Source: an uncultured Lachnospiraceae bacterium (GTDB lineage Bacteria > Bacillota > Clostridia > Lachnospirales > Lachnospiraceae). From it: a stretch of DNA of 64,000 nt. The stretch is from positions 1-64,000 of the forward strand of contig CAMUYQ010000002.1 in assembly GCA_947165025.1 (NCBI GenBank). The letters run 5' to 3'. Position numbers and translations under genes: made by a program. Shown here piece by piece: positions 1 to 64,000 of the stretch. Position 1 is the stretch's first letter. Every line of letters starts with the position of its first letter. Below the pieces are notes generated by a model, which worked only from the letters and a program-made list of their open reading frames with translations, did not search any database and was not told the DNA's origin.

Positions 1-204
1 ATATTTCTCGACATCTTTCCAAGGCGTATGAAATGGGTATAGAATTTTGAGACACGTTTTTTGAAACCGGTTCTAAAAAAGGGATACAACCCGATCATGC
101 ACCGAAATTGGGAAGAATGCTTGACAGACTGGATGCAAGCACGAACCCACAAATGTTATTCCGTTTCCGTTGAATGTTGCCAAGGAAGGATAGTGGGGAC
201 TGTT

Positions 205-303
205 ATGGATAACAATAAAATAGCTGAGTTTATCAGGAAACAAAAAGTTGCTTTTATATGTTCTATTGATGAGGCAGGATTTCCAAATGTAAGAACGATA
301 TGA
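205..303 (+). pseudogene. N-terminal remnant of a pyridoxamine 5'-phosphate oxidase-like protein
   Basis: Only 32 codons remain from the ATG at 205 (a longer in-frame TTG start at 61 adds no recognisable sequence). The peptide MDNNKIAEFIRKQKVAF followed by a short CSIDEAGFPN stretch matches the start of small flavin-binding split-barrel proteins of the PNPOx-like family, which are normally 120-160 residues. The frame stops at 301-303 exactly where a CPBP protease fragment begins. I infer a deletion that joined two unrelated genes. The family call rests on short sequence only. Confidence 0.45.
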
Positions 304-830
304 CCTATTGGGATTTGATCAGTTATAAAAAGGGAGTTACTAAAGCCAAGCAGATAGTGATTATTTCTATTATTATTCTTGGTGTTGGTACGGGTGGTAT
401 GTATCTGGCTGGCTTCTTATGCTACGGAGTTATACCGTATGCGTCTCCAATGATGATAGCACCTATAGCAAAGATCCTTGCGATAATCAATTTTTTCCTT
501 CTTCCCGTATCCACTGCATTCGCAGAAGATGGTCTGTATCTTGGATGTGGGGTCAATGAGATAGCGAACAAATGGGCAGGAATCCTTATACCTGCATTTT
601 TCTATGCACTACAGCATTGTTTTATACCGACATTACTTGATGGTAAATATATACTGTACCGATTTCTGTCATTCCTTCCACTGACCATTATCTTATGTTG
701 GTATTATCAGAAAAAAAGAAATCCGGTTCCGATTATGGTGGGACACGCTCTTATCGATATGATGACCGTATCATGGGTACTCGCGACATCTATGATTCCG
801 GGATTTTATGAGACAATGTGTAATATGTAA
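300..830 (+). pseudogene. CPBP (CAAX-type) intramembrane protease, N-terminally truncated
   Basis: The 176-residue frame is mostly hydrophobic, with about five membrane segments. It keeps weak forms of the CPBP signature: an ED-containing motif 1 near residue 75 (AEDGLYLG, where EExxxR is usual), FYALQHC resembling motif 2, and HALIDMM resembling motif 4. CPBP (Rce1/Abi) proteases usually exceed 220 residues and have an extra N-terminal hydrophobic region. This one starts mid-family at an ATG overlapping the stop of the preceding remnant and lacks the arginine of motif 1. It is probably a decayed gene; a truncated but translated protein is possible. Confidence 0.5.
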
Positions 831-858
831 CTTTTAGTTTTATCAAGCAAGGGAAAAT

Positions 859-1620
859 ATGATAGGAATATACTTTAGTGGAACAGGCAATTCTCGATAT
901 GCTGCAGACTTTTTTTGCCGTGAATATAATATAGAGACGAGCGTGTATTCTATTGAAGACGCTGATGTTTTAATGGCTGTGAATGATGCGGATCTGATCG
1001 TATTTGCATATCCTGTTCAGTTTAGTACGGTTCCCAAGATCGTGCGGGACTTCGTTATCGATAATGGTGAGCTATGGAGAAATAAGAAAGTCTTTGTGAT
1101 CGCAACAATGGGACTTTTCAGCGGGGATGGCGCGGGCAATCTTGGTCGACTTATGAAACGATACGGTGCGGAGGTGATAGGCGGGCTCCATCTGAAGATG
1201 CCTGACAGTATCGCAGATGAGAAAGCATTAAAACGTCCTTTGAACAAGAACAAAGAACTCGTAAAACAAGCCGAACAGAAGATAAAGGAATCTGTCAGGC
1301 AGCTTAAAGACGGGCATCCAACACAGGAAGGCTTAGGCCCAATGTATAGACTGGCAGGGCTCTTCGGGCAGAGATTATACTTCGGACATAAGACAAAAGA
1401 GTACTCTTCAAGACTTAAGATCGAGAAGGAAAAATGTATCGGATGCGGAAAATGCGAGAACCTGTGTCCGATGAGAAATATATCCATGGCTGAGCAAAAA
1501 GCAGTTCCAGGTAATCGATGTACTATGTGTTATCGATGTATCAATAAGTGTCCCAATCAGGCGATAACCCTTCTTGGAAAAAGAATTGTTGAGCAATGTG
1601 AGATTGAGAAATACCTGTAA
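859..1620 (+). CDS. EFR1-type flavodoxin / 2x[4Fe-4S] ferredoxin fusion protein
   Basis: The 253-residue protein begins with a flavodoxin FMN loop (YFSGTGNSRYAA, residues 5-16). It ends with two ferredoxin cysteine clusters, CIGCGKCENLCP near residue 193 and CTMCYRCINKCP near residue 221. This order is diagnostic of the EFR1 family of clostridial cytoplasmic electron carriers; the physiological partners are not well defined. It should hold FMN and two [4Fe-4S] clusters. The gene appears intact, unlike its neighbours on both sides, and follows the CPBP remnant by 28 bases. Its ATG has a modest AAGGGAAAA ribosome site. Confidence 0.88.
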   Translation: MIGIYFSGTGNSRYAADFFCREYNIETSVYSIEDADVLMAVNDADLIVFAYPVQFSTVPKIVRDFVIDNGELWRNKKVFVIATMGLFSGDGAGNLGRLMKRYGAEVIGGLHLKMPDSIADEKALKRPLNKNKELVKQAEQKIKESVRQLKDGHPTQEGLGPMYRLAGLFGQRLYFGHKTKEYSSRLKIEKEKCIGCGKCENLCPMRNISMAEQKAVPGNRCTMCYRCINKCPNQAITLLGKRIVEQCEIEKYL

Positions 1621-1631
1621 GGAGAAATTGC

Positions 1632-1817
1632 TTGAAAGTAGTAATCATCAGACATGCGGAAGTGGATTTTAACTGGAGCAGAGAATACTCTTCAAAGGGA
1701 TTTGATTCGGATTGCAACGGGTATGACAATGCACCGATTAAGAATATAACATACAAAATTCCCGAGATTGGTTATAAGAAAGATAAAAACGGAGAATATG
1801 TTATTGCGGAGAAATAG
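1632..1817 (+). pseudogene. Histidine phosphatase (phosphoglycerate mutase-like) fragment
   Basis: From a TTG start behind GGAGAAA, the product opens with VVIIRHAEVDFNW. The RHxE element is the phosphohistidine motif of the histidine phosphatase superfamily. After about 36 residues the similarity ends and the frame stops at 61 residues, while family members are about 200. The second catalytic histidine is absent, so it cannot be a working enzyme. The last 25 residues look like a different protein, suggesting a deletion junction. Confidence 0.5.
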
Positions 1818-1829
1818 GAGATGAAATCG

Positions 1830-2207
1830 ATGCCGAATCCTAATGAGATTTATAAAAGTGTACTTGAGGCGGACAGAGCAGCAATTGTAATCTGTGACCT
1901 CGATCATATTATTATTTATATGAACCCTGCCGCCATTATTCGATATGATAAATGGGGTGGAAAAGCCCTTTTGGGGAATAATCTTCTTGATTGTCATAAT
2001 GAAAAGTCCGGAGAGATGATCAAAAGGGTTCTTGATTGGTTCAAAGCATCTAAGGATAATAATATCGTATATACTTCCTATAATGGTAAAGAAAACAAGG
2101 ATGTGTATATGGTAGCCCTACGTAATGATTTGGGTGAACTTATCGGATACTATGAGAAACATGAGTATCGGGATCGAGAAACGATGGAAATGTATAATAT
2201 GCCGTAA
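1830..2207 (+). CDS. Single PAS-domain protein
   Basis: A 125-residue protein formed by one PAS fold: an opening helix (YKSVLEADRAAIVICDLD), the IIYMNPAA strand-helix typical of PAS sensors, and a late strand (LGELIGYYEKHEYRD). No output domain follows, so it would act alone or by partnering. I chose ATG 1830 because AGGAG at 1816-1820 is correctly spaced for it; the ATG at 1821 touches the ribosome site. Ligand and partner are unknown. Confidence 0.65.
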   Translation: MPNPNEIYKSVLEADRAAIVICDLDHIIIYMNPAAIIRYDKWGGKALLGNNLLDCHNEKSGEMIKRVLDWFKASKDNNIVYTSYNGKENKDVYMVALRNDLGELIGYYEKHEYRDRETMEMYNMP

Positions 2208-2235
2208 ATACGAGGGGATAAACATATTCATAGTT

Positions 2236-2262
2236 GTTAAGAAAATCACTGATTTTGTTAAC
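2236..2262. repeat. 27-bp near-palindrome, copy A
   Basis: The two 13-bp arms around a central base match at 12 of 13 positions (left arm GTTAAGAAAATCA). A second copy at 3695-3721 differs at two positions. The two copies lie just outside the GNAT and hicAB genes. Role unknown: operator, recombination site or mobile-cassette boundary. Confidence 0.6.
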
Positions 2263-2287
2263 TATTAACAATTTGTTCATATTTACA

Positions 2288-2327
2288 GGAAAAACGTCGT
2301 CAAACATCGATTTTACGGCGTTTTCTC
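2288..2327. terminator. Possible hairpin after the PAS gene
   Basis: GAAAAACGTCGT can pair with ACGGCGTTTTC across a 13-base loop, allowing one G-T pair. No long T run follows, so terminator function is uncertain. The rest of 2208-2461 holds only near-palindrome copy A and AT-rich sequence that may contain the promoter of the next gene. Confidence 0.3.
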
Positions 2328-2461
2328 GTTGCTCGTGCAGATTTTTGAAACGAGATGTTTTAGGTTGCGTGTTTACAATTCGTTAATATCTTCAGTTTGG
2401 GATTTTTGATATAATTCGTTAGGATACTAAATTCCAGTTTTATAAACCATAAAGGAATACG

Positions 2462-2992
2462 ATGAATATACGAAAATCATGCAAAGCTGATATTGGTCAA
2501 ATAGAAAAAATATATGACCGGATACTTTCTGAGGAAGAGGCTGGAACTGCAACGATAGGCTGGGTGAGAGGTATCTATCCTACCAGAAACACGGCAGAAG
2601 AATCGCTGAAACGCAACGATCTTTTTGTTATGGAGGACGAAGGCCTGATAGTGGCTACAGCCATTATCAATCAGATCCAGGTTCCGGAATACAGATTTGC
2701 AAAATGGAAACATAACATATCAGATGAGAATATCATGGTATTGCACACTCTTATCGTGGATCCTTTGCAGAAAGCCAGGGGGTATGGCAAAGCATTTGTC
2801 ATGTATTATGAGGATTATTCACGCGGGAACAACTGCCACGAATTACGTATGGATACGAACATTATTAATATGCGAGCCAGAAAGATGTATGCAAATCTCG
2901 GGTATGATGAGGTCGGAGTTGTAGACTGTGTTTTCAACGGTATTTCGGGAGTAAAACTTGTATGTCTTGAAAAATACCTTCTGCCGAGCTAA
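2462..2992 (+). CDS. GNAT family N-acetyltransferase
   Basis: A 176-residue protein of usual GNAT length. It has the N-terminal helix pair (IRKSCKADIGQIEKIYDRI), a central strand (MVLHTLIVDP), the acetyl-CoA loop QKARGYGKAFV near residues 103-113, and a final NMRARKMYANLGYDEVG segment typical of motif B. It should transfer an acyl group from acyl-CoA to an amine; the substrate cannot be read from sequence. It lies upstream of hicA inside the block bounded by the two 27-bp near-palindromes, which suggests a cassette-like accessory gene. Confidence 0.85.
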   Translation: MNIRKSCKADIGQIEKIYDRILSEEEAGTATIGWVRGIYPTRNTAEESLKRNDLFVMEDEGLIVATAIINQIQVPEYRFAKWKHNISDENIMVLHTLIVDPLQKARGYGKAFVMYYEDYSRGNNCHELRMDTNIINMRARKMYANLGYDEVGVVDCVFNGISGVKLVCLEKYLLPS

Positions 2993-3011
2993 TGATTTAG
3001 CAAGATAATCC

Positions 3012-3034
3012 CACTAACAATTCAAGGTTGTTAG
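3012..3034. other. Short perfect hairpin after the GNAT gene
   Basis: ACTAACAA and TTGTTAG pair perfectly over 7 bp around a TTCAAGG loop, 20 bases after the GNAT stop. There is no T tract, so a classical terminator is unlikely. Confidence 0.35.
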
Positions 3035-3057
3035 GAATATAAGAATATGATAACCCA

Positions 3058-3086
3058 TTGACAATGGTACTACGCAATGGTACCAT
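3058..3086 (+). promoter_or_regulatory. hicAB promoter with repeated operator
   Basis: TTGACA at 3058-3063, a 17-base spacer and TACCAT at 3081-3086 form a sigma-A type promoter 7 bases before hicA. CAATGGTAC occurs twice, at 3062-3070 and 3075-3083. The second copy lies within a perfect palindrome ATGGTACCAT at 3077-3086 covering the -10 box. HicB or HicAB complexes normally repress their own operon, so this is the likely operator. Confidence 0.65.
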
Positions 3087-3092
3087 AATAAA

Positions 3093-3347
3093 ATGAATAG
3101 CAAATGCAAGAAAACATATAAGAAGATATACCAGGATCCTGTTCAATCAAACATAGATTGGTCGGATATTGAGGCTTTATTTATAGCTTTGGGCGCCAAG
3201 ATATCCGAGGGCTCGGGTTCAAGAGTACGTGTCGAGCTGAACGGCGAGAGAGCAGTTTTCCACAGGCCTCATCCTGAATCAACAACTGATAAAGGTGCTG
3301 TTAAATCTGTAAGAAGATTCCTTAGTAATGCGGGGGTTAAGCTATGA
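3093..3347 (+). CDS. hicA: HicA-type mRNA interferase toxin
   Basis: An 84-residue protein ending in the HicA pattern: a beta strand with GSGSRVRVELNG, the histidine element FHRPHPES, and the closing helix VKSVRRFLSNAGV. HicA toxins use a double-stranded-RNA-binding-like fold and a histidine to cleave mRNA. The N-terminal 20 residues are slightly longer than average. Its stop overlaps the next start (ATGA at 3344-3347), so toxin and antitoxin are translationally coupled, toxin first, as usual for hicAB. Confidence 0.87.
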   Translation: MNSKCKKTYKKIYQDPVQSNIDWSDIEALFIALGAKISEGSGSRVRVELNGERAVFHRPHPESTTDKGAVKSVRRFLSNAGVKL

Positions 3348-3685
3348 ATACTATGATGTACAAAGGTTATGTAGGTGAAGTTGAATACGATGATGAATAC
3401 AAGATATTCAGTGGGTCTGTTATCAATACTCGGACTGTGATCACTTTTCAGGGAGCATCTGTAGAGGAACTGAACAAAGAATTCCAGTTGTCTGTAGATG
3501 ATTACCTTGAGTGGTGTAAAGAAGATGGTATTGATCCGGAAAAGCCATACTCAGGCAAATTTAATGTCCGCCTGAAACCCAATACGCATCAACGTGCTGC
3601 TGTTAGAGCCAAAACTTTGGGTATGTCCCTGAATAGTTTTATTGAAAAGGCCGTTGAGGATGAATTAAAGGTAACGGAAGGATAG
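3344..3685 (+). CDS. hicB: HicB-type antitoxin
   Basis: A 113-residue protein. The N-terminal half (YKGYVGEVEYDDEYKIFSG, then SVEELNKEFQLSVDDYLEW) is the HicB RNase-H-like pseudo-domain that blocks HicA. The C-terminal 40 residues (NVRLKPNTHQRAAVRAK, then LNSFIEKAVEDEL) are a ribbon-helix-helix DNA-binding domain. It should neutralise HicA and bind the repeated operator at 3062-3086. The pair is complete and looks functional. Confidence 0.9.
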   Translation: MNTMMYKGYVGEVEYDDEYKIFSGSVINTRTVITFQGASVEELNKEFQLSVDDYLEWCKEDGIDPEKPYSGKFNVRLKPNTHQRAAVRAKTLGMSLNSFIEKAVEDELKVTEG

Positions 3686-3694
3686 GTCGCGGTC

Positions 3695-3721
3695 GTTAAG
3701 AAAATGACTGATTTTGTTAAT
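3695..3721. repeat. 27-bp near-palindrome, copy B
   Basis: Matches copy A (2236-2262) at 25 of 27 positions and begins 9 bases after the hicB stop. The interval between copies is about 1.46 kb and holds GNAT plus hicAB. A tyrosine recombinase remnant follows 130 bases downstream. Confidence 0.6.
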
Positions 3722-3851
3722 AGGCGGCAAAACTGAAAGCGGATGTCGGAGCGTCTGTTTTACTGTGTGGTAAAGCATGACAGGTTTATAGATTTTGCTC
3801 TAAACCGCACCTTTAATGATAGAGAGAAGATCTTCACATAGCTTTTTTTAA

Positions 3852-3998
3852 GATGATCTCTTTCAAGTGTTGCAGTACATTATGGGACATGCAGACTGTT
3901 CGATAACGATGAACGTATATAATCATGTCTCCAGCCTCGAGAGAATCAAGAAAGAGGTCGTGAGGATCGAAAAAGACAGTCTCTCAATGCCGGTTTAA
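3852..3998 (+). pseudogene. C-terminal remnant of a tyrosine recombinase / phage integrase
   Basis: Reading from 3852 to the TAA at 3996-3998 gives a 48-residue tail containing LQYIMGHADCSITMNVYNHV. This carries the conserved GH, T and catalytic-tyrosine (xYxH) elements of tyrosine recombinases. A stop at 3849-3851 lies just upstream in the same frame, and nothing recognisable precedes it in 3722-3850. It is a relic of an integrated element and supports past mobility of the flanking block. Confidence 0.75.
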
Positions 3999-4040
3999 AA
4001 TGAATCTGAGGTAAAATTTCACATATTTTTCACAATTTTG

Positions 4041-4067
4041 TTAGCACTCATCCTTGACGAGTGCTAA
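4041..4067 (+). promoter_or_regulatory. CIRCE operator (HrcA binding site)
   Basis: TTAGCACTC (4041-4049), nine bases, then GAGTGCTAA (4059-4067) is an exact CIRCE inverted repeat. HrcA binds it to repress heat-shock genes. It overlaps the -35 box of the promoter for the small heat-shock gene. Confidence 0.96.
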
Positions 4068-4082
4068 CAACTGTGCTATAAC
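4054..4082 (+). promoter_or_regulatory. Sigma-A promoter of the small heat-shock gene
   Basis: TTGACG at 4054-4059, a 17-base spacer, and TATAAC at 4077-4082. The -35 box lies inside CIRCE, so HrcA bound there would block RNA polymerase. Confidence 0.85.
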
Positions 4083-4138
4083 ATAATCATGAAGTTCAGA
4101 AGCCAAGGCCTGCGGGCCTGAAAAAGGAGGAATTGATC

Positions 4139-4576
4139 ATGATGATGCCCAGTATATTTGGTGAAAATTTATTTGATGACTTTTTTGATACGGTTTCAAA
4201 ACCTATCAAGGCTTTCAGACAGAGCCCGATCCCTCAGGTAATGAGGACTGATGTTAGGGAAAGCGACAAAGGCTTTACACTCGATATCGATCTTCCCGGA
4301 TACAAGAAAGAGGATATCTCGGCAGAACTCAAGGACGGTTACCTTACTGTAAGCGCCAAGACGAACGAAGAGCATGAAGAGAAAGATGAGGAAGGAACTT
4401 ACATCAGAAGAGAGAGATCCTTCGGAAGCTGCTCAAGAAGCTTCTACATCGGAGAGGAGATCGAAGAATCCGAGGTTAAGGCTAAGTTTGAGGACGGAAT
4501 ACTGAAGGTGTTCGTTCCGAAGAAGGAAGTAGAGCCTCCTGTAGAAACGAGAAAGTACATCTCGATCGAGGGATAA
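4139..4576 (+). CDS. Hsp20 / alpha-crystallin family small heat-shock protein
   Basis: A 145-residue cytoplasmic holdase. The alpha-crystallin domain spans about residues 35-140, with DIDLPGYKKEDISAEL and the late G-I-L strand (FEDGILKVFVPKK) typical of the family. AGGAGG at 4125-4130 fixes the ATG at 4139 rather than an upstream TTG at 4133. The CIRCE element upstream indicates HrcA repression, so the gene should be heat-induced. This direct HrcA control of an hsp20 gene resembles clostridial hsp18-type genes. Confidence 0.95.
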   Translation: MMMPSIFGENLFDDFFDTVSKPIKAFRQSPIPQVMRTDVRESDKGFTLDIDLPGYKKEDISAELKDGYLTVSAKTNEEHEEKDEEGTYIRRERSFGSCSRSFYIGEEIEESEVKAKFEDGILKVFVPKKEVEPPVETRKYISIEG

Positions 4577-4670
4577 GCGCCGCACTCCTTGAAAAGAACA
4601 GGATATTTGCGGTATAATCAGAAGCGTCGTTTAACGGCGCTTTTGATTTTGTTCGAGCGAGGTGTAACCT

Positions 4671-5639
4671 ATGATATATATGCTTCCGTGGTTGAATATG
4701 CCGCCATTTATTCCCGCATTTTCAGGGATCTTGATCGCGTTCTTCGGGACGATCGTACTGATGAAGGTGCTCGCACCAAAGCTTCCGCACGATCAGGGAA
4801 GAGCATTTGCGGTGGAAGGAACACTTTCCAAAGGAAAGGTAAGAGGCGCTGGCGTAGTATTTGTGCCTGTGTTCATCTTCGCTACGCTCCTGTATGACCA
4901 TATAAACACTGAAAAGATCATATATCTTGTCGTTATAGCAGCGTGCATGCTGGCGGGATATCTTGACGATGCGTCCGAAAAACCGTGGAGCGAATATCTG
5001 AAAGGTGCGCTCGACCTTATGCTCGGTGCTGCGGTTGCAGCCGCATATCTTATATATCATGGCAATACATTCAGGATAATGTATCCGTGGAGTGTTTCGA
5101 TCACGATACCGTACGGACTTGCTGCGGTGCTTATCGTTGCTCTTGTCTGGATGAGTATAAATGTTACGAACTGTACGGACGGTGTTGACGGTCTGTCCGC
5201 AACGCTTACGATCATCACTCTCGGTTCGTTCTGGCTGTGCATGTCGCACACCGGAAATGCCGAAGATGTTTTGTATATCGCGTATTTCATCACCGTGCTC
5301 GTTGCGTATCTCTGGTATAACGCCAATCCGAGCAGCATGCTGATGGGCGATGCTGGAAGCCGCGCCATGGGAATGCTGATCGCGATCGTTGCGCTTCTTT
5401 CCGGTTGTGTACTTCTGTATATCCCGTTTGCGATCGTCATGATCCTTGACGGAGGTCTCGGACTTTTAAAGGTCGCACTTCTCAGATTTTTGAAGATTAA
5501 GATATTGTCTAATGTCCGCTGCCCGCTTCACGATCAGGCACGTAAGGTCGGACAGTGGTCAAACACACAGGTTGTGTTCAGGTTTGCGATAATTCAGATA
5601 ATGGCATCGATCCCGTTCGTATGCCTGTATCTGATGTGA
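4671..5639 (+). CDS. MraY-like phospho-MurNAc-pentapeptide transferase (glycosyltransferase family 4)
   Basis: A 322-residue polytopic membrane protein with about ten hydrophobic segments. MraY/WecA hallmarks are present: GYLDD near residue 95, NCTDGVDGL near 167, MGDAGSRAMG near 225, and a cytoplasmic loop CPLHDQARKVGQWS near 284. MraY moves phospho-MurNAc-pentapeptide onto undecaprenyl phosphate. The last loop reads PLHD rather than the usual IHHH. The gene is not in a mur cluster, so it could be a second MraY or a transferase for another lipid-linked sugar. Length fits the family. Confidence 0.82.
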   Translation: MIYMLPWLNMPPFIPAFSGILIAFFGTIVLMKVLAPKLPHDQGRAFAVEGTLSKGKVRGAGVVFVPVFIFATLLYDHINTEKIIYLVVIAACMLAGYLDDASEKPWSEYLKGALDLMLGAAVAAAYLIYHGNTFRIMYPWSVSITIPYGLAAVLIVALVWMSINVTNCTDGVDGLSATLTIITLGSFWLCMSHTGNAEDVLYIAYFITVLVAYLWYNANPSSMLMGDAGSRAMGMLIAIVALLSGCVLLYIPFAIVMILDGGLGLLKVALLRFLKIKILSNVRCPLHDQARKVGQWSNTQVVFRFAIIQIMASIPFVCLYLM

Positions 5640-5664
5640 TTTTTGCAACGAAAAGAGGTTTAAA

Positions 5665-6762
5665 ATGACAAAAGTAGATATCATTTCTGGATTTCTCGGA
5701 GCAGGAAAGACCACTCTGATCAAAAAGCTCATCAAGGATGTGTTCTCCGGACAGCAGATAGTCCTTATTGAGAACGAGTTTGGTGAGATCGGTATCGACG
5801 GTGGATTTTTAAAGGATGCTGGGATCAACATCACCGAGATGAACAGCGGCTGCATATGCTGCTCCCTGGTAGGTGATTTTGCGACGGCTCTTAAAAAGGT
5901 TGTTGACGAATTTCATCCCGACAGGATCGTGATCGAACCTTCGGGTGTCGGAAAACTTTCCGATGTGGAGAGAGCTGTATTGGACGTTGCAGATGAAGTC
6001 GGTCTTGAGATCGCAACGGCAACGGCTGTAGTTGATGCCAAGAAGGCAAAAGTGTACATGAAGAACTTCGGTGAGTTCTTCAACAATCAGATCGAAACCG
6101 CCAGATGTATCGTTCTGTCACGTACACAGGATCTTTCAGAAGATAAACTTGATGAAGTTGTTAAGCTTATAAAGGGCAAAAATCATGAGGCGGCGATCAT
6201 AACCACCCCGTGGGACGATATCGAAGGCGGTGTGATTTTCGGAGCTATGTCTGATGCGAAGGCTCTTGAACATGAGCTTGAGCACGAGCACCACCACCAT
6301 GATCACGACCATCATGAGCATCATTATGATGAGAACGGTGTATGCTCCTGCGGACATCATCACCACGATGATGACGATGATGACGAACACGAGCACGAGC
6401 ATCACCACCATGATCATGACCATGAGCACGAACATCATCACGATCATGATCATGAACACCATCATCACCATCATGATCATGATGCCGACGAGGTATTTAC
6501 AAGCTGGGGTGTTGAGACACCGAAGAAGTTTGAAAAGGATGATCTCAAGGCTATTCTTGACAGACTCGCATCAGGTGAGGAGTTCGGACAGGTGCTTCGT
6601 GCAAAGGGAATCGTACCGTCAGCGGACGGAAAGTGGCTTCACTTTGACCTGACTCCCGGTGAGGTTGAGATCAGGGAAGGCAGTGCGGATTACACGGGAA
6701 GACTGTGCGTTATCGGTTCAAAGATCGATGAGCATAAGCTTCAGGAACTGTTCGGGGTATAA
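5665..6762 (+). CDS. COG0523 (CobW/G3E) GTPase with a long His-rich metal-binding linker
   Basis: A 365-residue protein. The GTPase domain has Walker A GFLGAGKTTLIKK (residues 8-20), the metal-site motif GCICC (62-66), and VIEPSGVG near residue 92. Residues about 203-273 are almost entirely His, Asp and Glu, broken by a short CSCGHHHH element. The CobW C-terminal domain fills 275-365. COG0523 proteins are metal chaperones; a histidine-rich tract usually indicates zinc, with nickel or cobalt as alternatives. A second COG0523 gene starts 3 bases downstream, so they are co-transcribed. Confidence 0.9.
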   Translation: MTKVDIISGFLGAGKTTLIKKLIKDVFSGQQIVLIENEFGEIGIDGGFLKDAGINITEMNSGCICCSLVGDFATALKKVVDEFHPDRIVIEPSGVGKLSDVERAVLDVADEVGLEIATATAVVDAKKAKVYMKNFGEFFNNQIETARCIVLSRTQDLSEDKLDEVVKLIKGKNHEAAIITTPWDDIEGGVIFGAMSDAKALEHELEHEHHHHDHDHHEHHYDENGVCSCGHHHHDDDDDDEHEHEHHHHDHDHEHEHHHDHDHEHHHHHHDHDADEVFTSWGVETPKKFEKDDLKAILDRLASGEEFGQVLRAKGIVPSADGKWLHFDLTPGEVEIREGSADYTGRLCVIGSKIDEHKLQELFGV

Positions 6763-6765
6763 CAT

Positions 6766-7719
6766 ATGCTTGGTAAAAAACCGATCCCCGTATATGTTTT
6801 CACGGGATTTCTTGACAGCGGAAAAACGAGCTTTATCAGACAGACGATGGACGAAGACCAGTTCAAGGACGGTCTTACCACGCTTTTTATCGTGTGCGAA
6901 GAGGGCGAGGAATCCATTGATGTCATGAGACTTGGCGATAATAAGTTTGTTGTCAGGAAGGTAGAAGATGAGGACGATGTCAGCCTGGAGCTCCTCAAAG
7001 GATTTGATAAAGAGGTACGTCCTTCGCGAGTTGTCATCGAGTCAAACGGGATGTGGGACAGTGATGAACTGTTTGAGGCGTTCCCTGATAACTGGCAGAT
7101 CGCGGAGATCATCACTCCGATCGATTCGGGCACTTTTGAAATGTATCTGTCCAACATGAAGATGATGATGACAAACCAGTACCGTTATTCGGATCTTGTT
7201 GTGTTTAACAGATGTCTTCCCGAACACGACCGCGCCATGTTCAAGCGTATGGTGAGGGCAGTCAACCGCCGTGCCCAGGTGCTTTATGAGACGCCTGACG
7301 GCCAGGTTGAGGACAACGTTCCCGAGGAACTTCCCTATGATATGGATGCCGATATCATCGAGATAGGTGATGAGGATTTCGGGATCTTCTATATCGATAT
7401 ATTTGAGAATATAGCAAACTATGTCGATAAGAAGGTTCAGTTTAAAGCAAAAGCTACGCATCCGAAGGATCTTAAACATGAGAGGATGTTTGCAGTTGCA
7501 AGACCGGCGATGACATGCTGTGCGGAAGATATCGCGATGGTAGGATTTCCGTGCGAATACGAAAAGCAGGCTGAAATCAAGGAAGGCGCCTGGATAAAGA
7601 TCACGGCAAGGGTACGTGCGATCATGAATAAACAGATAAACGAGCCTACGCCGGTTATGGAGGCGACAAAGGTCGAGCTGACTGATGCGCCCGAGGATGA
7701 GATCGCTTATTTCATGTAG
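6766..7719 (+). CDS. COG0523 GTPase with a YcgQ/DUF1980-like C-terminal domain
   Basis: A 317-residue protein. The G domain has Walker A GFLDSGKTSFI near residues 13-23 and an acidic switch region; ESNGMWD replaces the usual EPSG. No CxCC motif appears at the standard place. From about residue 215 the sequence changes to a fold containing MTCCAEDIAMVGFPCEY, strongly like the C-terminal part of YcgQ/DUF1980 proteins, which are often encoded beside CobW-type GTPases. Here the two appear fused. It directly follows the His-rich GTPase, suggesting a two-protein metal-handling system. Confidence 0.78.
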   Translation: MLGKKPIPVYVFTGFLDSGKTSFIRQTMDEDQFKDGLTTLFIVCEEGEESIDVMRLGDNKFVVRKVEDEDDVSLELLKGFDKEVRPSRVVIESNGMWDSDELFEAFPDNWQIAEIITPIDSGTFEMYLSNMKMMMTNQYRYSDLVVFNRCLPEHDRAMFKRMVRAVNRRAQVLYETPDGQVEDNVPEELPYDMDADIIEIGDEDFGIFYIDIFENIANYVDKKVQFKAKATHPKDLKHERMFAVARPAMTCCAEDIAMVGFPCEYEKQAEIKEGAWIKITARVRAIMNKQINEPTPVMEATKVELTDAPEDEIAYFM

Positions 7720-7732
7720 TCTGGAGGTGTCT

Positions 7733-8644
7733 ATGAAAATCGCACTTTTGGGTGCTGGAGCAGTCGGCGGATATTTTATATACGGATATGAGAACGCAGC
7801 TGATCCCGATAAGGAATTCGTTGTCCTGGCCGAGGGAAACAGACGCGACAGACTGATATCGGAAGGCATCAGGATCAACGGTAAGGTGTATCACCCCTCG
7901 GTAAAATCACCTGCCGAGGCCGGAGTCCAGGATCTTGTGATAGTATGCGTCAAAGGAAATGCACTTGATGATGCGCTGAAGCTTCTGCCGCCGGTTACCG
8001 GTAAAAACACGGTTATCATATCGATGCTTAACGGCGCCGATTCCGAAGAGAAGATCGCAGAGGCGGTCGGCAGCGAGCACGTTCTTCATTCGATAATACT
8101 GATCGCGTCCAGGCGGACAAAGGATGAGATCATTATAGATATGAGCTATAACAGCACCGTATATTACGGTGCGGCGGATGTTCCGGATCCTGAAAGGATG
8201 TTAAAGACCGTGGAAGATGCGGTAGCGGGAACGGAGCTTCACTTTGTAAAAAGTAAGGATATCATGCTGGATATCTGGACCAAGTATGCCAAGAACATCT
8301 GTAACAATCTTCCGCAGGCGATAATTGGAGTTCCGGCGGCACTCTATACAAGAAGCGAACACGGACTGTTTCTTGCCAGAAAACTTTGGCAGGAAGTGAG
8401 AACCCTCGCAAAACTTCGAGGGATAGATCTTCCCGAAAAGGAAGGAATATACGAATGTGCAGATTCATCGCGCTATTCAACGCTCCAGGATATTGACGCA
8501 AAGCGCCCGACCGAGATCGACAGCCTGTGCGGATATCTTCTGAAAATGGCATCCGAAAACAACATAAGTGTTCCGTATATCGAATACACATATCATGCTA
8601 TCAAAGCCATTGAAGAAAAGAACGAAGGGCTGTTTGAGTGTTGA
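7733..8644 (+). CDS. panE: 2-dehydropantoate 2-reductase (ketopantoate reductase)
   Basis: A 303-residue NADPH-dependent enzyme that reduces ketopantoate to pantoate for coenzyme A synthesis. The Rossmann signature GAGAVGGYF is at residues 7-15. The C-terminal helical domain has the WTKYAKNICNNLPQAI stretch whose lysine and asparagine contribute to the family active site. The ATG at 7733 is favoured by GGAGG at 7723-7727; an in-frame start at 7685 would overlap the previous gene. Family members include ApbA-like paralogs, so substrate is likely but not certain. Confidence 0.87.
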   Translation: MKIALLGAGAVGGYFIYGYENAADPDKEFVVLAEGNRRDRLISEGIRINGKVYHPSVKSPAEAGVQDLVIVCVKGNALDDALKLLPPVTGKNTVIISMLNGADSEEKIAEAVGSEHVLHSIILIASRRTKDEIIIDMSYNSTVYYGAADVPDPERMLKTVEDAVAGTELHFVKSKDIMLDIWTKYAKNICNNLPQAIIGVPAALYTRSEHGLFLARKLWQEVRTLAKLRGIDLPEKEGIYECADSSRYSTLQDIDAKRPTEIDSLCGYLLKMASENNISVPYIEYTYHAIKAIEEKNEGLFEC

Positions 8645-8669
8645 CGTAGGGTGAACACTGTGATAGTAT
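8641..8669 (+). promoter_or_regulatory. Promoter of tRNA-Arg
   Basis: TTGACG at 8641-8646, a 17-base spacer and TAGTAT at 8664-8669, ending 42 bases before the tRNA. The -35 box overlaps the panE stop codon. Confidence 0.55.
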
Positions 8670-8710
8670 GATTTGGTCGCGTGGGAGATGATCTCTCCTG
8701 CCAACAATAA

Positions 8711-8784
8711 GTGTGTGTAGCTCAGCTGGATAGAGCGTCTGGCTACGGACCAGAAGGTCGAGGGTTCGAATCCTTTCACACACG
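8711..8784 (+). tRNA. tRNA-Arg (ACG)
   Basis: A full cloverleaf: acceptor GTGTGTG with CACACAC, D arm GCTC/GAGC, anticodon stem TCTGG/CCAGA with loop CTACGGA (anticodon ACG), T loop TTCGAAT, discriminator G. CCA is not encoded. The 3' half from 8765 is repeated at 18841, marking this gene as the integration site of the downstream island. Confidence 0.96.
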
Positions 8785-8795
8785 GAGCCTGAAAT
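8765..8795 (+). repeat. Island attachment site, left copy
   Basis: Thirty-one bases from the tRNA T loop through the discriminator and into the terminator are identical to 18841-18871. This is the classic footprint of site-specific integration at a tRNA 3' end. The intact tRNA at this end has its 3' part supplied by the incoming element. Confidence 0.9.
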
Positions 8796-8825
8796 GCCCT
8801 GTTTTAGGGCGTTTCAGGTTTTTTT
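8786..8825 (+). terminator. Rho-independent terminator after tRNA-Arg
   Basis: CCTGAAATGCCCT pairs with AGGGCGTTTCAGG and is followed by seven T residues. A related but diverged copy follows the right attachment repeat (18863-18903). Confidence 0.9.
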
Positions 8826-9197
8826 GCGCTCAAAAACTGCGTTTCATTTTTTTTGCTAAGCCCGTATTTTCAAGGGTTTCAGAGCATCTAAGATGGTATT
8901 TACTTAATGAATCACTCAAACGTCCAGTATGGCGATATTTCTATGATGATGAGGGGGAGTTTTGCGCAGAGATACAATCTGATAAGAATCTATTCAAAAA
9001 GGACCACCCCGAAGGGTAGCCCATATATGAAATCCGGCGGGAATAAGCCCACCGGGAAGGGCGGAAAGTTGCCGCCACGAGATAATGATACCACAGAGCG
9101 TTTACATGAGTAAGCGCTCTTTTAGCGTTATTCCACAAAATGGCGGAGTTTGTTGGTAATAATCGCTAAGAGTATAGCAATATCGTGAAATGATTAT
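8826..9197. other. Island left flank without a recognisable gene
   Basis: No integrase or other known gene is visible here. A GC-rich part at about 9003-9110 contains several short complementary runs (for example CCGGCGGG with CCCACCGGG, and GGGCGGAAAG near GCCGCC) and stands out from the AT-rich surroundings. It could be a structured RNA or a decayed coding piece; I do not recognise a known RNA family. Confidence 0.3.
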
Positions 9198-9237
9198 GAA
9201 TTCAATGATATGTTGACGAATTCAACGGAACGTTGCT
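9198..9237. repeat. Tandem 20-bp direct repeats upstream of the island genes
   Basis: Two adjacent 20-base units, both starting GAATTCAA and sharing an internal GTTG, match at about 14 of 20 positions. They sit about 90 bases before the first island gene and could be operators for the XRE-type protein encoded downstream. Confidence 0.45.
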
Positions 9238-9262
9238 TGAACCTAAATACGGAGTGCTTTAT

Positions 9263-9307
9263 CATTTGGTTATCAGCTGATGATGTATAACAAAAAACCA
9301 CCAAATG
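9263..9307 (+). promoter_or_regulatory. Inverted repeat in the leader of the first island gene
   Basis: CATTTGGT at 9263-9270 is matched by ACCAAATG at 9300-9307, just ahead of the AAGGAG ribosome site. It may form a hairpin in the 5' leader or be a protein-binding site. Confidence 0.35.
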
Positions 9308-9323
9308 AAAAAGGAGATACGTT

Positions 9324-9698
9324 ATGACAATCGTCGGAAAAAATATCACAAATATGACAGAGGACAATATTAAAGTTACTTTTCATGCATACAATAGAAT
9401 AAAGGAAAGAATGGGATTAGGTAAGAAAGCAGCAAACAGGATCAGTAGAAAAGCATATAGTGACGGGCTTGTTTGCAACGAAATGAAGAATGGTCAATTA
9501 AAAAGGTACATTTCCGAGAAAGAGGATCGTTATAATTCACAGGATTGTATGAGAATATATGGCCAGGAAGTATATTGTTTCGCCAAGGATCTTGATCCTA
9601 ATGGGATTCAGCAGATAAGGTTAATCACAGTTTATCCGGTTCCAAAGGGACTTCAGAATCATGCAATAGGACAGCAAAAAAATAGAAGAGTCATATAA
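9324..9698 (+). CDS. Small hypothetical protein (DUF4258/RelE-like appearance)
   Basis: A 124-residue basic protein with a good AAAAAGGAG ribosome site. The early FHAYNRIKERMGLGKKAANR segment and later strands (RIYGQEVYCFAKD, RLITVYPVP) resemble the short helix-then-sheet layout of DUF4258 and other RelE-like proteins, which may bind or cut RNA. No catalytic residues can be assigned. It precedes the XRE-type gene by 43 bases, so a toxin-regulator style pairing is conceivable. The function is unknown; the fold statement is a visual impression. Confidence 0.5.
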   Translation: MTIVGKNITNMTEDNIKVTFHAYNRIKERMGLGKKAANRISRKAYSDGLVCNEMKNGQLKRYISEKEDRYNSQDCMRIYGQEVYCFAKDLDPNGIQQIRLITVYPVPKGLQNHAIGQQKNRRVI

Positions 9699-9741
9699 AG
9701 TATAATCAGATAGTATAGAAATCCATAGGGAGGATAACGTT

Positions 9742-11442
9742 ATGAACGATATAAACGAAATTACAACCGCCAAAGAATATGGAAACCGTCTTAAGAGGAT
9801 CAGGGGCATAATGGGGTTAAGCCAAAAGGAGCTTGGAGAAAAGATTGGCGTTGTTGGTGCAACTGTTGCCAAGTGGGAAAAAGAGGGCATAAGAAACATT
9901 GAAGATCTGCAACGTTTGTCAATTGCTCTCGAAAGAGATCTTCTACAGGATGAGATTGACGAAGAAGGATCTGTTGGTGAGATAGGTAAAATGATCCTTT
10001 GCTATCTGATTAAGCTGTCAGGGAAAACAGAAAGCTATAAACTAATGGCATATCTGTATGAGGATTACGGTTTGTCAAGGCAGCGAGCAATAAAAGAGTT
10101 GTCTAAGCTTCAGCGGATTGGCCTGTGTGAGCGGGAAAACTATACAGATTTATACGATACCGTTTGTGATATGACTTATATAACGGCTAAAGGGCTTATT
10201 TTAGCTCAAAATAACCGTTGGAAGGTAGAAGATGAGACCTTAACTTGGGATGATAGGAAAGATGATGGAGAATCATCAGTAATTACTTATGAACGAGTAT
10301 GTCATGGATATGATAGTTATCAGGAGTATCTGGATAATATTAATGTAAATGATGATGTTCTCAAACTCCGTCCGACAGATGGGTTCAGAATAAATATAAT
10401 AAACTATATTCTGGAACATTACGAGTATTCCAAGGAAAAATCCTGTTCATGCAGGCTATTTTATGGAGAAAATCTCTATGAAGATATTATGAATTTAATG
10501 GTCAGAAAGATAGACCGCGGATTGTTGGATGAGCTGGTTAAGGAGTTAATGCTAGAAAACGAGGCTATTGTAGCAAATAGTGGCGGGCGACACTTTGAGG
10601 AAGAGCTCGAAAAGTCATTTATAGGAAACGATTATAGTTTATATAGTTTTGTGGCGAGTTTGTCTGATGAAACTGGAGACAGCTATTTTTACGATATTGA
10701 TTATTTCAAAAATGGTTTATCAAGATTATATTACGATATTGATAGTCGTGAAACACTTCCATCTTTCTATAACTTGTATTATGAACATTGGAACAAATAT
10801 GTGATGGAAGAAGAAGGCTATGATCCTGATGATCCTGATGGATTACTCTCTGATTACCCGGATTATTTCGATAATCCATACAGATATATCGTAGAAAAAA
10901 AGGGGAAGGATTACAAGAAATGGTTTTCTGATGATGAAATAATTACATTCATAAAAGAAAACATATTACCACCCCAAACGCCCGAGGAGCAGGAAACCGT
11001 TGATAGGATTAAACGAATAATTGATTCGGATTCTACAATTCTCGATTATTTTGTAATGCCAGATTATATTTCTCCCAAGGTTATAAATGCGTTGTACGAG
11101 GCTTATGACTTACCTAAGATCACTGTTAAGGTTGATGGTGATGATGAAACTCATGAAATGTGGAAGCCACTATTTATGAGAAGTTTTAGTGGCCTTCAAA
11201 AGAGAAGTGAGAAATGCGCCTATTACGATGATAATCATAACATTGTATTTATCAATCTGTTTGCATTGGTTTCTGTATCAGAAATAAACAAAATGAATGA
11301 TAGTCAGCTTGTGGAATTGGAGCGCAAAAGAGTTGCTGATCTTATTGATGAATCTCCGAACAAAGACTATATTCAGACGTTGATTAACGAACATCCCTGT
11401 TGTGAAGTAAAACTATATGCTGACAATTCCACGCCTATTTAA
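9742..11442 (+). CDS. Large XRE-type HTH protein with an acidic C-terminal region of unknown function
   Basis: A 566-residue protein. Residues about 10-60 are a Cro/C1-type helix-turn-helix (LKRIRGIMGLSQKELGEK, then VVGATVAKWEKEG). A second winged-helix-like part (about 75-155: YLYEDYGLSRQRAIKELSKL, then ITAKGLILAQ) follows. The remaining 400 residues are acidic, rich in Tyr and Asp, and I recognise no family. It has GGGAGG upstream of its ATG. It may regulate the island genes or be the sensor of an accessory defence function. Base composition is AT-rich like the rest of the island. Confidence 0.65.
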   Translation: MNDINEITTAKEYGNRLKRIRGIMGLSQKELGEKIGVVGATVAKWEKEGIRNIEDLQRLSIALERDLLQDEIDEEGSVGEIGKMILCYLIKLSGKTESYKLMAYLYEDYGLSRQRAIKELSKLQRIGLCERENYTDLYDTVCDMTYITAKGLILAQNNRWKVEDETLTWDDRKDDGESSVITYERVCHGYDSYQEYLDNINVNDDVLKLRPTDGFRINIINYILEHYEYSKEKSCSCRLFYGENLYEDIMNLMVRKIDRGLLDELVKELMLENEAIVANSGGRHFEEELEKSFIGNDYSLYSFVASLSDETGDSYFYDIDYFKNGLSRLYYDIDSRETLPSFYNLYYEHWNKYVMEEEGYDPDDPDGLLSDYPDYFDNPYRYIVEKKGKDYKKWFSDDEIITFIKENILPPQTPEEQETVDRIKRIIDSDSTILDYFVMPDYISPKVINALYEAYDLPKITVKVDGDDETHEMWKPLFMRSFSGLQKRSEKCAYYDDNHNIVFINLFALVSVSEINKMNDSQLVELERKRVADLIDESPNKDYIQTLINEHPCCEVKLYADNSTPI

Positions 11443-11510
11443 ATGTAGAAATTTTTTGGAGGGAGATAGAATTAACCGGTTTAGCGATTCGTCCAAAGGA
11501 GATTATTACC

Positions 11511-11747
11511 ATGTCTGATAATAACGGAAATGATAATAAATATTGGGACGATATGTATTATTTCGAAAACTACGAGAAAGAAATGGATCCAAATTCCTGG
11601 TCGGGACGTCCCAGATCTAATGCGGGTGGGGGATTCTGGGTTTGGCTAATAATCTTTATCATTGCATGTAATATTTCATCATCACTGGGAAGTGCCATAC
11701 TTGTAATCGGAATAATACTTTTGATTATTTGTAAAATATGTAAATGA
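11511..11747 (+). CDS. Small single-pass or hairpin membrane protein
   Basis: A 78-residue protein. The polar first half (Asn, Asp, Tyr, Glu rich, ending GRPRSNAGGGFWVW) is followed by two closely spaced hydrophobic runs, LIIFIIACNISSSLGSAI and LVIGIILLIICKI. AAAGGAG stands 10 bases before the ATG. It follows the XRE-type gene by 68 bases and may share its transcript. I recognise no family. Confidence 0.55.
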   Translation: MSDNNGNDNKYWDDMYYFENYEKEMDPNSWSGRPRSNAGGGFWVWLIIFIIACNISSSLGSAILVIGIILLIICKICK

Positions 11748-11933
11748 AGAAGAACAAGATAAGTATTATTTGGGAAGTAATAAAGGAATTTGTCTCATAT
11801 GCGAGAAAAAGGAAGAAAAACTGATAGAATGAATCGATCAGCTGTAGATCGGAATATACCAAATCATCTAATCGAGGCATTAGCGGAGTGTGTCCACCTG
11901 GACAGAGAAAAAAGAAGAGTCGACAGAATGTTA
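11748..11933. other. Gap before the IS3 remnant, with a possible 45-codon frame
   Basis: A short frame at 11799-11936 would encode a charged peptide ending HLDREKRRVDRML. It has no clear ribosome site and its end coincides with the presumed IS left end, so it may be the tail of an interrupted gene. Nothing else is seen. Confidence 0.25.
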
Positions 11934-12201
11934 TGATACCCCTTAAGTAGACAGTAAAAATATACAAAGTCTCTTAAGGGGGTTTTTTATGCGTAGATAT
12001 TCTATTGAAACTAAAATTGCCGCTTGTAAAGATTACTATGAGAATGGCTTAGATTATAGAGCCATTTATGAAAAGTTTGGGATTGAAGCCAAAAGACCGG
12101 CATCTTCCATCTTATGTGAGTGGATAACGAAATACGGTCTATATGGAGAAGCTGCATTCGCCTCGATAAATACTCACCAAAGAGTATATTGTATATGGTA
12201 A
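11934..12201 (+). mobile_element. IS3-family insertion sequence remnant
   Basis: The left end reads TGATACCCCTTAAGTAGACA, like IS3/IS150-group termini. It is followed by a complementary CTTAAGGGGG and T run. The frame from ATG 11989 (70 residues) is the start of an OrfA helix-turn-helix protein: RRYSIETKIAACKDYYENGL, then an SILCEWITKYGLYGE element. It stops far short of a complete OrfA, and OrfB is absent. Right boundary not resolved. Confidence 0.7.
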
Positions 12202-12226
12202 AATTAAATCTAGCGATAATGCTTGA

Positions 12227-12291
12227 GGATAAATGGATTTGTTCTTGAGGCAATTCGTGAAAAAGTTGAGAGAAAATCGAACGGAGAATAG
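12227..12291 (+). pseudogene. Possible tail of a ribbon-helix-helix protein
   Basis: The frame ending at the TAG 12289-12291 reads NGFVLEAIREKVERKSNGE. This resembles the last helix of ribbon-helix-helix antitoxin or CopG-like proteins. No start or strand is left upstream, so it is at most a remnant beside the IS fragment and just before hsdR. Confidence 0.25.
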
Positions 12292-12293
12292 AA

Positions 12294-14627
12294 GTGGCTA
12301 TAATAAGTAAAAGTCAAATGTCTGAAGAGGACATTAAACTTAACTACATAACACCGGCAATACAGCCCGGATGGTCTGGCCGCATTACTATGGAGACCAA
12401 GATAACGGACGGCCGCATCAATCTTCGCGGCAATATGGCCGTTCGCAGTACACCTAAGTATGCTGATTACCTTCTATATCTTAATGATGGGAAGCCGATT
12501 GCTGTTGTAGAGGCAAAAGATAATAACCATTCCGTATCACACGGTCTTCAACAGGCTATGACTTATGCTCAGATGATGGATCTGCCGTTTGCATATTCAT
12601 CAAACGGTGATGCATTCTTCGAACATGACTTTCTGACTGGTCAGGAGCGTCAGATCAGTCTTGATGAGTTTCCGACACAGGACGAACTGATCGCAAGATA
12701 TTATGCAGAGATCAATAAAGGTCAGGGAGTCACAGATATTGAGAAAAAGATCGTTGATCAGCCGTATTACTCATCTCAAAGCACATATCCGCCACGATAC
12801 TATCAGCGAAATGCCATAAACCGTACTGTTGAGGCTATCGCCAAGGGTCAGGACAGGCTTCTTCTCGTTATGGCCACTGGTACTGGTAAAACATATACAG
12901 CCTTTCAGATTGTATACCGTCTGCTTAAATCAGGTCTGAAAAAACGCATATTATACCTTGCTGATAGGAATATCCTTGTTGATCAGAGCATACTTCAAGA
13001 CTTCGCACCGCTTGAGAAAACCACGTATAAGATTGATTTCTCTGATAAGGATTGTTTACGGAAGATCAGTTCTCATGAAGTTAATTTTGCCCTGTATCAT
13101 CAAATGATAGGCCAAAATGATGAGGAACACTTCAGACAGATACCTTCGGGATATTTTGATCTGATCATTGTCGATGAGTGTCATCGCGGATCTGCAAAGG
13201 AAGACAGCAACTGGCGCAAGGTGCTGGAATACTTCTCTGGTGCAACGCAGATTGGTATGACTGCCACTCCTAAAGAGAGTGAAAAGATCTCAAATATAGA
13301 TTATTTTGGTGAGCCTTTATATGTTTACAGCCTGAAGCAAGGTATTGAGGATGGTTTTCTGGCACCGTTTAAGGTTATCAATATCACAACTAACATCGGT
13401 GATGGATGGAGACCGTATAGCGGTCAGACGGATATCAATGGCAATGAGATCGAGGACCGTGTCTATAATAACCGGGACTATGATTACAATATTGTGATCC
13501 TTGACAGGATTAATGAAGTTGCTGCTGAAATTACAGAATATCTGAAGCAGACCGGCCGTATGCAGAAAACCATAGTCTTCTGCGCTAACGAGGATCATGC
13601 TGAACGCATGAGGATTGCTCTCACAAATCTTAACAGCGATATGTGTCAGCAGAACCCTGATTATGTAGTGCGCATCACCGGTTCTGATATATACGGCAAG
13701 AGCAAACTTGACTACTTTATATCCGTTTCGTCTGATTATCCTGTTATCGCAACGACTTCTGAACTGCTATCAACCGGTGCAGACTGTAAGATGACAAAAC
13801 TTATCGTGCTGGATAAGACAGTTGAGAGCATGACCACTTTCAAGCAGATCATCGGTCGCGGCACGCGTATCAGAGAGCGTGAAGGAAAAACACATTTTAC
13901 TGTTATGGACTTCAGGAATGTTACCAGACTGTTTACGGATCCAGATTGGGATGGTCCAATTGAACAACATGAAGGATTTCATCCCGGTGGAGATGGTCCT
14001 ACCCCAGTTACTCCTCCCGGTCCGACTGTCGATCCCCCTATCATTCCAAATGAAAAGGCTATCGTGGATGCAAGCGGCTGCAGGGTTAAGATCATTAATA
14101 AGACTGTATCTGTATATGACGCTAATGGCAGGCTGCTTCGTCAGGAAGATATCATAGATTATACAAAGAGCAATATTATGGGCGAATATGCCTCTCTTTC
14201 AGATTTCATCCGTAAATGGAAGGCTTCTGATAAGAAAGAGGCTATTGAAACGTTCTTCGCCGAAAGAGGCATCGACCTGAAAGCATTAAAAGAGGATCAG
14301 GGCATGTCTGATGTCGATGATTTCGACTTCATATGCTATGTGGCATACGGAAAGAAGCCTCTCACCCGCCAAGAACGGGCAAATAACGTTAAAAAACGTG
14401 ATTTCTTCTCAAAATACTCTGGAGATGCTCGGGCTGTACTTGAGATCCTGCTTGATAAGTATATGAACCAAGGTATCACGGAGGTTGAAGATATTAAGGT
14501 TCTGTCACTGTCTGACTTTGCTGAATATGGTAAGCCTGCCAAGATTGTGAAACTCTTTGGCGGCAAAGAGCAATATGAACAGGCCGTAAAGGAACTTGAA
14601 GACAGCATTTATGCGATGGAGGGTTGA
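12294..14627 (+). CDS. hsdR: Type I restriction enzyme, R (motor/nuclease) subunit
   Basis: A 777-residue EcoEI-type HsdR. The PD-(D/E)XK nuclease lies at about residues 55-80 (DYLLYL, then IAVVEAKDNN). The SF2 translocase follows: Walker A ATGTGKTYTAFQ near 194, DECHRGSAKED near 292, TATPKESE near 323, and motif VI QIIGRGTRIRER near 518. A Pro/Gly-rich linker near 565-585 leads to the EcoEI_R_C-like tail. The start is GTG 12294 behind ACGGAG. It cuts unmodified DNA when bound to HsdM2-HsdS. It heads the operon in the tRNA-Arg island. Confidence 0.95.
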   Translation: MAIISKSQMSEEDIKLNYITPAIQPGWSGRITMETKITDGRINLRGNMAVRSTPKYADYLLYLNDGKPIAVVEAKDNNHSVSHGLQQAMTYAQMMDLPFAYSSNGDAFFEHDFLTGQERQISLDEFPTQDELIARYYAEINKGQGVTDIEKKIVDQPYYSSQSTYPPRYYQRNAINRTVEAIAKGQDRLLLVMATGTGKTYTAFQIVYRLLKSGLKKRILYLADRNILVDQSILQDFAPLEKTTYKIDFSDKDCLRKISSHEVNFALYHQMIGQNDEEHFRQIPSGYFDLIIVDECHRGSAKEDSNWRKVLEYFSGATQIGMTATPKESEKISNIDYFGEPLYVYSLKQGIEDGFLAPFKVINITTNIGDGWRPYSGQTDINGNEIEDRVYNNRDYDYNIVILDRINEVAAEITEYLKQTGRMQKTIVFCANEDHAERMRIALTNLNSDMCQQNPDYVVRITGSDIYGKSKLDYFISVSSDYPVIATTSELLSTGADCKMTKLIVLDKTVESMTTFKQIIGRGTRIREREGKTHFTVMDFRNVTRLFTDPDWDGPIEQHEGFHPGGDGPTPVTPPGPTVDPPIIPNEKAIVDASGCRVKIINKTVSVYDANGRLLRQEDIIDYTKSNIMGEYASLSDFIRKWKASDKKEAIETFFAERGIDLKALKEDQGMSDVDDFDFICYVAYGKKPLTRQERANNVKKRDFFSKYSGDARAVLEILLDKYMNQGITEVEDIKVLSLSDFAEYGKPAKIVKLFGGKEQYEQAVKELEDSIYAMEG

Positions 14628-14629
14628 TT

Positions 14630-14785
14630 ATGCCTGCTAATAAGGATAAACAAAAGAATACATCCAAAAAGAATAAAGATCGTGATCAAAACAGTTCAAA
14701 AAGAAAGATGACTCCGAAAGAAAGAGCAAACTTTTCTGAACAGAACAGTGTGGAAATGTTTCCTATAGATACATTTAACGATTAA
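14630..14785 (+). CDS. 51-residue lysine-rich peptide in the hsd operon
   Basis: The ATG at 14630 lies 2 bases after the hsdR stop, behind GGAGGG inside the hsdR end, and the frame runs to TAA 14783-14785. The product starts MPANKDKQKNTSKKNKD and is very basic for its first 32 residues. It then becomes acidic and hydrophobic (NSVEMFPIDTF). One base separates it from the next gene. Translation is likely from position and ribosome site. No family is recognised. A nucleic-acid-binding or partner-binding peptide would fit. Confidence 0.6.
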   Translation: MPANKDKQKNTSKKNKDRDQNSSKRKMTPKERANFSEQNSVEMFPIDTFND

Positions 14786-14786
14786 G

Positions 14787-15650
14787 ATGCGTACTCTCTA
14801 TAAGGCTGCAAGTAGGATAATAATTTCATTTTTCAGCATATTATTACTATTCCCACATGATGTGTATGCAGATAATGGTAATGAAATTGTCCATATTACA
14901 GAAACGGGAGTCTGTTATCATGCCGAAGGTTGCTCACATTTGAGATACAGTGATTATCTAGTAACTCTTCATTATGCTGTTATTGAACATGGGTTTAACA
15001 CATGCGACGAATGCGTAGATAGGGTGCCTGTGTATGATGGACCCGAACCATTACATCCCAAAATGGATAAGAGAGATCACTATCCGGGAGATGATGGAAA
15101 TCGAGTTAAAGTCACATCAACCCCCACACCTTCTCCAACTCCGGCTCCTGAAGGCGAAGACAAAAACAGTGATCTAACGGCGAAAATTGCATTAGGTATA
15201 TTTGCAGCCTTCTTTGGTATACCTCTCTTATCTGTTATTACAGATGGAGTAAGAGATGCTAAAACCAGAATACATGAGAAGAAGATAAAACAGGAAGAAT
15301 ACATACGGGACCGCGAAAAATACTACAATCTTTATGGTAATAAACATTCATATGAACTCGTGGATATCCCGCAAGGTTCGTTCATACAGGGCGGGTATCC
15401 TTGTACGAATAACAAAAAGAAGGGCGAATACGGTGATTATACCGTTTATGTGGGAAAAAGGAGTATGAGTGTTCTGCATCTTAACCCCAATTGTGGTGGA
15501 TCAGATCTCATTCCTGTAAATTACTATACCGCAAGGAATTTAAGGCATTGTAAGCGTTGTGCAATGGGAAAGATCGATTTACCGCGGATTGATTGGTATA
15601 TGAAGTATCTTGAAATAGAAAAGATAAAGAATAAATACGATATTCCATAA
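14787..15650 (+). CDS. Membrane protein with two Cys/His modules, encoded between hsdR and hsdM
   Basis: A 287-residue protein. Residues 1-28 are a signal peptide ending near HDVYADN. Next comes a Cys/His module (VCYHAEGCSHLRYSDY near 42, CDEC near 75) and a TPTPSPTPAP linker near 112-124. A membrane segment at about 133-152 and a charged helix follow. A second module closes the protein (VLHLNPNCGG near 230, HCKRC near 252). Topology suggests one module outside and one inside the cell. Such H-x-C...CxxC modules may bind zinc. I do not know this architecture in type I systems; it could be an accessory sensor. Confidence 0.7.
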   Translation: MRTLYKAASRIIISFFSILLLFPHDVYADNGNEIVHITETGVCYHAEGCSHLRYSDYLVTLHYAVIEHGFNTCDECVDRVPVYDGPEPLHPKMDKRDHYPGDDGNRVKVTSTPTPSPTPAPEGEDKNSDLTAKIALGIFAAFFGIPLLSVITDGVRDAKTRIHEKKIKQEEYIRDREKYYNLYGNKHSYELVDIPQGSFIQGGYPCTNNKKKGEYGDYTVYVGKRSMSVLHLNPNCGGSDLIPVNYYTARNLRHCKRCAMGKIDLPRIDWYMKYLEIEKIKNKYDIP

Positions 15651-15671
15651 AGAAAATAGGAGAATACAGAA

Positions 15672-17153
15672 ATGGCAATGCAATCAGGCTTTATTAAGAG
15701 AATAAGGGATATCATGCGTATGGATGCCGGTATAAATGGTGATGCGCAGAGAATTGAACAGATGGTGTGGATGCTGTTCCTAAAGGTTTATGATGCCAAG
15801 GAAGATGACTGGGAACTCAATGAGAGTAACTATACATCCATCATTCCTGAGAACTGTAGATGGCGTAACTGGGCGCAGGCTGATGATAATGGTCATGCCA
15901 TGACCGGTGATAAACTGCTTGATTTTGTCAATAATACGTTGTTTCCGACACTTAAAGGTCTTACAGTCACGCCTGATACGCCTGTAAAGAAGGCTATCGT
16001 CAAATCAACCTTCGAAGATGCCAACAACTATATGAAAGAAGGCGTTTACCTTCGTCAGGTCATAGATATCATAGATGAGATAGAGTTCGATGATGTGAAG
16101 GAAAGTCATGATTTCGGATTTGTATATGAAGAGATCCTCCGAGACCTGCAAAGTGCAGGATCATCTGGTGAATTTTATACTCCCAGAGCCGTGACAGACT
16201 TCATGGCACTTATGATACAGCCCAAGATCGGTGAGAAAATGGCTGATTTCGCCTGCGGTACCGGTGGTTTCATAACATCATGGCTCGGACAGCTGCAGAA
16301 GCAGGTAAAGGATACGGAAGGGCAGCGACAACTTGATGATAGTATTTATGGTATTGAGAAGAAGCCGTTCCCGTATCTGTTATGTGTTACCAATATGCTT
16401 CTTCATGACATAGAAGTTCCGAATATCTATCACCAGAACTCGCTCAGTTACAATCTTCTTGATTATACGGATAATGATAAGTTTGATGTTATCCTGATGA
16501 ATCCGCCTTATGGTGGCCATGAAGATAAGTCTATTCAGGGATATTTCCCTGATGATCTTGCATCATCAGAGACAGCGGATCTGTTCATGTCGGTAATTAT
16601 GTATCGTCTGAAAAAGAACGGCCGGGCGGCTGTTGTCGTTCCCGACGGGTTCCTGTTTGGCCTTGATAATGCAAAAGTCTCTATAAAGACAAAACTTCTT
16701 ACAGAGTTTAACCTTCATACAATTGTAAGGTTGCCGGGTTCCGTGTTCAGTCCATATACATCTATATCTACTAATCTTCTGTTCTTTGATAATACCCAGC
16801 CCACAAAGGAAACTTGGTATTACAGGGTAGATATGCCCTCAGACCGTAAGCATTTTTCCAAGACGAAGCCGATGGAGTTGAAGCATTTTGATGATTGTAT
16901 TGCTTGGTGGAATGATCGTAAAGAGATAGAACTTGCTGATGGACCGAAGGCAAAGAAGTATACTGCAGAATATCTCCTGAAAGATCAGGGCTGTAATATC
17001 GATCTTTGCGGATATCCGCATGAGGAAGAAGAAGTGCTGGATCCGCTTGATACCATCAGAAACTATCAGGAAAAGAGAACTACTCTCAATGCTGAAATAG
17101 ATAAGGTTCTTGCTGAACTTGAAGCATTATTACCGGGAGGTGTTGAAGTATGA
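15672..17153 (+). CDS. hsdM: Type I DNA methyltransferase, M subunit
   Basis: A 493-residue N6-adenine methyltransferase. The N-terminal helical HsdM_N region spans about 1-140. The SAM motif ADFACGTGGFITSW is near residue 190 and the catalytic NPPY motif (ILMNPPYGG) near 276. Two HsdM with one HsdS methylate the host site, and HsdR joins for restriction. The gene follows the membrane protein by 21 bases, with a GGAG ribosome site, and overlaps hsdS by an ATGA. The sequence is complete and appears functional. Confidence 0.96.
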   Translation: MAMQSGFIKRIRDIMRMDAGINGDAQRIEQMVWMLFLKVYDAKEDDWELNESNYTSIIPENCRWRNWAQADDNGHAMTGDKLLDFVNNTLFPTLKGLTVTPDTPVKKAIVKSTFEDANNYMKEGVYLRQVIDIIDEIEFDDVKESHDFGFVYEEILRDLQSAGSSGEFYTPRAVTDFMALMIQPKIGEKMADFACGTGGFITSWLGQLQKQVKDTEGQRQLDDSIYGIEKKPFPYLLCVTNMLLHDIEVPNIYHQNSLSYNLLDYTDNDKFDVILMNPPYGGHEDKSIQGYFPDDLASSETADLFMSVIMYRLKKNGRAAVVVPDGFLFGLDNAKVSIKTKLLTEFNLHTIVRLPGSVFSPYTSISTNLLFFDNTQPTKETWYYRVDMPSDRKHFSKTKPMELKHFDDCIAWWNDRKEIELADGPKAKKYTAEYLLKDQGCNIDLCGYPHEEEEVLDPLDTIRNYQEKRTTLNAEIDKVLAELEALLPGGVEV

Positions 17154-18652
17154 CACCTGAACAGTTAAAGGCAAGTATTCTTCAATATGCAATTCAGGGC
17201 AAATTGGTAGAACAGAGACCGGAAGAAGGTACTGCGGAAGAATTGTATGAGCAGATACAGGCCGAGAAGCAGAAACTGATCAGTGAAGGAAAAATAAAGA
17301 AGGAAAAGCCTCTTGCGGTGATTACTGACGATGAGATCCCTTTTGACATACCTACAACGTGGAAGTGGATTAGGGTCGGCGAGATAGTTCGGATAATAAG
17401 TGGCTTATCGTATGACAAAAAAGATGTATCAAAAGAAGGAGTAAGGGTTTTACGAGGTGGTAATATTCAGTCTACTTTAGTCAAGATCGAGGCTGATGAT
17501 GTTTTTTTACCGATGTCTTATTTTGATGAGGACAAACAAGTTAGGGCTGGAGATATTCTTTATGTTGCATCAACAGGCAGTAAATCTGTTATTGGTAAAC
17601 CGGGGTTTGTTAATACGGATTACCCTAATACTGTAATTGGGGCGTTTTTAAGAATATGTAGACCTATAGATTTAAAGTATACTGAATATCTACGAATAAT
17701 TTTTTCATCAGAATATTATAGAAAGCATATTAGAGATTTGGCCCAAGGAACTAATATCAATAATGTCAAAGAAAGTTATGTGACAGAACTTGTTATTCCT
17801 TTACCGCCACTCGAAGAACAGTATCGAATTTTTAATAGCATCAACAATATCCTTCCGTTTGTTGACCGCTATGCTTCTGCCTATGAAAAATTGGAACAGT
17901 TAAACGCCAAGTTCCCGGAAGATATGAAGAAGTCAATCCTTCAATATGCTATTCAGGGCAAATTGGTAGAACAGCGTCCTGAAGAAGGTACGGCAGAAGA
18001 ACTGTATCAGCAGATACAGGATGAGAAGCAGAAACTGATTAAAGAAGGAAAGATAAAGAAAGAGAAGCCTCTTGCTGAGATCGCAGAGGATGAGATTCCT
18101 TTTGATATACCTGATAGTTGGAAATGGGTAAGGTTTAATGATTTTGGAGTGTATAAAAAAGGGCCGTTTGGCAGTGCATTAACAAAAAGTATGTTTGTGC
18201 CTAAGTCCGAAACGACTGTTAAGGTATACGAACAGAAGAATGCGATACAAAAAGACGCTTCTTTGGGCGATTATTATATTACGCGGGAATACTTTGAAGA
18301 AAAGATGAAGGGCTTTGAAGTAATGCCGGGAGATGTGATTGTTAGTTGTGCTGGAACAATTGGTGAAACTTTTATTCTGCCAGAAAAGATTGAACAAGGA
18401 ATTATAAATCAGGCATTAATGAGGATGTCGCTTATGCCATCAGTTTATAAACCATATTTCCTACTCTTTTTCGATGTGGTATTAAAAAGGAATGCAAAAG
18501 AAGGAAGTAAAGGATCAGCAATAAAGAACATCCCACCTTTTGAAGTGTTGAAGAATTATTTGGTACCACTTCCGCCACTTGAAGAGCAGCATCGTATCGT
18601 TGCTAAGATAGAAGAACTATTACCATATTGCGATCAGTTAATCAAAGAATGA
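17150..18652 (+). CDS. hsdS: Type I restriction-modification specificity subunit
   Basis: A 500-residue protein with two target-recognition domains (about 75-230 and 325-475). Each is preceded by nearly identical conserved regions starting ILQYAIQGKLVEQRPEEGTA. The spacer helices end in PLPPLEEQYRIF and PLPPLEEQHRIVAKIEELLP. Each TRD reads half of a bipartite DNA target, which cannot be deduced here. The duplicated conserved regions are 195 bp apiece in DNA (17174-17368 and 17933-18127), which may permit TRD exchange by recombination. The ATGA overlap with hsdM couples translation. Confidence 0.95.
   Translation: MTPEQLKASILQYAIQGKLVEQRPEEGTAEELYEQIQAEKQKLISEGKIKKEKPLAVITDDEIPFDIPTTWKWIRVGEIVRIISGLSYDKKDVSKEGVRVLRGGNIQSTLVKIEADDVFLPMSYFDEDKQVRAGDILYVASTGSKSVIGKPGFVNTDYPNTVIGAFLRICRPIDLKYTEYLRIIFSSEYYRKHIRDLAQGTNINNVKESYVTELVIPLPPLEEQYRIFNSINNILPFVDRYASAYEKLEQLNAKFPEDMKKSILQYAIQGKLVEQRPEEGTAEELYQQIQDEKQKLIKEGKIKKEKPLAEIAEDEIPFDIPDSWKWVRFNDFGVYKKGPFGSALTKSMFVPKSETTVKVYEQKNAIQKDASLGDYYITREYFEEKMKGFEVMPGDVIVSCAGTIGETFILPEKIEQGIINQALMRMSLMPSVYKPYFLLFFDVVLKRNAKEGSKGSAIKNIPPFEVLKNYLVPLPPLEEQHRIVAKIEELLPYCDQLIKE
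17174..17368 (+). repeat. hsdS conserved-region repeat 1
   Basis: This 195-bp in-frame repeat encodes the proximal conserved region of HsdS, from SILQYAIQ to the WKW before TRD1. It pairs with 17933-18127 in the same orientation. Confidence 0.85.
17933..18127 (+). repeat. hsdS conserved-region repeat 2
   Basis: This second 195-bp copy encodes the central conserved region of HsdS and is the same length as repeat 1, with scattered substitutions. Direct repeats of this kind are the usual substrate for domain shuffling in hsdS genes. Confidence 0.85.
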
Positions 18653-18840
18653 AAGAAAACTATAAACAGTGTAGTAATGTTTAATGAACATGGGACACTG
18701 CGTTTATATGATCAGAAACTATATCTAAACAAAACGGCCGTGTTAAATGAGAGGGAAAGAGAATGTTTATTTTTTGTTTAAAAAAGAGTGGACGCCCTTG
18801 AAATGCCTTTGTTTACGGTGCTTTTGAAACGTGTAAAAGA
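18653..18840. other. Island right flank without a gene
   Basis: No credible gene is seen between the hsdS stop and the right attachment repeat. The last 50 bases (about 18791-18835) hold short similar pieces, TTGAAATGCC and GCTTTTGAAACG, that may be arm-type recombinase sites. This is inference from position. Confidence 0.3.
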
Positions 18841-18871
18841 TTCGAATCCTTTCACACACGGAGCCTGAAAT
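18841..18871 (+). repeat. Island attachment site, right copy
   Basis: This is an exact 31-bp copy of 8765-8795 (tRNA-Arg 3' end and terminator start), without the tRNA 5' half. It is probably the displaced original 3' end of the tRNA locus. Confidence 0.9.
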
Positions 18872-18903
18872 ACTCTGTTTTAGGGCGTTTCGGGCTTTTT
18901 TGT
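18862..18903 (+). terminator. Original tRNA-Arg terminator displaced by the island
   Basis: AGCCTGAAA pairs with TTTCGGGCT (one G-T pair), followed by a T run. It is homologous to the terminator after the intact tRNA at 8786-8825. Confidence 0.7.
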
Positions 18904-18953
18904 TGCAAAAATGAACTGTTTACCGAATCTTTTCTAAGAGGAGGCTTTTTATT

Positions 18954-19046
18954 ATGAACAGAGAACAACTGCATAAGCATATTTCTGAAAGTACCGGTAA
19001 TGAATGCAACATCTGTGAAATACTGATTTATACTTTTGGTATATAG
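18954..19046 (+). CDS. Short 30-residue frame, probably a truncated gene
   Basis: The ATG at 18954 has an excellent AGAGGAGG ribosome site 10 bases upstream. The product starts MNREQLHKHISEST, contains CNIC, and stops after 30 codons. The strong site and abrupt end suggest the start of a longer protein lost by mutation. A genuine microprotein cannot be excluded. Confidence 0.35.
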   Translation: MNREQLHKHISESTGNECNICEILIYTFGI

Positions 19047-19118
19047 AAAAGCTCCTGTCGTAGTTGTATAATCCCGTGTATAGTCGCGGATTGTATACGT
19101 ATATGATCGGAGCTTTTT

Positions 19119-19895
19119 ATGATATTTATCAGTTATTCACACAGAGACTCAGACCGCGTACATCCTCTTATCAATCGTCTGATAAGTGAAGGATATGAGG
19201 TGTGGTATGACGAGGGAATAGACCCGGGAACGGAGTGGGATGAGAACATTGCGATGCATCTTAAGCAGTGTTCGGGGATCATTGCATTTATTTCCGAAAA
19301 CTACGTTGAGTCGGAGAACTGCCGGGATGAGCTGAACTATGCCAGAGATCTGGGAAAAGAGCGCCTTCTCGTTTATCTCGAGGGCGTTGAACTTCCGGCC
19401 GGTATGGCGATGAGACTTAACCGGATCCAGGCGATCCATAAATATAAATATAAAAGCAATGATGCGTTTTACACGGAGTTAACAAAAGCTCCGATGTTAA
19501 AAAAGACGGAAGTTTCGTATGAAACACGGGATGACAGCGCTGAAAAAGAGTTGTTTCCGGTCACGAAGAGAGAGTTTCTCAAGAAGCCCGAACACAGGAC
19601 ATTGGGCACCGTTACACTGATCTTTGTGGTCGCATCATTGATCTTTGCGCCATTAATGTTCTATTTTGGAGATTTCCTTTTGTTTCCTGTGATCATCATT
19701 CTGGTTGGTCTCGGATTCTGGAAGCTGGATTACCGTTTTATAATTCCGGCTGCTGTTCTTTCTCTACTGTACGGCTGTCTTTTTATGCCGAGCTATTTTA
19801 TTATGGTCATATTTCTGGCTGTTCTCATCTACACCCTTTTCAAGGTCGACAGATCATACAAACAGTATCTTTCTTCCGGAAAAACATCTGACTGA
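19119..19895 (+). CDS. TIR-domain protein with C-terminal membrane segments
   Basis: A 258-residue protein. Residues 1-130 are a TIR domain: IFISYSHRDSDRVHPLI, the GYEVWYDEGIDPG loop, IIAFISENYVES, and CRDELNYA carrying the expected catalytic glutamate. Bacterial TIR domains often cleave NAD+ and serve in anti-phage systems. Four hydrophobic segments (about 165-245) would anchor it in the membrane, an uncommon arrangement. It starts 248 bases after the island repeat and may be transcribed with the CPBP protease 20 bases downstream. Whether it acts in defence or signalling is unknown. Confidence 0.83.
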   Translation: MIFISYSHRDSDRVHPLINRLISEGYEVWYDEGIDPGTEWDENIAMHLKQCSGIIAFISENYVESENCRDELNYARDLGKERLLVYLEGVELPAGMAMRLNRIQAIHKYKYKSNDAFYTELTKAPMLKKTEVSYETRDDSAEKELFPVTKREFLKKPEHRTLGTVTLIFVVASLIFAPLMFYFGDFLLFPVIIILVGLGFWKLDYRFIIPAAVLSLLYGCLFMPSYFIMVIFLAVLIYTLFKVDRSYKQYLSSGKTSD

Positions 19896-19915
19896 AAGGC
19901 AGGATCTATTACAGG

Positions 19916-20818
19916 ATGAAGAATGATTGGATGTCAACGAAATACCTGGTGGTATTCTTTGCCCTGACGCTCGCATGGACGTGGGTCTGTGGATTTATAC
20001 CGGTCATTTTCGGGTTTACGGAAACGGGAGCAGGAACGTTTGTGTTCTATTTTGGTGGTGGAGCGCCTTCGGTTGTCGCGTTGTTTTTGGTTTTTCTTAC
20101 ATATCCGAAGGATAACAGAAAAGACTACTTCCGGCGCTGTTTCAGTTTTAAGCATGCGGGATGGAAATGGCCTCTTATCACGATTGCGGTTTTCACTGCG
20201 CTGTCTGCGATATGCATTGCTGTCGGTGTCGGTCTGCTGGGATTTGATATGCCAACGATGGATTACATTAAAGCGATCAAGGCTAATCCTTTGAATATCC
20301 TGCTCGTACTTCTGCTCTCGCTTATCTCAGGCCCTCTTAACGAGGAGTTCGGATGGAGAGGATATGCACTCGACAGGCTGCTTTTGAAGTTTGGATTCCT
20401 TCGAGGTTCGCTGATCCTTGGATTTATTTGGGCGATCTGGCATTTGCCGTGGTACTTTACTCCCGGACAGGCGCAGTATAATCTCCTGAGAGATTCCTTG
20501 TTTCACGCTGCGATGTTTGTGCCGAGCGTTATGCTGTTGAGTGTATTTGTATCCTTTGTGTATATCAAGACGGACAGGAGCATTCTCGCGGGCGCACTCG
20601 TGCATATGTTCAGCAACCTGATCGGAAGTCAGTTATTATCTTCTTATACTACAGACATGAGCATGTTGATAAGATACACAAATATGGTATTCTTCCTTGG
20701 CGTGATGATCTATACGACATGTTCCGGCAAGTTCAAGACAGAAGTTGAGGAGGTCATCAGCAATATCAGGATCAAAAACGGAATAACAGAAGATGGCTAT
20801 TTTCGTTTTCGTGGTTGA
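19916..20818 (+). CDS. CPBP family intramembrane glutamic endopeptidase
   Basis: A 300-residue membrane protein with about eight hydrophobic segments. The catalytic signature is complete: NEEFGWRGYAL near residues 141-151 (EExxxR), FIWAIWHLPWY near 176-186, and a late HMFSNL near 228. CPBP proteases include Rce1-like CAAX proteases and bacteriocin self-immunity proteins. It sits 20 bases after the TIR gene; a functional link is possible but untested. This copy is intact, unlike the remnant at 300-830. Confidence 0.9.
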   Translation: MKNDWMSTKYLVVFFALTLAWTWVCGFIPVIFGFTETGAGTFVFYFGGGAPSVVALFLVFLTYPKDNRKDYFRRCFSFKHAGWKWPLITIAVFTALSAICIAVGVGLLGFDMPTMDYIKAIKANPLNILLVLLLSLISGPLNEEFGWRGYALDRLLLKFGFLRGSLILGFIWAIWHLPWYFTPGQAQYNLLRDSLFHAAMFVPSVMLLSVFVSFVYIKTDRSILAGALVHMFSNLIGSQLLSSYTTDMSMLIRYTNMVFFLGVMIYTTCSGKFKTEVEEVISNIRIKNGITEDGYFRFRG

Positions 20819-20864
20819 CAAGAGAACGTTCGTTCGATATAATCAAGATATCGAACAGTTGTTC
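20815..20864 (+). promoter_or_regulatory. Consensus promoter with two LexA-type (SOS) boxes
   Basis: TTGACA (20815-20820), a 17-base spacer and TATAAT (20838-20843) form a perfect sigma-A promoter. GAAC-N4-GTTC occurs inside the spacer (20824-20835) and again downstream of the -10 (20853-20864), each an exact Gram-positive SOS core. The arrangement matches the box in the Y-family polymerase promoter at 30724-30737. LexA control of the transposase downstream is therefore likely, or the promoter belonged to a gene displaced by the element. Confidence 0.8.
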
Positions 20865-20881
20865 CCTTGGAGACCTCGCAT

Positions 20882-21928
20882 ATGTCAGAACTGAAAGATG
20901 TCATAACTTCATACAACAACCTATCATTCGGTGATCGTATTGTGTTTTATACCACCATCTCAAATGATATAGCGATCTCAGATGACACGCAATCTTTTTT
21001 GATAGAGACGCGCTTAGATGGGGAAGGATCCTGTATTTACTGCGAAGGAATGCATGTTGTAAAAAACGGAAAGAGGAAAGATGGTGTACAGCGGTTCCTG
21101 TGTCGGGACTGCCACAGGTCTTTTATCGCCAGTACTGATTCCATCACCTCCCGCACAAGAAAGTCCATTTCTGTTTGGGCGACATACTTAAAGTGTATGC
21201 TGGATCAAAAAACGCTGAAACAGTCTTCTGCGGAATGTGATATTTCTATATCCACCGCCTTTACCTGGCGGCATAAGATACTGGATACCTTAAGCGAATT
21301 GACAGAGAAAGCCTATCTGACAGGTGTTGTTGAAGCAGATGAAACGTTTTTCAACGTGTCATTTAAGGGTAACCATAATAGAAGCCGTGATTTTTCCATG
21401 CCACGCAAGGCACATAAGCGCGGGAACGATGTTCATGCCAACGGATTGTCGTCAGAGAAAGTCTGTGTTCCCTGCGCAGTCAATGATGCCGGCATTTCCT
21501 ATGCAAAAACCGGAAAGCTGGGAAAAATCAGTTCGGATTGCATCAAAGAGATTTTCGAAAAAAAGATCGCCCCGCATGCGGTTCTGTGTACAGACAAAGA
21601 ACGTGCCTATCTGAAATTGGCAGAACTAAATGAACTGAATCTGATACAGATGGATACTGACTGCCGTACGATCTCAAAAGATGGAATAAACTACGGGATC
21701 CAGCGGATCAACGCCTATCATAGCCGTCTGAAACTATTCATCTGCAGATTTCACGGGGTATCGACAAAGTACCTTGGCAATTATATCGTATGGAATGAAC
21801 TTTTATCAGGGAACCACAGAAACAAAGAGGCTTTCTTTGGTCAGTTATTAGGTCAGCTGCTCTGTGCCAGGATCACAAGATATGGGCAGGATATCCCGCG
21901 CCGACCATCCCTGCCTGTCGCTGCATGA
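20882..21928 (+). mobile_element. IS1595-like (ISXO2 group) DDE transposase
   Basis: A 348-residue transposase from ATG 20882, behind GGAG. It has a zinc ribbon (CIYCEGMHVV near 51, CRDCHRSF near 75), then the ISXO2-like catalytic core: VVEADETFF near 152, LCTDKERAYLK near 238, and a late INAYHSRLKLFICRF. The core resembles DDE/DDN transposases that use short inverted repeats. The end overlaps the TnpB frame (ATGA at 21925-21928). I could not identify inverted repeats or a target duplication, so the element's ends are unknown. Confidence 0.85.
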
Positions 21929-21972
21929 AAGCAATGCGCGGTAAATCATGCAGGAAGGGAGGGCTGGATACC

Positions 21973-23304
21973 ATGATACTGACAGAAAACCATAGGATAA
22001 AACGAAACAAACATAAGGAACTATTTAAAAAGATAGATGCGTACTGCTACAGCGCAAAGAACCTGTCAAACTCCGTGCAGTACCTGATCTGCCAATGCTA
22101 CCGGGTACATCAGAAACTGAAAAATGGCGAGATCCCGGATCAATGGGAGCAGGAATTGGTCGATAACACGAATCATGCGATCACTGTTTACAATGACGGG
22201 AGGGAGGAAAAGAAAAAACTAAAACGCGTTGACGCAGATAACGGTTTTGTCGCAGATGCATATTTCCTCAGCTGGCACATGAAAACATGGGACGTTTATA
22301 AGGCAATGCCCTATGCAACCTGCAGCCAGATCTGTATCCAGGAAAAGTGCAGGCAGTGGAAGTCTTTTTATCAGGCAAAAAAGGAGTATCTTAAGGATCC
22401 TGATAAGTTTCTGGGCGTTCCGAGAAAACCGGGATACCTGGATCCGATGAAAGGTCGCGACAGCCTTGTGATCACAAGCCAGAACTTCTCCATCGATGAG
22501 GATGACCGGATCACTATGCCGGGATTTTTAAAAGAGATCAAGCTAAAGGCCAGACACAGGCCCATAAGACAGATCCGCATCAAGACTGATAAGAGCAGCA
22601 TCCGCATCATGCTCATGTATGAACAGGAAACGGAAAGCATCGGATCAGATGGGAATATCATGGGGATCGACCTTGGTGTGGATAACCTGGTCACGGCAAG
22701 CCTGTCATCAGGCGACACTCCGTTCATTATTAACGGCCGCCCCCTGAAATCCATCAACAGATACTACAATAAGCGAAAAGGCCTCCTGCAGGTGATAGCA
22801 AAAAGAAGTAACCGCCTGGATATCACAAACAGGATGGAGCGGCTGACAGAAAAAAGGAACAACAAGGTAAAGGATTATCTCCATAAAGCAAGCCGCAAGA
22901 TCATCGAACTTGCAAAAACAAGCAATGTAAGTCATATCTGCATCGGCAATAACAGGGGATGGAAGCAGAAAGTGGAACTGGGAAAACGAACAAACCAGAC
23001 CTTTGTATCCATCCCGTACAGGATGCTGATCGATATGATACGCTATAAGGCAGAACTTATCGGCATCAAAGTAAGCGTCGTGAAAGAAAGTTATACGAGC
23101 GGGACCAGTTATCTTGATGGCGAAATCCCTGAAAAGGGTTTTTATGATGCTACGCGACGGGTAAAAAGAGGGATGTTCAAAAGCAACAAGGGAACATTGA
23201 TCAATGCCGATGTAAATGCTGCCTATCAGATCATAAAGGCCGGAGGATACAAAAATCTTCCGATCAAAGAAAAAGAAAAAGTCATAAGACTCAATGTAGC
23301 CTGA
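21973..23304 (+). CDS. tnpB: TnpB-family RNA-guided nuclease (IS605 OrfB-like)
   Basis: A 443-residue protein from ATG 21973, behind GGGAGGG; an in-frame ATG at 21925 would overlap the transposase. RuvC-I GIDLGVDNLV is near residue 232 and RuvC-III NADVNAAYQII near 411. The usual RuvC-II glutamate position reads IGNNRGWKQ, and no CxxC zinc pairs occur; instead KESYTS near 372 supplies a glutamate, as in TnpB groups with a rearranged site. TnpB proteins cut DNA guided by an RNA from the element's right end. It follows a DDE transposase rather than a Y1 TnpA. Confidence 0.85.
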   Translation: MILTENHRIKRNKHKELFKKIDAYCYSAKNLSNSVQYLICQCYRVHQKLKNGEIPDQWEQELVDNTNHAITVYNDGREEKKKLKRVDADNGFVADAYFLSWHMKTWDVYKAMPYATCSQICIQEKCRQWKSFYQAKKEYLKDPDKFLGVPRKPGYLDPMKGRDSLVITSQNFSIDEDDRITMPGFLKEIKLKARHRPIRQIRIKTDKSSIRIMLMYEQETESIGSDGNIMGIDLGVDNLVTASLSSGDTPFIINGRPLKSINRYYNKRKGLLQVIAKRSNRLDITNRMERLTEKRNNKVKDYLHKASRKIIELAKTSNVSHICIGNNRGWKQKVELGKRTNQTFVSIPYRMLIDMIRYKAELIGIKVSVVKESYTSGTSYLDGEIPEKGFYDATRRVKRGMFKSNKGTLINADVNAAYQIIKAGGYKNLPIKEKEKVIRLNVA

Positions 23305-23447
23305 ATTAGATCAGGTAGAGGCATCAGGCTAGTGCCATTAAAAGACCGGGGAAGAAAAACCTCGGGAATTTAAAAAAATCAACCACGAGTTGGTAAATAG
23401 CCACAGAAGATCCTACGGATGTAAGATAAAACCAGAGTCAAATTCAT
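23290..23447 (+). ncRNA. Candidate TnpB guide RNA (omega-RNA) and element right end
   Basis: The 147 bases after tnpB hold no gene but several hairpins: GCCTGAAT...ATCAGGC across the stop codon, CCGGGGAAGAAAAACCTCGG, and CAACCACGAGTTGG. TnpB guide RNAs derive from the tnpB 3' end and right transposon end, and this is the expected place. The boundary with host DNA is probably close to the ATG of the next gene. The assignment rests on position and foldability only. Confidence 0.5.
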
Positions 23448-23451
23448 AGAT

Positions 23452-24087
23452 ATGTTCAAAACATTTGAGTATGGCGATCCGGCCTCTGAAACAGTACTGA
23501 TACAGCCTGTATATGATCATGATCTATCATATATCGAGAGCCAGATCGAAGAGATTCGAAAAATCGCGGGATATGATTTTCGGCTGGTCGCCGTAAAAGT
23601 GAATAACTGGAATGATGATCTGTCGCCATGGGAGGCTCCTGCTGTGTTTGGTAACGACGGTTTCGGAGGAAATGCAGAAGTCACTCTGACGGAGATCCTC
23701 AGACTTACTGATGATCCGGCAAAAAGTTACATTATAGGCGGTTACTCTCTTGCCGCACTGTTTTCGATCTGGGCAGCATACAGGACTGACAGATTCTGTG
23801 CCGTTGCCGCAGCATCTCCATCTGTATGGTTCCCCGGTTTTGTTGAATTCATGAAAGATAATGCTATCAGGACAAAGAGAGTCTATCTAAGTCTCGGGGA
23901 CAAAGAAGAAAAAACGAGAAATGCCGTAATGGCAACTGTTGGCGACCGGATAAGAGAAAGCTGTGAGCTGCTTAAGAATACCGGAACACAAACCATTCTT
24001 GAGTGGAACAGCGGAAATCATTTCAAGGAGCCTGATATAAGGACCGCAAAAGCGTTTGCATGGTGTCAACTAAACAAAGGAGAATAA
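23452..24087 (+). CDS. Alpha/beta-hydrolase, putative esterase
   Basis: A 211-residue protein. The nucleophile elbow GGYSLAALF is near residue 101, an aspartate follows in LSLGDKEEK near 145, and the histidine is in SGNHFKEP near 195. These give a plausible Ser-Asp-His triad. The length and the SPSVWFPGF segment match small esterases related to the COG2819/Fes group. The ATG has no good ribosome site; the element upstream probably separated it from its original leader. Substrate unknown. Confidence 0.72.
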   Translation: MFKTFEYGDPASETVLIQPVYDHDLSYIESQIEEIRKIAGYDFRLVAVKVNNWNDDLSPWEAPAVFGNDGFGGNAEVTLTEILRLTDDPAKSYIIGGYSLAALFSIWAAYRTDRFCAVAAASPSVWFPGFVEFMKDNAIRTKRVYLSLGDKEEKTRNAVMATVGDRIRESCELLKNTGTQTILEWNSGNHFKEPDIRTAKAFAWCQLNKGE

Positions 24088-24090
24088 TAC

Positions 24091-25017
24091 ATGAAGATCA
24101 AGAAGATCATGACGGTTGTCATGGCTGCAGTACTTGCGTTTGCCGTGACCGGCTGCACAGCCAATGTGACGGTCGAAACAAAGCCGAAGGCTGAAGAAGA
24201 AAAGAAGGAAGAACCTGCCAAAGAAGAAACGGCAAAAGGATCAGAGAAGTATTTTTCAGTCGGCGTATATCTGAACACGACCGAAGGAGAGAAATCTGAA
24301 AACGATAAGTATTATGTGTTCTCGGCGGATACATACGGACATACCGATGACGGTATTTCAGGATTACCGTTTGATTATGAGAACAGAGATGGCGGTGTAT
24401 GGTTTTCATTCGCCGATACGGATCCGGAGGATGAGGATTACCTGACAGTTGAATCCGTTGATAACGGTGTGGTTACAGGAACTTTCAAAGACGGTAAGAA
24501 GCAGGTGTTCACACCTGTGGCAGATGTCGATCCTGAAACATTTGATGCGGAAAATTATAAACGTTCTGCAAACGGAGAAGATCTTATATACAGAGATGCA
24601 AACGGATGGCGGGTACGCTACGATCCCAAACTCTTCACCGTAAACGGCGGCGGACCTTCTGTAAGCTTCGTTTATACCGGTGAATCAGCAGGAACAAATA
24701 TGATCACCGCAAGTTATAACGTTGACAAGGATGCGAAGACGGCCATTGCGGATCTTGCAAAGGAATGGGGCGATAAGGCCTCCACATCCGAAGGAATATT
24801 CCCCGGAACGGAAGATGTTACCGGATACTGGGTAACACTTCCTCCTGAACAGGGGACTTCCGGACTGTACTGCACAGCAATAGCAAGAGATTACATGCAG
24901 GGATATCTTTTGTTTGAACTTACCGGACACAACAGCGGAAACGACGAGGAAGATATGGCCGTATCGGATGCGCTTGCATCGGTGATCGATTCACTGGAAT
25001 TTGCAGTTTATAATTAA
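24091..25017 (+). CDS. Secreted lipoprotein of unknown function
   Basis: A 308-residue protein. Signal peptide residues 1-21 end in a lipobox (FAVTGC, acylated Cys22). A short Lys/Glu-rich linker to about residue 50 follows, then two beta-rich regions without recognised motifs. The C-terminal part (NGWRVRYDPKLFTVN, then SDALASVIDSLEF) resembles PsbP/DUF1795-like domains sometimes seen in lipoproteins; that is only a visual similarity. It starts 3 bases after the esterase stop and is followed by a strong terminator. Confidence 0.75.
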   Translation: MKIKKIMTVVMAAVLAFAVTGCTANVTVETKPKAEEEKKEEPAKEETAKGSEKYFSVGVYLNTTEGEKSENDKYYVFSADTYGHTDDGISGLPFDYENRDGGVWFSFADTDPEDEDYLTVESVDNGVVTGTFKDGKKQVFTPVADVDPETFDAENYKRSANGEDLIYRDANGWRVRYDPKLFTVNGGGPSVSFVYTGESAGTNMITASYNVDKDAKTAIADLAKEWGDKASTSEGIFPGTEDVTGYWVTLPPEQGTSGLYCTAIARDYMQGYLLFELTGHNSGNDEEDMAVSDALASVIDSLEFAVYN

Positions 25018-25038
25018 ACCGGATAAACGGTCATACAG

Positions 25039-25072
25039 AAAGAGAACGCCTCAAAACGAGGTGTTCTCTTTG
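25039..25072 (+). terminator. Rho-independent terminator after the lipoprotein gene
   Basis: AAAGAGAACGCCTC pairs with GAGGTGTTCTCTTT around an AAAAC loop. Because the left arm is A-rich, the hairpin could also stop transcription coming from the minus strand. Confidence 0.85.
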
Positions 25073-25090
25073 CGTTTCGTCAATATTACA

Positions 25091-25163
25091 TGGGACCAGC
25101 AGGGCTCGAACCTGCGACCTTTCGCACGTCAAGCGAACGCTCTCCCAGCTGAGCTATGATCCC
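25091..25163 (-). tRNA. tRNA-Val (GAC)
   Basis: The minus strand gives a full cloverleaf: acceptor GGGATCA/TGGTCCC, D arm GCTC/GAGC, anticodon stem TTCGC/GCGAA with loop TTGACGT (anticodon GAC), T loop TTCGAGC, discriminator A. CCA is not encoded. Confidence 0.95.
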
Positions 25164-25198
25164 ATCCGCCGTATTATAACACAGCCGTATGCATTGGT

Positions 25199-25687
25199 CT
25201 ATCCTTTCAAGGCATCTGCAAACGCATCAATGCTTTTATCCTTTTTGTCTGTTTGCCTTGCTTTCGGATCAAGAAATATGGCGGTTTGCTCAAACGATGT
25301 CTCGTTAATATACTTTTCAAGCTTGTCAAATGCCTTTTCGGCACCATTTCCTGCCTGGCAGGCAAATGCGGCAAATCTCTTTCCGGAAAGACTTTCCCTG
25401 TTTTCATTTATAAACGTCCTTAAAGGCGGCGTAAAGGTTGATGCCCACACAGGAAATCCAAAGATAATGCGGTCATATGCCGAAAGGTCGATCTCATATT
25501 CTTCAAGTTCCGGTTTCTCCTGCATGAGCGCACTCTTTCCACCCCAAAGGAACTTCATAGCTCCTTTGCTGCTGTAAGCTTTTTTCGGAACAAGACACAG
25601 AACGTCCGCGCCAAGCTTATCCTTTATCCTGTTCACAACATATTCGGTATTCCCTTCCAGAGAATAGTAAACGATCAAATCTTTCAT
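25199..25687 (-). CDS. Flavodoxin
   Basis: A 162-residue FMN protein. The phosphate loop is YYSLEGNTEYV at residues 7-17. The FGFPVWASTFTPPL segment near 76-89 contacts the isoalloxazine ring, and FACQAGNGAEKAF near 109 is the 90s-type loop. It is a low-potential electron carrier or flavodoxin-like oxidoreductase. Its start overlaps the stop of the C_GCAxxG_C_C gene by 4 bases, so the two are translationally coupled and may exchange electrons. Confidence 0.88.
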   Translation of the reverse strand: MKDLIVYYSLEGNTEYVVNRIKDKLGADVLCLVPKKAYSSKGAMKFLWGGKSALMQEKPELEEYEIDLSAYDRIIFGFPVWASTFTPPLRTFINENRESLSGKRFAAFACQAGNGAEKAFDKLEKYINETSFEQTAIFLDPKARQTDKKDKSIDAFADALKG

Positions 25688-26112
25688 CCTTTTGCTCCTT
25701 TATCAGCCTTCTGTTTTCCGTATTCCGACAAAACTCCTTCAAGTATGTCGCAGGCAGCTTCAATTGTATTTTTGCATCTGAATTGCGGATCAAAAGACTG
25801 AGGCTTTATGTCTTTACACAGTATCGATCCGTACTTTATATTAAACCTTCTTATCAATTCAGTGGTTATCGGTTTTATATCCTTGCTCTCATGAGCCTTT
25901 TGTTCAACGTACTTCATTGACAGTACAGATACAGCAGAAAGAATGGCTCCGCATGTGTTTCCGGTCTGTATTCCGGCGCCATAACCCCCGACCATTATCA
26001 TATCCCTGTCATGCAGTTTCAGGTCATAATACTCGTTTGCTGCACGTATCATAGTCTCTGCACAATTATAGTTTTGATCATAGTAATACTTTGAATAAAT
26101 GTCTTTGAGCAT
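25684..26112 (-). CDS. C_GCAxxG_C_C family putative redox protein
   Basis: A 142-residue protein with the family pattern: NCAETM near residue 16, GGYGAGIQTGNTCGAIL near 42-58, then two further cysteines (SILCKD near 98 and FRCKNT near 112). The conserved glycine-cysteine layout is thought to bind a redox cofactor or metal cluster. GGAAAGGG precedes the ATG. It is the first gene of a two-gene minus-strand unit with flavodoxin. Confidence 0.85.
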   Translation of the reverse strand: MLKDIYSKYYYDQNYNCAETMIRAANEYYDLKLHDRDMIMVGGYGAGIQTGNTCGAILSAVSVLSMKYVEQKAHESKDIKPITTELIRRFNIKYGSILCKDIKPQSFDPQFRCKNTIEAACDILEGVLSEYGKQKADKGAKG

Positions 26113-26205
26113 ATGGAGATTCCCTTTCCGACGATGAATTCACTGTTATCTATTTTACCAAAATGACATGTATTAACAATAGTAAGTTCAAATGTCATAA
26201 TACAA

Positions 26206-26234
26206 AGAAAGAAGCCGGTTTTCCGGCTTCCTTC
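26206..26234 (-). terminator. Terminator of the double-glycine peptide gene
   Basis: On the minus strand GAAGCCGG and CCGGCTTC pair around AAAA and are followed by TTTCTTTG. It lies 27 bases after the peptide gene's stop, between it and the redox pair. Confidence 0.75.
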
Positions 26235-26260
26235 AAAGGGAGGTTTATATGAAAAGTTTT

Positions 26261-26500
26261 TCAGTCGCTGTCTCCGATAAGCTGGTCCTGAGGAACATTG
26301 TAACGCTTTACCAGAAGACCATGGTCCCAAGGTAAAGGCCCAAGATCATAAACCCATCCGTATTTAAAGGAGAATTTTGATCTTTCTACATTATAGCGAT
26401 CACCGTTGTAGATTACTGCTTCACCGGCACAGTAATACTGCATGAGCGTCCATCCGCCGGCAATTTTTTCAAGCATCTCTGCGTTTAATATTTTCTTCAT
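26261..26500 (-). CDS. Small peptide with a double-glycine leader (bacteriocin- or RiPP-like precursor)
   Basis: A 79-residue product. The first 16 residues, MKKILNAEMLEKIAGG, match the double-glycine leader pattern cut by C39-peptidase ABC transporters. The 63-residue remainder is rich in aromatic residues (WTLMQYYCAGEAVIYNGDRY, then KYGWVYDLGPLPWDHG), has one cysteine, and shows no bacteriocin family I can name. AGAAGGCG precedes the ATG and a terminator follows. No transporter, immunity or modification gene is adjacent, so it would rely on machinery elsewhere. Confidence 0.6.
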   Translation of the reverse strand: MKKILNAEMLEKIAGGWTLMQYYCAGEAVIYNGDRYNVERSKFSFKYGWVYDLGPLPWDHGLLVKRYNVPQDQLIGDSD

Positions 26501-26670
26501 AACGTTCGCCTTCTTTCTGTATCATCCTCGCCGTATGCATCTCACACTTCATTCGGGATAACCGCTGCGGCTACTTTGTTTTCTTGATTATGTTATAATC
26601 CTTTGACTGTCACAAAAGCGGCACACAGGGAACTATTGAAATAAATATGTGTATCAACTAGAATAAAAAA

Positions 26671-27129
26671 ATGCACAGATTATATGAGAACAACGACATA
26701 TCGGTGTTTTGGGATTCGGATAAATGCTTTCATGCAAAAAAGTGCGTGACGGGATGTCCGGAGGCTTTTGATATTACGAAAAAGCCGTGGATCAATATTG
26801 ACAATGCGCCGACAGCCAAAGTGTGGCAGGCGGTATCAAACTGTCCGTCCGGTGCGCTTACCGTTACCTATAATCACGACATAAAGGTTTCTTTTGACGA
26901 ACAGAACAACAGAAGCGTTGCATTCGATAAGGACGTACAGATCGGCGAGTGCGATTTTGATATCATGTCTGAGGGATGGGAGATATACCATACGGAAGTA
27001 GATCCCGAATATTCAGGCAGAGGCATCGCCAAGAGACTTGTGTATTCTGTTTTGCAGGAAGCGGAACGCCGGAAACTGAATGTGATCCCGACGTGCTCTT
27101 ATGCGAGGAAGATAGTTGTAAACAAATAA
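26671..27129 (+). CDS. Mono-cluster ferredoxin (YjdI-like) fused to a GNAT (YjdJ-like) domain
   Basis: A 152-residue protein. Residues 1-66 carry a one-cluster ferredoxin-like domain with CFHAKKCVTGCPEAF and a later NCPSGALTV, the four cysteines needed for one Fe-S cluster. Residues 70-152 are a short GNAT domain with EVDPEYSGRGIAKRLV and CSYARKIV. In enterobacteria these parts are the separate neighbours YjdI and YjdJ. The Fe-S part may sense redox state for the acetyltransferase; that is inference. Confidence 0.82.
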   Translation: MHRLYENNDISVFWDSDKCFHAKKCVTGCPEAFDITKKPWINIDNAPTAKVWQAVSNCPSGALTVTYNHDIKVSFDEQNNRSVAFDKDVQIGECDFDIMSEGWEIYHTEVDPEYSGRGIAKRLVYSVLQEAERRKLNVIPTCSYARKIVVNK

Positions 27130-27146
27130 TGTGATTCAGGAAAATT

Positions 27147-27794
27147 ATGGAAAGCACAGATAACAAAAAGAAAAAACTCGCGGTGATCTTTCCGGGAGTT
27201 GGATACAACAAGGACCGGCCGCTGCTGTATTATGCCGGAAAGCAGGCGGTGGCAAGGGGATATGAGCTTGTACAGTTATCGTTTACGGGACTTGACTGGA
27301 GCAAGGAAAAACTGAAGGATCGTGATTTTCTGCTGGATGCACTTGATAAGTGTCTGAAGATGACAGAGGAGCAGCTGAAGGGGTGCGAAGACCTGTCACA
27401 GTGCGAGGTCGTGTTCATATCAAAGAGCATCGGGACAGTTGTTGCGGCAGCTTATGAGAGTAAGAATGATCTGACGGTAAAGCAGATATGTTTCTCACCT
27501 CTTGCGATAATAGGTGATCATGTAAGGAAAAATGGAGCCGTTCTGTTCTACGGTGATAACGATCCGTTTGCCGACTACAGGGACATCGAGAAGATCGCAG
27601 CAGAAAAGGATCTGGAGAAGGTCAGGATCGAAGGCGGTAACCATTCTCTTGAGACCGGAGATGTTATCTGCGATATTCGAAATCTGGAAATGATCATACA
27701 ACATGTTGATGAGTCTTTTATTAAATCAATAACGACGGATCTATCTCAACAACACCTTAATGAAAAAAAACGAGATACTGAAAAAAGGGTATAA
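27147..27794 (+). CDS. Alpha/beta-hydrolase-fold protein
   Basis: A 215-residue protein. The first strand and oxyanion region is LAVIFPGVGYNKDRPLLYY, the nucleophile-like elbow is FISKSIGTVVAA near residue 91, and the expected acid and histidine lie in YGDNDPFADY near 132 and EGGNHSLETG near 155. The set resembles small KANL3/Tex30-type hydrolases. Substrate unknown. The last 35 bases overlap the following FecR gene in another frame. Confidence 0.7.
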   Translation: MESTDNKKKKLAVIFPGVGYNKDRPLLYYAGKQAVARGYELVQLSFTGLDWSKEKLKDRDFLLDALDKCLKMTEEQLKGCEDLSQCEVVFISKSIGTVVAAAYESKNDLTVKQICFSPLAIIGDHVRKNGAVLFYGDNDPFADYRDIEKIAAEKDLEKVRIEGGNHSLETGDVICDIRNLEMIIQHVDESFIKSITTDLSQQHLNEKKRDTEKRV

Positions 27795-28821
27795 GAACGA
27801 ACTTACTGTCATCATCGTCGCGGCTTTGCTTGTTATAGCCGCGGCGATATTGCTGTTTGCTTTTGGCGGAAGGCTTCGAGGCTACACGGTCAGGATAAAG
27901 AAATACCATGACGCTGTTCTTGAAGATAACGGCAGAGAGAAGAGCATGAGGGAGGACCAACGTCTTCACAACGATGAGGCTCTGACAACAGGTGGTGAAG
28001 GATATGTAAAGATCGGGCTTGATGATACGAAGATCATCACTCTTCAGAAGAAGAGCCGTCTTGAAGTATCAAAGAAGGGTGACAGGTTCGAACTCGATCT
28101 TGAATCGGGGAGTCTGTATTTTGATGTGAACCGCAAGCTTGAGCCCGGCGAGGTCATGGAGTTTAACACGAGCACTATGATCGTCGGGATAAGAGGTACG
28201 GAAGGAAACATCTTCTTCAAGGACGGATACGAAGGTGTTGCGGTTAACGAAGGCACCGTTCATGTTACCGGATTCAATCATACAACCGGTGAAACAAAGG
28301 AGACAGACGTTTCCGCAGGAAAGAAGCTGACCGTTAATTCAACAGGGGATACTCTTGAATTCGTTATCGTTGACATTCCGCATTTTGACCAGTGGACAGA
28401 TCCGGTGACGATGGGTCCGTACTATGATCCTGCAATTGTTTTCATGGATGAGGATGACGGAAACGTCGAATCCGGAGACGGATATTATCCCGAAGATGAG
28501 AATAATACGGGAGAAGAGTATAACACAGGAGAGGACATTGCTCAGCAGCTTCCCAATGATCTTCTCGAAGCGGAGGTTCCGGACTATATAGATAACCCCG
28601 ATGAAGCCGGAGAGAGTGAATACAACGGCGGTCTTAAAGAGTTCGGCCGTATGGGTGAAAAGGCAGAGGAAGCAATCGATTCTGCCACCGAAGATGTGGG
28701 GTTCGGTATAGGGGCAAAGATCAAACAGGCGCTTTATGATTTCCTGATGTGGATAACGAAGCCGCTTGAAGAACTTACGATAAAGTTCGTTGAATACATT
28801 ATCTCACTGATCATTCTATAA
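27760..28821 (+). CDS. FecR-domain membrane-anchored protein
   Basis: A 353-residue protein. One membrane segment at about 15-37 is followed by an extracytoplasmic FecR fold (about 75-200): TGGEGYVKIGLDD, LESGSLYFDVNR, MIVGIRGTEGNIFF. A long acidic tail and a final hydrophobic helix (residues 325-353) close it. FecR domains often work in signalling or surface structures. The start lies inside the previous gene and lacks a clear ribosome site, so it may be translated by coupling. It converges with the YolD gene, overlapping by 11 bases. Confidence 0.75.
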   Translation: MKKNEILKKGYKNELTVIIVAALLVIAAAILLFAFGGRLRGYTVRIKKYHDAVLEDNGREKSMREDQRLHNDEALTTGGEGYVKIGLDDTKIITLQKKSRLEVSKKGDRFELDLESGSLYFDVNRKLEPGEVMEFNTSTMIVGIRGTEGNIFFKDGYEGVAVNEGTVHVTGFNHTTGETKETDVSAGKKLTVNSTGDTLEFVIVDIPHFDQWTDPVTMGPYYDPAIVFMDEDDGNVESGDGYYPEDENNTGEEYNTGEDIAQQLPNDLLEAEVPDYIDNPDEAGESEYNGGLKEFGRMGEKAEEAIDSATEDVGFGIGAKIKQALYDFLMWITKPLEELTIKFVEYIISLIIL

Positions 28822-29206
28822 ATCCGATGTCGTAAATATCGTCTATCGGAATGATATTTCCGTCGGACATGATGATTTTGTTCTCCATAGTATCGATCTT
28901 TTTGACGCATCCGGAATGGATCGTATAGCAGCCGCCTTCCTTGAGAAGGTCGGGAAGAAAATACGTGATCGTGACATATGAAGAGCCTTCATTTATCTGC
29001 TGAAGCTTTAGGTTAAGCTCACGGACCGCGTCTTCATCAAGTTCTATCTTCTCATCGGTCAGTCTTGCTGTTTCATCAACGGCATCTCCATATCCCGTAA
29101 GCGCGGCAAAAGGAGAGAACTGCGCTGCTCTTGCCGTCATGGACATATGGGGCCGCGTTCTGGATGTGTGATGAGGATGGTCTATTATCTTTGAATAATC
29201 GCTCAT
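28811..29206 (-). CDS. YolD-like protein
   Basis: A 131-residue protein with the YolD signature near residues 20-50 (MSMTARAAQFSPFAALTGYG) and a later beta-rich part (INEGSSYVTITYFLPD). YolD proteins are encoded beside Y-family polymerases in Firmicutes and are predicted partners, analogous in position to UmuD. The start overlaps the polymerase stop by 4 bases, so both are translated from the same SOS-regulated transcript. Confidence 0.88.
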   Translation of the reverse strand: MSDYSKIIDHPHHTSRTRPHMSMTARAAQFSPFAALTGYGDAVDETARLTDEKIELDEDAVRELNLKLQQINEGSSYVTITYFLPDLLKEGGCYTIHSGCVKKIDTMENKIIMSDGNIIPIDDIYDIGFIE

Positions 29207-30699
29207 GCTTTGTGTCCGCCTACCTGTTCGTTACGTTCTCTTGTTGTTGCACCTTCAAGGAAATTGGTTCCCTTCAGTATCGCATTCTTACCGTATTTGC
29301 TCTTGATATCAAGAGTGGCAAGCTGGAGAGCTTTTTCCCTGGAAAGCTTTTCATCTTCAAGCCGCCTCTCTTCCTGCGCCGCTTCAAAGTCGGTGAACAG
29401 ATCGAGCTGTTCATAAGTATCCTTATTAAGTGCTTCCTCTTCAGGAACGATCCTGCATGCGCATACGTTGATGCGTCGTATCATCAGCAACGGGTTGGTT
29501 ATGCGCTCATATAATTCCATCACGGCATCGGTGATAAGTCTTGTTGATGATGTCAGACGTCCGAGATTGGCGGTGCCGTGTCCGTGCTTCGGAACGAATC
29601 GTCCGTACCAGTCGAGCTTCCAATCCCCTTTGTATCCGGGTATCTCGCCGGGATCACGTACACTCTCATAGCCGATCGTCAGCACCATCTGATCCGTAAC
29701 AAGCCCCTTCCTGACAAGATCAAGAGTCAGAAGATCCGTCATCTCGCGAACAATGATGGCAGCTTCCTCATGTGAATAAGGACGCATCAGTACCTGGCCT
29801 GAGCTGATGCTGTTATTCAGAGGCCTGTAGTTTCTCGTATCTTCTATCGTACACGGTTCCCATCCCCAGGCATGATCGATTATGAGCTCAGCGTTCACGC
29901 CGAAAGCTTTGTACAGATTATCTTCGTATTCTTCGGAGTAAAGCGCGACATCACCCATCGTGGTAAGTCCCATCTTCTCAAGCTTCCTTGCGATGCCGCC
30001 ACCTATACGCCAGAAATCGGTGATCGGTTTGTGCGACCAGAGCTTCTGTCTGAACGACATCTCATCAAGTTCGGCTATCCTGACACCGTCCTTGTCGGCA
30101 GGCATATGCTTTGCCACTATATCCATCGCGACCTTGCACAGGAACATGTTTGTTCCGATACCGCAAGTTGCAGTGATCCCTGTAGTATCAAGAACATCCC
30201 TTATCATAGTAAGGGCGAGCTCATGAGCCGTCATATGATATGTCGCAAGATATGAGGTAACATCTATGAACACTTCGTCGCATGAGTAAACAAGTATATC
30301 TTCGGGCGCCACATATTTCAGATAAACGCGGTAGATGTCGGTGCTGTACTTCATGTAAAGAGACATTCTCGGGACAGCGACTATGTAGTCAACTTCCAGT
30401 GAAGGATCGGCATCAAGTAAGGGTTTCTGATCGCTCTTACCGGAAAATGAGCGGCGATGTATGGCAGTCAGTCTCATCGCGTTTACAGTCCTGATCTTCT
30501 GTACAACCTCAAACAGTCTCGGTCTTCCCGGAAGTCCGTATGATTTGAGAGAAGGGGATACGGCAAGACAGATCGTCTTGTCGGTACGCGACGAATCCGC
30601 AACAACAAGATTGGTCAGAAGCGGATCAAGCTTGCGCTCAGTACATTCCACGGAGGCATAAAAACTCTTCAGATCTATTGCTACATATAACCGGTCCAT
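29203..30699 (-). CDS. Y-family (DinB/UmuC-like) translesion DNA polymerase
   Basis: A 498-residue polymerase from the ATG at 30699, behind AGGAGG on the minus strand; a longer in-frame start exists but covers the promoter. The palm carries IDLKSFYASVEC (metal-binding Asp) near residue 7 and YSCDEVFIDVT (the DE pair) near 115. A helix-hairpin-helix region and little-finger domain follow. It copies past DNA lesions. The length and paired YolD gene fit the Firmicutes UvrX/YqjW-type group. A LexA-type box in its promoter indicates damage induction. Confidence 0.92.
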   Translation of the reverse strand: MDRLYVAIDLKSFYASVECTERKLDPLLTNLVVADSSRTDKTICLAVSPSLKSYGLPGRPRLFEVVQKIRTVNAMRLTAIHRRSFSGKSDQKPLLDADPSLEVDYIVAVPRMSLYMKYSTDIYRVYLKYVAPEDILVYSCDEVFIDVTSYLATYHMTAHELALTMIRDVLDTTGITATCGIGTNMFLCKVAMDIVAKHMPADKDGVRIAELDEMSFRQKLWSHKPITDFWRIGGGIARKLEKMGLTTMGDVALYSEEYEDNLYKAFGVNAELIIDHAWGWEPCTIEDTRNYRPLNNSISSGQVLMRPYSHEEAAIIVREMTDLLTLDLVRKGLVTDQMVLTIGYESVRDPGEIPGYKGDWKLDWYGRFVPKHGHGTANLGRLTSSTRLITDAVMELYERITNPLLMIRRINVCACRIVPEEEALNKDTYEQLDLFTDFEAAQEERRLEDEKLSREKALQLATLDIKSKYGKNAILKGTNFLEGATTRERNEQVGGHKA

Positions 30700-30717
30700 A
30701 ATGCCTCCTTTCCCCAT

Positions 30718-30746
30718 TATTATCGAACAGATGTTTGTGAATGTCA
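30718..30746 (-). promoter_or_regulatory. SOS promoter of the polymerase-YolD operon
   Basis: On the minus strand TTGACA, 17 bases and GATAAT form a promoter. Its spacer contains CAAACATCTGTTCG (plus-strand 30724-30737), one mismatch from the GAAC-N4-GTTC LexA core. The position is the same as in the promoter at 20815-20843. Confidence 0.78.
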
Positions 30747-30806
30747 ATCGGTCATTTCAGCCTGTATAATTACAGATAACATGGTACATGAAACGGAAGG
30801 TGCGAC

Positions 30807-31733
30807 ATGAAGATCATCAATGAATTAAGGACTCAGATAAACAGTGTTTTTGTCGGAAAAGAAAAAGTCACGGAAGACGTGCTGGTGTGTCTCCTGGCAG
30901 GAGGACATGTGCTTCTGGAGGATGTTCCCGGAGTAGGAAAAACTACTCTTGCAAGAACCCTTTCGCGATCGACCGACTGCAGCTTTGCGCGTATCCAGTT
31001 CACCCCCGATACACTTCCGTCGGATATCGTCGGACTGTCTGTCTACAATATGAAGACAGGAGAATTCGAGAACAGATCGGGTGCGATCATGCACAGCATG
31101 ATACTTGCCGATGAGATCAACAGGACATCTCCGAAAACACAGGCAAGTCTTCTTGAGGCAATGTCCGAGGGAAGAGTTACGATCGATGGGACAACATATG
31201 AACTTCCTCAGCCGTTTATGGTGATCGCAACGCAGAACCCTGTCGAATTTCTCGGAACATATCCTCTTCCGGAAGCACAGATGGACAGGTTCATGATGAG
31301 ACTTTCCATCGGATATCCCGATGCAGCGGAAGAGATACATCTTGCCAAAAACTTCCTTGAGGAAAAGAGTGCGGAGTCTGTCAGTGCCATATGCACGGCG
31401 GCTGATATCATCGAAATAAAGAACAAAGTAAAAGAGGTTCAGGTCAGTGACAACGTTCTGACATACATTCGGGATATCATTGATGCAACAAGAAAAGAGA
31501 GCAGATTCGTTCTCGGTGCGAGCCCCCGTGCGATGCTCGCACTTGTACTTGCTTCCCGGGCAAAGGCATTCCTTGAAGAGAGGGATTTTGTAAAGCCCGA
31601 TGATGTCAAAGCTGTTGCGGTCAATGTTCTTCATCACAGATTTTCGCTTACGAGCGAGGCAAAGATACGTAAGGAAAACACGGACAGCATACTGACATCC
31701 CTGATACTTGCAACCAAGATCCCGATGGAGTGA
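30807..31733 (+). CDS. MoxR-type AAA+ ATPase
   Basis: A 308-residue ATPase. Walker A is EDVPGVGKTTLART near residues 38-51, Walker B LADEINRTSPKTQ near 103, and the sensor region ATQNPVEFLGTYPLPEAQ near 140-157. A C-terminal lid (about 200-300) has the family's SPRAMLALVLASRAKA. MoxR ATPases act as chaperones for maturation or activation of partner proteins and are typically encoded beside DUF58 proteins, as here. It is the first gene of a three-gene operon. Confidence 0.93.
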   Translation: MKIINELRTQINSVFVGKEKVTEDVLVCLLAGGHVLLEDVPGVGKTTLARTLSRSTDCSFARIQFTPDTLPSDIVGLSVYNMKTGEFENRSGAIMHSMILADEINRTSPKTQASLLEAMSEGRVTIDGTTYELPQPFMVIATQNPVEFLGTYPLPEAQMDRFMMRLSIGYPDAAEEIHLAKNFLEEKSAESVSAICTAADIIEIKNKVKEVQVSDNVLTYIRDIIDATRKESRFVLGASPRAMLALVLASRAKAFLEERDFVKPDDVKAVAVNVLHHRFSLTSEAKIRKENTDSILTSLILATKIPME

Positions 31734-31742
31734 TTTTCTTAA

Positions 31743-32906
31743 ATGAGAAGAAACAGGATCATTTTACTCATTTTATGGATCGCATCCGTTGTGGCGATCT
31801 CCTTCTATGGGGGACCGGTCAGTTACGGCCTCTTTATTACTCTTACGGCGATACCGGTCGTATCGCTGGTCTATATCGTTTTCGTCATACTCGGATTCAG
31901 GATATACCAGAAGCTTGACGGAAGGCATCTGATAAGCGGACGAACGTCCGACTTCTATTTCACATTGCAGAACGAAAGTTTCATTCCGTTTGCGGGCATA
32001 CGTGTTGTGTTCTATTCTTCGTTCTCGTCGATAAGCGGCCTTGACGATTCAACCGAATACGAGATAACCCCTCACAATGGGATAAAAAAACAGACAAACC
32101 TCATATGCAGGTACAGAGGTGAATATGAGGTCGGTATCAAAAAGATCGTTGTTCAGGACTATCTGCGCCTTTTTTCTGTTTCATACAGAAACAGGGAGCC
32201 GATGCGCGTTACGGTCAGACCTGACATAATCACGCTTAATGCACTTCATACCGATGACAGGGTTTTGAGCAATACAAAAGATGCGAGAATAAACATGACA
32301 GAGCCTGATGTGCTATCACGCGAATATGTTCCCGGAGATGAGGTCAGAAGGATACACTGGAGATCGACGGCGGCTATGGGAAAACTGATGACGAGAGAAA
32401 GCATCGGTGAACGCCAGCAGGGAATCGGAGTGATCATGAGTCCCAACAGGATCAGCAGCCATGAGGAAGATTATCTTCCTGTCGAGAACAAGATGCTTGA
32501 GGCTGTCATCGCACTCGTTCTGTTCTATGTCGGTCAGAACACACCGGCTTCGTTTTACGGAAAGCTTGGCGGTGCGAATGAGCACGAAGTAAGCGACATG
32601 CGCCGGTTCGATGATTTTTACGCAATGGTCTCAGATCATATGTTTGATGAAAGAAGTGACTCCGGTGAGTTCTATGAAGAGATCCTGCATGGAGGATCGG
32701 TCTTTGATAAAAAAGAGGTATTCCTCGTGACGCACACTCTCGGTGAAGCGGAAACAAGACTTTCGGATGAACTAATAAAGACCGGCAGGGCCGTTACGAT
32801 ATACGTTATCACAAAGCAGGAGGCGGGCACAGTTCAGATCCCTGATGTCAGAGGCTGCAACACGGTGTTTGTACCTTCGGATGCACTGCTCACGGAGGTG
32901 ATGTGA
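31743..32906 (+). CDS. DUF58 membrane-anchored protein
   Basis: A 387-residue protein. Two hydrophobic segments (about 8-24 and 27-52) open it. A beta-rich region follows, then the DUF58 signature SREYVPGDEVRRIHWRSTAA near 190-210, and a von Willebrand A-like tail. These proteins are paired with MoxR ATPases and are probably their membrane-located clients. The start is 9 bases after moxR, and the stop overlaps the transglutaminase start by 4 bases. Confidence 0.9.
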   Translation: MRRNRIILLILWIASVVAISFYGGPVSYGLFITLTAIPVVSLVYIVFVILGFRIYQKLDGRHLISGRTSDFYFTLQNESFIPFAGIRVVFYSSFSSISGLDDSTEYEITPHNGIKKQTNLICRYRGEYEVGIKKIVVQDYLRLFSVSYRNREPMRVTVRPDIITLNALHTDDRVLSNTKDARINMTEPDVLSREYVPGDEVRRIHWRSTAAMGKLMTRESIGERQQGIGVIMSPNRISSHEEDYLPVENKMLEAVIALVLFYVGQNTPASFYGKLGGANEHEVSDMRRFDDFYAMVSDHMFDERSDSGEFYEEILHGGSVFDKKEVFLVTHTLGEAETRLSDELIKTGRAVTIYVITKQEAGTVQIPDVRGCNTVFVPSDALLTEVM

Positions 32907-35104
32907 TGACGGCATTTCTCTACGATCTTATTTTCATACTTCCGATAAGTCTTGCGGGTGTTCTGTTCGGAAGATCATACTTTGTTCCCGAAGATAAAGC
33001 CCCTTATCTGTATGCCGTAAGCATTGCGGTAACGGTCTTCTGTGTGCTTTTGTACCATCTGAAGACAAGGGGTAGGATACTGCTTACCGGCATCACTGCT
33101 GCGATCGCTGCGGGTGTGCTTGTAGTAACAAAGGGCGAACTTCTTGCCGGTCAGACATGGATACTGTGGACGATCCTCATATGCATCGCCGCATTTGTGA
33201 TCGGAAAGGTTGCCAATAAAGACATCAGGATCAAAGCCGTTCTGGCGCTCCTGATGATGGCATATCTTGTAATCCTGATGGTGACAAAAACCGGGCAGAA
33301 TAAAGCACTGGCCATCTCACTGATCTTTTACCCGCTGATCTTCGTTCTGTGTCTCATCCAGACGTACTGGAACAAAGAGGGTGACCGCGAGGTCAAAAAT
33401 CATACCGTATATCTTCTGCCGTTCATCGTGATCGCGTGCCTTCCGGCGGTAATGATCAAGGCGCCCGATAAACCGTATGACTGGAAGTTTGTAAAAAACC
33501 TGTCCAAAAACATCAGAACAGGTTATGAGGTCGTAATACAGACACTGTTTCCTGAAAACGGCTGGGACGGAGGAGACACCATGGGATTTTCCGACAGGGC
33601 CGTTATCGGCGGAAGAGTGACGGGTGATGCATATCCCGTGCTGTCCGTTTCTTCCGATGTTGCAAACGACTACAGACTTTACCTCTCCGGAAAATCATTT
33701 GATACGTTTGACGGCCGAAAGTGGGAGAAGACGGATCAGTCGGAGATCGACTACAGATCGTACGATCTTCTGGAAACGCTTGCCGCCATCGACAGATTCG
33801 ATGAAGAACATGAAAGTGATTACGTGAAGAATGTTCTGGTTACTGTTTCTTATGAGGGAATAAGGACTTCTCATCTGTTCGTTCCTGCTAAGACCGTTCC
33901 CGAAATAGCGTCCTTCCAGTTCGAACAGAAGGGTGCCGATCTGATCAGAAAGGGAAGTAAGAAGTCAGATTACATGATCAGGTACTACAGGATTAACAGG
34001 GATGATCCGTCATTTGAGGAAATACTGAAAAAGGGTGAGTCTCTCACAAAAGAAGATATTGACAGAACCATCTCATTACATTCCGATATCAGAAAATATT
34101 CGTATTCGGATGAAGGATATGCGGCGTATCGCGACCGTATCAGACAGGTGTATGCGCAGCCGGTAGAACTGACCGGAAGGTGTGAAAGCCTGATGGATGA
34201 AACACTTGCCGGTGCCGAAAGTGATTTCGAAAAGCTTGAGCGGATCGAGAAGCTTCTGTCTTCGTTTGACTATACGAGAACACCCGGGGATATACCCGAT
34301 AATATACAGGATGATACGGACTTTCTCGACTATTTCCTCTGTGAGAAGAAGGCGGGGTTCTGTACTCATTATGCAACGGCGTTCGTGCTGCTCGCCAGAT
34401 CACAGAACATTCCCGCAAGGTATGTTCAGGGATACAGCACGCTCACAACTTCCATACAGTTTGAGATCACATCCGACAGGACGCATGCATGGCCCGAGGC
34501 TTACATTGAAGGTGTCGGGTGGATCGGATTTGAGCCGACTCCGGGTTACCGCCAGAGGGCCGGCTGGGACAAAGCGACAGGAAGCGTATCGGCTGATCCG
34601 GATTCCGTTCACAGTACGTACGAAGGAAAGCATGGCGGGACAGACAAAGATATAGAAGATACTTTTGAAGAGGATAAAGGGAACAGGCTTCCGGGATTTG
34701 CCGGTCTGAAATGGATCGGTACCATCGCACTTATCGTTGCGATATTTCTGATACTGTTTTTCATATCGGACCGGTTCGTTCAGATATACCGATATGATCA
34801 TATGAACGACAGGGACAAGATACTGTCGCTTTGCAGAAAGAACATGAGAGTTCTGAAAAGGATGGGATACGGGATTGGCATGGGCGAGACTCTGTCGGAG
34901 TTTTCGGTAAGGATCCGCACAGATATCTCCGGAGATCTTTTGGAATTCGTCGGCCTTTATGAGAAGATGCTGTATTCGCTGTATGATCCGGCAAAAAGCG
35001 ATGTATCCCAAACAGAACAGGAAAACAAGGCTCTTGAAAGGACCGCAATAAGCAGGTTTTTCGGCCATATTCCTGTATTGAATAAAATTATTAAAAAAAA
35101 TTAA
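32903..35104 (+). CDS. TgpA-like membrane protein with a transglutaminase domain
   Basis: A 733-residue protein. About seven membrane segments cover residues 1-195. A large extracytoplasmic region contains a transglutaminase core with catalytic Cys in KAGFCTHYATAFVLLAR near 487, His in RTHAWPEAYIEG near 527, and the GWIGFEPTPG segment near 538. Another membrane segment (about 597-618) and a cytoplasmic DUF4129-like tail follow. Such proteins are the third member of MoxR-DUF58 operons. The reaction, whether cross-linking or proteolysis of surface proteins, is not established. Confidence 0.92.
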   Translation: MMTAFLYDLIFILPISLAGVLFGRSYFVPEDKAPYLYAVSIAVTVFCVLLYHLKTRGRILLTGITAAIAAGVLVVTKGELLAGQTWILWTILICIAAFVIGKVANKDIRIKAVLALLMMAYLVILMVTKTGQNKALAISLIFYPLIFVLCLIQTYWNKEGDREVKNHTVYLLPFIVIACLPAVMIKAPDKPYDWKFVKNLSKNIRTGYEVVIQTLFPENGWDGGDTMGFSDRAVIGGRVTGDAYPVLSVSSDVANDYRLYLSGKSFDTFDGRKWEKTDQSEIDYRSYDLLETLAAIDRFDEEHESDYVKNVLVTVSYEGIRTSHLFVPAKTVPEIASFQFEQKGADLIRKGSKKSDYMIRYYRINRDDPSFEEILKKGESLTKEDIDRTISLHSDIRKYSYSDEGYAAYRDRIRQVYAQPVELTGRCESLMDETLAGAESDFEKLERIEKLLSSFDYTRTPGDIPDNIQDDTDFLDYFLCEKKAGFCTHYATAFVLLARSQNIPARYVQGYSTLTTSIQFEITSDRTHAWPEAYIEGVGWIGFEPTPGYRQRAGWDKATGSVSADPDSVHSTYEGKHGGTDKDIEDTFEEDKGNRLPGFAGLKWIGTIALIVAIFLILFFISDRFVQIYRYDHMNDRDKILSLCRKNMRVLKRMGYGIGMGETLSEFSVRIRTDISGDLLEFVGLYEKMLYSLYDPAKSDVSQTEQENKALERTAISRFFGHIPVLNKIIKKN

Positions 35105-35122
35105 GAAATTTCAAAAAAGGTA

Positions 35123-35150
35123 TAAACTTTTGACACATCCCGTCCGATAT
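35123..35150 (+). promoter_or_regulatory. Candidate sigma-28 (flagellar-type) promoter
   Basis: TAAA at 35123-35126, 16 bases, then TCCGATAT at 35143-35150 resembles the sigma-28 consensus TAAA-N15-GCCGATAA. It lies about 160 bases before two genes whose products look linked to flagellar proteins. A second TATAAT at 35287-35292 lacks a clear -35 box. Confidence 0.4.
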
Positions 35151-35311
35151 AATCTCCAGAAGGCGTAAATATACGTTTTTGTGCCGAAAAGGATTTCGGG
35201 GACTATCTCAACGGATTGAGGATCAAAAGGGCATATTATAATCTTTTTTCCGTTCGGAAATCATCCCCAAATGTCTTTTGTAGTGATATAATTACATAGG
35301 AGGTAGGTATC

Positions 35312-35914
35312 ATGAGTGATATGAACATAGGAAGCGTATCCGGTGTTTACACTGCGATCAATACAAGTCTTCCGGGGGGACCGGATGATATTGCTAAGAA
35401 AACAGAAAACGCATCGGCAGCATCTGAGGTAGCAGCCGTTTACGAAAAGAGCGAAGTTGAAGAGAAGAAGGCTACATATTCTATCAACAAGATGAGCGCA
35501 GAGGAAAGGGCAGCTCTTGTAGAGCAGCTCAAACAGGATGAGCTTGAGAGAAGAAACCAGCTTGTCAGTCTTGTTCAGAAGATGTTTTCCGATCAGGCAG
35601 GCGTTTCAAAGCTTGCGGATCTGTTTTCACCCGAGAATCTCAAGGATGTCAGCCAGGCTGATATAGACAAGGCTAAAGAGGATATCTCAGAGGACGGATA
35701 CTGGGGCATCAAGCAGACATCACAGAGACTGTTTGATTTTGCATCCGCACTTGCGGGAGACGATCCCGAGAAGATGAAAGAGATGCAGGCAGCAATGGAA
35801 CAGGGATTCAAAGAAGCCATGGGCGCATGGGGCGACGAGCTTCCCGACATCTGTAAGGATACACTGTCAGCAGCAAACAAGATGTTTGATGAATACTACG
35901 CTTCAAAGGGCTGA
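35312..35914 (+). CDS. Hypothetical helical protein, possibly motility-associated
   Basis: A 200-residue protein with no signal peptide or membrane segment. The N-terminal GSVSGVYTAINTS is reminiscent of small flagellar-operon proteins. The C-terminal helices (LFDFASALAGDDPEKM, then EQGFKEAMGAWGDELPDI) resemble the DUF5610 type found near flagellar genes. GGAGG precedes the ATG. It is followed 27 bases later by a FliD-like gene, and a sigma-28-like promoter lies upstream. The motility link is inference. Confidence 0.5.
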   Translation: MSDMNIGSVSGVYTAINTSLPGGPDDIAKKTENASAASEVAAVYEKSEVEEKKATYSINKMSAEERAALVEQLKQDELERRNQLVSLVQKMFSDQAGVSKLADLFSPENLKDVSQADIDKAKEDISEDGYWGIKQTSQRLFDFASALAGDDPEKMKEMQAAMEQGFKEAMGAWGDELPDICKDTLSAANKMFDEYYASKG

Positions 35915-35941
35915 ACACAGGCAAATTAAGGAGGCGATACA

Positions 35942-36652
35942 ATGTTTGATATAACTTCCATGCTCGGCAGTTCCAATTCGGGTTCGAATTCGAACAATTC
36001 GATGGGATCATTTGATTTTGCAAACTATGCTGCCATCAAGAACGGAAGCTACGGTAAGCTCGTAAAATCATACTATGCCGGAACCGACAGACAGGTAGCG
36101 AATGAAAAGGCAGCTTCACAGAAGGCAGCTGATTCATCCAAGTCAAAAGCTAAGGAAGAAGTCGACAAGACCGGACTTACTCAGATCAAGAAGGATGCAG
36201 ACGAACTGAAGAGCGCTGCAGAAGCTCTCGACAAGGATGATCTGTGGAAGAAGACGGGCGATAAGCTCGACATGGACAAAGTTTCGGGCGCAGTCAAAGA
36301 CTTTGCGACAAACTATAACAAGGTCATTGAGCAGGCATCCAAGGTCAGCTCGAAAGAGATATCACAGGATGTCAAGTACATGACCCAGATGACGGACACT
36401 TTCTCAAAGGTCCTTAATAAGATAGGCGTTACGGTCGAAGAGGACGGTAAGCTCTCGGTTGATGAAGATAAGCTTAAGAAGGCAGACGAGGCTACACTTA
36501 AGACACTCTTTGACGGATTTGGAACATACGGCTCACAGATAGCCGATAAGGCAACAAGCATTAACCGTGATGCGGATCTCGGATCTTCGATCTACGGCAG
36601 TAATGCAACAACATCCACCTCCCTGTCAGGTCTGTATAACCAGCTGATCTGA
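35942..36652 (+). CDS. Hypothetical protein with similarity to the FliD C-terminal region
   Basis: A 236-residue protein. A Ser/Asn/Gly-rich opening (residues 1-25) precedes an Ala/Lys-rich helical part. From about 115 there is a pattern like the C-terminal coiled region of the flagellar cap FliD: FATNYNKVIEQASKV, FSKVLNKIGVTVEEDG, LSVDEDKLKKADEATLKTLF. It may be a minor filament or hook-associated component or a regulator. AAGGAGG precedes the ATG and a perfect-palindrome terminator follows. Confidence 0.5.
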   Translation: MFDITSMLGSSNSGSNSNNSMGSFDFANYAAIKNGSYGKLVKSYYAGTDRQVANEKAASQKAADSSKSKAKEEVDKTGLTQIKKDADELKSAAEALDKDDLWKKTGDKLDMDKVSGAVKDFATNYNKVIEQASKVSSKEISQDVKYMTQMTDTFSKVLNKIGVTVEEDGKLSVDEDKLKKADEATLKTLFDGFGTYGSQIADKATSINRDADLGSSIYGSNATTSTSLSGLYNQLI

Positions 36653-36693
36653 CGGTTTACTGAATAAATAACCGATTCCTTTACTTACTTCGT

Positions 36694-36721
36694 GATCCCG
36701 ACAGGATATCCTGTCGGGATC
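36694..36721 (+). terminator. Terminator after the FliD-like gene
   Basis: A perfect 28-bp palindrome (arms GATCCCGACAGGAT and its complement) lies 41 bases after the stop. The following ATTGTATTA is only weakly T-rich, so efficiency is uncertain. Confidence 0.65.
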
Positions 36722-36722
36722 A

Positions 36723-36774
36723 TTGTATTATGAGAGTATACGGGTTATAATGAGAACGTTAGTATTTGCTAACG
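36723..36774 (+). promoter_or_regulatory. Promoter and inverted-repeat operator of the DtxR-type regulator
   Basis: TTGTAT (36723-36728), 17 bases and TATAAT (36746-36751) form the promoter. The inverted repeat CGTTAG-N6-CTAACG (36757-36774) lies just downstream of the -10 box over the probable transcription start. This suits autoregulation by the encoded repressor. Confidence 0.65.
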
Positions 36775-36815
36775 GTTAAGGATACAGACAAAGATCAGAA
36801 AAACGGAGGAATGAT

Positions 36816-37190
36816 ATGGCGATTCTTGAGTCCGGAGAGGATTATATCGAAACTATATACAGACTGAAGAAGAAGAACGGAACGGTCTATTCGATTGATG
36901 TGGCAAGGGAACTCGGATATTCGAGACCGAGCGTCAGCCGTGCGATGGGAATACTCAGGGATGAGGAATATATCACGATGGATGAGGTCGGAAAAGAGAT
37001 CAACCTTACCGAAAAAGGCCGTAAAAAGGCGGTGGAAGTGTACGACCGTCACAAGACCCTGACTTCTTTTCTGCAGAAGGTTGCAGGTGTGTCCGAGAAG
37101 ATCGCGGAAACGGATGCATGCCGTATCGAGCATATCATCAGTGCATCCACGTTCAGAGGTATCAAAAACTATATGAAAAACAACCCCTGA
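36816..37190 (+). CDS. DtxR/MntR-type metal-dependent transcriptional regulator
   Basis: A 124-residue protein. A winged helix-turn-helix spans about 8-65 (SGEDYIETIYRLKKKNG, then VARELGYSRPSVSRAMGIL). The dimerisation part follows with candidate metal ligands in VYDRHKTLTSFL near 74 and ACRIEHIIS near 101. Members sense Mn2+ or Fe2+. There is no SH3-like third domain, as in MntR. An inverted repeat overlies its own promoter. The next gene encodes a peroxide-scavenging rubrerythrin, consistent with metal or oxidative stress control. Confidence 0.9.
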   Translation: MAILESGEDYIETIYRLKKKNGTVYSIDVARELGYSRPSVSRAMGILRDEEYITMDEVGKEINLTEKGRKKAVEVYDRHKTLTSFLQKVAGVSEKIAETDACRIEHIISASTFRGIKNYMKNNP

Positions 37191-37259
37191 TATGGTATAA
37201 TCTTTGTTGCAACTATCGTTGTGGTTTTACAATGATTCAGATGAAAAGGAGATCGTAAT

Positions 37260-37799
37260 ATGAAATGGGTTTGTCAGGTGTGTGGTTACGTTCATGAAGG
37301 TCCCGAGGCTCCCGAGGCATGTCCTCAGTGTAAGGCTCCCGCTTCCAAGTTCACAAAACAGGAAGGTGAGATGACATGGGCAGCAGAGCATGTAGTAGGA
37401 GTTGCAAAGGGTGTATCTGAAGATATACTTGCTGATCTTCGTTCCAATTTCAATGGTGAATGCACAGAGGTAGGTATGTATCTTGCCATGGCCAGAGTTG
37501 CGTTCAGAGAAGGTTATCCGGAGATCGGAATGTATTATGAGAAGGCTGCTTTTGAGGAAGCAGAGCATGCAGCCAAGTTTGCGGAGCTCCTCGGGGAAGT
37601 TGTTACGGATTCCACGAAGAAGAATCTCGAGATGCGTATCGAAGCTGAGAACGGTGCTACGGCAGGCAAGACAGATCTTGCAAAGCGTGCAAAGGCAGCT
37701 AACTTGGACGCTATACATGATACAGTCCATGAAATGGCGCGCGACGAAGCCCGTCACGGCAAGGCATTCAAGGGTCTTCACGACAGATACTTCGGATAG
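37260..37799 (+). CDS. Reverse rubrerythrin (rubredoxin domain first)
   Basis: A 179-residue protein. Residues 1-38 are a rubredoxin-like domain with CQVC and CPQC pairs. Residues 45-179 are a ferritin-like four-helix bundle with ExxH-type di-iron ligands ([10 protein letters not shown] near 99 and [12 protein letters not shown] near 160). This domain order defines reverse rubrerythrins, which reduce hydrogen peroxide to water using NADH-derived electrons and are strongly induced by oxygen in clostridia. AAAGGAG precedes the ATG and a clean terminator follows. Confidence 0.93.
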
Positions 37800-37830
37800 G
37801 ATACGACAGCAAAGAAAGAACAATTTTTCA

Positions 37831-37854
37831 AGAGAGCAGAAGCTTCTGCTCTCT
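37831..37854 (+). terminator. Terminator after rubrerythrin
   Basis: A perfect 24-bp palindrome (AGAGAGCAGAAG and its complement) is followed by TTGTCTGT, 31 bases after the rubrerythrin stop. Confidence 0.75.
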
Positions 37855-37875
37855 TTGTCTGTAATATAAGGGATC

Positions 37876-39117
37876 ATGAAAAACGAAAGAGATACAAACG
37901 GAAATTGCGAACTGATATATGAGACCGACGGCATGTGTACGGTGTTTGAGGCTGTGGTTATGGCTTCATCCGATGACGGGAAATCCCCTTACGTTGTACT
38001 TGACCGGACAGCTTTCTTTCCCGGTGGCGGCGGACAGCAGTGTGATACAGGGATCATTGAAGCGGGAAGCATAACGACGGAAGTTGAAAAGGTTGAGATC
38101 GAAGACGGGGAAGTCCGCCACTATGTAAAGGAGCTGATACCCGAAGGGACAGCGGTCACCGGAAAGCTTAATGCCAAAGTGCGGTATGCGCGTATGCAGA
38201 ACCACGGGTCGGAACATCTTATAAGCGGACTGATCAAAAGCCTGTACGGATACGAAAATGTCGGTTTTCACATGACCGATGAGGAAGTTGTGATCGATAC
38301 GGGAGGCCCTCTGACTTATGAACAGCTCCGGATCGTGGAAGAGAAGGCAAATGAGGCTGTTTTTGAAAACGTGCCGTTTACGATAAGTTTCCCTACTGCC
38401 GAGGAGGCACAGAACCTTGATTTCAGGAGCAAGATAGACGGTCTTGAAAATGTCAGGCTGATAACGGTCGAAGGCTATGACGCCTGCGCGTGCTGTGCAC
38501 CGCATGTGTATTCGACGGGCCAGCTCGGTGTCATCAAGATAGTGAGCGCAACGCCTCATCGCGGAGGTATGCGCCTTATCGTGACTGCGGGCATGGATGC
38601 GTACAGGGATTACGTCATGCTTCACGAGGACAATGCAAAGATCATGAAGGATCTTTCATCTCCGAGAAACAAAACGGCAGAGTATGTTGCGGAATTGTCC
38701 GGCAGACTGACATCCGTAAAAGCAGAGAACACCGAACTGAAAAAGGAACTTTCAAGGATGCTCACCGAAAGCATCACGAAGCAGTTGAAGGATGAGGGCG
38801 GATCTTCTGCAGAGCCGTTTGTGATATTTACGCAGGCACTCGATCCGGTAGGTCTTCGTAATCTTGTTAACGAATGCACTGCATCTTCCGACAGGACCAT
38901 ATGCGCGTTTTTGGGAGATGACGAAAAAGGATTCAGATACATATTTGCGGTAAATGCAAAAGTGTCCGAAAGCGCCGGTCTGAAAGGCCTGGCGGATGAT
39001 TTTTGCGAAAAGCTCTCGGCCAAAGGCGGCGGAAGCGCTGTCATGGTTCAGGGAAGCGTATCTTCGGGCCGCAAAGATATAGAAGAGTTCTTTGCAAAAG
39101 TGCGAAAAAAAGCGTAA
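37876..39117 (+). CDS. Alanyl-tRNA editing protein, long form (AlaX-L)
   Basis: A 413-residue protein that hydrolyses mischarged Ser- or Gly-tRNA(Ala). The N-terminal barrel carries FFPGGGGQQCDTG near residue 45. The zinc-binding editing site is formed by HGSEHLISG near 112 and CACCAPHVY near 205. A coiled region (about 265-300) leads to a DHHA1 tRNA-binding domain ending in AKGGGSAVMVQG. There is no aminoacylation domain. The gene is followed 48 bases later by proS on the same strand. Confidence 0.92.
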   Translation: MKNERDTNGNCELIYETDGMCTVFEAVVMASSDDGKSPYVVLDRTAFFPGGGGQQCDTGIIEAGSITTEVEKVEIEDGEVRHYVKELIPEGTAVTGKLNAKVRYARMQNHGSEHLISGLIKSLYGYENVGFHMTDEEVVIDTGGPLTYEQLRIVEEKANEAVFENVPFTISFPTAEEAQNLDFRSKIDGLENVRLITVEGYDACACCAPHVYSTGQLGVIKIVSATPHRGGMRLIVTAGMDAYRDYVMLHEDNAKIMKDLSSPRNKTAEYVAELSGRLTSVKAENTELKKELSRMLTESITKQLKDEGGSSAEPFVIFTQALDPVGLRNLVNECTASSDRTICAFLGDDEKGFRYIFAVNAKVSESAGLKGLADDFCEKLSAKGGGSAVMVQGSVSSGRKDIEEFFAKVRKKA

Positions 39118-39165
39118 AATATAAGAGTTAATGTATTTTTTATCATCTAATGAGGAGTAAGCAAA

Positions 39166-40602
39166 ATGGGAGACAAAAAACAGGTTGAGCAGATCACATC
39201 GATGGAAGTTGATTTTGCCCAGTGGTACACGGATGTTGTCAAGAAGGCAGACCTTATCGACTATACGAGCGTGAAGGGATGTATGGTGTTCAAGCCCGCC
39301 GGATATGCGATATGGGAACTCATCCAGAAACAGATGGATGAAAGGTTCAAGGCCACGGGTGTTGAGAACGTATATCTTCCGATGTTCATTCCGGAGAGTC
39401 TTCTCGAAAAAGAGAAAGACCATGTTGAGGGATTTGCTCCCGAGGTGGCGTGGGTAACGCACGGCGGTCTTCAGCCGCTTCAGGAAAGGATGTGCGTACG
39501 TCCCACGTCAGAAACCCTGTTCTGTGATTTTTACAAGAATGAAGTCCATTCATACAGGGATCTTCCAAAAGTATATAACCAGTGGTGTTCGGTAGTGCGC
39601 TGGGAAAAGGAGACAAGGCCGTTCCTGCGCTCAAGGGAGTTCCTGTGGCAGGAAGGACATACGATCCATGCAACCGCAGAGGAAGCAGAGGAGCGTACGA
39701 TCCGGATGCTGAACCTGTATGCTCAGTTCTGTGAAGAGATACTTGCGATCCCGGTCATCAAAGGACGCAAGACGGATAAGGAAAAGTTTGCCGGAGCCGA
39801 GGCAACGTATACGATAGAAGCGCTCATGCATGACGGCAAGGCGCTCCAGTCGGGAACGAGCCATAACTTCGGAGACGGATTCGCAAGGGCGTTTGACATT
39901 CAGTTTACCGATAAGGACAACACTCTGAAGTATCCGTTCCAGACATCGTGGGGAACGACGACCAGACTGATCGGAGCCATCATAATGGTTCACGGTGATG
40001 ACAACGGACTGGTTCTTCCTCCGAAGGTTGCACCGACGCAGGCAGTCATCGTTCCGATCAGACAGCAGCAGGAAGGAGTTCTTGAAGCAGCTGAAGGTAT
40101 CAGAAAAGCACTTGTTGATAAGGGCTTCAGGGTTAAGGTCGATGATACCGACAAGAGTCCGGGATGGAAGTTCGCCGAGGCGGAGATGCGCGGTATCCCT
40201 GTAAGAGTTGAGATAGGACCGAAGGATATAGAAGCAGGAAAGGCGGTTCTGGCGCGCCGTGACACAGGCGAAAAGACAGAATGCGCGATCGATGGTATCG
40301 CTGATACGGTTGAGAAGCTTCTTGATAAGATCCAGAAGGACATGCTTGAGCGCGCAAGGCAGCGTCGTGACTTACAGACATACACCGCAACTTCCAAAGA
40401 GGAATTTGAGAAGATCTTTTCCGAGAAGACCGGTTTTGTCAGAGCGATGTGGTGTGGCGACGAAGCTTGTGAGAACGAGATAAAGGAAAAACTTTCCGTA
40501 ACGAGCAGATGTATGCCGTTTGAACAGGAAAAGATCTCGGACAAATGCGTATGCTGCGGAAAAGAAGCAAAGAAGCTCGTGTACTGGGGAAAGGCTTACT
40601 AA
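39166..40602 (+). CDS. proS: Prolyl-tRNA synthetase, short (type 3) form
   Basis: A 478-residue class II synthetase. Motif 2 is [20 protein letters not shown] near 145-164, [10 protein letters not shown] is near 110, and the motif 3 region is near 270 ([15 protein letters not shown]). An anticodon-binding domain and a C-terminal cysteine-rich zinc-like module (MWCGDEAC and CVCCGKEAK) follow. The form lacks the INS editing insertion of the long bacterial ProS, which fits the adjacent free-standing tRNA-editing protein in spirit, although AlaX edits tRNA(Ala). Confidence 0.96.
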
Positions 40603-40617
40603 AACGGGAGGAAGATC

Positions 40618-41814
40618 ATGAACGTACTTGTAATCAACTGCGGAAGCAGCTCACTTAAATACCAGCTTATCAATGCCGACAGCGAGGAGGTTCTTGCAAA
40701 GGGACTGTGCGAGCGTATCGGTATCGACGGAGGTATGCACACGTATCAGCCGAAGGGATCCGACAAGATCAAAACCGATATCGACATGCCTTCGCATACG
40801 GAGGCTGTTCAGATCGTTCTTGATGCGCTCACCGATCCCGAAAAGGGAGTGATAAAGAGTCTGTCAGAGATAGATGCTGTAGGACACCGTATCGTTCACG
40901 GCGGCGAGAAGTTCTCAAAGAGCGTTGTCATCGATGATGATGTGCTTGCTGCTATCGAAGAGTGCAACGATCTTGCTCCTCTTCACAATCCCGCAAACCT
41001 TATCGGTGTCAATTCGTGCAAAAAGCTCATGCCGAACGTTCCGATGGTAGCGGTATTTGATACGGCATTTCATCAGACGATGCCTCCTAAGGCATTCCTT
41101 TACGGAATCCCTTACGGCTATTACAAGAAATACAAAGTGCGCCGTTACGGTTTTCACGGAACGAGTCATGAATATGTTGCAAACAGGACCGCACAGTTTC
41201 TCGGTAAAGACATTAAGGACATGAAGATCATAGTCTGCCATCTCGGAAACGGTGCATCGATAAGTGCGGTCAAGGGAGGAAAGTGCGTAGACACTTCGAT
41301 GGGACTGACCCCGCTTGAAGGACTGATAATGGGAACGAGAAGCGGTGATATTGATCCGGCGATACTTGAGTTCATCGCAGGAAAGGAAGACCTGTCGTTT
41401 AAGGAAATGCTCACGGTCCTTAACAAAAAATCAGGTGTGCTTGGTCTGTCTGACGGTGTGTCGAGTGATTTTCGCGATCTTTCGGAAGCGGCAAAGTCAG
41501 GTAATGAGCAGGCGGCCACAGCGCTTGAGACATATGCATACCACGTTGCAAAATATATAGGATCGTACGTTGCAGCCATGAACGGTGTAGATGCGATCAC
41601 GTTCACTGCCGGAGTCGGCGAGAACAACATTTCGGCAAGGGAAGAGATATGCTCTTATCTTACTTATCTCGGAACTGAGCTTGATCCGAAGAAGAATGAG
41701 GTAAGAGGTGAAGAGGCGATCATTTCCAAAGACGGATCGAAAGTACCTCTTCTTGTGATACCTACCGATGAGGAGATGTCGATCGCAAAACAGACGGTAG
41801 CGCTTGTATGCTGA
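40618..41814 (+). CDS. ackA: Acetate kinase
   Basis: A 398-residue ASKHA-fold kinase that makes ATP from acetyl phosphate and ADP. The signatures are [13 protein letters not shown] near residue 6, [12 protein letters not shown] near 88, [11 protein letters not shown] near 146, and [14 protein letters not shown] near 207. The phosphotransacetylase gene is not in the window. The stop overlaps the start of cca by a few bases (41808-41814). GGGAGG precedes the ATG. Confidence 0.97.
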
Positions 41815-43163
41815 TCGCTGTTCCCGAAAAAGTTAAGAGGATAATCGACACACTTCAGGATGCCGGATATGAAGCATATGCGGTAGGCGGGTGTGTAAGG
41901 GATTCCATACTTGAAAAAGAGCCGTATGACTGGGATATAACGACTAACGCGATACCGCAGGAGGTCAAGGCGCTCTTCAGAAGAACGGTGGATATCGGGA
42001 TCGAACACGGGACCGTAAAGGTCATGATCGGAAACGAAGGATTTGAGATCACGACATACAGGATCGACGGGGAGTATGAAGACAGCCGTCATCCGAAGGA
42101 GGTCACGTTTACCCCAGAGCTTAAAGAAGACCTTCGGCGACGTGATTTTACGATCAATGCGATGGCATACAGCGAGAAGACGGGTCTTGTTGACCTGTTC
42201 GGAGGCATGAAGGATCTTGAGGCCGGTATCATAAGAGCTGTTGGGAATCCTGCGGAGAGATTTTCGGAAGATGCGCTCAGGATACTTCGCGCGCTGCGAT
42301 TTTCCGCAAGGTTCGGATACGATATCGAAGACGAGACAAGAAAGGCGATGATCGCTCTTGCTCCGACTCTTTCAAACATAAGTGCCGAGAGGATAAGAGA
42401 GGAACTTGAGAAGATACTCTGTTCCGACAATCCCGACAGACTGCGCTGGGCATATATTTTCGGAGTGACGAAGGTGATACTTCCCGAGTGGGATGAGATG
42501 ATGGAGTGCAAACAGACAACGCCGCATCATTTTACCGACGTAGGTGATCACACGATCGTTGCTATGGAATACATAGTGAACAATTACGGTGACATCAGTC
42601 CGTCTGACAGAAGGATACTGAGCATCGCAACATTTCTTCACGATATAGCAAAGCCCGTCATGAAAACGACGGGGGATGACGGAGTGGACCATTTCAAGGG
42701 TCATCCCGAAAAGGGAGTCTTACTTGCGGAAGCGGTGCTTAAAAGGCTCAAGTACGATAATGACACGATAAAGAGAGTCAAAAGTCTTGTCAGATACCAC
42801 GACGAAAGACCAAAGCTTACATATCCGTCGGTCAGAAGATTTATCGCGGACGTTGATCTGTCGAACATGGAAAATCTCATGAGGCTGAAATATGCGGATC
42901 TCTATGCTCACGCCAAGTACTTATGGGATGACAAACTGTACCAGGTTGAGACGCTTGATGAGATGTACAGAAAGATCGTTAAGGACAAAGATCCTCTTTG
43001 CGTAAAGGATCTGGCAGTCGACGGGAGCGATCTTATGAATGAAGGGATAAAGAGCGGACCCGCTGTCGGAGAAGCGTTGAAACGTCTTCTTGAATGCGTG
43101 CTTGATGATCCGTTGATGAACGATAAAGAAAAGCTTCTCGGTGTGCTTCGTCAAGAAGGATAA
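41808..43163 (+). CDS. cca: CCA-adding tRNA nucleotidyltransferase
   Basis: A 451-residue class II nucleotidyltransferase. The head domain has [11 protein letters not shown] near residue 25 and the catalytic DWDITTNA near 42. [11 protein letters not shown] is near 109, and the [11 protein letters not shown] neck helix near 195. An HD domain ([10 protein letters not shown] near 270) lies in the C-terminal half, giving possible phosphohydrolase activity. Since the tRNAs in this window do not encode CCA, the enzyme is needed for tRNA maturation rather than only repair. Confidence 0.94.
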
Positions 43164-43168
43164 GATGA

Positions 43169-44659
43169 ATGAAAAGTATTGAAAAAGTGATAATCCCGGT
43201 TATCATAATCGTCATCATCACGATGCTCGGGATATATTACATTTCAAAAGAATATGAGAAGCAGCAGGCGGCAAAACGCGCGGAAGAGATTCAGCAGACC
43301 GTGGATGAGCAGCTTGCCGAAAACCCCGTAAATGCCGATGAGCTCATATACAAATGTTCGGCAATGCTGGTCGGAAAAAACACCGAAGAGAAAAAGCTCA
43401 AGTTCATCTCAGTTGATAATGAGAAACTGTTCGAACTTGACTATGACAGTAAAACATCGATCCTGGCAAAGCACGGGAATTACATCACTCTTGATGAGAT
43501 AAAGCTCGGAGAGATACTTGATATTGCGTACGGCCTTCATGACAAAAAGCTTATGGAGATGAAGATAAGCTCCGAGGCCTGGACGTTTACCGATGTCACG
43601 AAGTTTGATATCAATGAAGAGGAAGGCCGGATGGATATCGCCGGCAGCACGTATAAGCTTCCGAAGTCGTCGATCGTATCGTACGGAGACGAGCTGGCAA
43701 CATTCATGGATGTCACGAACGTGGACACTCTGATCGTAAAAGGATGGGACCGCAAGGTCTGCTCGGTGACGGTAGAGCGCGGACACGGTTATGTAAGACT
43801 TCAGAACGATTCGTATTTCAAGGGCGGATGGATCGAGATCGGACAGGAGATAATAAAGCCCGTAACCGAAGAGATGCTGATCCCCGTTCCCGAGGGTGAT
43901 TACCATATCAGGCTTACGAACAGGGGATATGCAGCCGAAGAGGATGCCACGATAGAGCGCGACAAGGAGTTTGTCCTTGACCTTTCAAAGGTGGACGTAA
44001 AGGAAGTTGCGATAGGACACGTGGAGTTCACCGTGGTTCCGGATTATGCACAGCTGTTTGTTGACGGACAGATGACCGACTTTGAGGAAAGAGTTCCTCT
44101 TGAGTACGGTATACACCGTATCCATGTTGAACTTGCCGGATACAAGAGTGTGGATACGAACATCCGCATTTCGGATAAGTATGCAAATGTAGAGATAGCG
44201 CTTGAAAGAGAAGCGGGTGAGGAAACACCGACACCCACACCTACGCCGTCGTCGACCGTAACAACGGATCCTTCGGTTACAACGGCACCCACCACAGTTG
44301 CAACAAACAATGAAAACGAAATAACCCGGCTTACGAACGCTGTGCCGACACAGCCGCTCGATACTTCATCGAGATCGACTTCGACAGCACTGCCGTCACA
44401 GACATCGACATCGGACAGTTCAAATACCGAGGTCATAAGCGAGACGCGTAAGATGTATGTTGAATCTCCGGAAGGTGCCGAAGTGTTTGTTGACGGGATA
44501 TACATAGGGATAGCTCCCATATCGACGATAAAGCCCGATAAGGGTTCACACGTGATCACTCTTTCAAAGAACGGATGCGTGACAAAGAGTTATACGGTAT
44601 CCGTTTCGGGTGATGACAGGGATGTTACACTTTCATTCTCGGAGCTTGTGCAGCAATGA
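43169..44659 (+). CDS. Membrane-anchored protein with PEGA domains
   Basis: A 496-residue protein. An N-terminal membrane anchor (about 7-27) and a short coiled region precede beta-rich domains. PEGA-type repeats are visible near 230-275 (IPVPEGDYHIRLTNRGYAAEE), 288-350 (VEFTVVPDYAQLFVDGQ), and 430-494 (MYVESPEGAEVFVDGIYIG). A Thr/Pro/Ser-rich linker at about 355-425 separates the last one. PEGA domains are thought to bind wall polymers or carbohydrates outside the cell. It overlaps the next membrane gene by 4 bases. Confidence 0.82.
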   Translation: MKSIEKVIIPVIIIVIITMLGIYYISKEYEKQQAAKRAEEIQQTVDEQLAENPVNADELIYKCSAMLVGKNTEEKKLKFISVDNEKLFELDYDSKTSILAKHGNYITLDEIKLGEILDIAYGLHDKKLMEMKISSEAWTFTDVTKFDINEEEGRMDIAGSTYKLPKSSIVSYGDELATFMDVTNVDTLIVKGWDRKVCSVTVERGHGYVRLQNDSYFKGGWIEIGQEIIKPVTEEMLIPVPEGDYHIRLTNRGYAAEEDATIERDKEFVLDLSKVDVKEVAIGHVEFTVVPDYAQLFVDGQMTDFEERVPLEYGIHRIHVELAGYKSVDTNIRISDKYANVEIALEREAGEETPTPTPTPSSTVTTDPSVTTAPTTVATNNENEITRLTNAVPTQPLDTSSRSTSTALPSQTSTSDSSNTEVISETRKMYVESPEGAEVFVDGIYIGIAPISTIKPDKGSHVITLSKNGCVTKSYTVSVSGDDRDVTLSFSELVQQ

Positions 44660-47526
44660 CAGGAAAGATGATGACAAAGATAAAAAAAATTCTGCAGAAA
44701 AGGGAAAACAGGGTCACGATACTGTTCTTCCTTGTGACGATGCTGACTGCTCTCAGTCCGCTTGTTTCAAGATACTGTATCAACGGCCACGACCTTGAGT
44801 ATCATCTTCTGCGTATCGAGAGCCTTAAGGAAGGTATCCTGATCGGAAGACCGTTCATGAAGGTCAACACGCTCTTCTACGGCGGAGCGGGATACGCGAG
44901 TTCTCTTTTCTATTCGGATCTGTTCATGCACATCCCCGCACTTCTTCGAGTGATGGGAGTGAGCATAGGAAAGAGTTTCCATATTTACACGGCGATCATA
45001 TTTATTCTGTGTTATCTCTCGACATTTTACAGTGTATGGAGGATGACACTTTCAAAGTTTGCGGCAACACTTGCTGCCGTACTTCTGACACTCTGTCCTT
45101 ATCACATGGATGACATGCTTGTCAGAACGGCGTGCGGTGAGAATGCGGCATTTATCTTCCTGCCTCTTGCGATATACGGTATATTCAATGTTCTTTACGA
45201 GGACATGGACAGGCCGTGGGTATTCGGACTCGGAATGGCAGGACTGATACTCACACATCCCGCTACATGCATCCTGATGGTGTTTGTATGCATCGTGGCA
45301 TTTCTCATCAATATAAAGAGATTCACTGCAGAGCCGAGAGTGTTCGTGAAGCTTTGCGTCGTATCGGTGATCGCACTTCTCGTCACTTCATATCAGTGGC
45401 TTCCGATGCTTGAGCAGTTTGCAAACGCTCAGTTTTATGTGTCAAATAACTGGACGGACCTTCTTGATGCTGCCGTACCGTTTACCGATGTGGCATCATC
45501 GACTTTCCCGAGTGTCGGGTTCGTGCTGTTTGCACTCGTACTTCCGAGATGCTTCATGTCAAAAAAGGATTATCCGATCTTAAGATTTGTTGATCTGATG
45601 ATCATTGCGGCAGCGATATTTGCAGTCGGCGCCACAAATGTAATGCCCTGGGAAAGAGTTGCAAAGCTGTTCGGATTCCTTCAGTTCCCGTGGAGGATGT
45701 TCATAATGTCATCGGTACTTCTGGCGATGTCCGATGCGATAATCCTCAGACTGTTCCTTGACAGGATCGCGGAGGACAGAAGGAGATTTGCATTCGATGC
45801 GGTACTTGTTATCATCGCTGCTCTTATGATGCAGATGGCGATAGACCATCAGAACGAGAACTCGATGGGGTATTATGATTACAGTGAAGACTATTACAGC
45901 TACAAGCCTTTTACCGCAAACGTCATTGCCGGAGAGTGGCTTCCTTCCACAGTGACCGATCCCCAGGCCCTTGTAACGGACAGCGGGAAGATGACTTTTG
46001 ATGACGGATCGGCAGCCGAGTTTTCAAGATCAAAGGCAAAGATCGTTTCGGATATAACGGCAGCTCATGAGTATGTCGATGTGCCGTTCATTTACTACAA
46101 GGGATATTCGGCATATATTAAGGACGCCTCCGGCGAAAAGAAAGAGCTGGAGGTTACAGGTGACGGCGAAAACGGAATGTGCCGCGTCATCCTGGGACAG
46201 GAGACGGGTGAGCTTACCGTAAGCTATTCGGGAACGATACTCCAGTATATCTCTCTTGTAGTATCGCATTTGTTCCTGCTTCTCATATTCGATCTTCTGT
46301 ACCTTAAGAACAAGTATAAAAAAAAGCTTCGTTTAAGGGCGGCGGCAGCAGGCGCCAATCTCGGAAAGATAACGTGCTTTGTGCTCGTGTTTGCGGTCAC
46401 CTCTTCTCTTTGTGCGTGTAATGTCGTAACCGTGCAGGGTCCGGACCGTCATGATCCCGATGAGGTCATAGATTACCTTAAAGTGGTTAACGGACAGTCT
46501 GAGACTGAAGAGATAGCGCAGGAAGATCTTGTTAAGATCAACTTAAGTCATAAGGGATACGACAGTAACGGAAAGAGCTTTGCCGTCGTTATAGATGAAT
46601 CTTCCGGAGAGCAGGAAATAAGCGTCATCCGCCCGGACAGTCCTCTTTTTCAGGAGGCCGATGCACCCGTTGAATCGAAGCTGTATGACAGGCTTCTTGA
46701 GGAAGAAGTCGCATCGGTGCTTGAAACATACAGGACTGACTCTTTAAAAGACCGCATCATGCATGAAACGGATGCGCTCCTTTGCATCGAAGTATTTCCG
46801 GAGGTTTCGGAAAAAAAGAAAATAAACGATCTTGCACTCACCCTTGCCGGGGATATGATCGGGATCCCCGAATCAAAGTTTGAAACAACACTGGATAAAT
46901 ACAACTGTGCTGCGATCCTTGCAAAAGCAGCATATGTTCTGCCGGACTGGAACAGGGCAAAAGATGCTTCGGATCTTTCCGAGCAGTATTTCAACGAAGC
47001 CGAAAGGATAGCGGATACTGACGGAGAACCTGTTGCCGCAAGGCTCTGGGCTGCTGCTGAGCTGTACCGCCTGACAGGTCAGAAAACATACAGATCAGTT
47101 GTTGATGCGATAGCAATGGATGTCGTACCTGAGGGATTTACTTACGAAGAGCCCGGTTTTTTCGGACTGTTTGCATACCTGATGGCACCATACCAGACAA
47201 ACTACAACGTCTGCACGGATATGATGAGCATCGTGTTCTCAAAGGCGAATGAACTTATCAGGGAACCTGTTGACAAAGAGTTCATTGATACGAGAGTTGA
47301 TTCGTCGACAAAAGAGCATGACGAAAAGACGGCGGAGAGGATGCTGGAGGAAGCGTTTCTTGTGACGATGACGAACTATGTCAGCGTCAGTGTTGAATAC
47401 AAGGCATTTGTTCAGGATCGTTTAAACTATATTTACGGAGCCAATCTGTCGGGGACTGATTTTACCGAAGGTGACAATTTACTCGCCGATGCCCCGAAAC
47501 TGTTTGTTCTGACAGGATTGTGCTGA
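44656..47526 (+). CDS. Polytopic GT-C-like membrane protein fused to a GH9-like extracellular domain
   Basis: A 956-residue protein. Residues 1-540 have 10 or more membrane segments and an early acidic loop (INGHDLEYHLLRIES near 42), as in GT-C/YfhO-like lipid-sugar transferases. At about 573-590 another hydrophobic segment ends SSLCAC, exactly like a lipobox, followed by a soluble region. Its last 170 residues (ARLWAAAELYRLTGQKTY, then YIYGANLSGTDF) resemble the alpha/alpha-barrel of GH9-type glycosidases. It looks like an in-frame fusion of a transferase and a lipoprotein hydrolase. The GH9-like catalytic residues could not be confirmed. Confidence 0.65.
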   Translation: MTGKMMTKIKKILQKRENRVTILFFLVTMLTALSPLVSRYCINGHDLEYHLLRIESLKEGILIGRPFMKVNTLFYGGAGYASSLFYSDLFMHIPALLRVMGVSIGKSFHIYTAIIFILCYLSTFYSVWRMTLSKFAATLAAVLLTLCPYHMDDMLVRTACGENAAFIFLPLAIYGIFNVLYEDMDRPWVFGLGMAGLILTHPATCILMVFVCIVAFLINIKRFTAEPRVFVKLCVVSVIALLVTSYQWLPMLEQFANAQFYVSNNWTDLLDAAVPFTDVASSTFPSVGFVLFALVLPRCFMSKKDYPILRFVDLMIIAAAIFAVGATNVMPWERVAKLFGFLQFPWRMFIMSSVLLAMSDAIILRLFLDRIAEDRRRFAFDAVLVIIAALMMQMAIDHQNENSMGYYDYSEDYYSYKPFTANVIAGEWLPSTVTDPQALVTDSGKMTFDDGSAAEFSRSKAKIVSDITAAHEYVDVPFIYYKGYSAYIKDASGEKKELEVTGDGENGMCRVILGQETGELTVSYSGTILQYISLVVSHLFLLLIFDLLYLKNKYKKKLRLRAAAAGANLGKITCFVLVFAVTSSLCACNVVTVQGPDRHDPDEVIDYLKVVNGQSETEEIAQEDLVKINLSHKGYDSNGKSFAVVIDESSGEQEISVIRPDSPLFQEADAPVESKLYDRLLEEEVASVLETYRTDSLKDRIMHETDALLCIEVFPEVSEKKKINDLALTLAGDMIGIPESKFETTLDKYNCAAILAKAAYVLPDWNRAKDASDLSEQYFNEAERIADTDGEPVAARLWAAAELYRLTGQKTYRSVVDAIAMDVVPEGFTYEEPGFFGLFAYLMAPYQTNYNVCTDMMSIVFSKANELIREPVDKEFIDTRVDSSTKEHDEKTAERMLEEAFLVTMTNYVSVSVEYKAFVQDRLNYIYGANLSGTDFTEGDNLLADAPKLFVLTGLC

Positions 47527-47538
47527 CAGGAGGAGATC

Positions 47539-48579
47539 ATGAAGATAGTAGTTCTTGCCGGAGGATTAAGTACAGAAAGGGATGTGTCGCTCGTGACCGG
47601 GCGGTGCGTGTATAAAGCTCTCAAGGATATCGGACACAAAGCTGTGCTCCTTGACGTGTTCCTCGGATACGAAGGAGATGCGGATAACGTATTTGACCTT
47701 GATACCGACTGGTCGGAAAAGGTCGCTCCCGTAAGTGAGACCGCACCGGATCTTGATGCTGTCCGTGCAATGAGAGGACAGGCGATAAAGGAATTTTTCG
47801 GACCGAATGTCATTAAGATTTGTCAGGCGGCCGATATCGTGTTCATGGCACTTCACGGGGACGTCGGTGAGAACGGAAAGATCCAGTCGGCGTTCGATCT
47901 TCTCGGCATAAAGTATACGGGAACCGATGCATATTCTTCCGCACTTGCGATGAACAAGTCGACATCGAAGATGGCATTCAAACAGTACGGTGTTTCAACT
48001 CCCGACTGTTACATGTTAAAGAGTGCCGATGACGATCATAAGCCCGCGTCATACCCCTGCGTTGTCAAGATATGTAACGGCGGATCGAGTGTCGGTGTTT
48101 ACATCGTAAACAATGAAAATGAGTACAACAGTGCCGTTTCTGATGCATTCAGTTATGATTCAAAGGTAATGGTCGAGCAGTACATAAAGGGCAGGGAATT
48201 CACCTGCTGCGTCATAGACGGTCAGGCTCTTCCGATCGTGGAGATCGAGCCGAAGAGCGGATTTTACGATTATAAGAACAAGTATCAGGCAGGTTCCACG
48301 ATAGAGACATGTCCTGCAAAGCTTGATGCGGATCAGACTGCAAAGATCCAGGCAGAGGCGATCAAAGCATTCAATGCTCTGGAGATACAGACATATGCCA
48401 GAATGGATTTCATCATGGACGATAAAGGCGAGGTGTTCTGTCTTGAAGCAAACACTCTTCCGGGAATGACTCCCACGAGCCTGATCCCCCAGGAGGCTGC
48501 CGCCATGGGAAAATCATACAATGAACTGTGTGAATGGATCATAGAGATATCTATGAAGAAGTGGACTGACAATGCGTAA
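47539..48579 (+). CDS. ddl: D-alanine--D-alanine ligase
   Basis: A 346-residue ATP-grasp enzyme joining two D-Ala for peptidoglycan. Ddl features are present: VLAGGLSTERDVSL at residues 4-17, ADIVFMALHGDVGENG near 97, YTGTDAYSSALAMNKSTSK near 131, and the C-terminal FCLEANTLPGMTPTSLIP near 298, which contains the metal-binding Glu and Asn. It overlaps murF by 8 bases; their products act in successive steps, as Ddl makes the dipeptide that MurF attaches. Confidence 0.95.
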   Translation: MKIVVLAGGLSTERDVSLVTGRCVYKALKDIGHKAVLLDVFLGYEGDADNVFDLDTDWSEKVAPVSETAPDLDAVRAMRGQAIKEFFGPNVIKICQAADIVFMALHGDVGENGKIQSAFDLLGIKYTGTDAYSSALAMNKSTSKMAFKQYGVSTPDCYMLKSADDDHKPASYPCVVKICNGGSSVGVYIVNNENEYNSAVSDAFSYDSKVMVEQYIKGREFTCCVIDGQALPIVEIEPKSGFYDYKNKYQAGSTIETCPAKLDADQTAKIQAEAIKAFNALEIQTYARMDFIMDDKGEVFCLEANTLPGMTPTSLIPQEAAAMGKSYNELCEWIIEISMKKWTDNA

Positions 48580-49969
48580 TATGAACATATGGGCGATAGC
48601 CGAGGCTATCGGAGGAAAACTGGAGAATGCCGTAAAGTGCGATCTGACCAAGGAAGCAACAGGTGTCGTTATCGACTCGAGACTGATCGAGGAAGGCGGG
48701 ATATTCGTTGCGACAAAGGGAGAGAGAGTCGACGGGCATGATTTTATCCAAAAGGTGTTTGACGACGGAGCACTTGCCGTCATATGCGAGAGGATCCCGC
48801 CGAAGGTAAAGGGACCGTGCATAGTTGTTGAGGACAGTCTTGCGGCGTTAAGGGAACTTGCAAGATATTACCGTGACCAGCTGTCGGTAAGGATAGTAGG
48901 GATAGTCGGAAGCGTAGGCAAGACGAGCACGAAGGAACTCGTGGCGTCTGTTTTGGACTCGCATTTTGAAGTGCTCAGGACTGAAGGAAATCTTAACAAT
49001 GAGATCGGTGTTCCGCTCACCGTTCTGAAGATCAGGGACGGACACGAGGTGGCAGTCATAGAGATGGGCATCAGTGATTTCGGAGAGATGGACAGGCTCG
49101 GGAAGATAGTACGTCCGGATGTAGTCCTCTTTACGAATATCGGTCCGTGCCATCTGGAAAACCTCAAAGATCTTGAGGGAGTTCTGAAAGCAAAGACCGA
49201 AGTCATCCCGCATATGTCACCTTCGGGTACGATCATACTGAACGGACAGGATGAGATGCTTGACAGGATCAACGTTGATATGGCCGGAGACCGCAAGATC
49301 ATCAGATATGGAAAGGAATCAAAAAGAGATGATGTATATGCTTCGAGCATAGAAAATCTCGGACTTGACGGATCAAAGTTTATCGCAAATTTCCCGGACG
49401 GAAGTCACTATGAGATGACGGTTCCGCTTCCCGGATACCACATGGTTGATAATGCTGTTGCAGCAGCGGCGGTCGGATTTCTGATGGGGCTGAACCTTGA
49501 GGAGATAAGAAGAGGACTTACCTCGGTCGAACAGCTTTCCGGAAGAGGACATATCATCCATTCACCGAAGTACACGATAGTTGATGACTGCTATAATGCC
49601 AATCCGAAGTCGATGTATGCCGCGATCGATACACTCGGATATTCGCTCGGCAGAAAGGTCGCCATTCTCGGAGACATGTTCGAGCTGGGCGAGGAAACGG
49701 AAAAGCTTCACGCACAGGTTGGTGATTATGCGGCAGAGCACGGAGTGGATTCGCTTATATTCGTCGGAAGCGCCGCCAAGTTCATGTATGAGCGGGCAAG
49801 GATACACGAAGGCATTGAAATACGTTATTATCCCAATAAAGAACTTCTCATCACGGCACTTTCAGATGAGACGAAGGAGATACTTAAACCTCAGGATACG
49901 ATTCTCGTAAAGGCTTCTCACGGGATGGGATTTTCCGAAGTGGTGGATTATCTGAGCAGCAATGAGTAA
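48572..49969 (+). CDS. murF: UDP-MurNAc-tripeptide--D-Ala-D-Ala ligase
   Basis: A 465-residue Mur ligase. The N-terminal substrate domain includes VVIDSRLIEEGGIFVA near residue 32. The ATP loop VGSVGKTSTKELV is near 112, then LNNEIGVPLT near 142, MGISDFGEMDRL near 167, and a C-terminal domain opening at YTIVDDCYNANPKSM near 333. MurF completes the UDP-MurNAc-pentapeptide that MraY later transfers to the lipid carrier. It follows ddl with overlapping frames. Confidence 0.96.
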   Translation: MRNMNIWAIAEAIGGKLENAVKCDLTKEATGVVIDSRLIEEGGIFVATKGERVDGHDFIQKVFDDGALAVICERIPPKVKGPCIVVEDSLAALRELARYYRDQLSVRIVGIVGSVGKTSTKELVASVLDSHFEVLRTEGNLNNEIGVPLTVLKIRDGHEVAVIEMGISDFGEMDRLGKIVRPDVVLFTNIGPCHLENLKDLEGVLKAKTEVIPHMSPSGTIILNGQDEMLDRINVDMAGDRKIIRYGKESKRDDVYASSIENLGLDGSKFIANFPDGSHYEMTVPLPGYHMVDNAVAAAAVGFLMGLNLEEIRRGLTSVEQLSGRGHIIHSPKYTIVDDCYNANPKSMYAAIDTLGYSLGRKVAILGDMFELGEETEKLHAQVGDYAAEHGVDSLIFVGSAAKFMYERARIHEGIEIRYYPNKELLITALSDETKEILKPQDTILVKASHGMGFSEVVDYLSSNE

Positions 49970-49980
49970 AGGAGAAAATC

Positions 49981-50859
49981 ATGGCATTTAGGATCGTTAC
50001 GGACACCGGAGCAAACATCACCGACAAAGTCAGAAACCATTACGGCATCGAAGTTGTGCACCTTACTCTCATCATGGAAGGTGAAGAGCTTCAGTTCACA
50101 AGTTCCGAAGGATTTGATTATGAAGGATACTATGACAAACTGAAAGAGGGAATGAAGGTTTCCACTTCTCAGGTCAATCCGGAGCAGTTCATGAACTGCT
50201 TCGAAAAGATACTTGAGGCCGGAGAAGATGTACTGTATATCGGCCTTTCGGGCGGAGTAACCGGATCTATCAGTTCTGCCAAGATCGCCGCGTCGGATCT
50301 TATGGAAGAATTCCCCGACAGGCAGATCAGGATCGTTGATTCCCTCGGGGCATCTCTCGGGCAGGGTATACTTGTCGTTGAAGCGGCCGAGTGCAGGGAA
50401 AAAGGTATGAGTCTTGATGAGACGGCGGATCATATTGATTTTCAGAAGTACTGCATGTATCAGGTGTTCGTTGTGGATGACCTGAAGCATCTGAAGAGGA
50501 CCGGAAGGATCAGCGGTGCGCTTGCTTCTCTCGGAACGATGATGGACTTAAAGCCCATCCTCAAAGGAGACACTGAAGGAAAGATCGTTGTTGAGTGTAA
50601 GGCAAGGGGACGCAAACAGGCGATCAAGGCTCTTGCCGAAAAGTACAGGGATCTCGTCGTTGATGCATCCGAACAGATAGTTGGAATAAGCTACGGCGGA
50701 AAAAGAGAGGATGCAGTTCATCTCGCAAACCTCATTTCAAAGATCGCACCGCCCAAAAAGGTATGGATGGTCGCACACGAACCTGTTACGGGAGCTCACG
50801 TGGGACCGGGAATGCTGGCTCTTTATTTCAAAGGCGCCGATGACGTAAGAGCGTTCTGA
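49981..50859 (+). CDS. DegV family fatty-acid-binding protein
   Basis: A 292-residue protein of the usual DegV length. The N-terminal domain has RIVTDTGANIT near residue 4. Acyl-binding signatures follow: KVSTSQVNPEQF near 59, YIGLSGGVTGSISSA near 85, VDSLGASLGQG near 118. DegV/FakB proteins present fatty acids to the FakA kinase. The neighbour downstream is a phospholipid acyltransferase, which fits a lipid role. AAAGGAG precedes the ATG. Confidence 0.92.
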   Translation: MAFRIVTDTGANITDKVRNHYGIEVVHLTLIMEGEELQFTSSEGFDYEGYYDKLKEGMKVSTSQVNPEQFMNCFEKILEAGEDVLYIGLSGGVTGSISSAKIAASDLMEEFPDRQIRIVDSLGASLGQGILVVEAAECREKGMSLDETADHIDFQKYCMYQVFVVDDLKHLKRTGRISGALASLGTMMDLKPILKGDTEGKIVVECKARGRKQAIKALAEKYRDLVVDASEQIVGISYGGKREDAVHLANLISKIAPPKKVWMVAHEPVTGAHVGPGMLALYFKGADDVRAF

Positions 50860-50880
50860 TCGCTGCAGGATGAGGGTGAA

Positions 50881-51618
50881 ATGTTAAGGTTCATTGTATG
50901 TGTCACGGTAGTCGTGATCGATTTTATTATAGTGCTTCCGATCGATATCATCGGATTTCTGATCGGTCTGATCTCCAAAAAAGCGAAGGATCATTACATG
51001 AAGTTCATGATGACGATCATATTTGCCGTCGTCAATTTCTTTGCGGGAGCGAAAGTAAAGTTCATCGGACTGGAGAAGATACCGAAGGATAAACCGGTAC
51101 TGTACGTTGCCAACCATGAGAGCTTTTTCGATGTGCTCTTAACGCTTACAAAGCTCCCCGGAATGGTGTGTTTTGTAGCCAAGAAATCATTCAAAAAAGT
51201 GCCCATATTCGCGCAGGCACTTCAACTTTACAATACGCTTTTTATCGACAGGGATGATATCAAACAGGGACTTCAGACTATCCTTAAAGCGATAGAGAAT
51301 GTGAAGTTGGGAATGAGTGTTTTCATATTCCCCGAGGGAACAAGAAGCCGTGACGGAAAGATGAACGAGTTCAAGGAAGGCAGCATGAAGATCGCTGTAA
51401 AGAGCGGATGCCCGATAGTACCTATCGCGATATCCAATTCCGGAAACGTGTTCGAAAATCATTTCCCGAAGGTATGTGCCGTTCCCGTGGTCATCGAGAT
51501 ACTCGATCCTGTTATGCCGTCCGATTTTGACAAAACGGAGCAGAAGCATCTCGGGAAACTGTGCCATGACAGGATAGAAGAAGTAAGGGACAGAAACCTC
51601 AAAGAGTACTGCAGCTGA
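50881..51618 (+). CDS. plsC: 1-acyl-sn-glycerol-3-phosphate acyltransferase
   Basis: A 245-residue membrane-associated enzyme making phosphatidic acid. One or two N-terminal hydrophobic segments (about 3-30) anchor it. The catalytic NHESFFDVLL (HX4D) is near residue 78 and the substrate motif FPEGTRSRDGKM near 149; VPIAISNSGNVF is a further PlsC block. It starts 21 bases after degV, which may supply the fatty-acid side of the pathway. The stop lies 3 bases from the convergent pyrC end. Confidence 0.93.
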   Translation: MLRFIVCVTVVVIDFIIVLPIDIIGFLIGLISKKAKDHYMKFMMTIIFAVVNFFAGAKVKFIGLEKIPKDKPVLYVANHESFFDVLLTLTKLPGMVCFVAKKSFKKVPIFAQALQLYNTLFIDRDDIKQGLQTILKAIENVKLGMSVFIFPEGTRSRDGKMNEFKEGSMKIAVKSGCPIVPIAISNSGNVFENHFPKVCAVPVVIEILDPVMPSDFDKTEQKHLGKLCHDRIEEVRDRNLKEYCS

Positions 51619-51620
51619 GG

Positions 51621-52880
51621 TTATGAAGAATAAACGATCCTGCCTGCAGCGATCGTGTATCTGATCTTTCCCTCAAACGTCCTTCCGAGAAACGGAGTGT
51701 TTGACGATCTGGAGCGGGATGTTTCATACACCGTGGATTCATCCGGAGAAAAGATCATTATATCCGCGGGTGCGCCGATGCGAAGTGTTCCGGCATTAAG
51801 ACCGTAAAGCTTTGCCGGATTAAGACTCATAAGTTCAAACAGTCTGTTAAGATCTACGATATCCCTTTTGTACAAAGTTGAATATGCAAGAAGGAATGAA
51901 GTCTCGAGTCCGGTTATGCCGCTCGGGGCTTTTTCAAATTCCCGTGATTTTTCATCCGCACTGTGAGGCGCATGGTCTGTTGCGATAAGATCTATCGTAC
52001 CGTCGGCAAGACCTTCCCAGATAGCCTCGCGGTCCTCACTTTTGCGAAGCGGCGGGTTCATCTTGGCAAGTGTGCCGAACTCGGATACTGCATTGTCCGT
52101 AAGGGTGAAGTGATGCGGTGTTGCCTCCGCATGGATGCTCGGATATTCTCGTTTTGCACATCTTACGGCTTCAACGCTCTCTGCACAGCTGATATGCTGA
52201 ATGTTAAGTATCACGCCCGTCTCTTTTGCGATCTCGATATCTCTTCTGACCATGGTTATCTCGGCCATTCTGTCTGAGCCTTTAAGACCGAGAGACTCAG
52301 CGGCACTTCCGGAATTGACTCCGTTTTCCGAAATATATGCGGGATCTTCCTCGTGAAGACTGACGGGAACGTTCAGTTTTGCGATCCCGGAAAATGCACG
52401 GCGAAGAACATCGGCGTCGACTATCGGTTTTCCGTCATCGGTAAATCCTGCGGCACCGGCTTCAAGAAGAGCTTTATGATCACACAGCTCTTTTCCGCCA
52501 AGTCCCTTTGTGACCGATGCGCATGTGTATATGTGAAGGGGCTCTTCAGAGGCTCTTCTAAGAACATCCTTAACGATCGAGGGATCATCTATGACGGGGT
52601 CGGTGTTTGCCATCATGACAACGGAAGTAAAGCCTCCGGCAACGGAAGATAATGCACCGGTGTGGATATCTTCCTTATGGGTCTGGCCCGGATCCCTGAA
52701 ATGAACGTGTACGTCAACAAGGCCGGGACCTGCGATAAGACCGGTACCGTCGATGATATCCGGATCGTTATCTGCCGCAGGATCAAGGGGATCCGCGATC
52801 CTTCCGTCCTTAATGAACACGTCTTTTATGCAGTCTGTTTTATCTGCCGGATCTATGACCCGGATGTTTCTGATCACCAT
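51621..52880 (-). CDS. pyrC: Dihydroorotase (type I)
   Basis: A 419-residue amidohydrolase closing carbamoyl aspartate to dihydroorotate. The metal site HVHFRDPGQTHKEDI is near residue 60, the zinc-binding aspartate region TDDGKPIV near 150, and ATDHAPHSADEKSR near 300. I favour the ATG at 52880, which gives MVIRNIRVIDP as in homologues. An earlier in-frame ATG at 52922 lies in the loop of a 12-bp hairpin. Neither start has a good ribosome site. It faces away from pyrK-pyrD, so all three pyrimidine genes cluster divergently. Confidence 0.94.
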   Translation of the reverse strand: MVIRNIRVIDPADKTDCIKDVFIKDGRIADPLDPAADNDPDIIDGTGLIAGPGLVDVHVHFRDPGQTHKEDIHTGALSSVAGGFTSVVMMANTDPVIDDPSIVKDVLRRASEEPLHIYTCASVTKGLGGKELCDHKALLEAGAAGFTDDGKPIVDADVLRRAFSGIAKLNVPVSLHEEDPAYISENGVNSGSAAESLGLKGSDRMAEITMVRRDIEIAKETGVILNIQHISCAESVEAVRCAKREYPSIHAEATPHHFTLTDNAVSEFGTLAKMNPPLRKSEDREAIWEGLADGTIDLIATDHAPHSADEKSREFEKAPSGITGLETSFLLAYSTLYKRDIVDLNRLFELMSLNPAKLYGLNAGTLRIGAPADIMIFSPDESTVYETSRSRSSNTPFLGRTFEGKIRYTIAAGRIVYSS

Positions 52881-52904
52881 ACTGTTAATATTACTTTCAC
52901 TTAA

Positions 52905-52938
52905 GCTTTTTTTCAATCCCATTTACTTGAAAAAAAGC
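52905..52938. promoter_or_regulatory. 12-bp inverted repeat between pyrC and pyrK
   Basis: GCTTTTTTTCAA (52905-52916) and its exact complement (52927-52938) flank a 10-base loop. It sits between the divergent pyrC and pyrK starts. It could end a leader RNA or bind a regulator shared by both sides. Confidence 0.45.
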
Positions 52939-52982
52939 CGTAAAAAGGCTATACTTTTCTTATATTGGAAAAGTGTGTCCGC

Positions 52983-53777
52983 ATGAAAAAGGTCATTATG
53001 AGAATCAGTGAAAGAGCAACAATAATCTCGCAGGAGCAGCTTTGTGCGGGCGTATATTCGATGTGGATCGCCACAAATGCCGCCAAATACGCAAAAGCGG
53101 GGCAGTTCATATCGGTGTATGTAAACAGTGATTCAAAGCTTTTGCCACGTCCGATAAGCATATGCGAGATTGGCGACGGGAAGCTTCGTATCGTATACAG
53201 GGTTGCCGGTGAAGGGACCAAAGAGCTTTCCGAAATGTCGGAAGGAGGCAGTCTGGATATTCTCGGTCCGAACGGGAACGGATTTCTGGCAAAGGCCGGC
53301 GAAAAGATCACGCCGGACACGAAGGCTCTTCTTATCGGGGGAGGTATAGGCATTCCGCCGATGCTTGAACTGGCAAAGCAGATGACATGTGATGTTACGA
53401 TCGTTGCGGGATACCAGAGTTCGCAGGGCATGTTCCTGACAGAAGAACTTGAAAGTGCCGGAAGGCTTGTGGTTTCAACAGATGACGGAAGCTTCGGACA
53501 TAAGGGCACGGTCGTTGATGCGATAGCGGAAGAAGGGATCACGGCGGATATGATTTTCGCCTGCGGGCCCCGTCCGATGTTAAAGGGTGTTAAGAAGCTG
53601 GCAAAAGAAGCCGGCATCAGTGCATATATCTCGATGGAAGAGAGGATGGCGTGCGGGATCGGCGCGTGTCTGGGCTGTGTTACGGCCTCAACGGAAACAG
53701 ACGGTCATTCTAAAGTTAAGAACAAAAGAGTCTGTGCGGACGGCCCTGTATTTGAGGCATCGGAGGTTGAACTGTGA
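52983..53777 (+). CDS. pyrK: Dihydroorotate dehydrogenase B, electron transfer subunit
   Basis: A 264-residue FAD and [2Fe-2S] protein that passes electrons from PyrD to NAD+. The FAD-binding LLPRPISICEIG is near residue 53 and the NAD-binding GGGIGIPPMLELAK near 119. The cluster-binding cysteines lie in MACGIGACLGCV near 224 with a later VCADGPVF. ATG 52983 and ATG 52998 are both possible; the second has AAAAAGG nearer the usual spacing. The stop overlaps the pyrD start (GTGA). Confidence 0.94.
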   Translation: MKKVIMRISERATIISQEQLCAGVYSMWIATNAAKYAKAGQFISVYVNSDSKLLPRPISICEIGDGKLRIVYRVAGEGTKELSEMSEGGSLDILGPNGNGFLAKAGEKITPDTKALLIGGGIGIPPMLELAKQMTCDVTIVAGYQSSQGMFLTEELESAGRLVVSTDDGSFGHKGTVVDAIAEEGITADMIFACGPRPMLKGVKKLAKEAGISAYISMEERMACGIGACLGCVTASTETDGHSKVKNKRVCADGPVFEASEVEL

Positions 53778-54679
53778 CTGATATGTCTGTAAATCTGGCG
53801 GGAGTACGGCTGAAGAATCCGGTAATGACCGCATCGGGAACGTTCGGGTCCGGAATGGAATATGGCGAGTTTGTGGACCTCTCAAGGCTGGGAGCCGTTG
53901 TCACAAAGGGTGTCAGCCTCACACCGTGGGAAGGAAATGCGACACCGAGAGTTGCCGAGACATACGGCGGAATGCTCAATGCCATAGGACTTCAGAATCC
54001 CGGGATAGATACGTTTATCGACAGGGACCTTAAGTTCCTTGAAGATTTCGATACAAAAGTGATCGTTAACGTCTGCGGCAAGACCGAAGAGGAATACATC
54101 GGGGTAGTCGAGAGACTTGGTGATACGAACGCGGATATGCTTGAGATAAATGTCAGCTGTCCGAACGTTAAGGAAGGTGCGATCGCATTCGGACAGAACC
54201 CGGAAGCGCTGTCGCATATAACACGGGAGATCAAAAAGAAGGCGAAACAGCCCGTGATCATGAAGCTGTCGCCGAACGTCACCAATATCGCACTTATGGC
54301 GAAGGTGTGCGAGGAGGCCGGAGCGGATGCGGTGTCGCTTATAAACACGATCACCGGTATGAAGATAGATGTCAGAAGACGGACATTTGTTCTTGCCAAT
54401 AAAACAGGGGGCCTGTCCGGACCCGCGATCAAACCGGTGGCTGTCAGGATGGTGTATCAGGCAGCTTCTGCGGTATCGATACCGGTCATCGGAATGGGAG
54501 GGATCAGGACAGCGGAGGATGCACTTGAGTTTATAATGGCGGGTGCCTCGGCGGTAGCGGTAGGTGCCGCAAACTTTACCGATCCATATACGACCGTTAA
54601 GGTGATCGAAGGGATCGAAGAATACATGAGAAAAGAGAGTGTTTCGGATATAAAAGAACTTATCGGATGTGTCAGATAA
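53774..54679 (+). CDS. pyrD: Dihydroorotate dehydrogenase B, catalytic subunit
   Basis: A 301-residue FMN TIM-barrel enzyme oxidising dihydroorotate to orotate. It begins at a GTG overlapping pyrK. Hallmarks are NPVMTASGTFGSGMEYGE near residue 16, NAIGLQNPGID near 67, the catalytic-cysteine segment INVSCPNVKEG near 125 (Cys-type, as in the NAD-linked class 1B), and IGMGGIRTAEDALEFIMAGA near 238. PyrK next door confirms class 1B. Confidence 0.96.
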   Translation: MTDMSVNLAGVRLKNPVMTASGTFGSGMEYGEFVDLSRLGAVVTKGVSLTPWEGNATPRVAETYGGMLNAIGLQNPGIDTFIDRDLKFLEDFDTKVIVNVCGKTEEEYIGVVERLGDTNADMLEINVSCPNVKEGAIAFGQNPEALSHITREIKKKAKQPVIMKLSPNVTNIALMAKVCEEAGADAVSLINTITGMKIDVRRRTFVLANKTGGLSGPAIKPVAVRMVYQAASAVSIPVIGMGGIRTAEDALEFIMAGASAVAVGAANFTDPYTTVKVIEGIEEYMRKESVSDIKELIGCVR

Positions 54680-54705
54680 CAGAGTTTTGGAAGGAGGAAT
54701 TCATT

Positions 54706-55410
54706 ATGATGCAGATCGGCGGAGTAGACAATCTTGTATTGAAGCAGGTAACACTGCCTTCGGAGAAGGAGAACGAAGAGAAGAAGACAGTGATACAGGA
54801 AGAGGACGCCAAAGTCAGGGATGAGGCTGCAGCAGCTGACAAAAAGGACCGCGAAGACGAAAAAAGGGCCGAAGATGTGGCCAAAAACGTTTACGGTGAT
54901 GTTGTCGGCAAATCAACCGACGGCGATACAACGCGCGTCAAAAAGGATGCAATGGAAGCCCTCGAGACCGGAATGGTGTTAAAGAAGGAAGATAAGGAAG
55001 ACAACCTCATGGAATTCAACCGTGACCAGCTCCTTGTCAAAGAGGAACAGGGTGACATCACGAAGAACCAGTACAACCATGAGATAGTCCGTCGCGATGA
55101 GCTTATGAAAAAAGACGACAAGTCCGCTTTTGCAAAGACCAATGCCGAGATGATCGAAAAGCAGGAGAAGGAAGCAAAAGAGAAAGCTCAGGAGAAGGCG
55201 AAGGAAAGACTTGACGAGATGCAGGGAAAAGGTCAGGAAGACGAGAACGCCGCAAGACTTGAGAACGGTATGAACATGCTTGCCGGAAGTGAGAAGAGTC
55301 TTCAGATCGAAGAAGATGCTGTTCAGACGGCAGCACAGAACAACAGGAGTGAGCTCATAGACCAGATACTCAATCCAGAAGATGCTACCCTTAAAGTCAT
55401 AATCAAGTAA
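54706..55410 (+). CDS. Highly charged coiled-coil protein of unknown function
   Basis: A 234-residue protein, very rich in Glu, Lys, Asp and Ala, with long predicted helices (residues 15-65 and 145-190: EKQEKEAKEKAQEKAKERL). A central part (MEFNRDQLLVKEEQGDITKN) is less repetitive. There is no signal peptide or membrane segment. AAGGAGG at 54691-54697 selects ATG 54706 over an upstream in-frame start. It sits between pyrD and ispE with only 5 bases to the latter. I recognise no family; the helical, Met-poor style recalls the proteins at 35312-36652. Confidence 0.6.
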   Translation: MMQIGGVDNLVLKQVTLPSEKENEEKKTVIQEEDAKVRDEAAAADKKDREDEKRAEDVAKNVYGDVVGKSTDGDTTRVKKDAMEALETGMVLKKEDKEDNLMEFNRDQLLVKEEQGDITKNQYNHEIVRRDELMKKDDKSAFAKTNAEMIEKQEKEAKEKAQEKAKERLDEMQGKGQEDENAARLENGMNMLAGSEKSLQIEEDAVQTAAQNNRSELIDQILNPEDATLKVIIK

Positions 55411-55415
55411 CATTA

Positions 55416-56264
55416 ATGAAGATCAACGCATATGCCAAGATAAACCTCGCGCTTGATGTTCTTGGAAGAAGACAGGACGGTTATCACGAGGTCAGGATGA
55501 TCATGCAGACGGTCGGATTGCACGATGAGCTTGAAATAGAACGGATTCCGGAAGATTCGATCGTGATCACGACCGACAGGGATGACCTGCCGGTGGGCGG
55601 GGATAACCTGATATATAAAGCTGCCCGTCTTCTTATGGATGAGTGCGGTCTTACCGGCGGGATAAAGGTGCATCTTACAAAGAACATACCTGTTGCCGCA
55701 GGACTTGCCGGCGGAAGTACCGATGCCGCCGCAACACTTATCGCGGTAAATGAACTGTTTGGCCTGGGCCTGTCGAAGGAAGATCTTATGAAAAGGGCCG
55801 TCAGGATAGGTGCCGATGTTCCGTACTGTATCATGGGCAAAACGGCACTGAGTGAAGGTATCGGCGAGATACTGACACCGCTTAAGCCATGTCCCGGATG
55901 CAGGATACTTCTTGCCAAGCCGAAGATCGGTCTGTCAACGGCGTTTGTTTACAAAAGGCTTAAGCTTGAAGAGGCAGAGCATCCCAATACGGATGCGGTC
56001 ATACGGGGTATAGAGAACGGCGATATAAAAGCAGTCGCTGATAATCTCGGAAACATTCTCGAGAGTGTATCGCTTGTCGAGAGACCCGTCATTGCCAAGA
56101 TCAAAAGGATCATGGCCGAACACGGAGGAAAACCTCTTATGAGCGGAAGCGGTCCGACGGTGTTCGGAATGTTTGATTCGGATGAGAGCATTAACAAAGC
56201 TTACGAAGCACTTTCGGTATCAAAGCTGACACCGGAACTGTTCATTACGGAGATTTATAATTAA
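55416..56264 (+). CDS. ispE: 4-diphosphocytidyl-2-C-methyl-D-erythritol kinase
   Basis: A 282-residue GHMP kinase of the MEP isoprenoid pathway. It starts MKINAYAKINLALDVLGRR, the usual IspE opening. The glycine-rich ATP loop PVAAGLAGGSTDAAATL is near residue 91, and the C-terminal motif PLMSGSGPTVFGMF near 246. It supplies precursors for undecaprenyl phosphate, the carrier used by the MraY-like protein in this window. The next gene starts at the last base of its stop codon. Confidence 0.96.
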   Translation: MKINAYAKINLALDVLGRRQDGYHEVRMIMQTVGLHDELEIERIPEDSIVITTDRDDLPVGGDNLIYKAARLLMDECGLTGGIKVHLTKNIPVAAGLAGGSTDAAATLIAVNELFGLGLSKEDLMKRAVRIGADVPYCIMGKTALSEGIGEILTPLKPCPGCRILLAKPKIGLSTAFVYKRLKLEEAEHPNTDAVIRGIENGDIKAVADNLGNILESVSLVERPVIAKIKRIMAEHGGKPLMSGSGPTVFGMFDSDESINKAYEALSVSKLTPELFITEIYN

Positions 56265-56935
56265 TGGAAGATCTCAAACTGCAAATGAATATGGATGAAT
56301 ATCTTCCGCTTCGCGATGTCGTGTTCAATACACTTCGTCAGGGGATACTGACCGGTGCGCTGAAACCGGGTGAAAGACTGATGGAGATCCATCTGGCCGA
56401 TAAGCTCGGAGTATCAAGGACTCCCATCAGGGAAGCGATACGTATGCTTGAGCTGGAAGGACTTGTTACTATGATCCCGAGACGGGGTGCGGAAGTATCC
56501 AGGATCAGCAGACAGGATATAAGAGACGTTCTTGAAGTAAGACTTGTTCTTGATTCTCTTGCAACAAAGCTTGCGTGCAAGAGGATAACGGATGACCAGA
56601 AAGAAGAACTCAGAAGATGTGCCGAAGAGTTTGAGAGGGCCACTCAGTCGGGTGATGTCACTCTGATAGCTCAGGCGGACGTGAGATTTCACGATGTCAT
56701 TCTGGCGGCTTCGCACAACAAGCGGCTGATACAGATGGTCAATAATCTCGCGGAGAGGATATACAGATACCGGTTGGAATATATAAAGGATGCGGCCCAT
56801 CACGCAAGACTTATCGAGGAACACGCCAAGATAATGGACTGTGTGATCAAGGGCGATGAAGGAAGCGCCTGCATCGCCGCGGAAATACATATCGTCAATC
56901 AGGAAAACAACATGCTCAGTCAGGTAGATGAATAA
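56264..56935 (+). CDS. GntR family (FadR-type FCD) transcriptional regulator
   Basis: A 223-residue regulator. The winged helix-turn-helix spans about 14-78 (LRQGILTGALKPGERLMEIH, then LGVSRTPIREAIRMLELEGL). The FCD effector domain (about 85-215) has metal/ligand histidines in ADVRFHDVILAASHN, EEHAKIM and AEIHIVNQ. Such proteins sense carboxylic acids. It overlaps ispE by one base and is followed directly by a DUF1934 gene, so its target may lie in this cluster or elsewhere. Confidence 0.9.
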   Translation: MEDLKLQMNMDEYLPLRDVVFNTLRQGILTGALKPGERLMEIHLADKLGVSRTPIREAIRMLELEGLVTMIPRRGAEVSRISRQDIRDVLEVRLVLDSLATKLACKRITDDQKEELRRCAEEFERATQSGDVTLIAQADVRFHDVILAASHNKRLIQMVNNLAERIYRYRLEYIKDAAHHARLIEEHAKIMDCVIKGDEGSACIAAEIHIVNQENNMLSQVDE

Positions 56936-57393
56936 TGGATAAAGATGTTTGGGTATCCGTTGCCGGACTCCAGTTTACGGATAATCCCGAGGGAGACCGG
57001 ATAGAGATACTGACACCCGGAAATTACTACAGGAAGAAAAATCATCATTACGTTACATACGACGAGATCACGGAAGGCACTGATGAGGTCACGAAAAATA
57101 TCGTAAGGTTCGACGGCGATATGCTCACCATCAGTAAACGCGGATTTGCAAATGTTGAGATGGTGTTCGAGAAGAACAAGCGGAACATGACCAATTACGT
57201 TACGCCTTACGGTTCGCTCCTTGTCGGGATCGATACGGACAGGATCGATATCAGGGAAAGTGATGATGTCATAAACATAGATATAGATTACGCGCTTGAC
57301 GTTAACTATGAACATCTTGCCAATTGCAAGATAAAAATGGAGATCAAGAATTCGGTATCGATCAAGGACGATATCCGGCAGGAAGGAGTATAG
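56935..57393 (+). CDS. DUF1934 (YwiB-like) beta-barrel protein
   Basis: A 152-residue protein with the DUF1934 pattern: DVWVSVAGLQF at the start, DRIEILTPGNYYRK, HHYVTYDEITEGTD, and DIDYALDVNYEHLANCKIKM near the end. The family has a calycin-like barrel; its biochemical role is not established. Members are often encoded next to genes for wall or tRNA enzymes. Its start shares a base with the GntR stop, and galU follows by one base. Confidence 0.85.
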   Translation: MDKDVWVSVAGLQFTDNPEGDRIEILTPGNYYRKKNHHYVTYDEITEGTDEVTKNIVRFDGDMLTISKRGFANVEMVFEKNKRNMTNYVTPYGSLLVGIDTDRIDIRESDDVINIDIDYALDVNYEHLANCKIKMEIKNSVSIKDDIRQEGV

Positions 57394-57394
57394 A

Positions 57395-58285
57395 TTGAAA
57401 GTCAGAAAAGCGATAATTCCCGCGGCGGGACTTGGCACGAGATTCCTTCCCGCAACAAAGGCCCAGGCGAAGGAGATGCTTCCGATCGTCGATAAGCCTA
57501 CGATCCAGTACATTATAGAGGAAGCGGTAGCAAGCGGGATAGAGGATATCATAATCGTTACCGGACGAAGCAAGAGATCGATAGAGGATCATTTTGACAA
57601 ATCCGTGGAGCTTGAGCTCGAACTTGAAAAACACGGTAAGGAAGAGATGCTCAAAATGGTGCGGGACATTTCCGAAATGGCAAATATCCACACCATCAGA
57701 CAGAAGGAACCGAGAGGTCTCGGTCATGCCATTTACACAGCCAGACACTTTATTGGCAACGAACCCTTTGCGGTACTTCTCGGCGATGATGTCGTTGTCG
57801 CAAAGAAGCCGTGTCTGTCGCAGATGCTTGATGTATATAACGAATACCAGACTTCAGTCCTCGGGGTACAGAAGGTCGCTCACGAGGTCGTTAACAAATA
57901 CGGTATCGTTGACTGTAAAGCCGTTGATGACAGGGTGTATAAGGTTCATGATCTTGTGGAGAAGCCCGACATCAATGAGGCTCCGTCCGACATAGCTATA
58001 CTCGGACGATATATCATAACACCGTCCATTTTCAAATATCTTGAAACGCAGGACGCAGGTACCGGCGGAGAGATCCAACTTACCGACTCCTTGAGAAGGA
58101 TGTCGAAGGATCAGGCGATGTACTGCTATGATTTTAAAGGACACAGATACGATGTCGGAACGAAGATAGGTTTCCTGCAGGCAAATATAGAGTTCGCACT
58201 CAGAAATCCCGAGGTCGCGGAAGATATGAGAGCATATCTTAACAGGCTGTCGACGGATATGGACGCGATGCTCGAATATGAATGA
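57395..58285 (+). CDS. galU: UTP--glucose-1-phosphate uridylyltransferase
   Basis: A 296-residue nucleotidyltransferase making UDP-glucose for glycolipids and surface polymers. The signature IPAAGLGTRFLPATKAQAKE is near residue 8, IVDKPTIQYI near 31, the metal-binding GDDVV near 130, and a GTGGEIQLTDSLRRM block near 222. The start is TTG 57395 behind GGAAGGAG. A short promoter-bearing gap separates it from the next gene. Confidence 0.96.
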   Translation: MKVRKAIIPAAGLGTRFLPATKAQAKEMLPIVDKPTIQYIIEEAVASGIEDIIIVTGRSKRSIEDHFDKSVELELELEKHGKEEMLKMVRDISEMANIHTIRQKEPRGLGHAIYTARHFIGNEPFAVLLGDDVVVAKKPCLSQMLDVYNEYQTSVLGVQKVAHEVVNKYGIVDCKAVDDRVYKVHDLVEKPDINEAPSDIAILGRYIITPSIFKYLETQDAGTGGEIQLTDSLRRMSKDQAMYCYDFKGHRYDVGTKIGFLQANIEFALRNPEVAEDMRAYLNRLSTDMDAMLEYE

Positions 58286-58291
58286 TGTTTA

Positions 58292-58320
58292 TTGATTAAC
58301 ATACCGTATTCTGCTAGAAT
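58292..58320 (+). promoter_or_regulatory. Promoter after galU
   Basis: TTGATT (58292-58297), 17 bases and TAGAAT (58315-58320) resemble a sigma-A promoter, 43 bases before the next start codon. Confidence 0.5.
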
Positions 58321-58362
58321 AGTTTGGATTGTATACAGATACGGAGTCAGGAGAATTATAAA

Positions 58363-58860
58363 ATGATCGGGATAGTATTACTTTCAACAGCGACGATAGT
58401 GTTGCTGATCATACTCGGAGTTGTGGCTGCGATCGCAGTTGCCCTGTACTTCCTGGGCAAGAAGGCCCAGTCAAGGGAGGCGGAACAGAAAGAACAGATA
58501 GAGGCCATGAAACAGACGGTCTCGATGCTGATCATAGACAAGAAACGGATGAAGATCAAGGAATCCGGACTTCCGCAGGCGGTCATAGATCAGACTCCCA
58601 AACTTATGAGATGGACAAAGCTTCCGATAGTCAAGGCAAAGGTCGGACCGCAGGTAATGTCGCTTGTATGTGATGACAAGATATTTGATAACGTACCCGT
58701 CAAGAAGGAAGTCAAAGCTACCGTGAGCGGTATTTACATCACGAGCGTAAAGGGCATACACGGACCGATAGAAACAAACAAGAACGTTAAGAAAAAGAGC
58801 AAGTTCAAGCAGTTTGTCGAGAAGATGCAGGAAAAGGCCGGAGCAAAACCGGTCAAGTGA
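58363..58860 (+). CDS. Single-pass membrane protein of unknown function
   Basis: A 165-residue protein. One N-terminal membrane segment (about 2-28: VLLSTATIVLLIILGVVAA) precedes a coiled, Lys/Glu-rich stretch. A compact beta-type region follows (PIVKAKVGPQVMSLVCDDKI, then VSGIYITSVKGIHGP) and a basic tail. AGGAG at 58350-58354 selects ATG 58363. It is followed after 1 base by the trigger-factor-like lipoprotein gene. I recognise no family; the position suggests an envelope role. Confidence 0.65.
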   Translation: MIGIVLLSTATIVLLIILGVVAAIAVALYFLGKKAQSREAEQKEQIEAMKQTVSMLIIDKKRMKIKESGLPQAVIDQTPKLMRWTKLPIVKAKVGPQVMSLVCDDKIFDNVPVKKEVKATVSGIYITSVKGIHGPIETNKNVKKKSKFKQFVEKMQEKAGAKPVK

Positions 58861-58861
58861 T

Positions 58862-59644
58862 ATGAATAAGCCCGGCAGACTTATATACATATGTACCGGA
58901 GCGCTGATGACGGCTTTTATACTTACGGCCTGTTCGTCGGATAATATACCGGATCCCGATGATTACATTAAGCTCGGGCAGTACAAAGGACTTCATGTCG
59001 AAAGATCATCATATGAAGTTTCGGAAGAAGAGATGCAGGATGAGCTCGATATGCTCGCAAACGCATATGCGGGTGATGACGGCAAGGCTCCGGAACTGAC
59101 GGATGAGTTCATAAACCGAATTTCCGCAGGCGGCTATAAGGATCTCGAATCATACAAAGCGGCACTTAAGGATGAGATGAAGGCGGAATACGATGAGTTC
59201 TATGAACTTCAGTATTACGAGGATCTTTGGAATCTGGCCGTTGATAATGCAACGGTGATAAAAGAATTCCCGGCGGATTATCTGCGAAGCAAGACGGAGA
59301 GATCCGTGATCGCCGCACAGAAATATGCACAGAGCCTTGACATGTCGTTCGAGGATTTTGTCGATCAGAAGATGGGGCTCACCGTAGAAGAGTTCAACAG
59401 GCAGGCGATCGAATATGCCGAGACTGCGGCAAAGGAAAGCATGGTGCTTCAGGCGATCGCAAGGGCTGAGAACATAACGGTCACCGATGAGGATGTAAAA
59501 AAGGCGATCGATGAATATGTGGAGCTTGGGGCGTTTGAGTCCGAGGAGGCTTTCAGAAAGGAAGGTCCCGAGCGCCTTGAGGAGTTGAAAGAATATATCC
59601 TGACTTCAAAGGTTCAGGATTTTCTGGCACAGAATGCAGAATGA
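58862..59644 (+). CDS. Lipoprotein with a trigger-factor C-terminal (chaperone) domain
   Basis: A 260-residue protein from ATG 58862. The signal peptide ends in lipobox ILTAC with acylated Cys24. The mature part opens with IKLGQYKGLHVERSSYEVSE, like the junction after the trigger factor PPIase domain. It continues with the SurA-like helical chaperone region (PELTDEFINRISAGGYKDLE; EEAFRKEGPERLEELKEYIL). No PPIase domain or ribosome-binding signature is present. I infer a membrane-anchored, extracytoplasmic folding factor. The final helices match trigger factor in order and spacing. Confidence 0.8.
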   Translation: MNKPGRLIYICTGALMTAFILTACSSDNIPDPDDYIKLGQYKGLHVERSSYEVSEEEMQDELDMLANAYAGDDGKAPELTDEFINRISAGGYKDLESYKAALKDEMKAEYDEFYELQYYEDLWNLAVDNATVIKEFPADYLRSKTERSVIAAQKYAQSLDMSFEDFVDQKMGLTVEEFNRQAIEYAETAAKESMVLQAIARAENITVTDEDVKKAIDEYVELGAFESEEAFRKEGPERLEELKEYILTSKVQDFLAQNAE

Positions 59645-59656
59645 GGAAGATGAGAG

Positions 59657-61051
59657 ATGGAACAGCTGATCAATGTAAGACAGATTTTCAGGAACAAGGA
59701 TGAGTATCTTGACAAGGAGATAATGATCGGAGGATGGGTAAGATCCATCCGCGATTCAAAATCGTTCGGATTCATCGTACTAAATGACGGAACGTTCTTT
59801 GAACCGATCCAGATAGTATATTCCGACGCACTTGATAACTTTGACGAGATATCAAAAACAAATGTCGGAGCCGCACTGATCGTTACGGGTACACTCGTTG
59901 CGACACCTCAGGCTAAGCAGCCGTTTGAGATACAGGCAAAGAAGATAGTTGTTGAAGGTGCATCGACACCCGATTATCCGCTTCAGAAGAAACGTCATAC
60001 GATGGAATTCCTCCGTACGATGACACATCTTCGCGCAAGGACAAATACGTTTTCGGCGGTATTCAGAGTACGCTCGCTCATCGCATATGCGATCCACAGA
60101 TTTTTCCAGGAAAGAGATTTCGTTTATGTACATACTCCGCTGATCACCGGATCCGACTGTGAAGGTGCAGGAGAGATGTTCAGGGTAACGACTCTCGATC
60201 CGAAGGATCCGCCTCTTCTTCCCGACGGAAGCGTTGATTTCTCCAAAGACTTCTTCGGAAAGGAAACGAATCTTACCGTAAGCGGACAGCTGAACGGCGA
60301 AACGTATGCGATGGCATTTAAGAACATCTACACATTCGGACCTACGTTCAGAGCTGAGAATTCAAATACAACGAGACATGCTGCAGAGTTCTGGATGATC
60401 GAGCCGGAGATGGCATTTGCCGATCTTGATGATGACATGGCACTTGCGGAGAGCATGATAAAGTACATCATCAACTTCGTGCTTGAGAATGCTCCCGAGG
60501 AGATGCAGTTCTTCAATACATTTGTTGACAAAGGTCTTATCGAAAGACTTCAGCATGTTGCGAATTCCGATTTCGGAAGACTGACATACACGGATGCGAT
60601 AAAGATACTTGAAAAGCACAATAACGAATTCGAGTACAAGGTAAGCTGGGGATGCGATCTCCAGACCGAACACGAAAGATATCTTACAGAGAAAGAATTC
60701 AAGCGTCCGGTATTTGTCATCGATTATCCGAAGGAGATAAAAGCTTTCTATATGAAGCTTAACGAAGACGGCAAAACAGTAGCTGCGATGGACTGCCTTG
60801 TTCCGGGTATCGGGGAGATAATCGGCGGCAGCCAGAGAGAAGATGATTACAACATTCTGCTTGACAGGATCAATGAGCTGGGACTGAAGAAGGAGGATTA
60901 TGATTTTTATCTTGACCTTCGTAAGTACGGAACAGCCAGACATGCCGGATTCGGTCTCGGATTTGAGAGATGTGTCATGTACTTAACGGGAATGGGAAAC
61001 ATAAGGGACGTTCTTCCTTTCCCGAGAACGGTCGGTACTGCCGATCTGTAG
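59657..61051 (+). CDS. asnS: Asparaginyl-tRNA synthetase
   Basis: A 464-residue class IIb synthetase. An OB-fold anticodon domain covers about 1-110 ([18 protein letters not shown]). The catalytic core has [15 protein letters not shown] near 168, motif 2 [20 protein letters not shown] near 224, and motif 3 [15 protein letters not shown] near 435. The ENSNT/HAAEFW sequence and length match AsnRS rather than AspRS. GGAAGATGAGAG precedes the ATG. Confidence 0.96.
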
Positions 61052-61091
61052 AAACGGTAACAAAAGGGGATCATAATAAGGGGATGATATC

Positions 61092-62378
61092 ATGGGGAGA
61101 AGATCATTACCGAAGCGTGTCCTGACGGCCATTCTTATCTTTGTGCTTGCCGCACAGACGGTAAGTTCAGTCGGAGCCGAAACACTTCAGGAGATAAGGA
61201 ACGAGAAGCAGGAGGCGCTTAACAAAAAGAAGGAAGCGGAGGGAAAACTTTCTTCGATCAACAAGGATATCGAGAACATATCGGAGGAGGCGGAAGCTGT
61301 CGAGGCTGAGATCGAAGAGCTTGATGCACAGCTTGTGGATCTGATACTGTCCGTGGAACTTCTCGAATCCGATATCAAGAGCAAAGAGAACGACATCGAG
61401 AATACAAAGGCTGAACTCGAGGATGCCAAAACACGCGTATCCGAGCAGGAAGCCGCGATGGCAAGACGCATCAAGTTCATGTATGAACGAGGCGGATCTT
61501 CGTATCTTGAGCTTTTCCTTGAATCAAAGAGTATGGCCGAGGCCGTCAACAAGACGGAGTATTCGGAAAAGCTGTACAAGTATGACAGACTAATGCTCGA
61601 ACGCTACAGACTGGCAAGGGAAGAGGTCGAGAACAAGGAGAGACAGCTTGAGGAAGAACTTGCCGAACTTGAAGAGATAAAGGAAGATCTGAATGCCCAG
61701 AAAGAGGAGCTTGATGCTCTGATCGCGGAAAAGAAAGAGACCGCGGAGGATTTTGCGGCACAGCTTTCAAAAGCGAAGTCAAGGGCAGGCGAGTACAAGA
61801 ATCAGATCTCACAGCAGTCGGAGAACCTGAAAAAGCTCAATCAGGCCGAAGCCGAAAAGGTGGCCGAAGAGGCCCGCAAGAAGGCTGAGGAAGAGGCCAG
61901 GAGAAAAGCCGAGGAAGCAGCTGCCAAAAAACGTGCCGAGGAAGAATCTTCGGGAGGCGGATCCGACAGCTCGGACAGTGACGACGGCGGATCGGAAGAA
62001 AGACATTCCGGCACAAGTGTCACGGCGACGGGATCCGGACTTGGAACCGACATAGCCAATTATGCGCTCCAGTTTGTGGGCTGTCCTTACGTTGCGGGAG
62101 GAACATCTCTTTCAAACGGCTGTGACTGTTCGGGATTCACGCAGGGTGTGTTCTCGCATTTCGGGATAAAGATACCGAGAAGTTCATATGCTCAGTCGGC
62201 TGATGGTACCGAAGTATCGTATGACGAGGCAAAGGCCGGAGATATCATCTACTACGGCGGACACGTCGGGATATACATCGGTAACAACCAGATAGTCCAT
62301 GCGAGCACAGCCGCAACCGGTATTAAGATAAGCAGTGCATTTTACAGATCGATCATAACGGTCAGAAGATATTATTAG
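61092..62378 (+). CDS. Secreted coiled-coil NlpC/P60 peptidoglycan endopeptidase
   Basis: A 428-residue protein. Signal peptide residues 1-29 are followed by a long PcsB/CwlO-like coiled coil (about 30-260), a Lys/Ala/Glu-rich stretch and a Ser/Gly/Asp linker (about 285-310). The NlpC/P60 domain occupies about 318-428: catalytic Cys in GCDCSGFTQGVF near 346, His in GGHVGIYIG near 395, and a later histidine in IVHAS. It should cleave stem peptides in the cell wall, possibly under FtsEX-type control of the coiled coil. Confidence 0.92.
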   Translation: MGRRSLPKRVLTAILIFVLAAQTVSSVGAETLQEIRNEKQEALNKKKEAEGKLSSINKDIENISEEAEAVEAEIEELDAQLVDLILSVELLESDIKSKENDIENTKAELEDAKTRVSEQEAAMARRIKFMYERGGSSYLELFLESKSMAEAVNKTEYSEKLYKYDRLMLERYRLAREEVENKERQLEEELAELEEIKEDLNAQKEELDALIAEKKETAEDFAAQLSKAKSRAGEYKNQISQQSENLKKLNQAEAEKVAEEARKKAEEEARRKAEEAAAKKRAEEESSGGGSDSSDSDDGGSEERHSGTSVTATGSGLGTDIANYALQFVGCPYVAGGTSLSNGCDCSGFTQGVFSHFGIKIPRSSYAQSADGTEVSYDEAKAGDIIYYGGHVGIYIGNNQIVHASTAATGIKISSAFYRSIITVRRYY

Positions 62379-62387
62379 AAACAAAGG

Positions 62388-63302
62388 ATGAAAAAGATGA
62401 GCTTACCGGCATTAAAGGTAAACGGATTAAAACTTACGGATGAGACAGGCAGGATCGTGCAGCTTCGGGGCATCAGCACTCTCGGATTGCGCTACCCGCA
62501 GTATATAACAAAGGAATCGTTTGAAACTTTCAGGGATGAATGGGGCGCAGATACGATGAGGCTTGCGCTTTATACAGACGAGCCGGGCGGATACTGTACC
62601 GACGGGGATAAAGAGGAGCTTAAGAAGCTGGTTATAAAGGGTGTCGAGGTCGCAACCGAACTTGACATGTACGTTATAGTCGACTGGCACATTCTTTATG
62701 ACAAGGATCCCATGCTTTACAAAGCTGAGGCGATCAGGTTCTTTGATGAGATGGCGGAAAGATTTGCCGGTAATACGAACGTGATCTGGGAGATATGCAA
62801 TGAACCTCAGGAATCACCGTTTGCAACCGTTATAAAGCCGTATGCCGAAGAGGTTATTCCCGTCATCAGAAAGTACAGTAAGGATTCACTGATCATAGTC
62901 GGTACCAATAAATGGTCTCAGGAAGTTGATGATGTTATAGGTCAGCAGCTCAGTGACGGCAATGTAATGTATGCGCTTCATTTCTATGCGGCTTCCCACA
63001 AAGACGAGCTCATGGAAAGAGCTAAGAAAGCGATCGCAGGAGGGGTGCCGATCTTCATAAGCGAATGCAACATCTGCGATGCGTCCGGAAACGGGGAGAT
63101 AGACAGGCAGTCCGGAGACAAATGGATAAGCTTTGCGGATGAGAATGACATCTCGTACATCGTATGGAACTTAAGCAACAAAGAAGAAAGCTCTTCAATA
63201 ATCAGAAGTGATGTTACGACACTTGATCACTGGAAAGATGAAGAGTATTCCGAAACCGCTCTGTGGTTTAAGAAAAAGATGTCCTCAAGGAAAGATAAAT
63301 GA
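62388..63302 (+). CDS. Glycoside hydrolase family 5 (cellulase-like), no signal peptide
   Basis: A 304-residue TIM-barrel hydrolase. The opening LRGISTLGLRYPQYI matches GH5 (cellulase superfamily). The acid/base glutamate is in WEICNEPQESP near residue 139 and the nucleophile glutamate in PIFISECNICDASGNGE near 225, with DWHIL near 98. There is no signal peptide, membrane segment or carbohydrate-binding module, so it appears cytoplasmic, unusual for a beta-glucanase of this kind. It could act on imported oligosaccharides or be released by another route. The stop overlaps a GT2 gene (ATGA). Confidence 0.88.
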   Translation: MKKMSLPALKVNGLKLTDETGRIVQLRGISTLGLRYPQYITKESFETFRDEWGADTMRLALYTDEPGGYCTDGDKEELKKLVIKGVEVATELDMYVIVDWHILYDKDPMLYKAEAIRFFDEMAERFAGNTNVIWEICNEPQESPFATVIKPYAEEVIPVIRKYSKDSLIIVGTNKWSQEVDDVIGQQLSDGNVMYALHFYAASHKDELMERAKKAIAGGVPIFISECNICDASGNGEIDRQSGDKWISFADENDISYIVWNLSNKEESSSIIRSDVTTLDHWKDEEYSETALWFKKKMSSRKDK

Positions 63303-64000
63303 AAAAGACGATAATTGTCATGCCCGTTGCAAATGAAGAAGCAACAATGGGAAAAGTAATAGATGAGATACTCGCACTCCCTTATGACAATCTGTATCTG
63401 TATCCGGTCATAGATTCCTACTCAAAGGATTCGACCGAAGAGATCATCAGGAGTTATGAATCCGGCGGAAGAGTAAAGTGCATCTTCTACAAAGAATCAA
63501 GAGGAGTTATCTCGTGCTATCTCGAAGGATACAGGCAGGCTCTTAAAGACGGTGCCGAGTGCGTTCTTGAGATGGACGGGGGAGGCAGCCACCAGCCGTC
63601 GGAAATACCGCAGTTCATCGAGAAGCTTGAAGAAGGTTATGACTGTGTGTGGGGTTCGAGATTCACAAAGGGCGGAGAGATGAGTCACCAGCCTTTGTAC
63701 AGAAGGATTTTAAGCTCGGGCGGAACGATCCTCGCAAATCTTGTTCTCGGAACTAAGCTTAAAGATATGACGAGCGGCTTTGAAGGTTTTCAGGCTCATG
63801 TCCTTGAATCGATGAATCTTGATTCATTCCTGTCGACCGGTCATATGTACCAGACGGAGATGAGATTCTATTGCAGAAAGCTTAACTGTGTGGAAGTGCC
63901 GATCCATTATATCGGCGGTGATTCGTCACTGAAGTTCAAGTCGGTAACGGAAGCACTGAAGATACTGTTCAAACTGAAAAAACACGAACCATTGATATGG
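63299..64000 (+). CDS. Glycosyltransferase family 2, cut by the window end
   Basis: From ATG 63299, overlapping the GH5 stop, an open frame of 234 codons runs to the last base without a stop. The product starts KKTIIVMPVANEEATMGKVI, has the acidic sugar-nucleotide site EMDGGGSHQPSEIP near residue 89, then WGSRFTKGGEMS near 118 and MTSGFEGFQAHV near 157. These match dolichol-phosphate-mannose synthase-like GT2 enzymes. The C-terminus, which may hold membrane segments, is outside the window. Confidence 0.88.
   Translation, partial: MKKTIIVMPVANEEATMGKVIDEILALPYDNLYLYPVIDSYSKDSTEEIIRSYESGGRVKCIFYKESRGVISCYLEGYRQALKDGAECVLEMDGGGSHQPSEIPQFIEKLEEGYDCVWGSRFTKGGEMSHQPLYRRILSSGGTILANLVLGTKLKDMTSGFEGFQAHVLESMNLDSFLSTGHMYQTEMRFYCRKLNCVEVPIHYIGGDSSLKFKSVTEALKILFKLKKHEPLIW

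Follow-up and report, generated by a model that had tools for sequence, protein, structure and literature searches.

Type I restriction-modification (RM) operons are known to harbor embedded genes that function independently. Published reports describe TgvAB, a GmrSD-like pair (PMC11411939), DarTG2 (PMC12255303), and prrC (PMC3874165, PMC12707154) at such positions. RloF, cited in PMC11411939, lies between hsdR and hsdS, and DarTG2 between hsdS and hsdR, at a site that has been suggested as a possible recombination hotspot and home for defence systems (PMC12255303). In the open-licence literature searched, we found no paper describing a membrane protein gene like the one reported here in a type I operon.

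A Membrane Protein Gene within a Type I RM Operon

The window, that is, the whole stretch of 64,000 nucleotides analyzed here, belongs to an uncultured Lachnospiraceae bacterium. It contains an RM operon with two extra genes between hsdR and hsdM: a short basic ORF and a gene for a 287-aa protein that we named X (P0001). The initial annotation had described this arrangement, and its coordinates, gene order, and gaps proved exact. The gaps hsdR/51-aa ORF, 51-aa ORF/X, and X/hsdM are of 2, 1, and 21 bases, respectively, and all the genes are on the + strand. The genes of the operon and the segments of X are as follows.

12294..14627, + strand: hsdR, EcoAI/FtnUII family type I restriction subunit (NF046051, 1069.9 bits; Pfam ResIII and EcoEI_R_C)
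14630..14785, + strand: 51-aa basic ORF, with GGAGG upstream
14787..15650, + strand: X, single-pass membrane protein with two Cys/His modules
14787..14870, + strand: X residues 1–28, signal peptide, predicted cleavage between A and DNG (hydropathy, family conservation)
14919..15014, + strand: X residues 45–76, module 1, predicted extracytoplasmic, Ada-like, ligands H-C-C-C
15186..15242, + strand: X residues 134–152, membrane helix (hydropathy)
15477..15560, + strand: X residues 231–258, module 2, predicted cytoplasmic, ligands H-C-C-C
15672..17153, + strand: hsdM (Pfam N6_Mtase, HsdM_N)
17150..18652, + strand: hsdS (Pfam Methylase_S, two stretches)

The HsdR score is well over the 550-bit cut-off of the EcoAI/FtnUII equivalog NF046051 and genes for HsdM and HsdS are adjacent, which assigns the system to the EcoAI/FtnUII family of type I RM systems. 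A simple consensus scan of positions 14300–15672 revealed no promoter- or terminator-like site on the + strand, and X and hsdRMS probably form one transcript. The hsdS gene contains a 198-nt internal repeat (17177–17374 and 17936–18133, 83% identical), of the kind expected for the conserved regions of a specificity subunit.

The build of X given by the initial annotation, with a signal peptide, a membrane segment, and two Cys/His modules, is borne out by hydropathy, by the residue patterns, and by the invariance of the ligands. At the N-terminus, a hydrophobic segment is followed by the predicted cleavage site A/DNG, which is present with a V or A at position −3 in all five members of the X family. 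The pattern H-x3/4-C...C-x2-C occurs twice, at residues 45–76 and 231–258. Among 20,000 shuffled versions of X, none contained two such patterns and 85 contained at least one. All five full-length sequences share the eight Cys/His ligands without exception, and the modules probably bind zinc. The cytoplasmic part is conserved as well, with an invariant C-terminal Y-x-I-P in the same five sequences. The net charge is −2 over the 15 residues before the membrane helix and +2 after it. According to the positive-inside rule, the larger positive charge after the helix indicates an N-out, C-in orientation; the best predicted topology of X thus places module 1 outside and module 2 inside.

Neither Pfam and NCBIfam, at E values up to 1, nor PADLOC, at E values up to 0.1, returned a match for X, and no toxin-like or nuclease domain was found in it with these three collections. 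Five sequence matches to the PDB, with E values of 1 to 3.9, were taken as chance.

Homologs of X and Their Genomic Contexts

We searched for homologs of X in five overlapping sets comprising 299 genomes of the family, 392 of the order, 79 of a different genus, 37 of the genus to which the window belongs, and 363 genomes of the family, with thresholds of 1e-3, 1e-6, 1e-20, 1e-3, and 1e-15, respectively. About 730 distinct genomes, according to their numbering from G000 to G729, were examined before the last set of 363. An initial genome scan with X alone returned nothing, and a two-row query returned only the record of G116, Lachnospiraceae bacterium AC2028. In total, four full-length homologs were identified besides the X of the window, in genomes G116, G556, G633, and G646. 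They are 38–44% identical, and all four keep the eight ligands and the succession of signal peptide, module, helix, and module. Phage and plasmid records gave no match to X. Viral contigs contained no full-length relative; one of them, L073, encodes a protein with the two modules only. The match in L018 was taken as chance, and G707, G715, and other matches limited to a module were not counted as X.

Relatives of module 1 alone are more common than full-length X; they occur within different proteins, most of which are exported. The module forms, for instance, the tail of metallo-beta-lactamase-fold and SH3 proteins, and one membrane protein combines it with an IrrE-like peptidase domain.

In G646, the context is that of the window: X (L064, 9251–10162, minus strand) is located between hsdR (10140–12500) and hsdM (7750–9231), the latter followed by hsdS. 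The three other homologs have different surroundings. No match to HsdR, HsdM, or HsdS was obtained at E 0.001 in the 19.9 kb around X in G116, G556, and G633. The initial annotation had proposed the neighborhood of the homologs as a check on a link with restriction; the placement recurs in G646, where the same hsdR-hsdM junction is occupied, and these three of the five members are in other contexts. In each of the three, X lies less than 9 kb from genes for a secreted nuclease with a PF13930 domain and a channel with an Ion_trans domain (Pfam, three of three for both). In G116 (L019), genes for the secreted nuclease, the ion channel, a 311-aa module protein, and X are consecutive on one strand, and this nuclease is devoid of the module. 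In G633 (L065), X follows a metallo-beta-lactamase-fold gene, with an ion channel and a nuclease carrying a C-terminal module within 4 kb. In G556 (L059), X is 6–8 kb from an SH3 protein with the module, a nuclease with the module, and an ion channel. G646 also encodes a PF13930 nuclease with an Ada-like module, on a different contig from X.

The association of a PF13930 nuclease, an ion channel of the voltage-gated type, and Cys/His-module proteins is itself a recurring neighborhood (L019:7314–10777, L059:9169–19055, L065:9259–14136). Near two copies of X, a Schlafen-group-3 helicase gene adjoins a small MazG-like gene (L019:3392–5585, L065:5600–7578); the G633 helicase carries a GIY-YIG front.

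The hsdR-hsdM Junction as a Putative Variable Slot

Searches with HsdR at E 1e-100 or 1e-150, weaker matches being left out, provided 26 hsdR loci including that of the window. Two could not be scored: G060, with a shortened hsdR and no HsdM match in 13 kb, and G700, at a contig end. G676 was counted as filled though cut by a contig end, and four loci with one stop inside the hsdR match (G576, G327, G643, and G596) were scored. Among the 24 scorable junctions, hsdR and hsdM are adjacent in 17, two contain X, and five contain other genes. The filled junctions are the following.

Window: 51-aa ORF and X
G646: X
G686: 229-aa protein (L074:8640–9329), no Pfam or PADLOC match
G676: gene with a T5orf172-like start, 19.6 bits for a cut-off of 20; the contig ends
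G568 and G076: PDDEXK_5-like, below the cut-off
G314: complete GmrSD (L091:1778–4333; GmrSD_N 1.7e-36, GmrSD_C 4.3e-23)

The five other occupants therefore comprise one complete GmrSD, three weakly nuclease-like genes, and one without a domain match. The GmrSD-type type IV restriction gene of G314 has an extra DUF4268 end.

The junction of G280 is empty although its HsdR is 84% identical to that of the window. A single clade (support 100/100) unites the HsdR of the window with its four closest relatives; within it, the slot has four kinds of content: X, nothing, the 229-aa gene, and the T5orf172-like gene. Judging from these comparisons, the hsdR-hsdM junction of this EcoAI-type HsdR family is a variable cargo slot. 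In view of the 17 empty junctions and the five with other genes, X was rejected as a constant restriction subunit; the earlier proposal that X is a part or a tether of the restriction enzyme is not supported. X corresponds in three respects to an embedded gene: it lies between hsd genes on the same strand, a relative of the RM system lacks it (G280), and it exists without a nearby RM system.

Between the window and G646, identity is 43% for X, 83% for HsdR, and 88% for HsdM. This difference would reflect either two entries of X into the junction or a much more rapid evolution or exchange of X than of the genes around it. For one capture versus two, the tree of the five X members gave a support of 59/47 and an AU p value of 0.172.

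The 51-aa ORF, which contains nine lysines and three arginines, has a Shine-Dalgarno-like GGAGG preceding its ATG. It has no match in Pfam, NCBIfam, or PADLOC and none in the other loci compared, and was found in the window alone. The junction of G646 holds no counterpart, which rules out a conserved partner of X. This ORF, whose product is putative, is possibly just a translational-coupling leader for X.

A tRNA-Arg Site Flanking the Operon

Two direct repeats of 62 nt, 94% identical, bracket a region of about 10 kb containing the whole hsd operon.

8765..8826, + strand: left end repeat, att-like, consisting of the 3' end of tRNA-Arg (8711–8784, ARAGORN) and a terminator-like stretch
18841..18902, + strand: right end repeat of the island (direct repeat)

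Such repeats, together with the differing genes that come after the tRNA in relatives, are the usual look of a tRNA-borne island, so the RM operon and X were probably acquired as one. No integrase was seen in the ORF list of the island, nor by Pfam on three of its other ORFs. Five relatives of the genus, followed over up to 7 kb, retain the gene that precedes the tRNA (7685–8644), after which come different genes. The tRNA-Arg is visible in four of them; in the fifth, the stretch reads N. G707 (L111) has two additional copies of the tRNA end after the tRNA itself, and the site thus seems to be used repeatedly.

Just beyond the right end of the island, positions 19119–19895 encode a TIR domain and, by eye, hydrophobic, membrane-like segments. 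Farther downstream (20867–23304), an IS1595-type transposase ORF overlaps by 4 bases a 459-aa TnpB-like ORF (OrfB_IS605, Cas12f1-like_TNB).

Similarity of Module 1 to the N-Terminal Domain of Ada

By sequence and profile comparison, module 1 of X is an Ada-like module in which a histidine replaces the methyl-accepting cysteine. In Ada, the cysteine serving as first ligand is the methyl acceptor; the first ligand is a histidine in all 15 rows of the module 1 profile. When this profile was compared with the PDB, the best four of the five matches were Ada N-terminal structures (E 0.009–0.011), the match being limited to the CxxC half (profile positions 30–47). A single nuclease module aligns with Ada over most of its length (E 0.024–0.063): the H-Y-P-T-C of the nuclease lies over C-R-P-S-C of Ada, and its FH over FC.

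The Ada domain family PF02805, with a cut-off of 23 bits, recognized the nuclease modules in the genome search, with 29 bits in G646, 25.5 in G556, and 25.1 in G633. In scans of the whole nucleases, G646 was over the cut-off (25.4 bits) and G556 and G633 were just under it (21.8 and 21.3 bits). X itself was not matched by PF02805 at E values up to 1; its modules were not picked up at E 0.1 in the five X-bearing genomes, and the window's genome had no PF02805 match at E 0.1.

Fold models were weak overall, with a mean pLDDT of 53.5 for X and 62.7 for the canonical two-module protein of the viral contig L073, in whose three-row model the modules mostly reach pLDDT 65 to 86. Foldseek searches gave no match reaching E 0.001 with either model. 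With the module pair of L073, the top three of seven matches were Ada (probability 0.87–0.99, E 0.09–0.3), and the weak model of X had Ada as the top two of six (E 2.1 and 6.9). Modules 1 and 2 of X are weakly related to each other (hhalign E 0.025, probability 2%), and module 2 had no match in the PDB.

Possible Roles of X

We propose that X is an embedded accessory cargo of the hsdR-hsdM junction that would act on its own at the envelope, a putative function to which we give a probability of about 0.55 on the basis of sequence comparisons. X would be co-transcribed with hsdRMS and yet act independently of it. Module 1 would be a structural zinc module binding a ligand at the surface; its likeness to Ada and the recurrent proximity to nucleases make nucleic acid the most likely candidate. 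The cytoplasmic part would serve as a relay or an anchor. Since its spot appears to be a variable cargo site, a passenger accessory, perhaps one of defence, is a more probable role for X than that of a component of the restriction enzyme. X may sense entering DNA, or stress, at the envelope, as the initial annotation suggested.

A functional link between X and restriction is possible because the same slot is used twice, and the junction shared by the two genomes could reflect a real partnership with HsdR and HsdM. X would then be a working partner of the type I enzyme, either holding HsdR or HsdM at the membrane by means of its cytoplasmic half, with the result that incoming DNA would be cut at the envelope, or gating restriction on a surface signal. 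The common orientation, the gaps of 1–21 bases free of + strand promoter- or terminator-like sites, and the conserved cytoplasmic part with its invariant C-terminus agree with such a role, and the occurrence of exactly the same junction in the window and in G646 gives it real weight. We nevertheless hold it unlikely: most junctions are empty, including that of G280 with its closely similar HsdR, or contain other genes; three of the five X members are without an hsd match nearby; and the divergence of X greatly exceeds that of HsdR and HsdM. The surroundings of these three members, close to a secreted nuclease and an ion channel, together with the module 1 relatives forming the tails of various exported proteins, would fit an ordinary envelope protein of the nuclease/ion-channel neighborhood, involved in scavenging nutrients or DNA, that came into the junction by chance and has no role in defence. 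This too seems improbable. Two of five X copies in one junction exceed what random landing would produce if they are separate events, by a rough estimate assuming uniform insertion and independence, and the other occupants of the junction are nuclease-like, one strongly and three weakly.

It is rather doubtful that X founds a small group of membrane receptors that would retain or activate a nuclease at the point of DNA entry. In these, the outer Ada-like module would bind incoming DNA and the inner module would contact a nuclease of the cell, namely the type I enzyme in two lineages and another nuclease system in the remaining ones. If it did, it would represent an envelope-level component tied to restriction. 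Very improbable, in our view, is a guardian comparable to PrrC, held inactive by the enzyme and, once restriction is blocked by a phage, freed to harm the membrane or bring about arrest. The position inside the operon recalls prrC (PMC3874165, PMC12707154), but Pfam, NCBIfam, and PADLOC revealed no toxin-like or nuclease domain in X, and its homologs without nearby hsd genes would have nothing to hold them in check. Sensing or binding of DNA at the surface by X, if true, would link DNA entry to restriction. More generally, the occupants of the hsdR-hsdM junction in this EcoAI-type RM family are candidate defence genes.

Comparison with Known Systems

Module 1 shares with the N-terminal domain of Ada (PF02805) the close CxxC and the ligand spacing, and Ada tops both its profile and its fold matches. 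It differs by the histidine as first ligand and by its predicted extracytoplasmic location, X being below detection by PF02805. In G556, G633, and G646, secreted DNA/RNA non-specific endonucleases (PF13930) end in an Ada-like module of the same kind, and PF13930 nucleases are encoded near X in G116, G556, and G633. Unlike them, X is devoid of a nuclease domain; it has in addition a membrane helix and a predicted cytoplasmic module.

With TgvAB/GmrSD, DarTG2, PrrC, and RloF, X shares the position of its gene inside an hsd cluster, the existence of RM systems without the gene and of the gene without the RM system, and the variability of the site. These proteins are cytoplasmic nucleases, toxins, or modification sensors, whereas X is predicted to be exported and to span the membrane once; it has two Cys/His modules and is devoid of known enzyme domains. 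The embedding of genes in type I operons is already known; as far as the literature searched extends, an exported membrane protein with Ada-like modules is a new kind of occupant.
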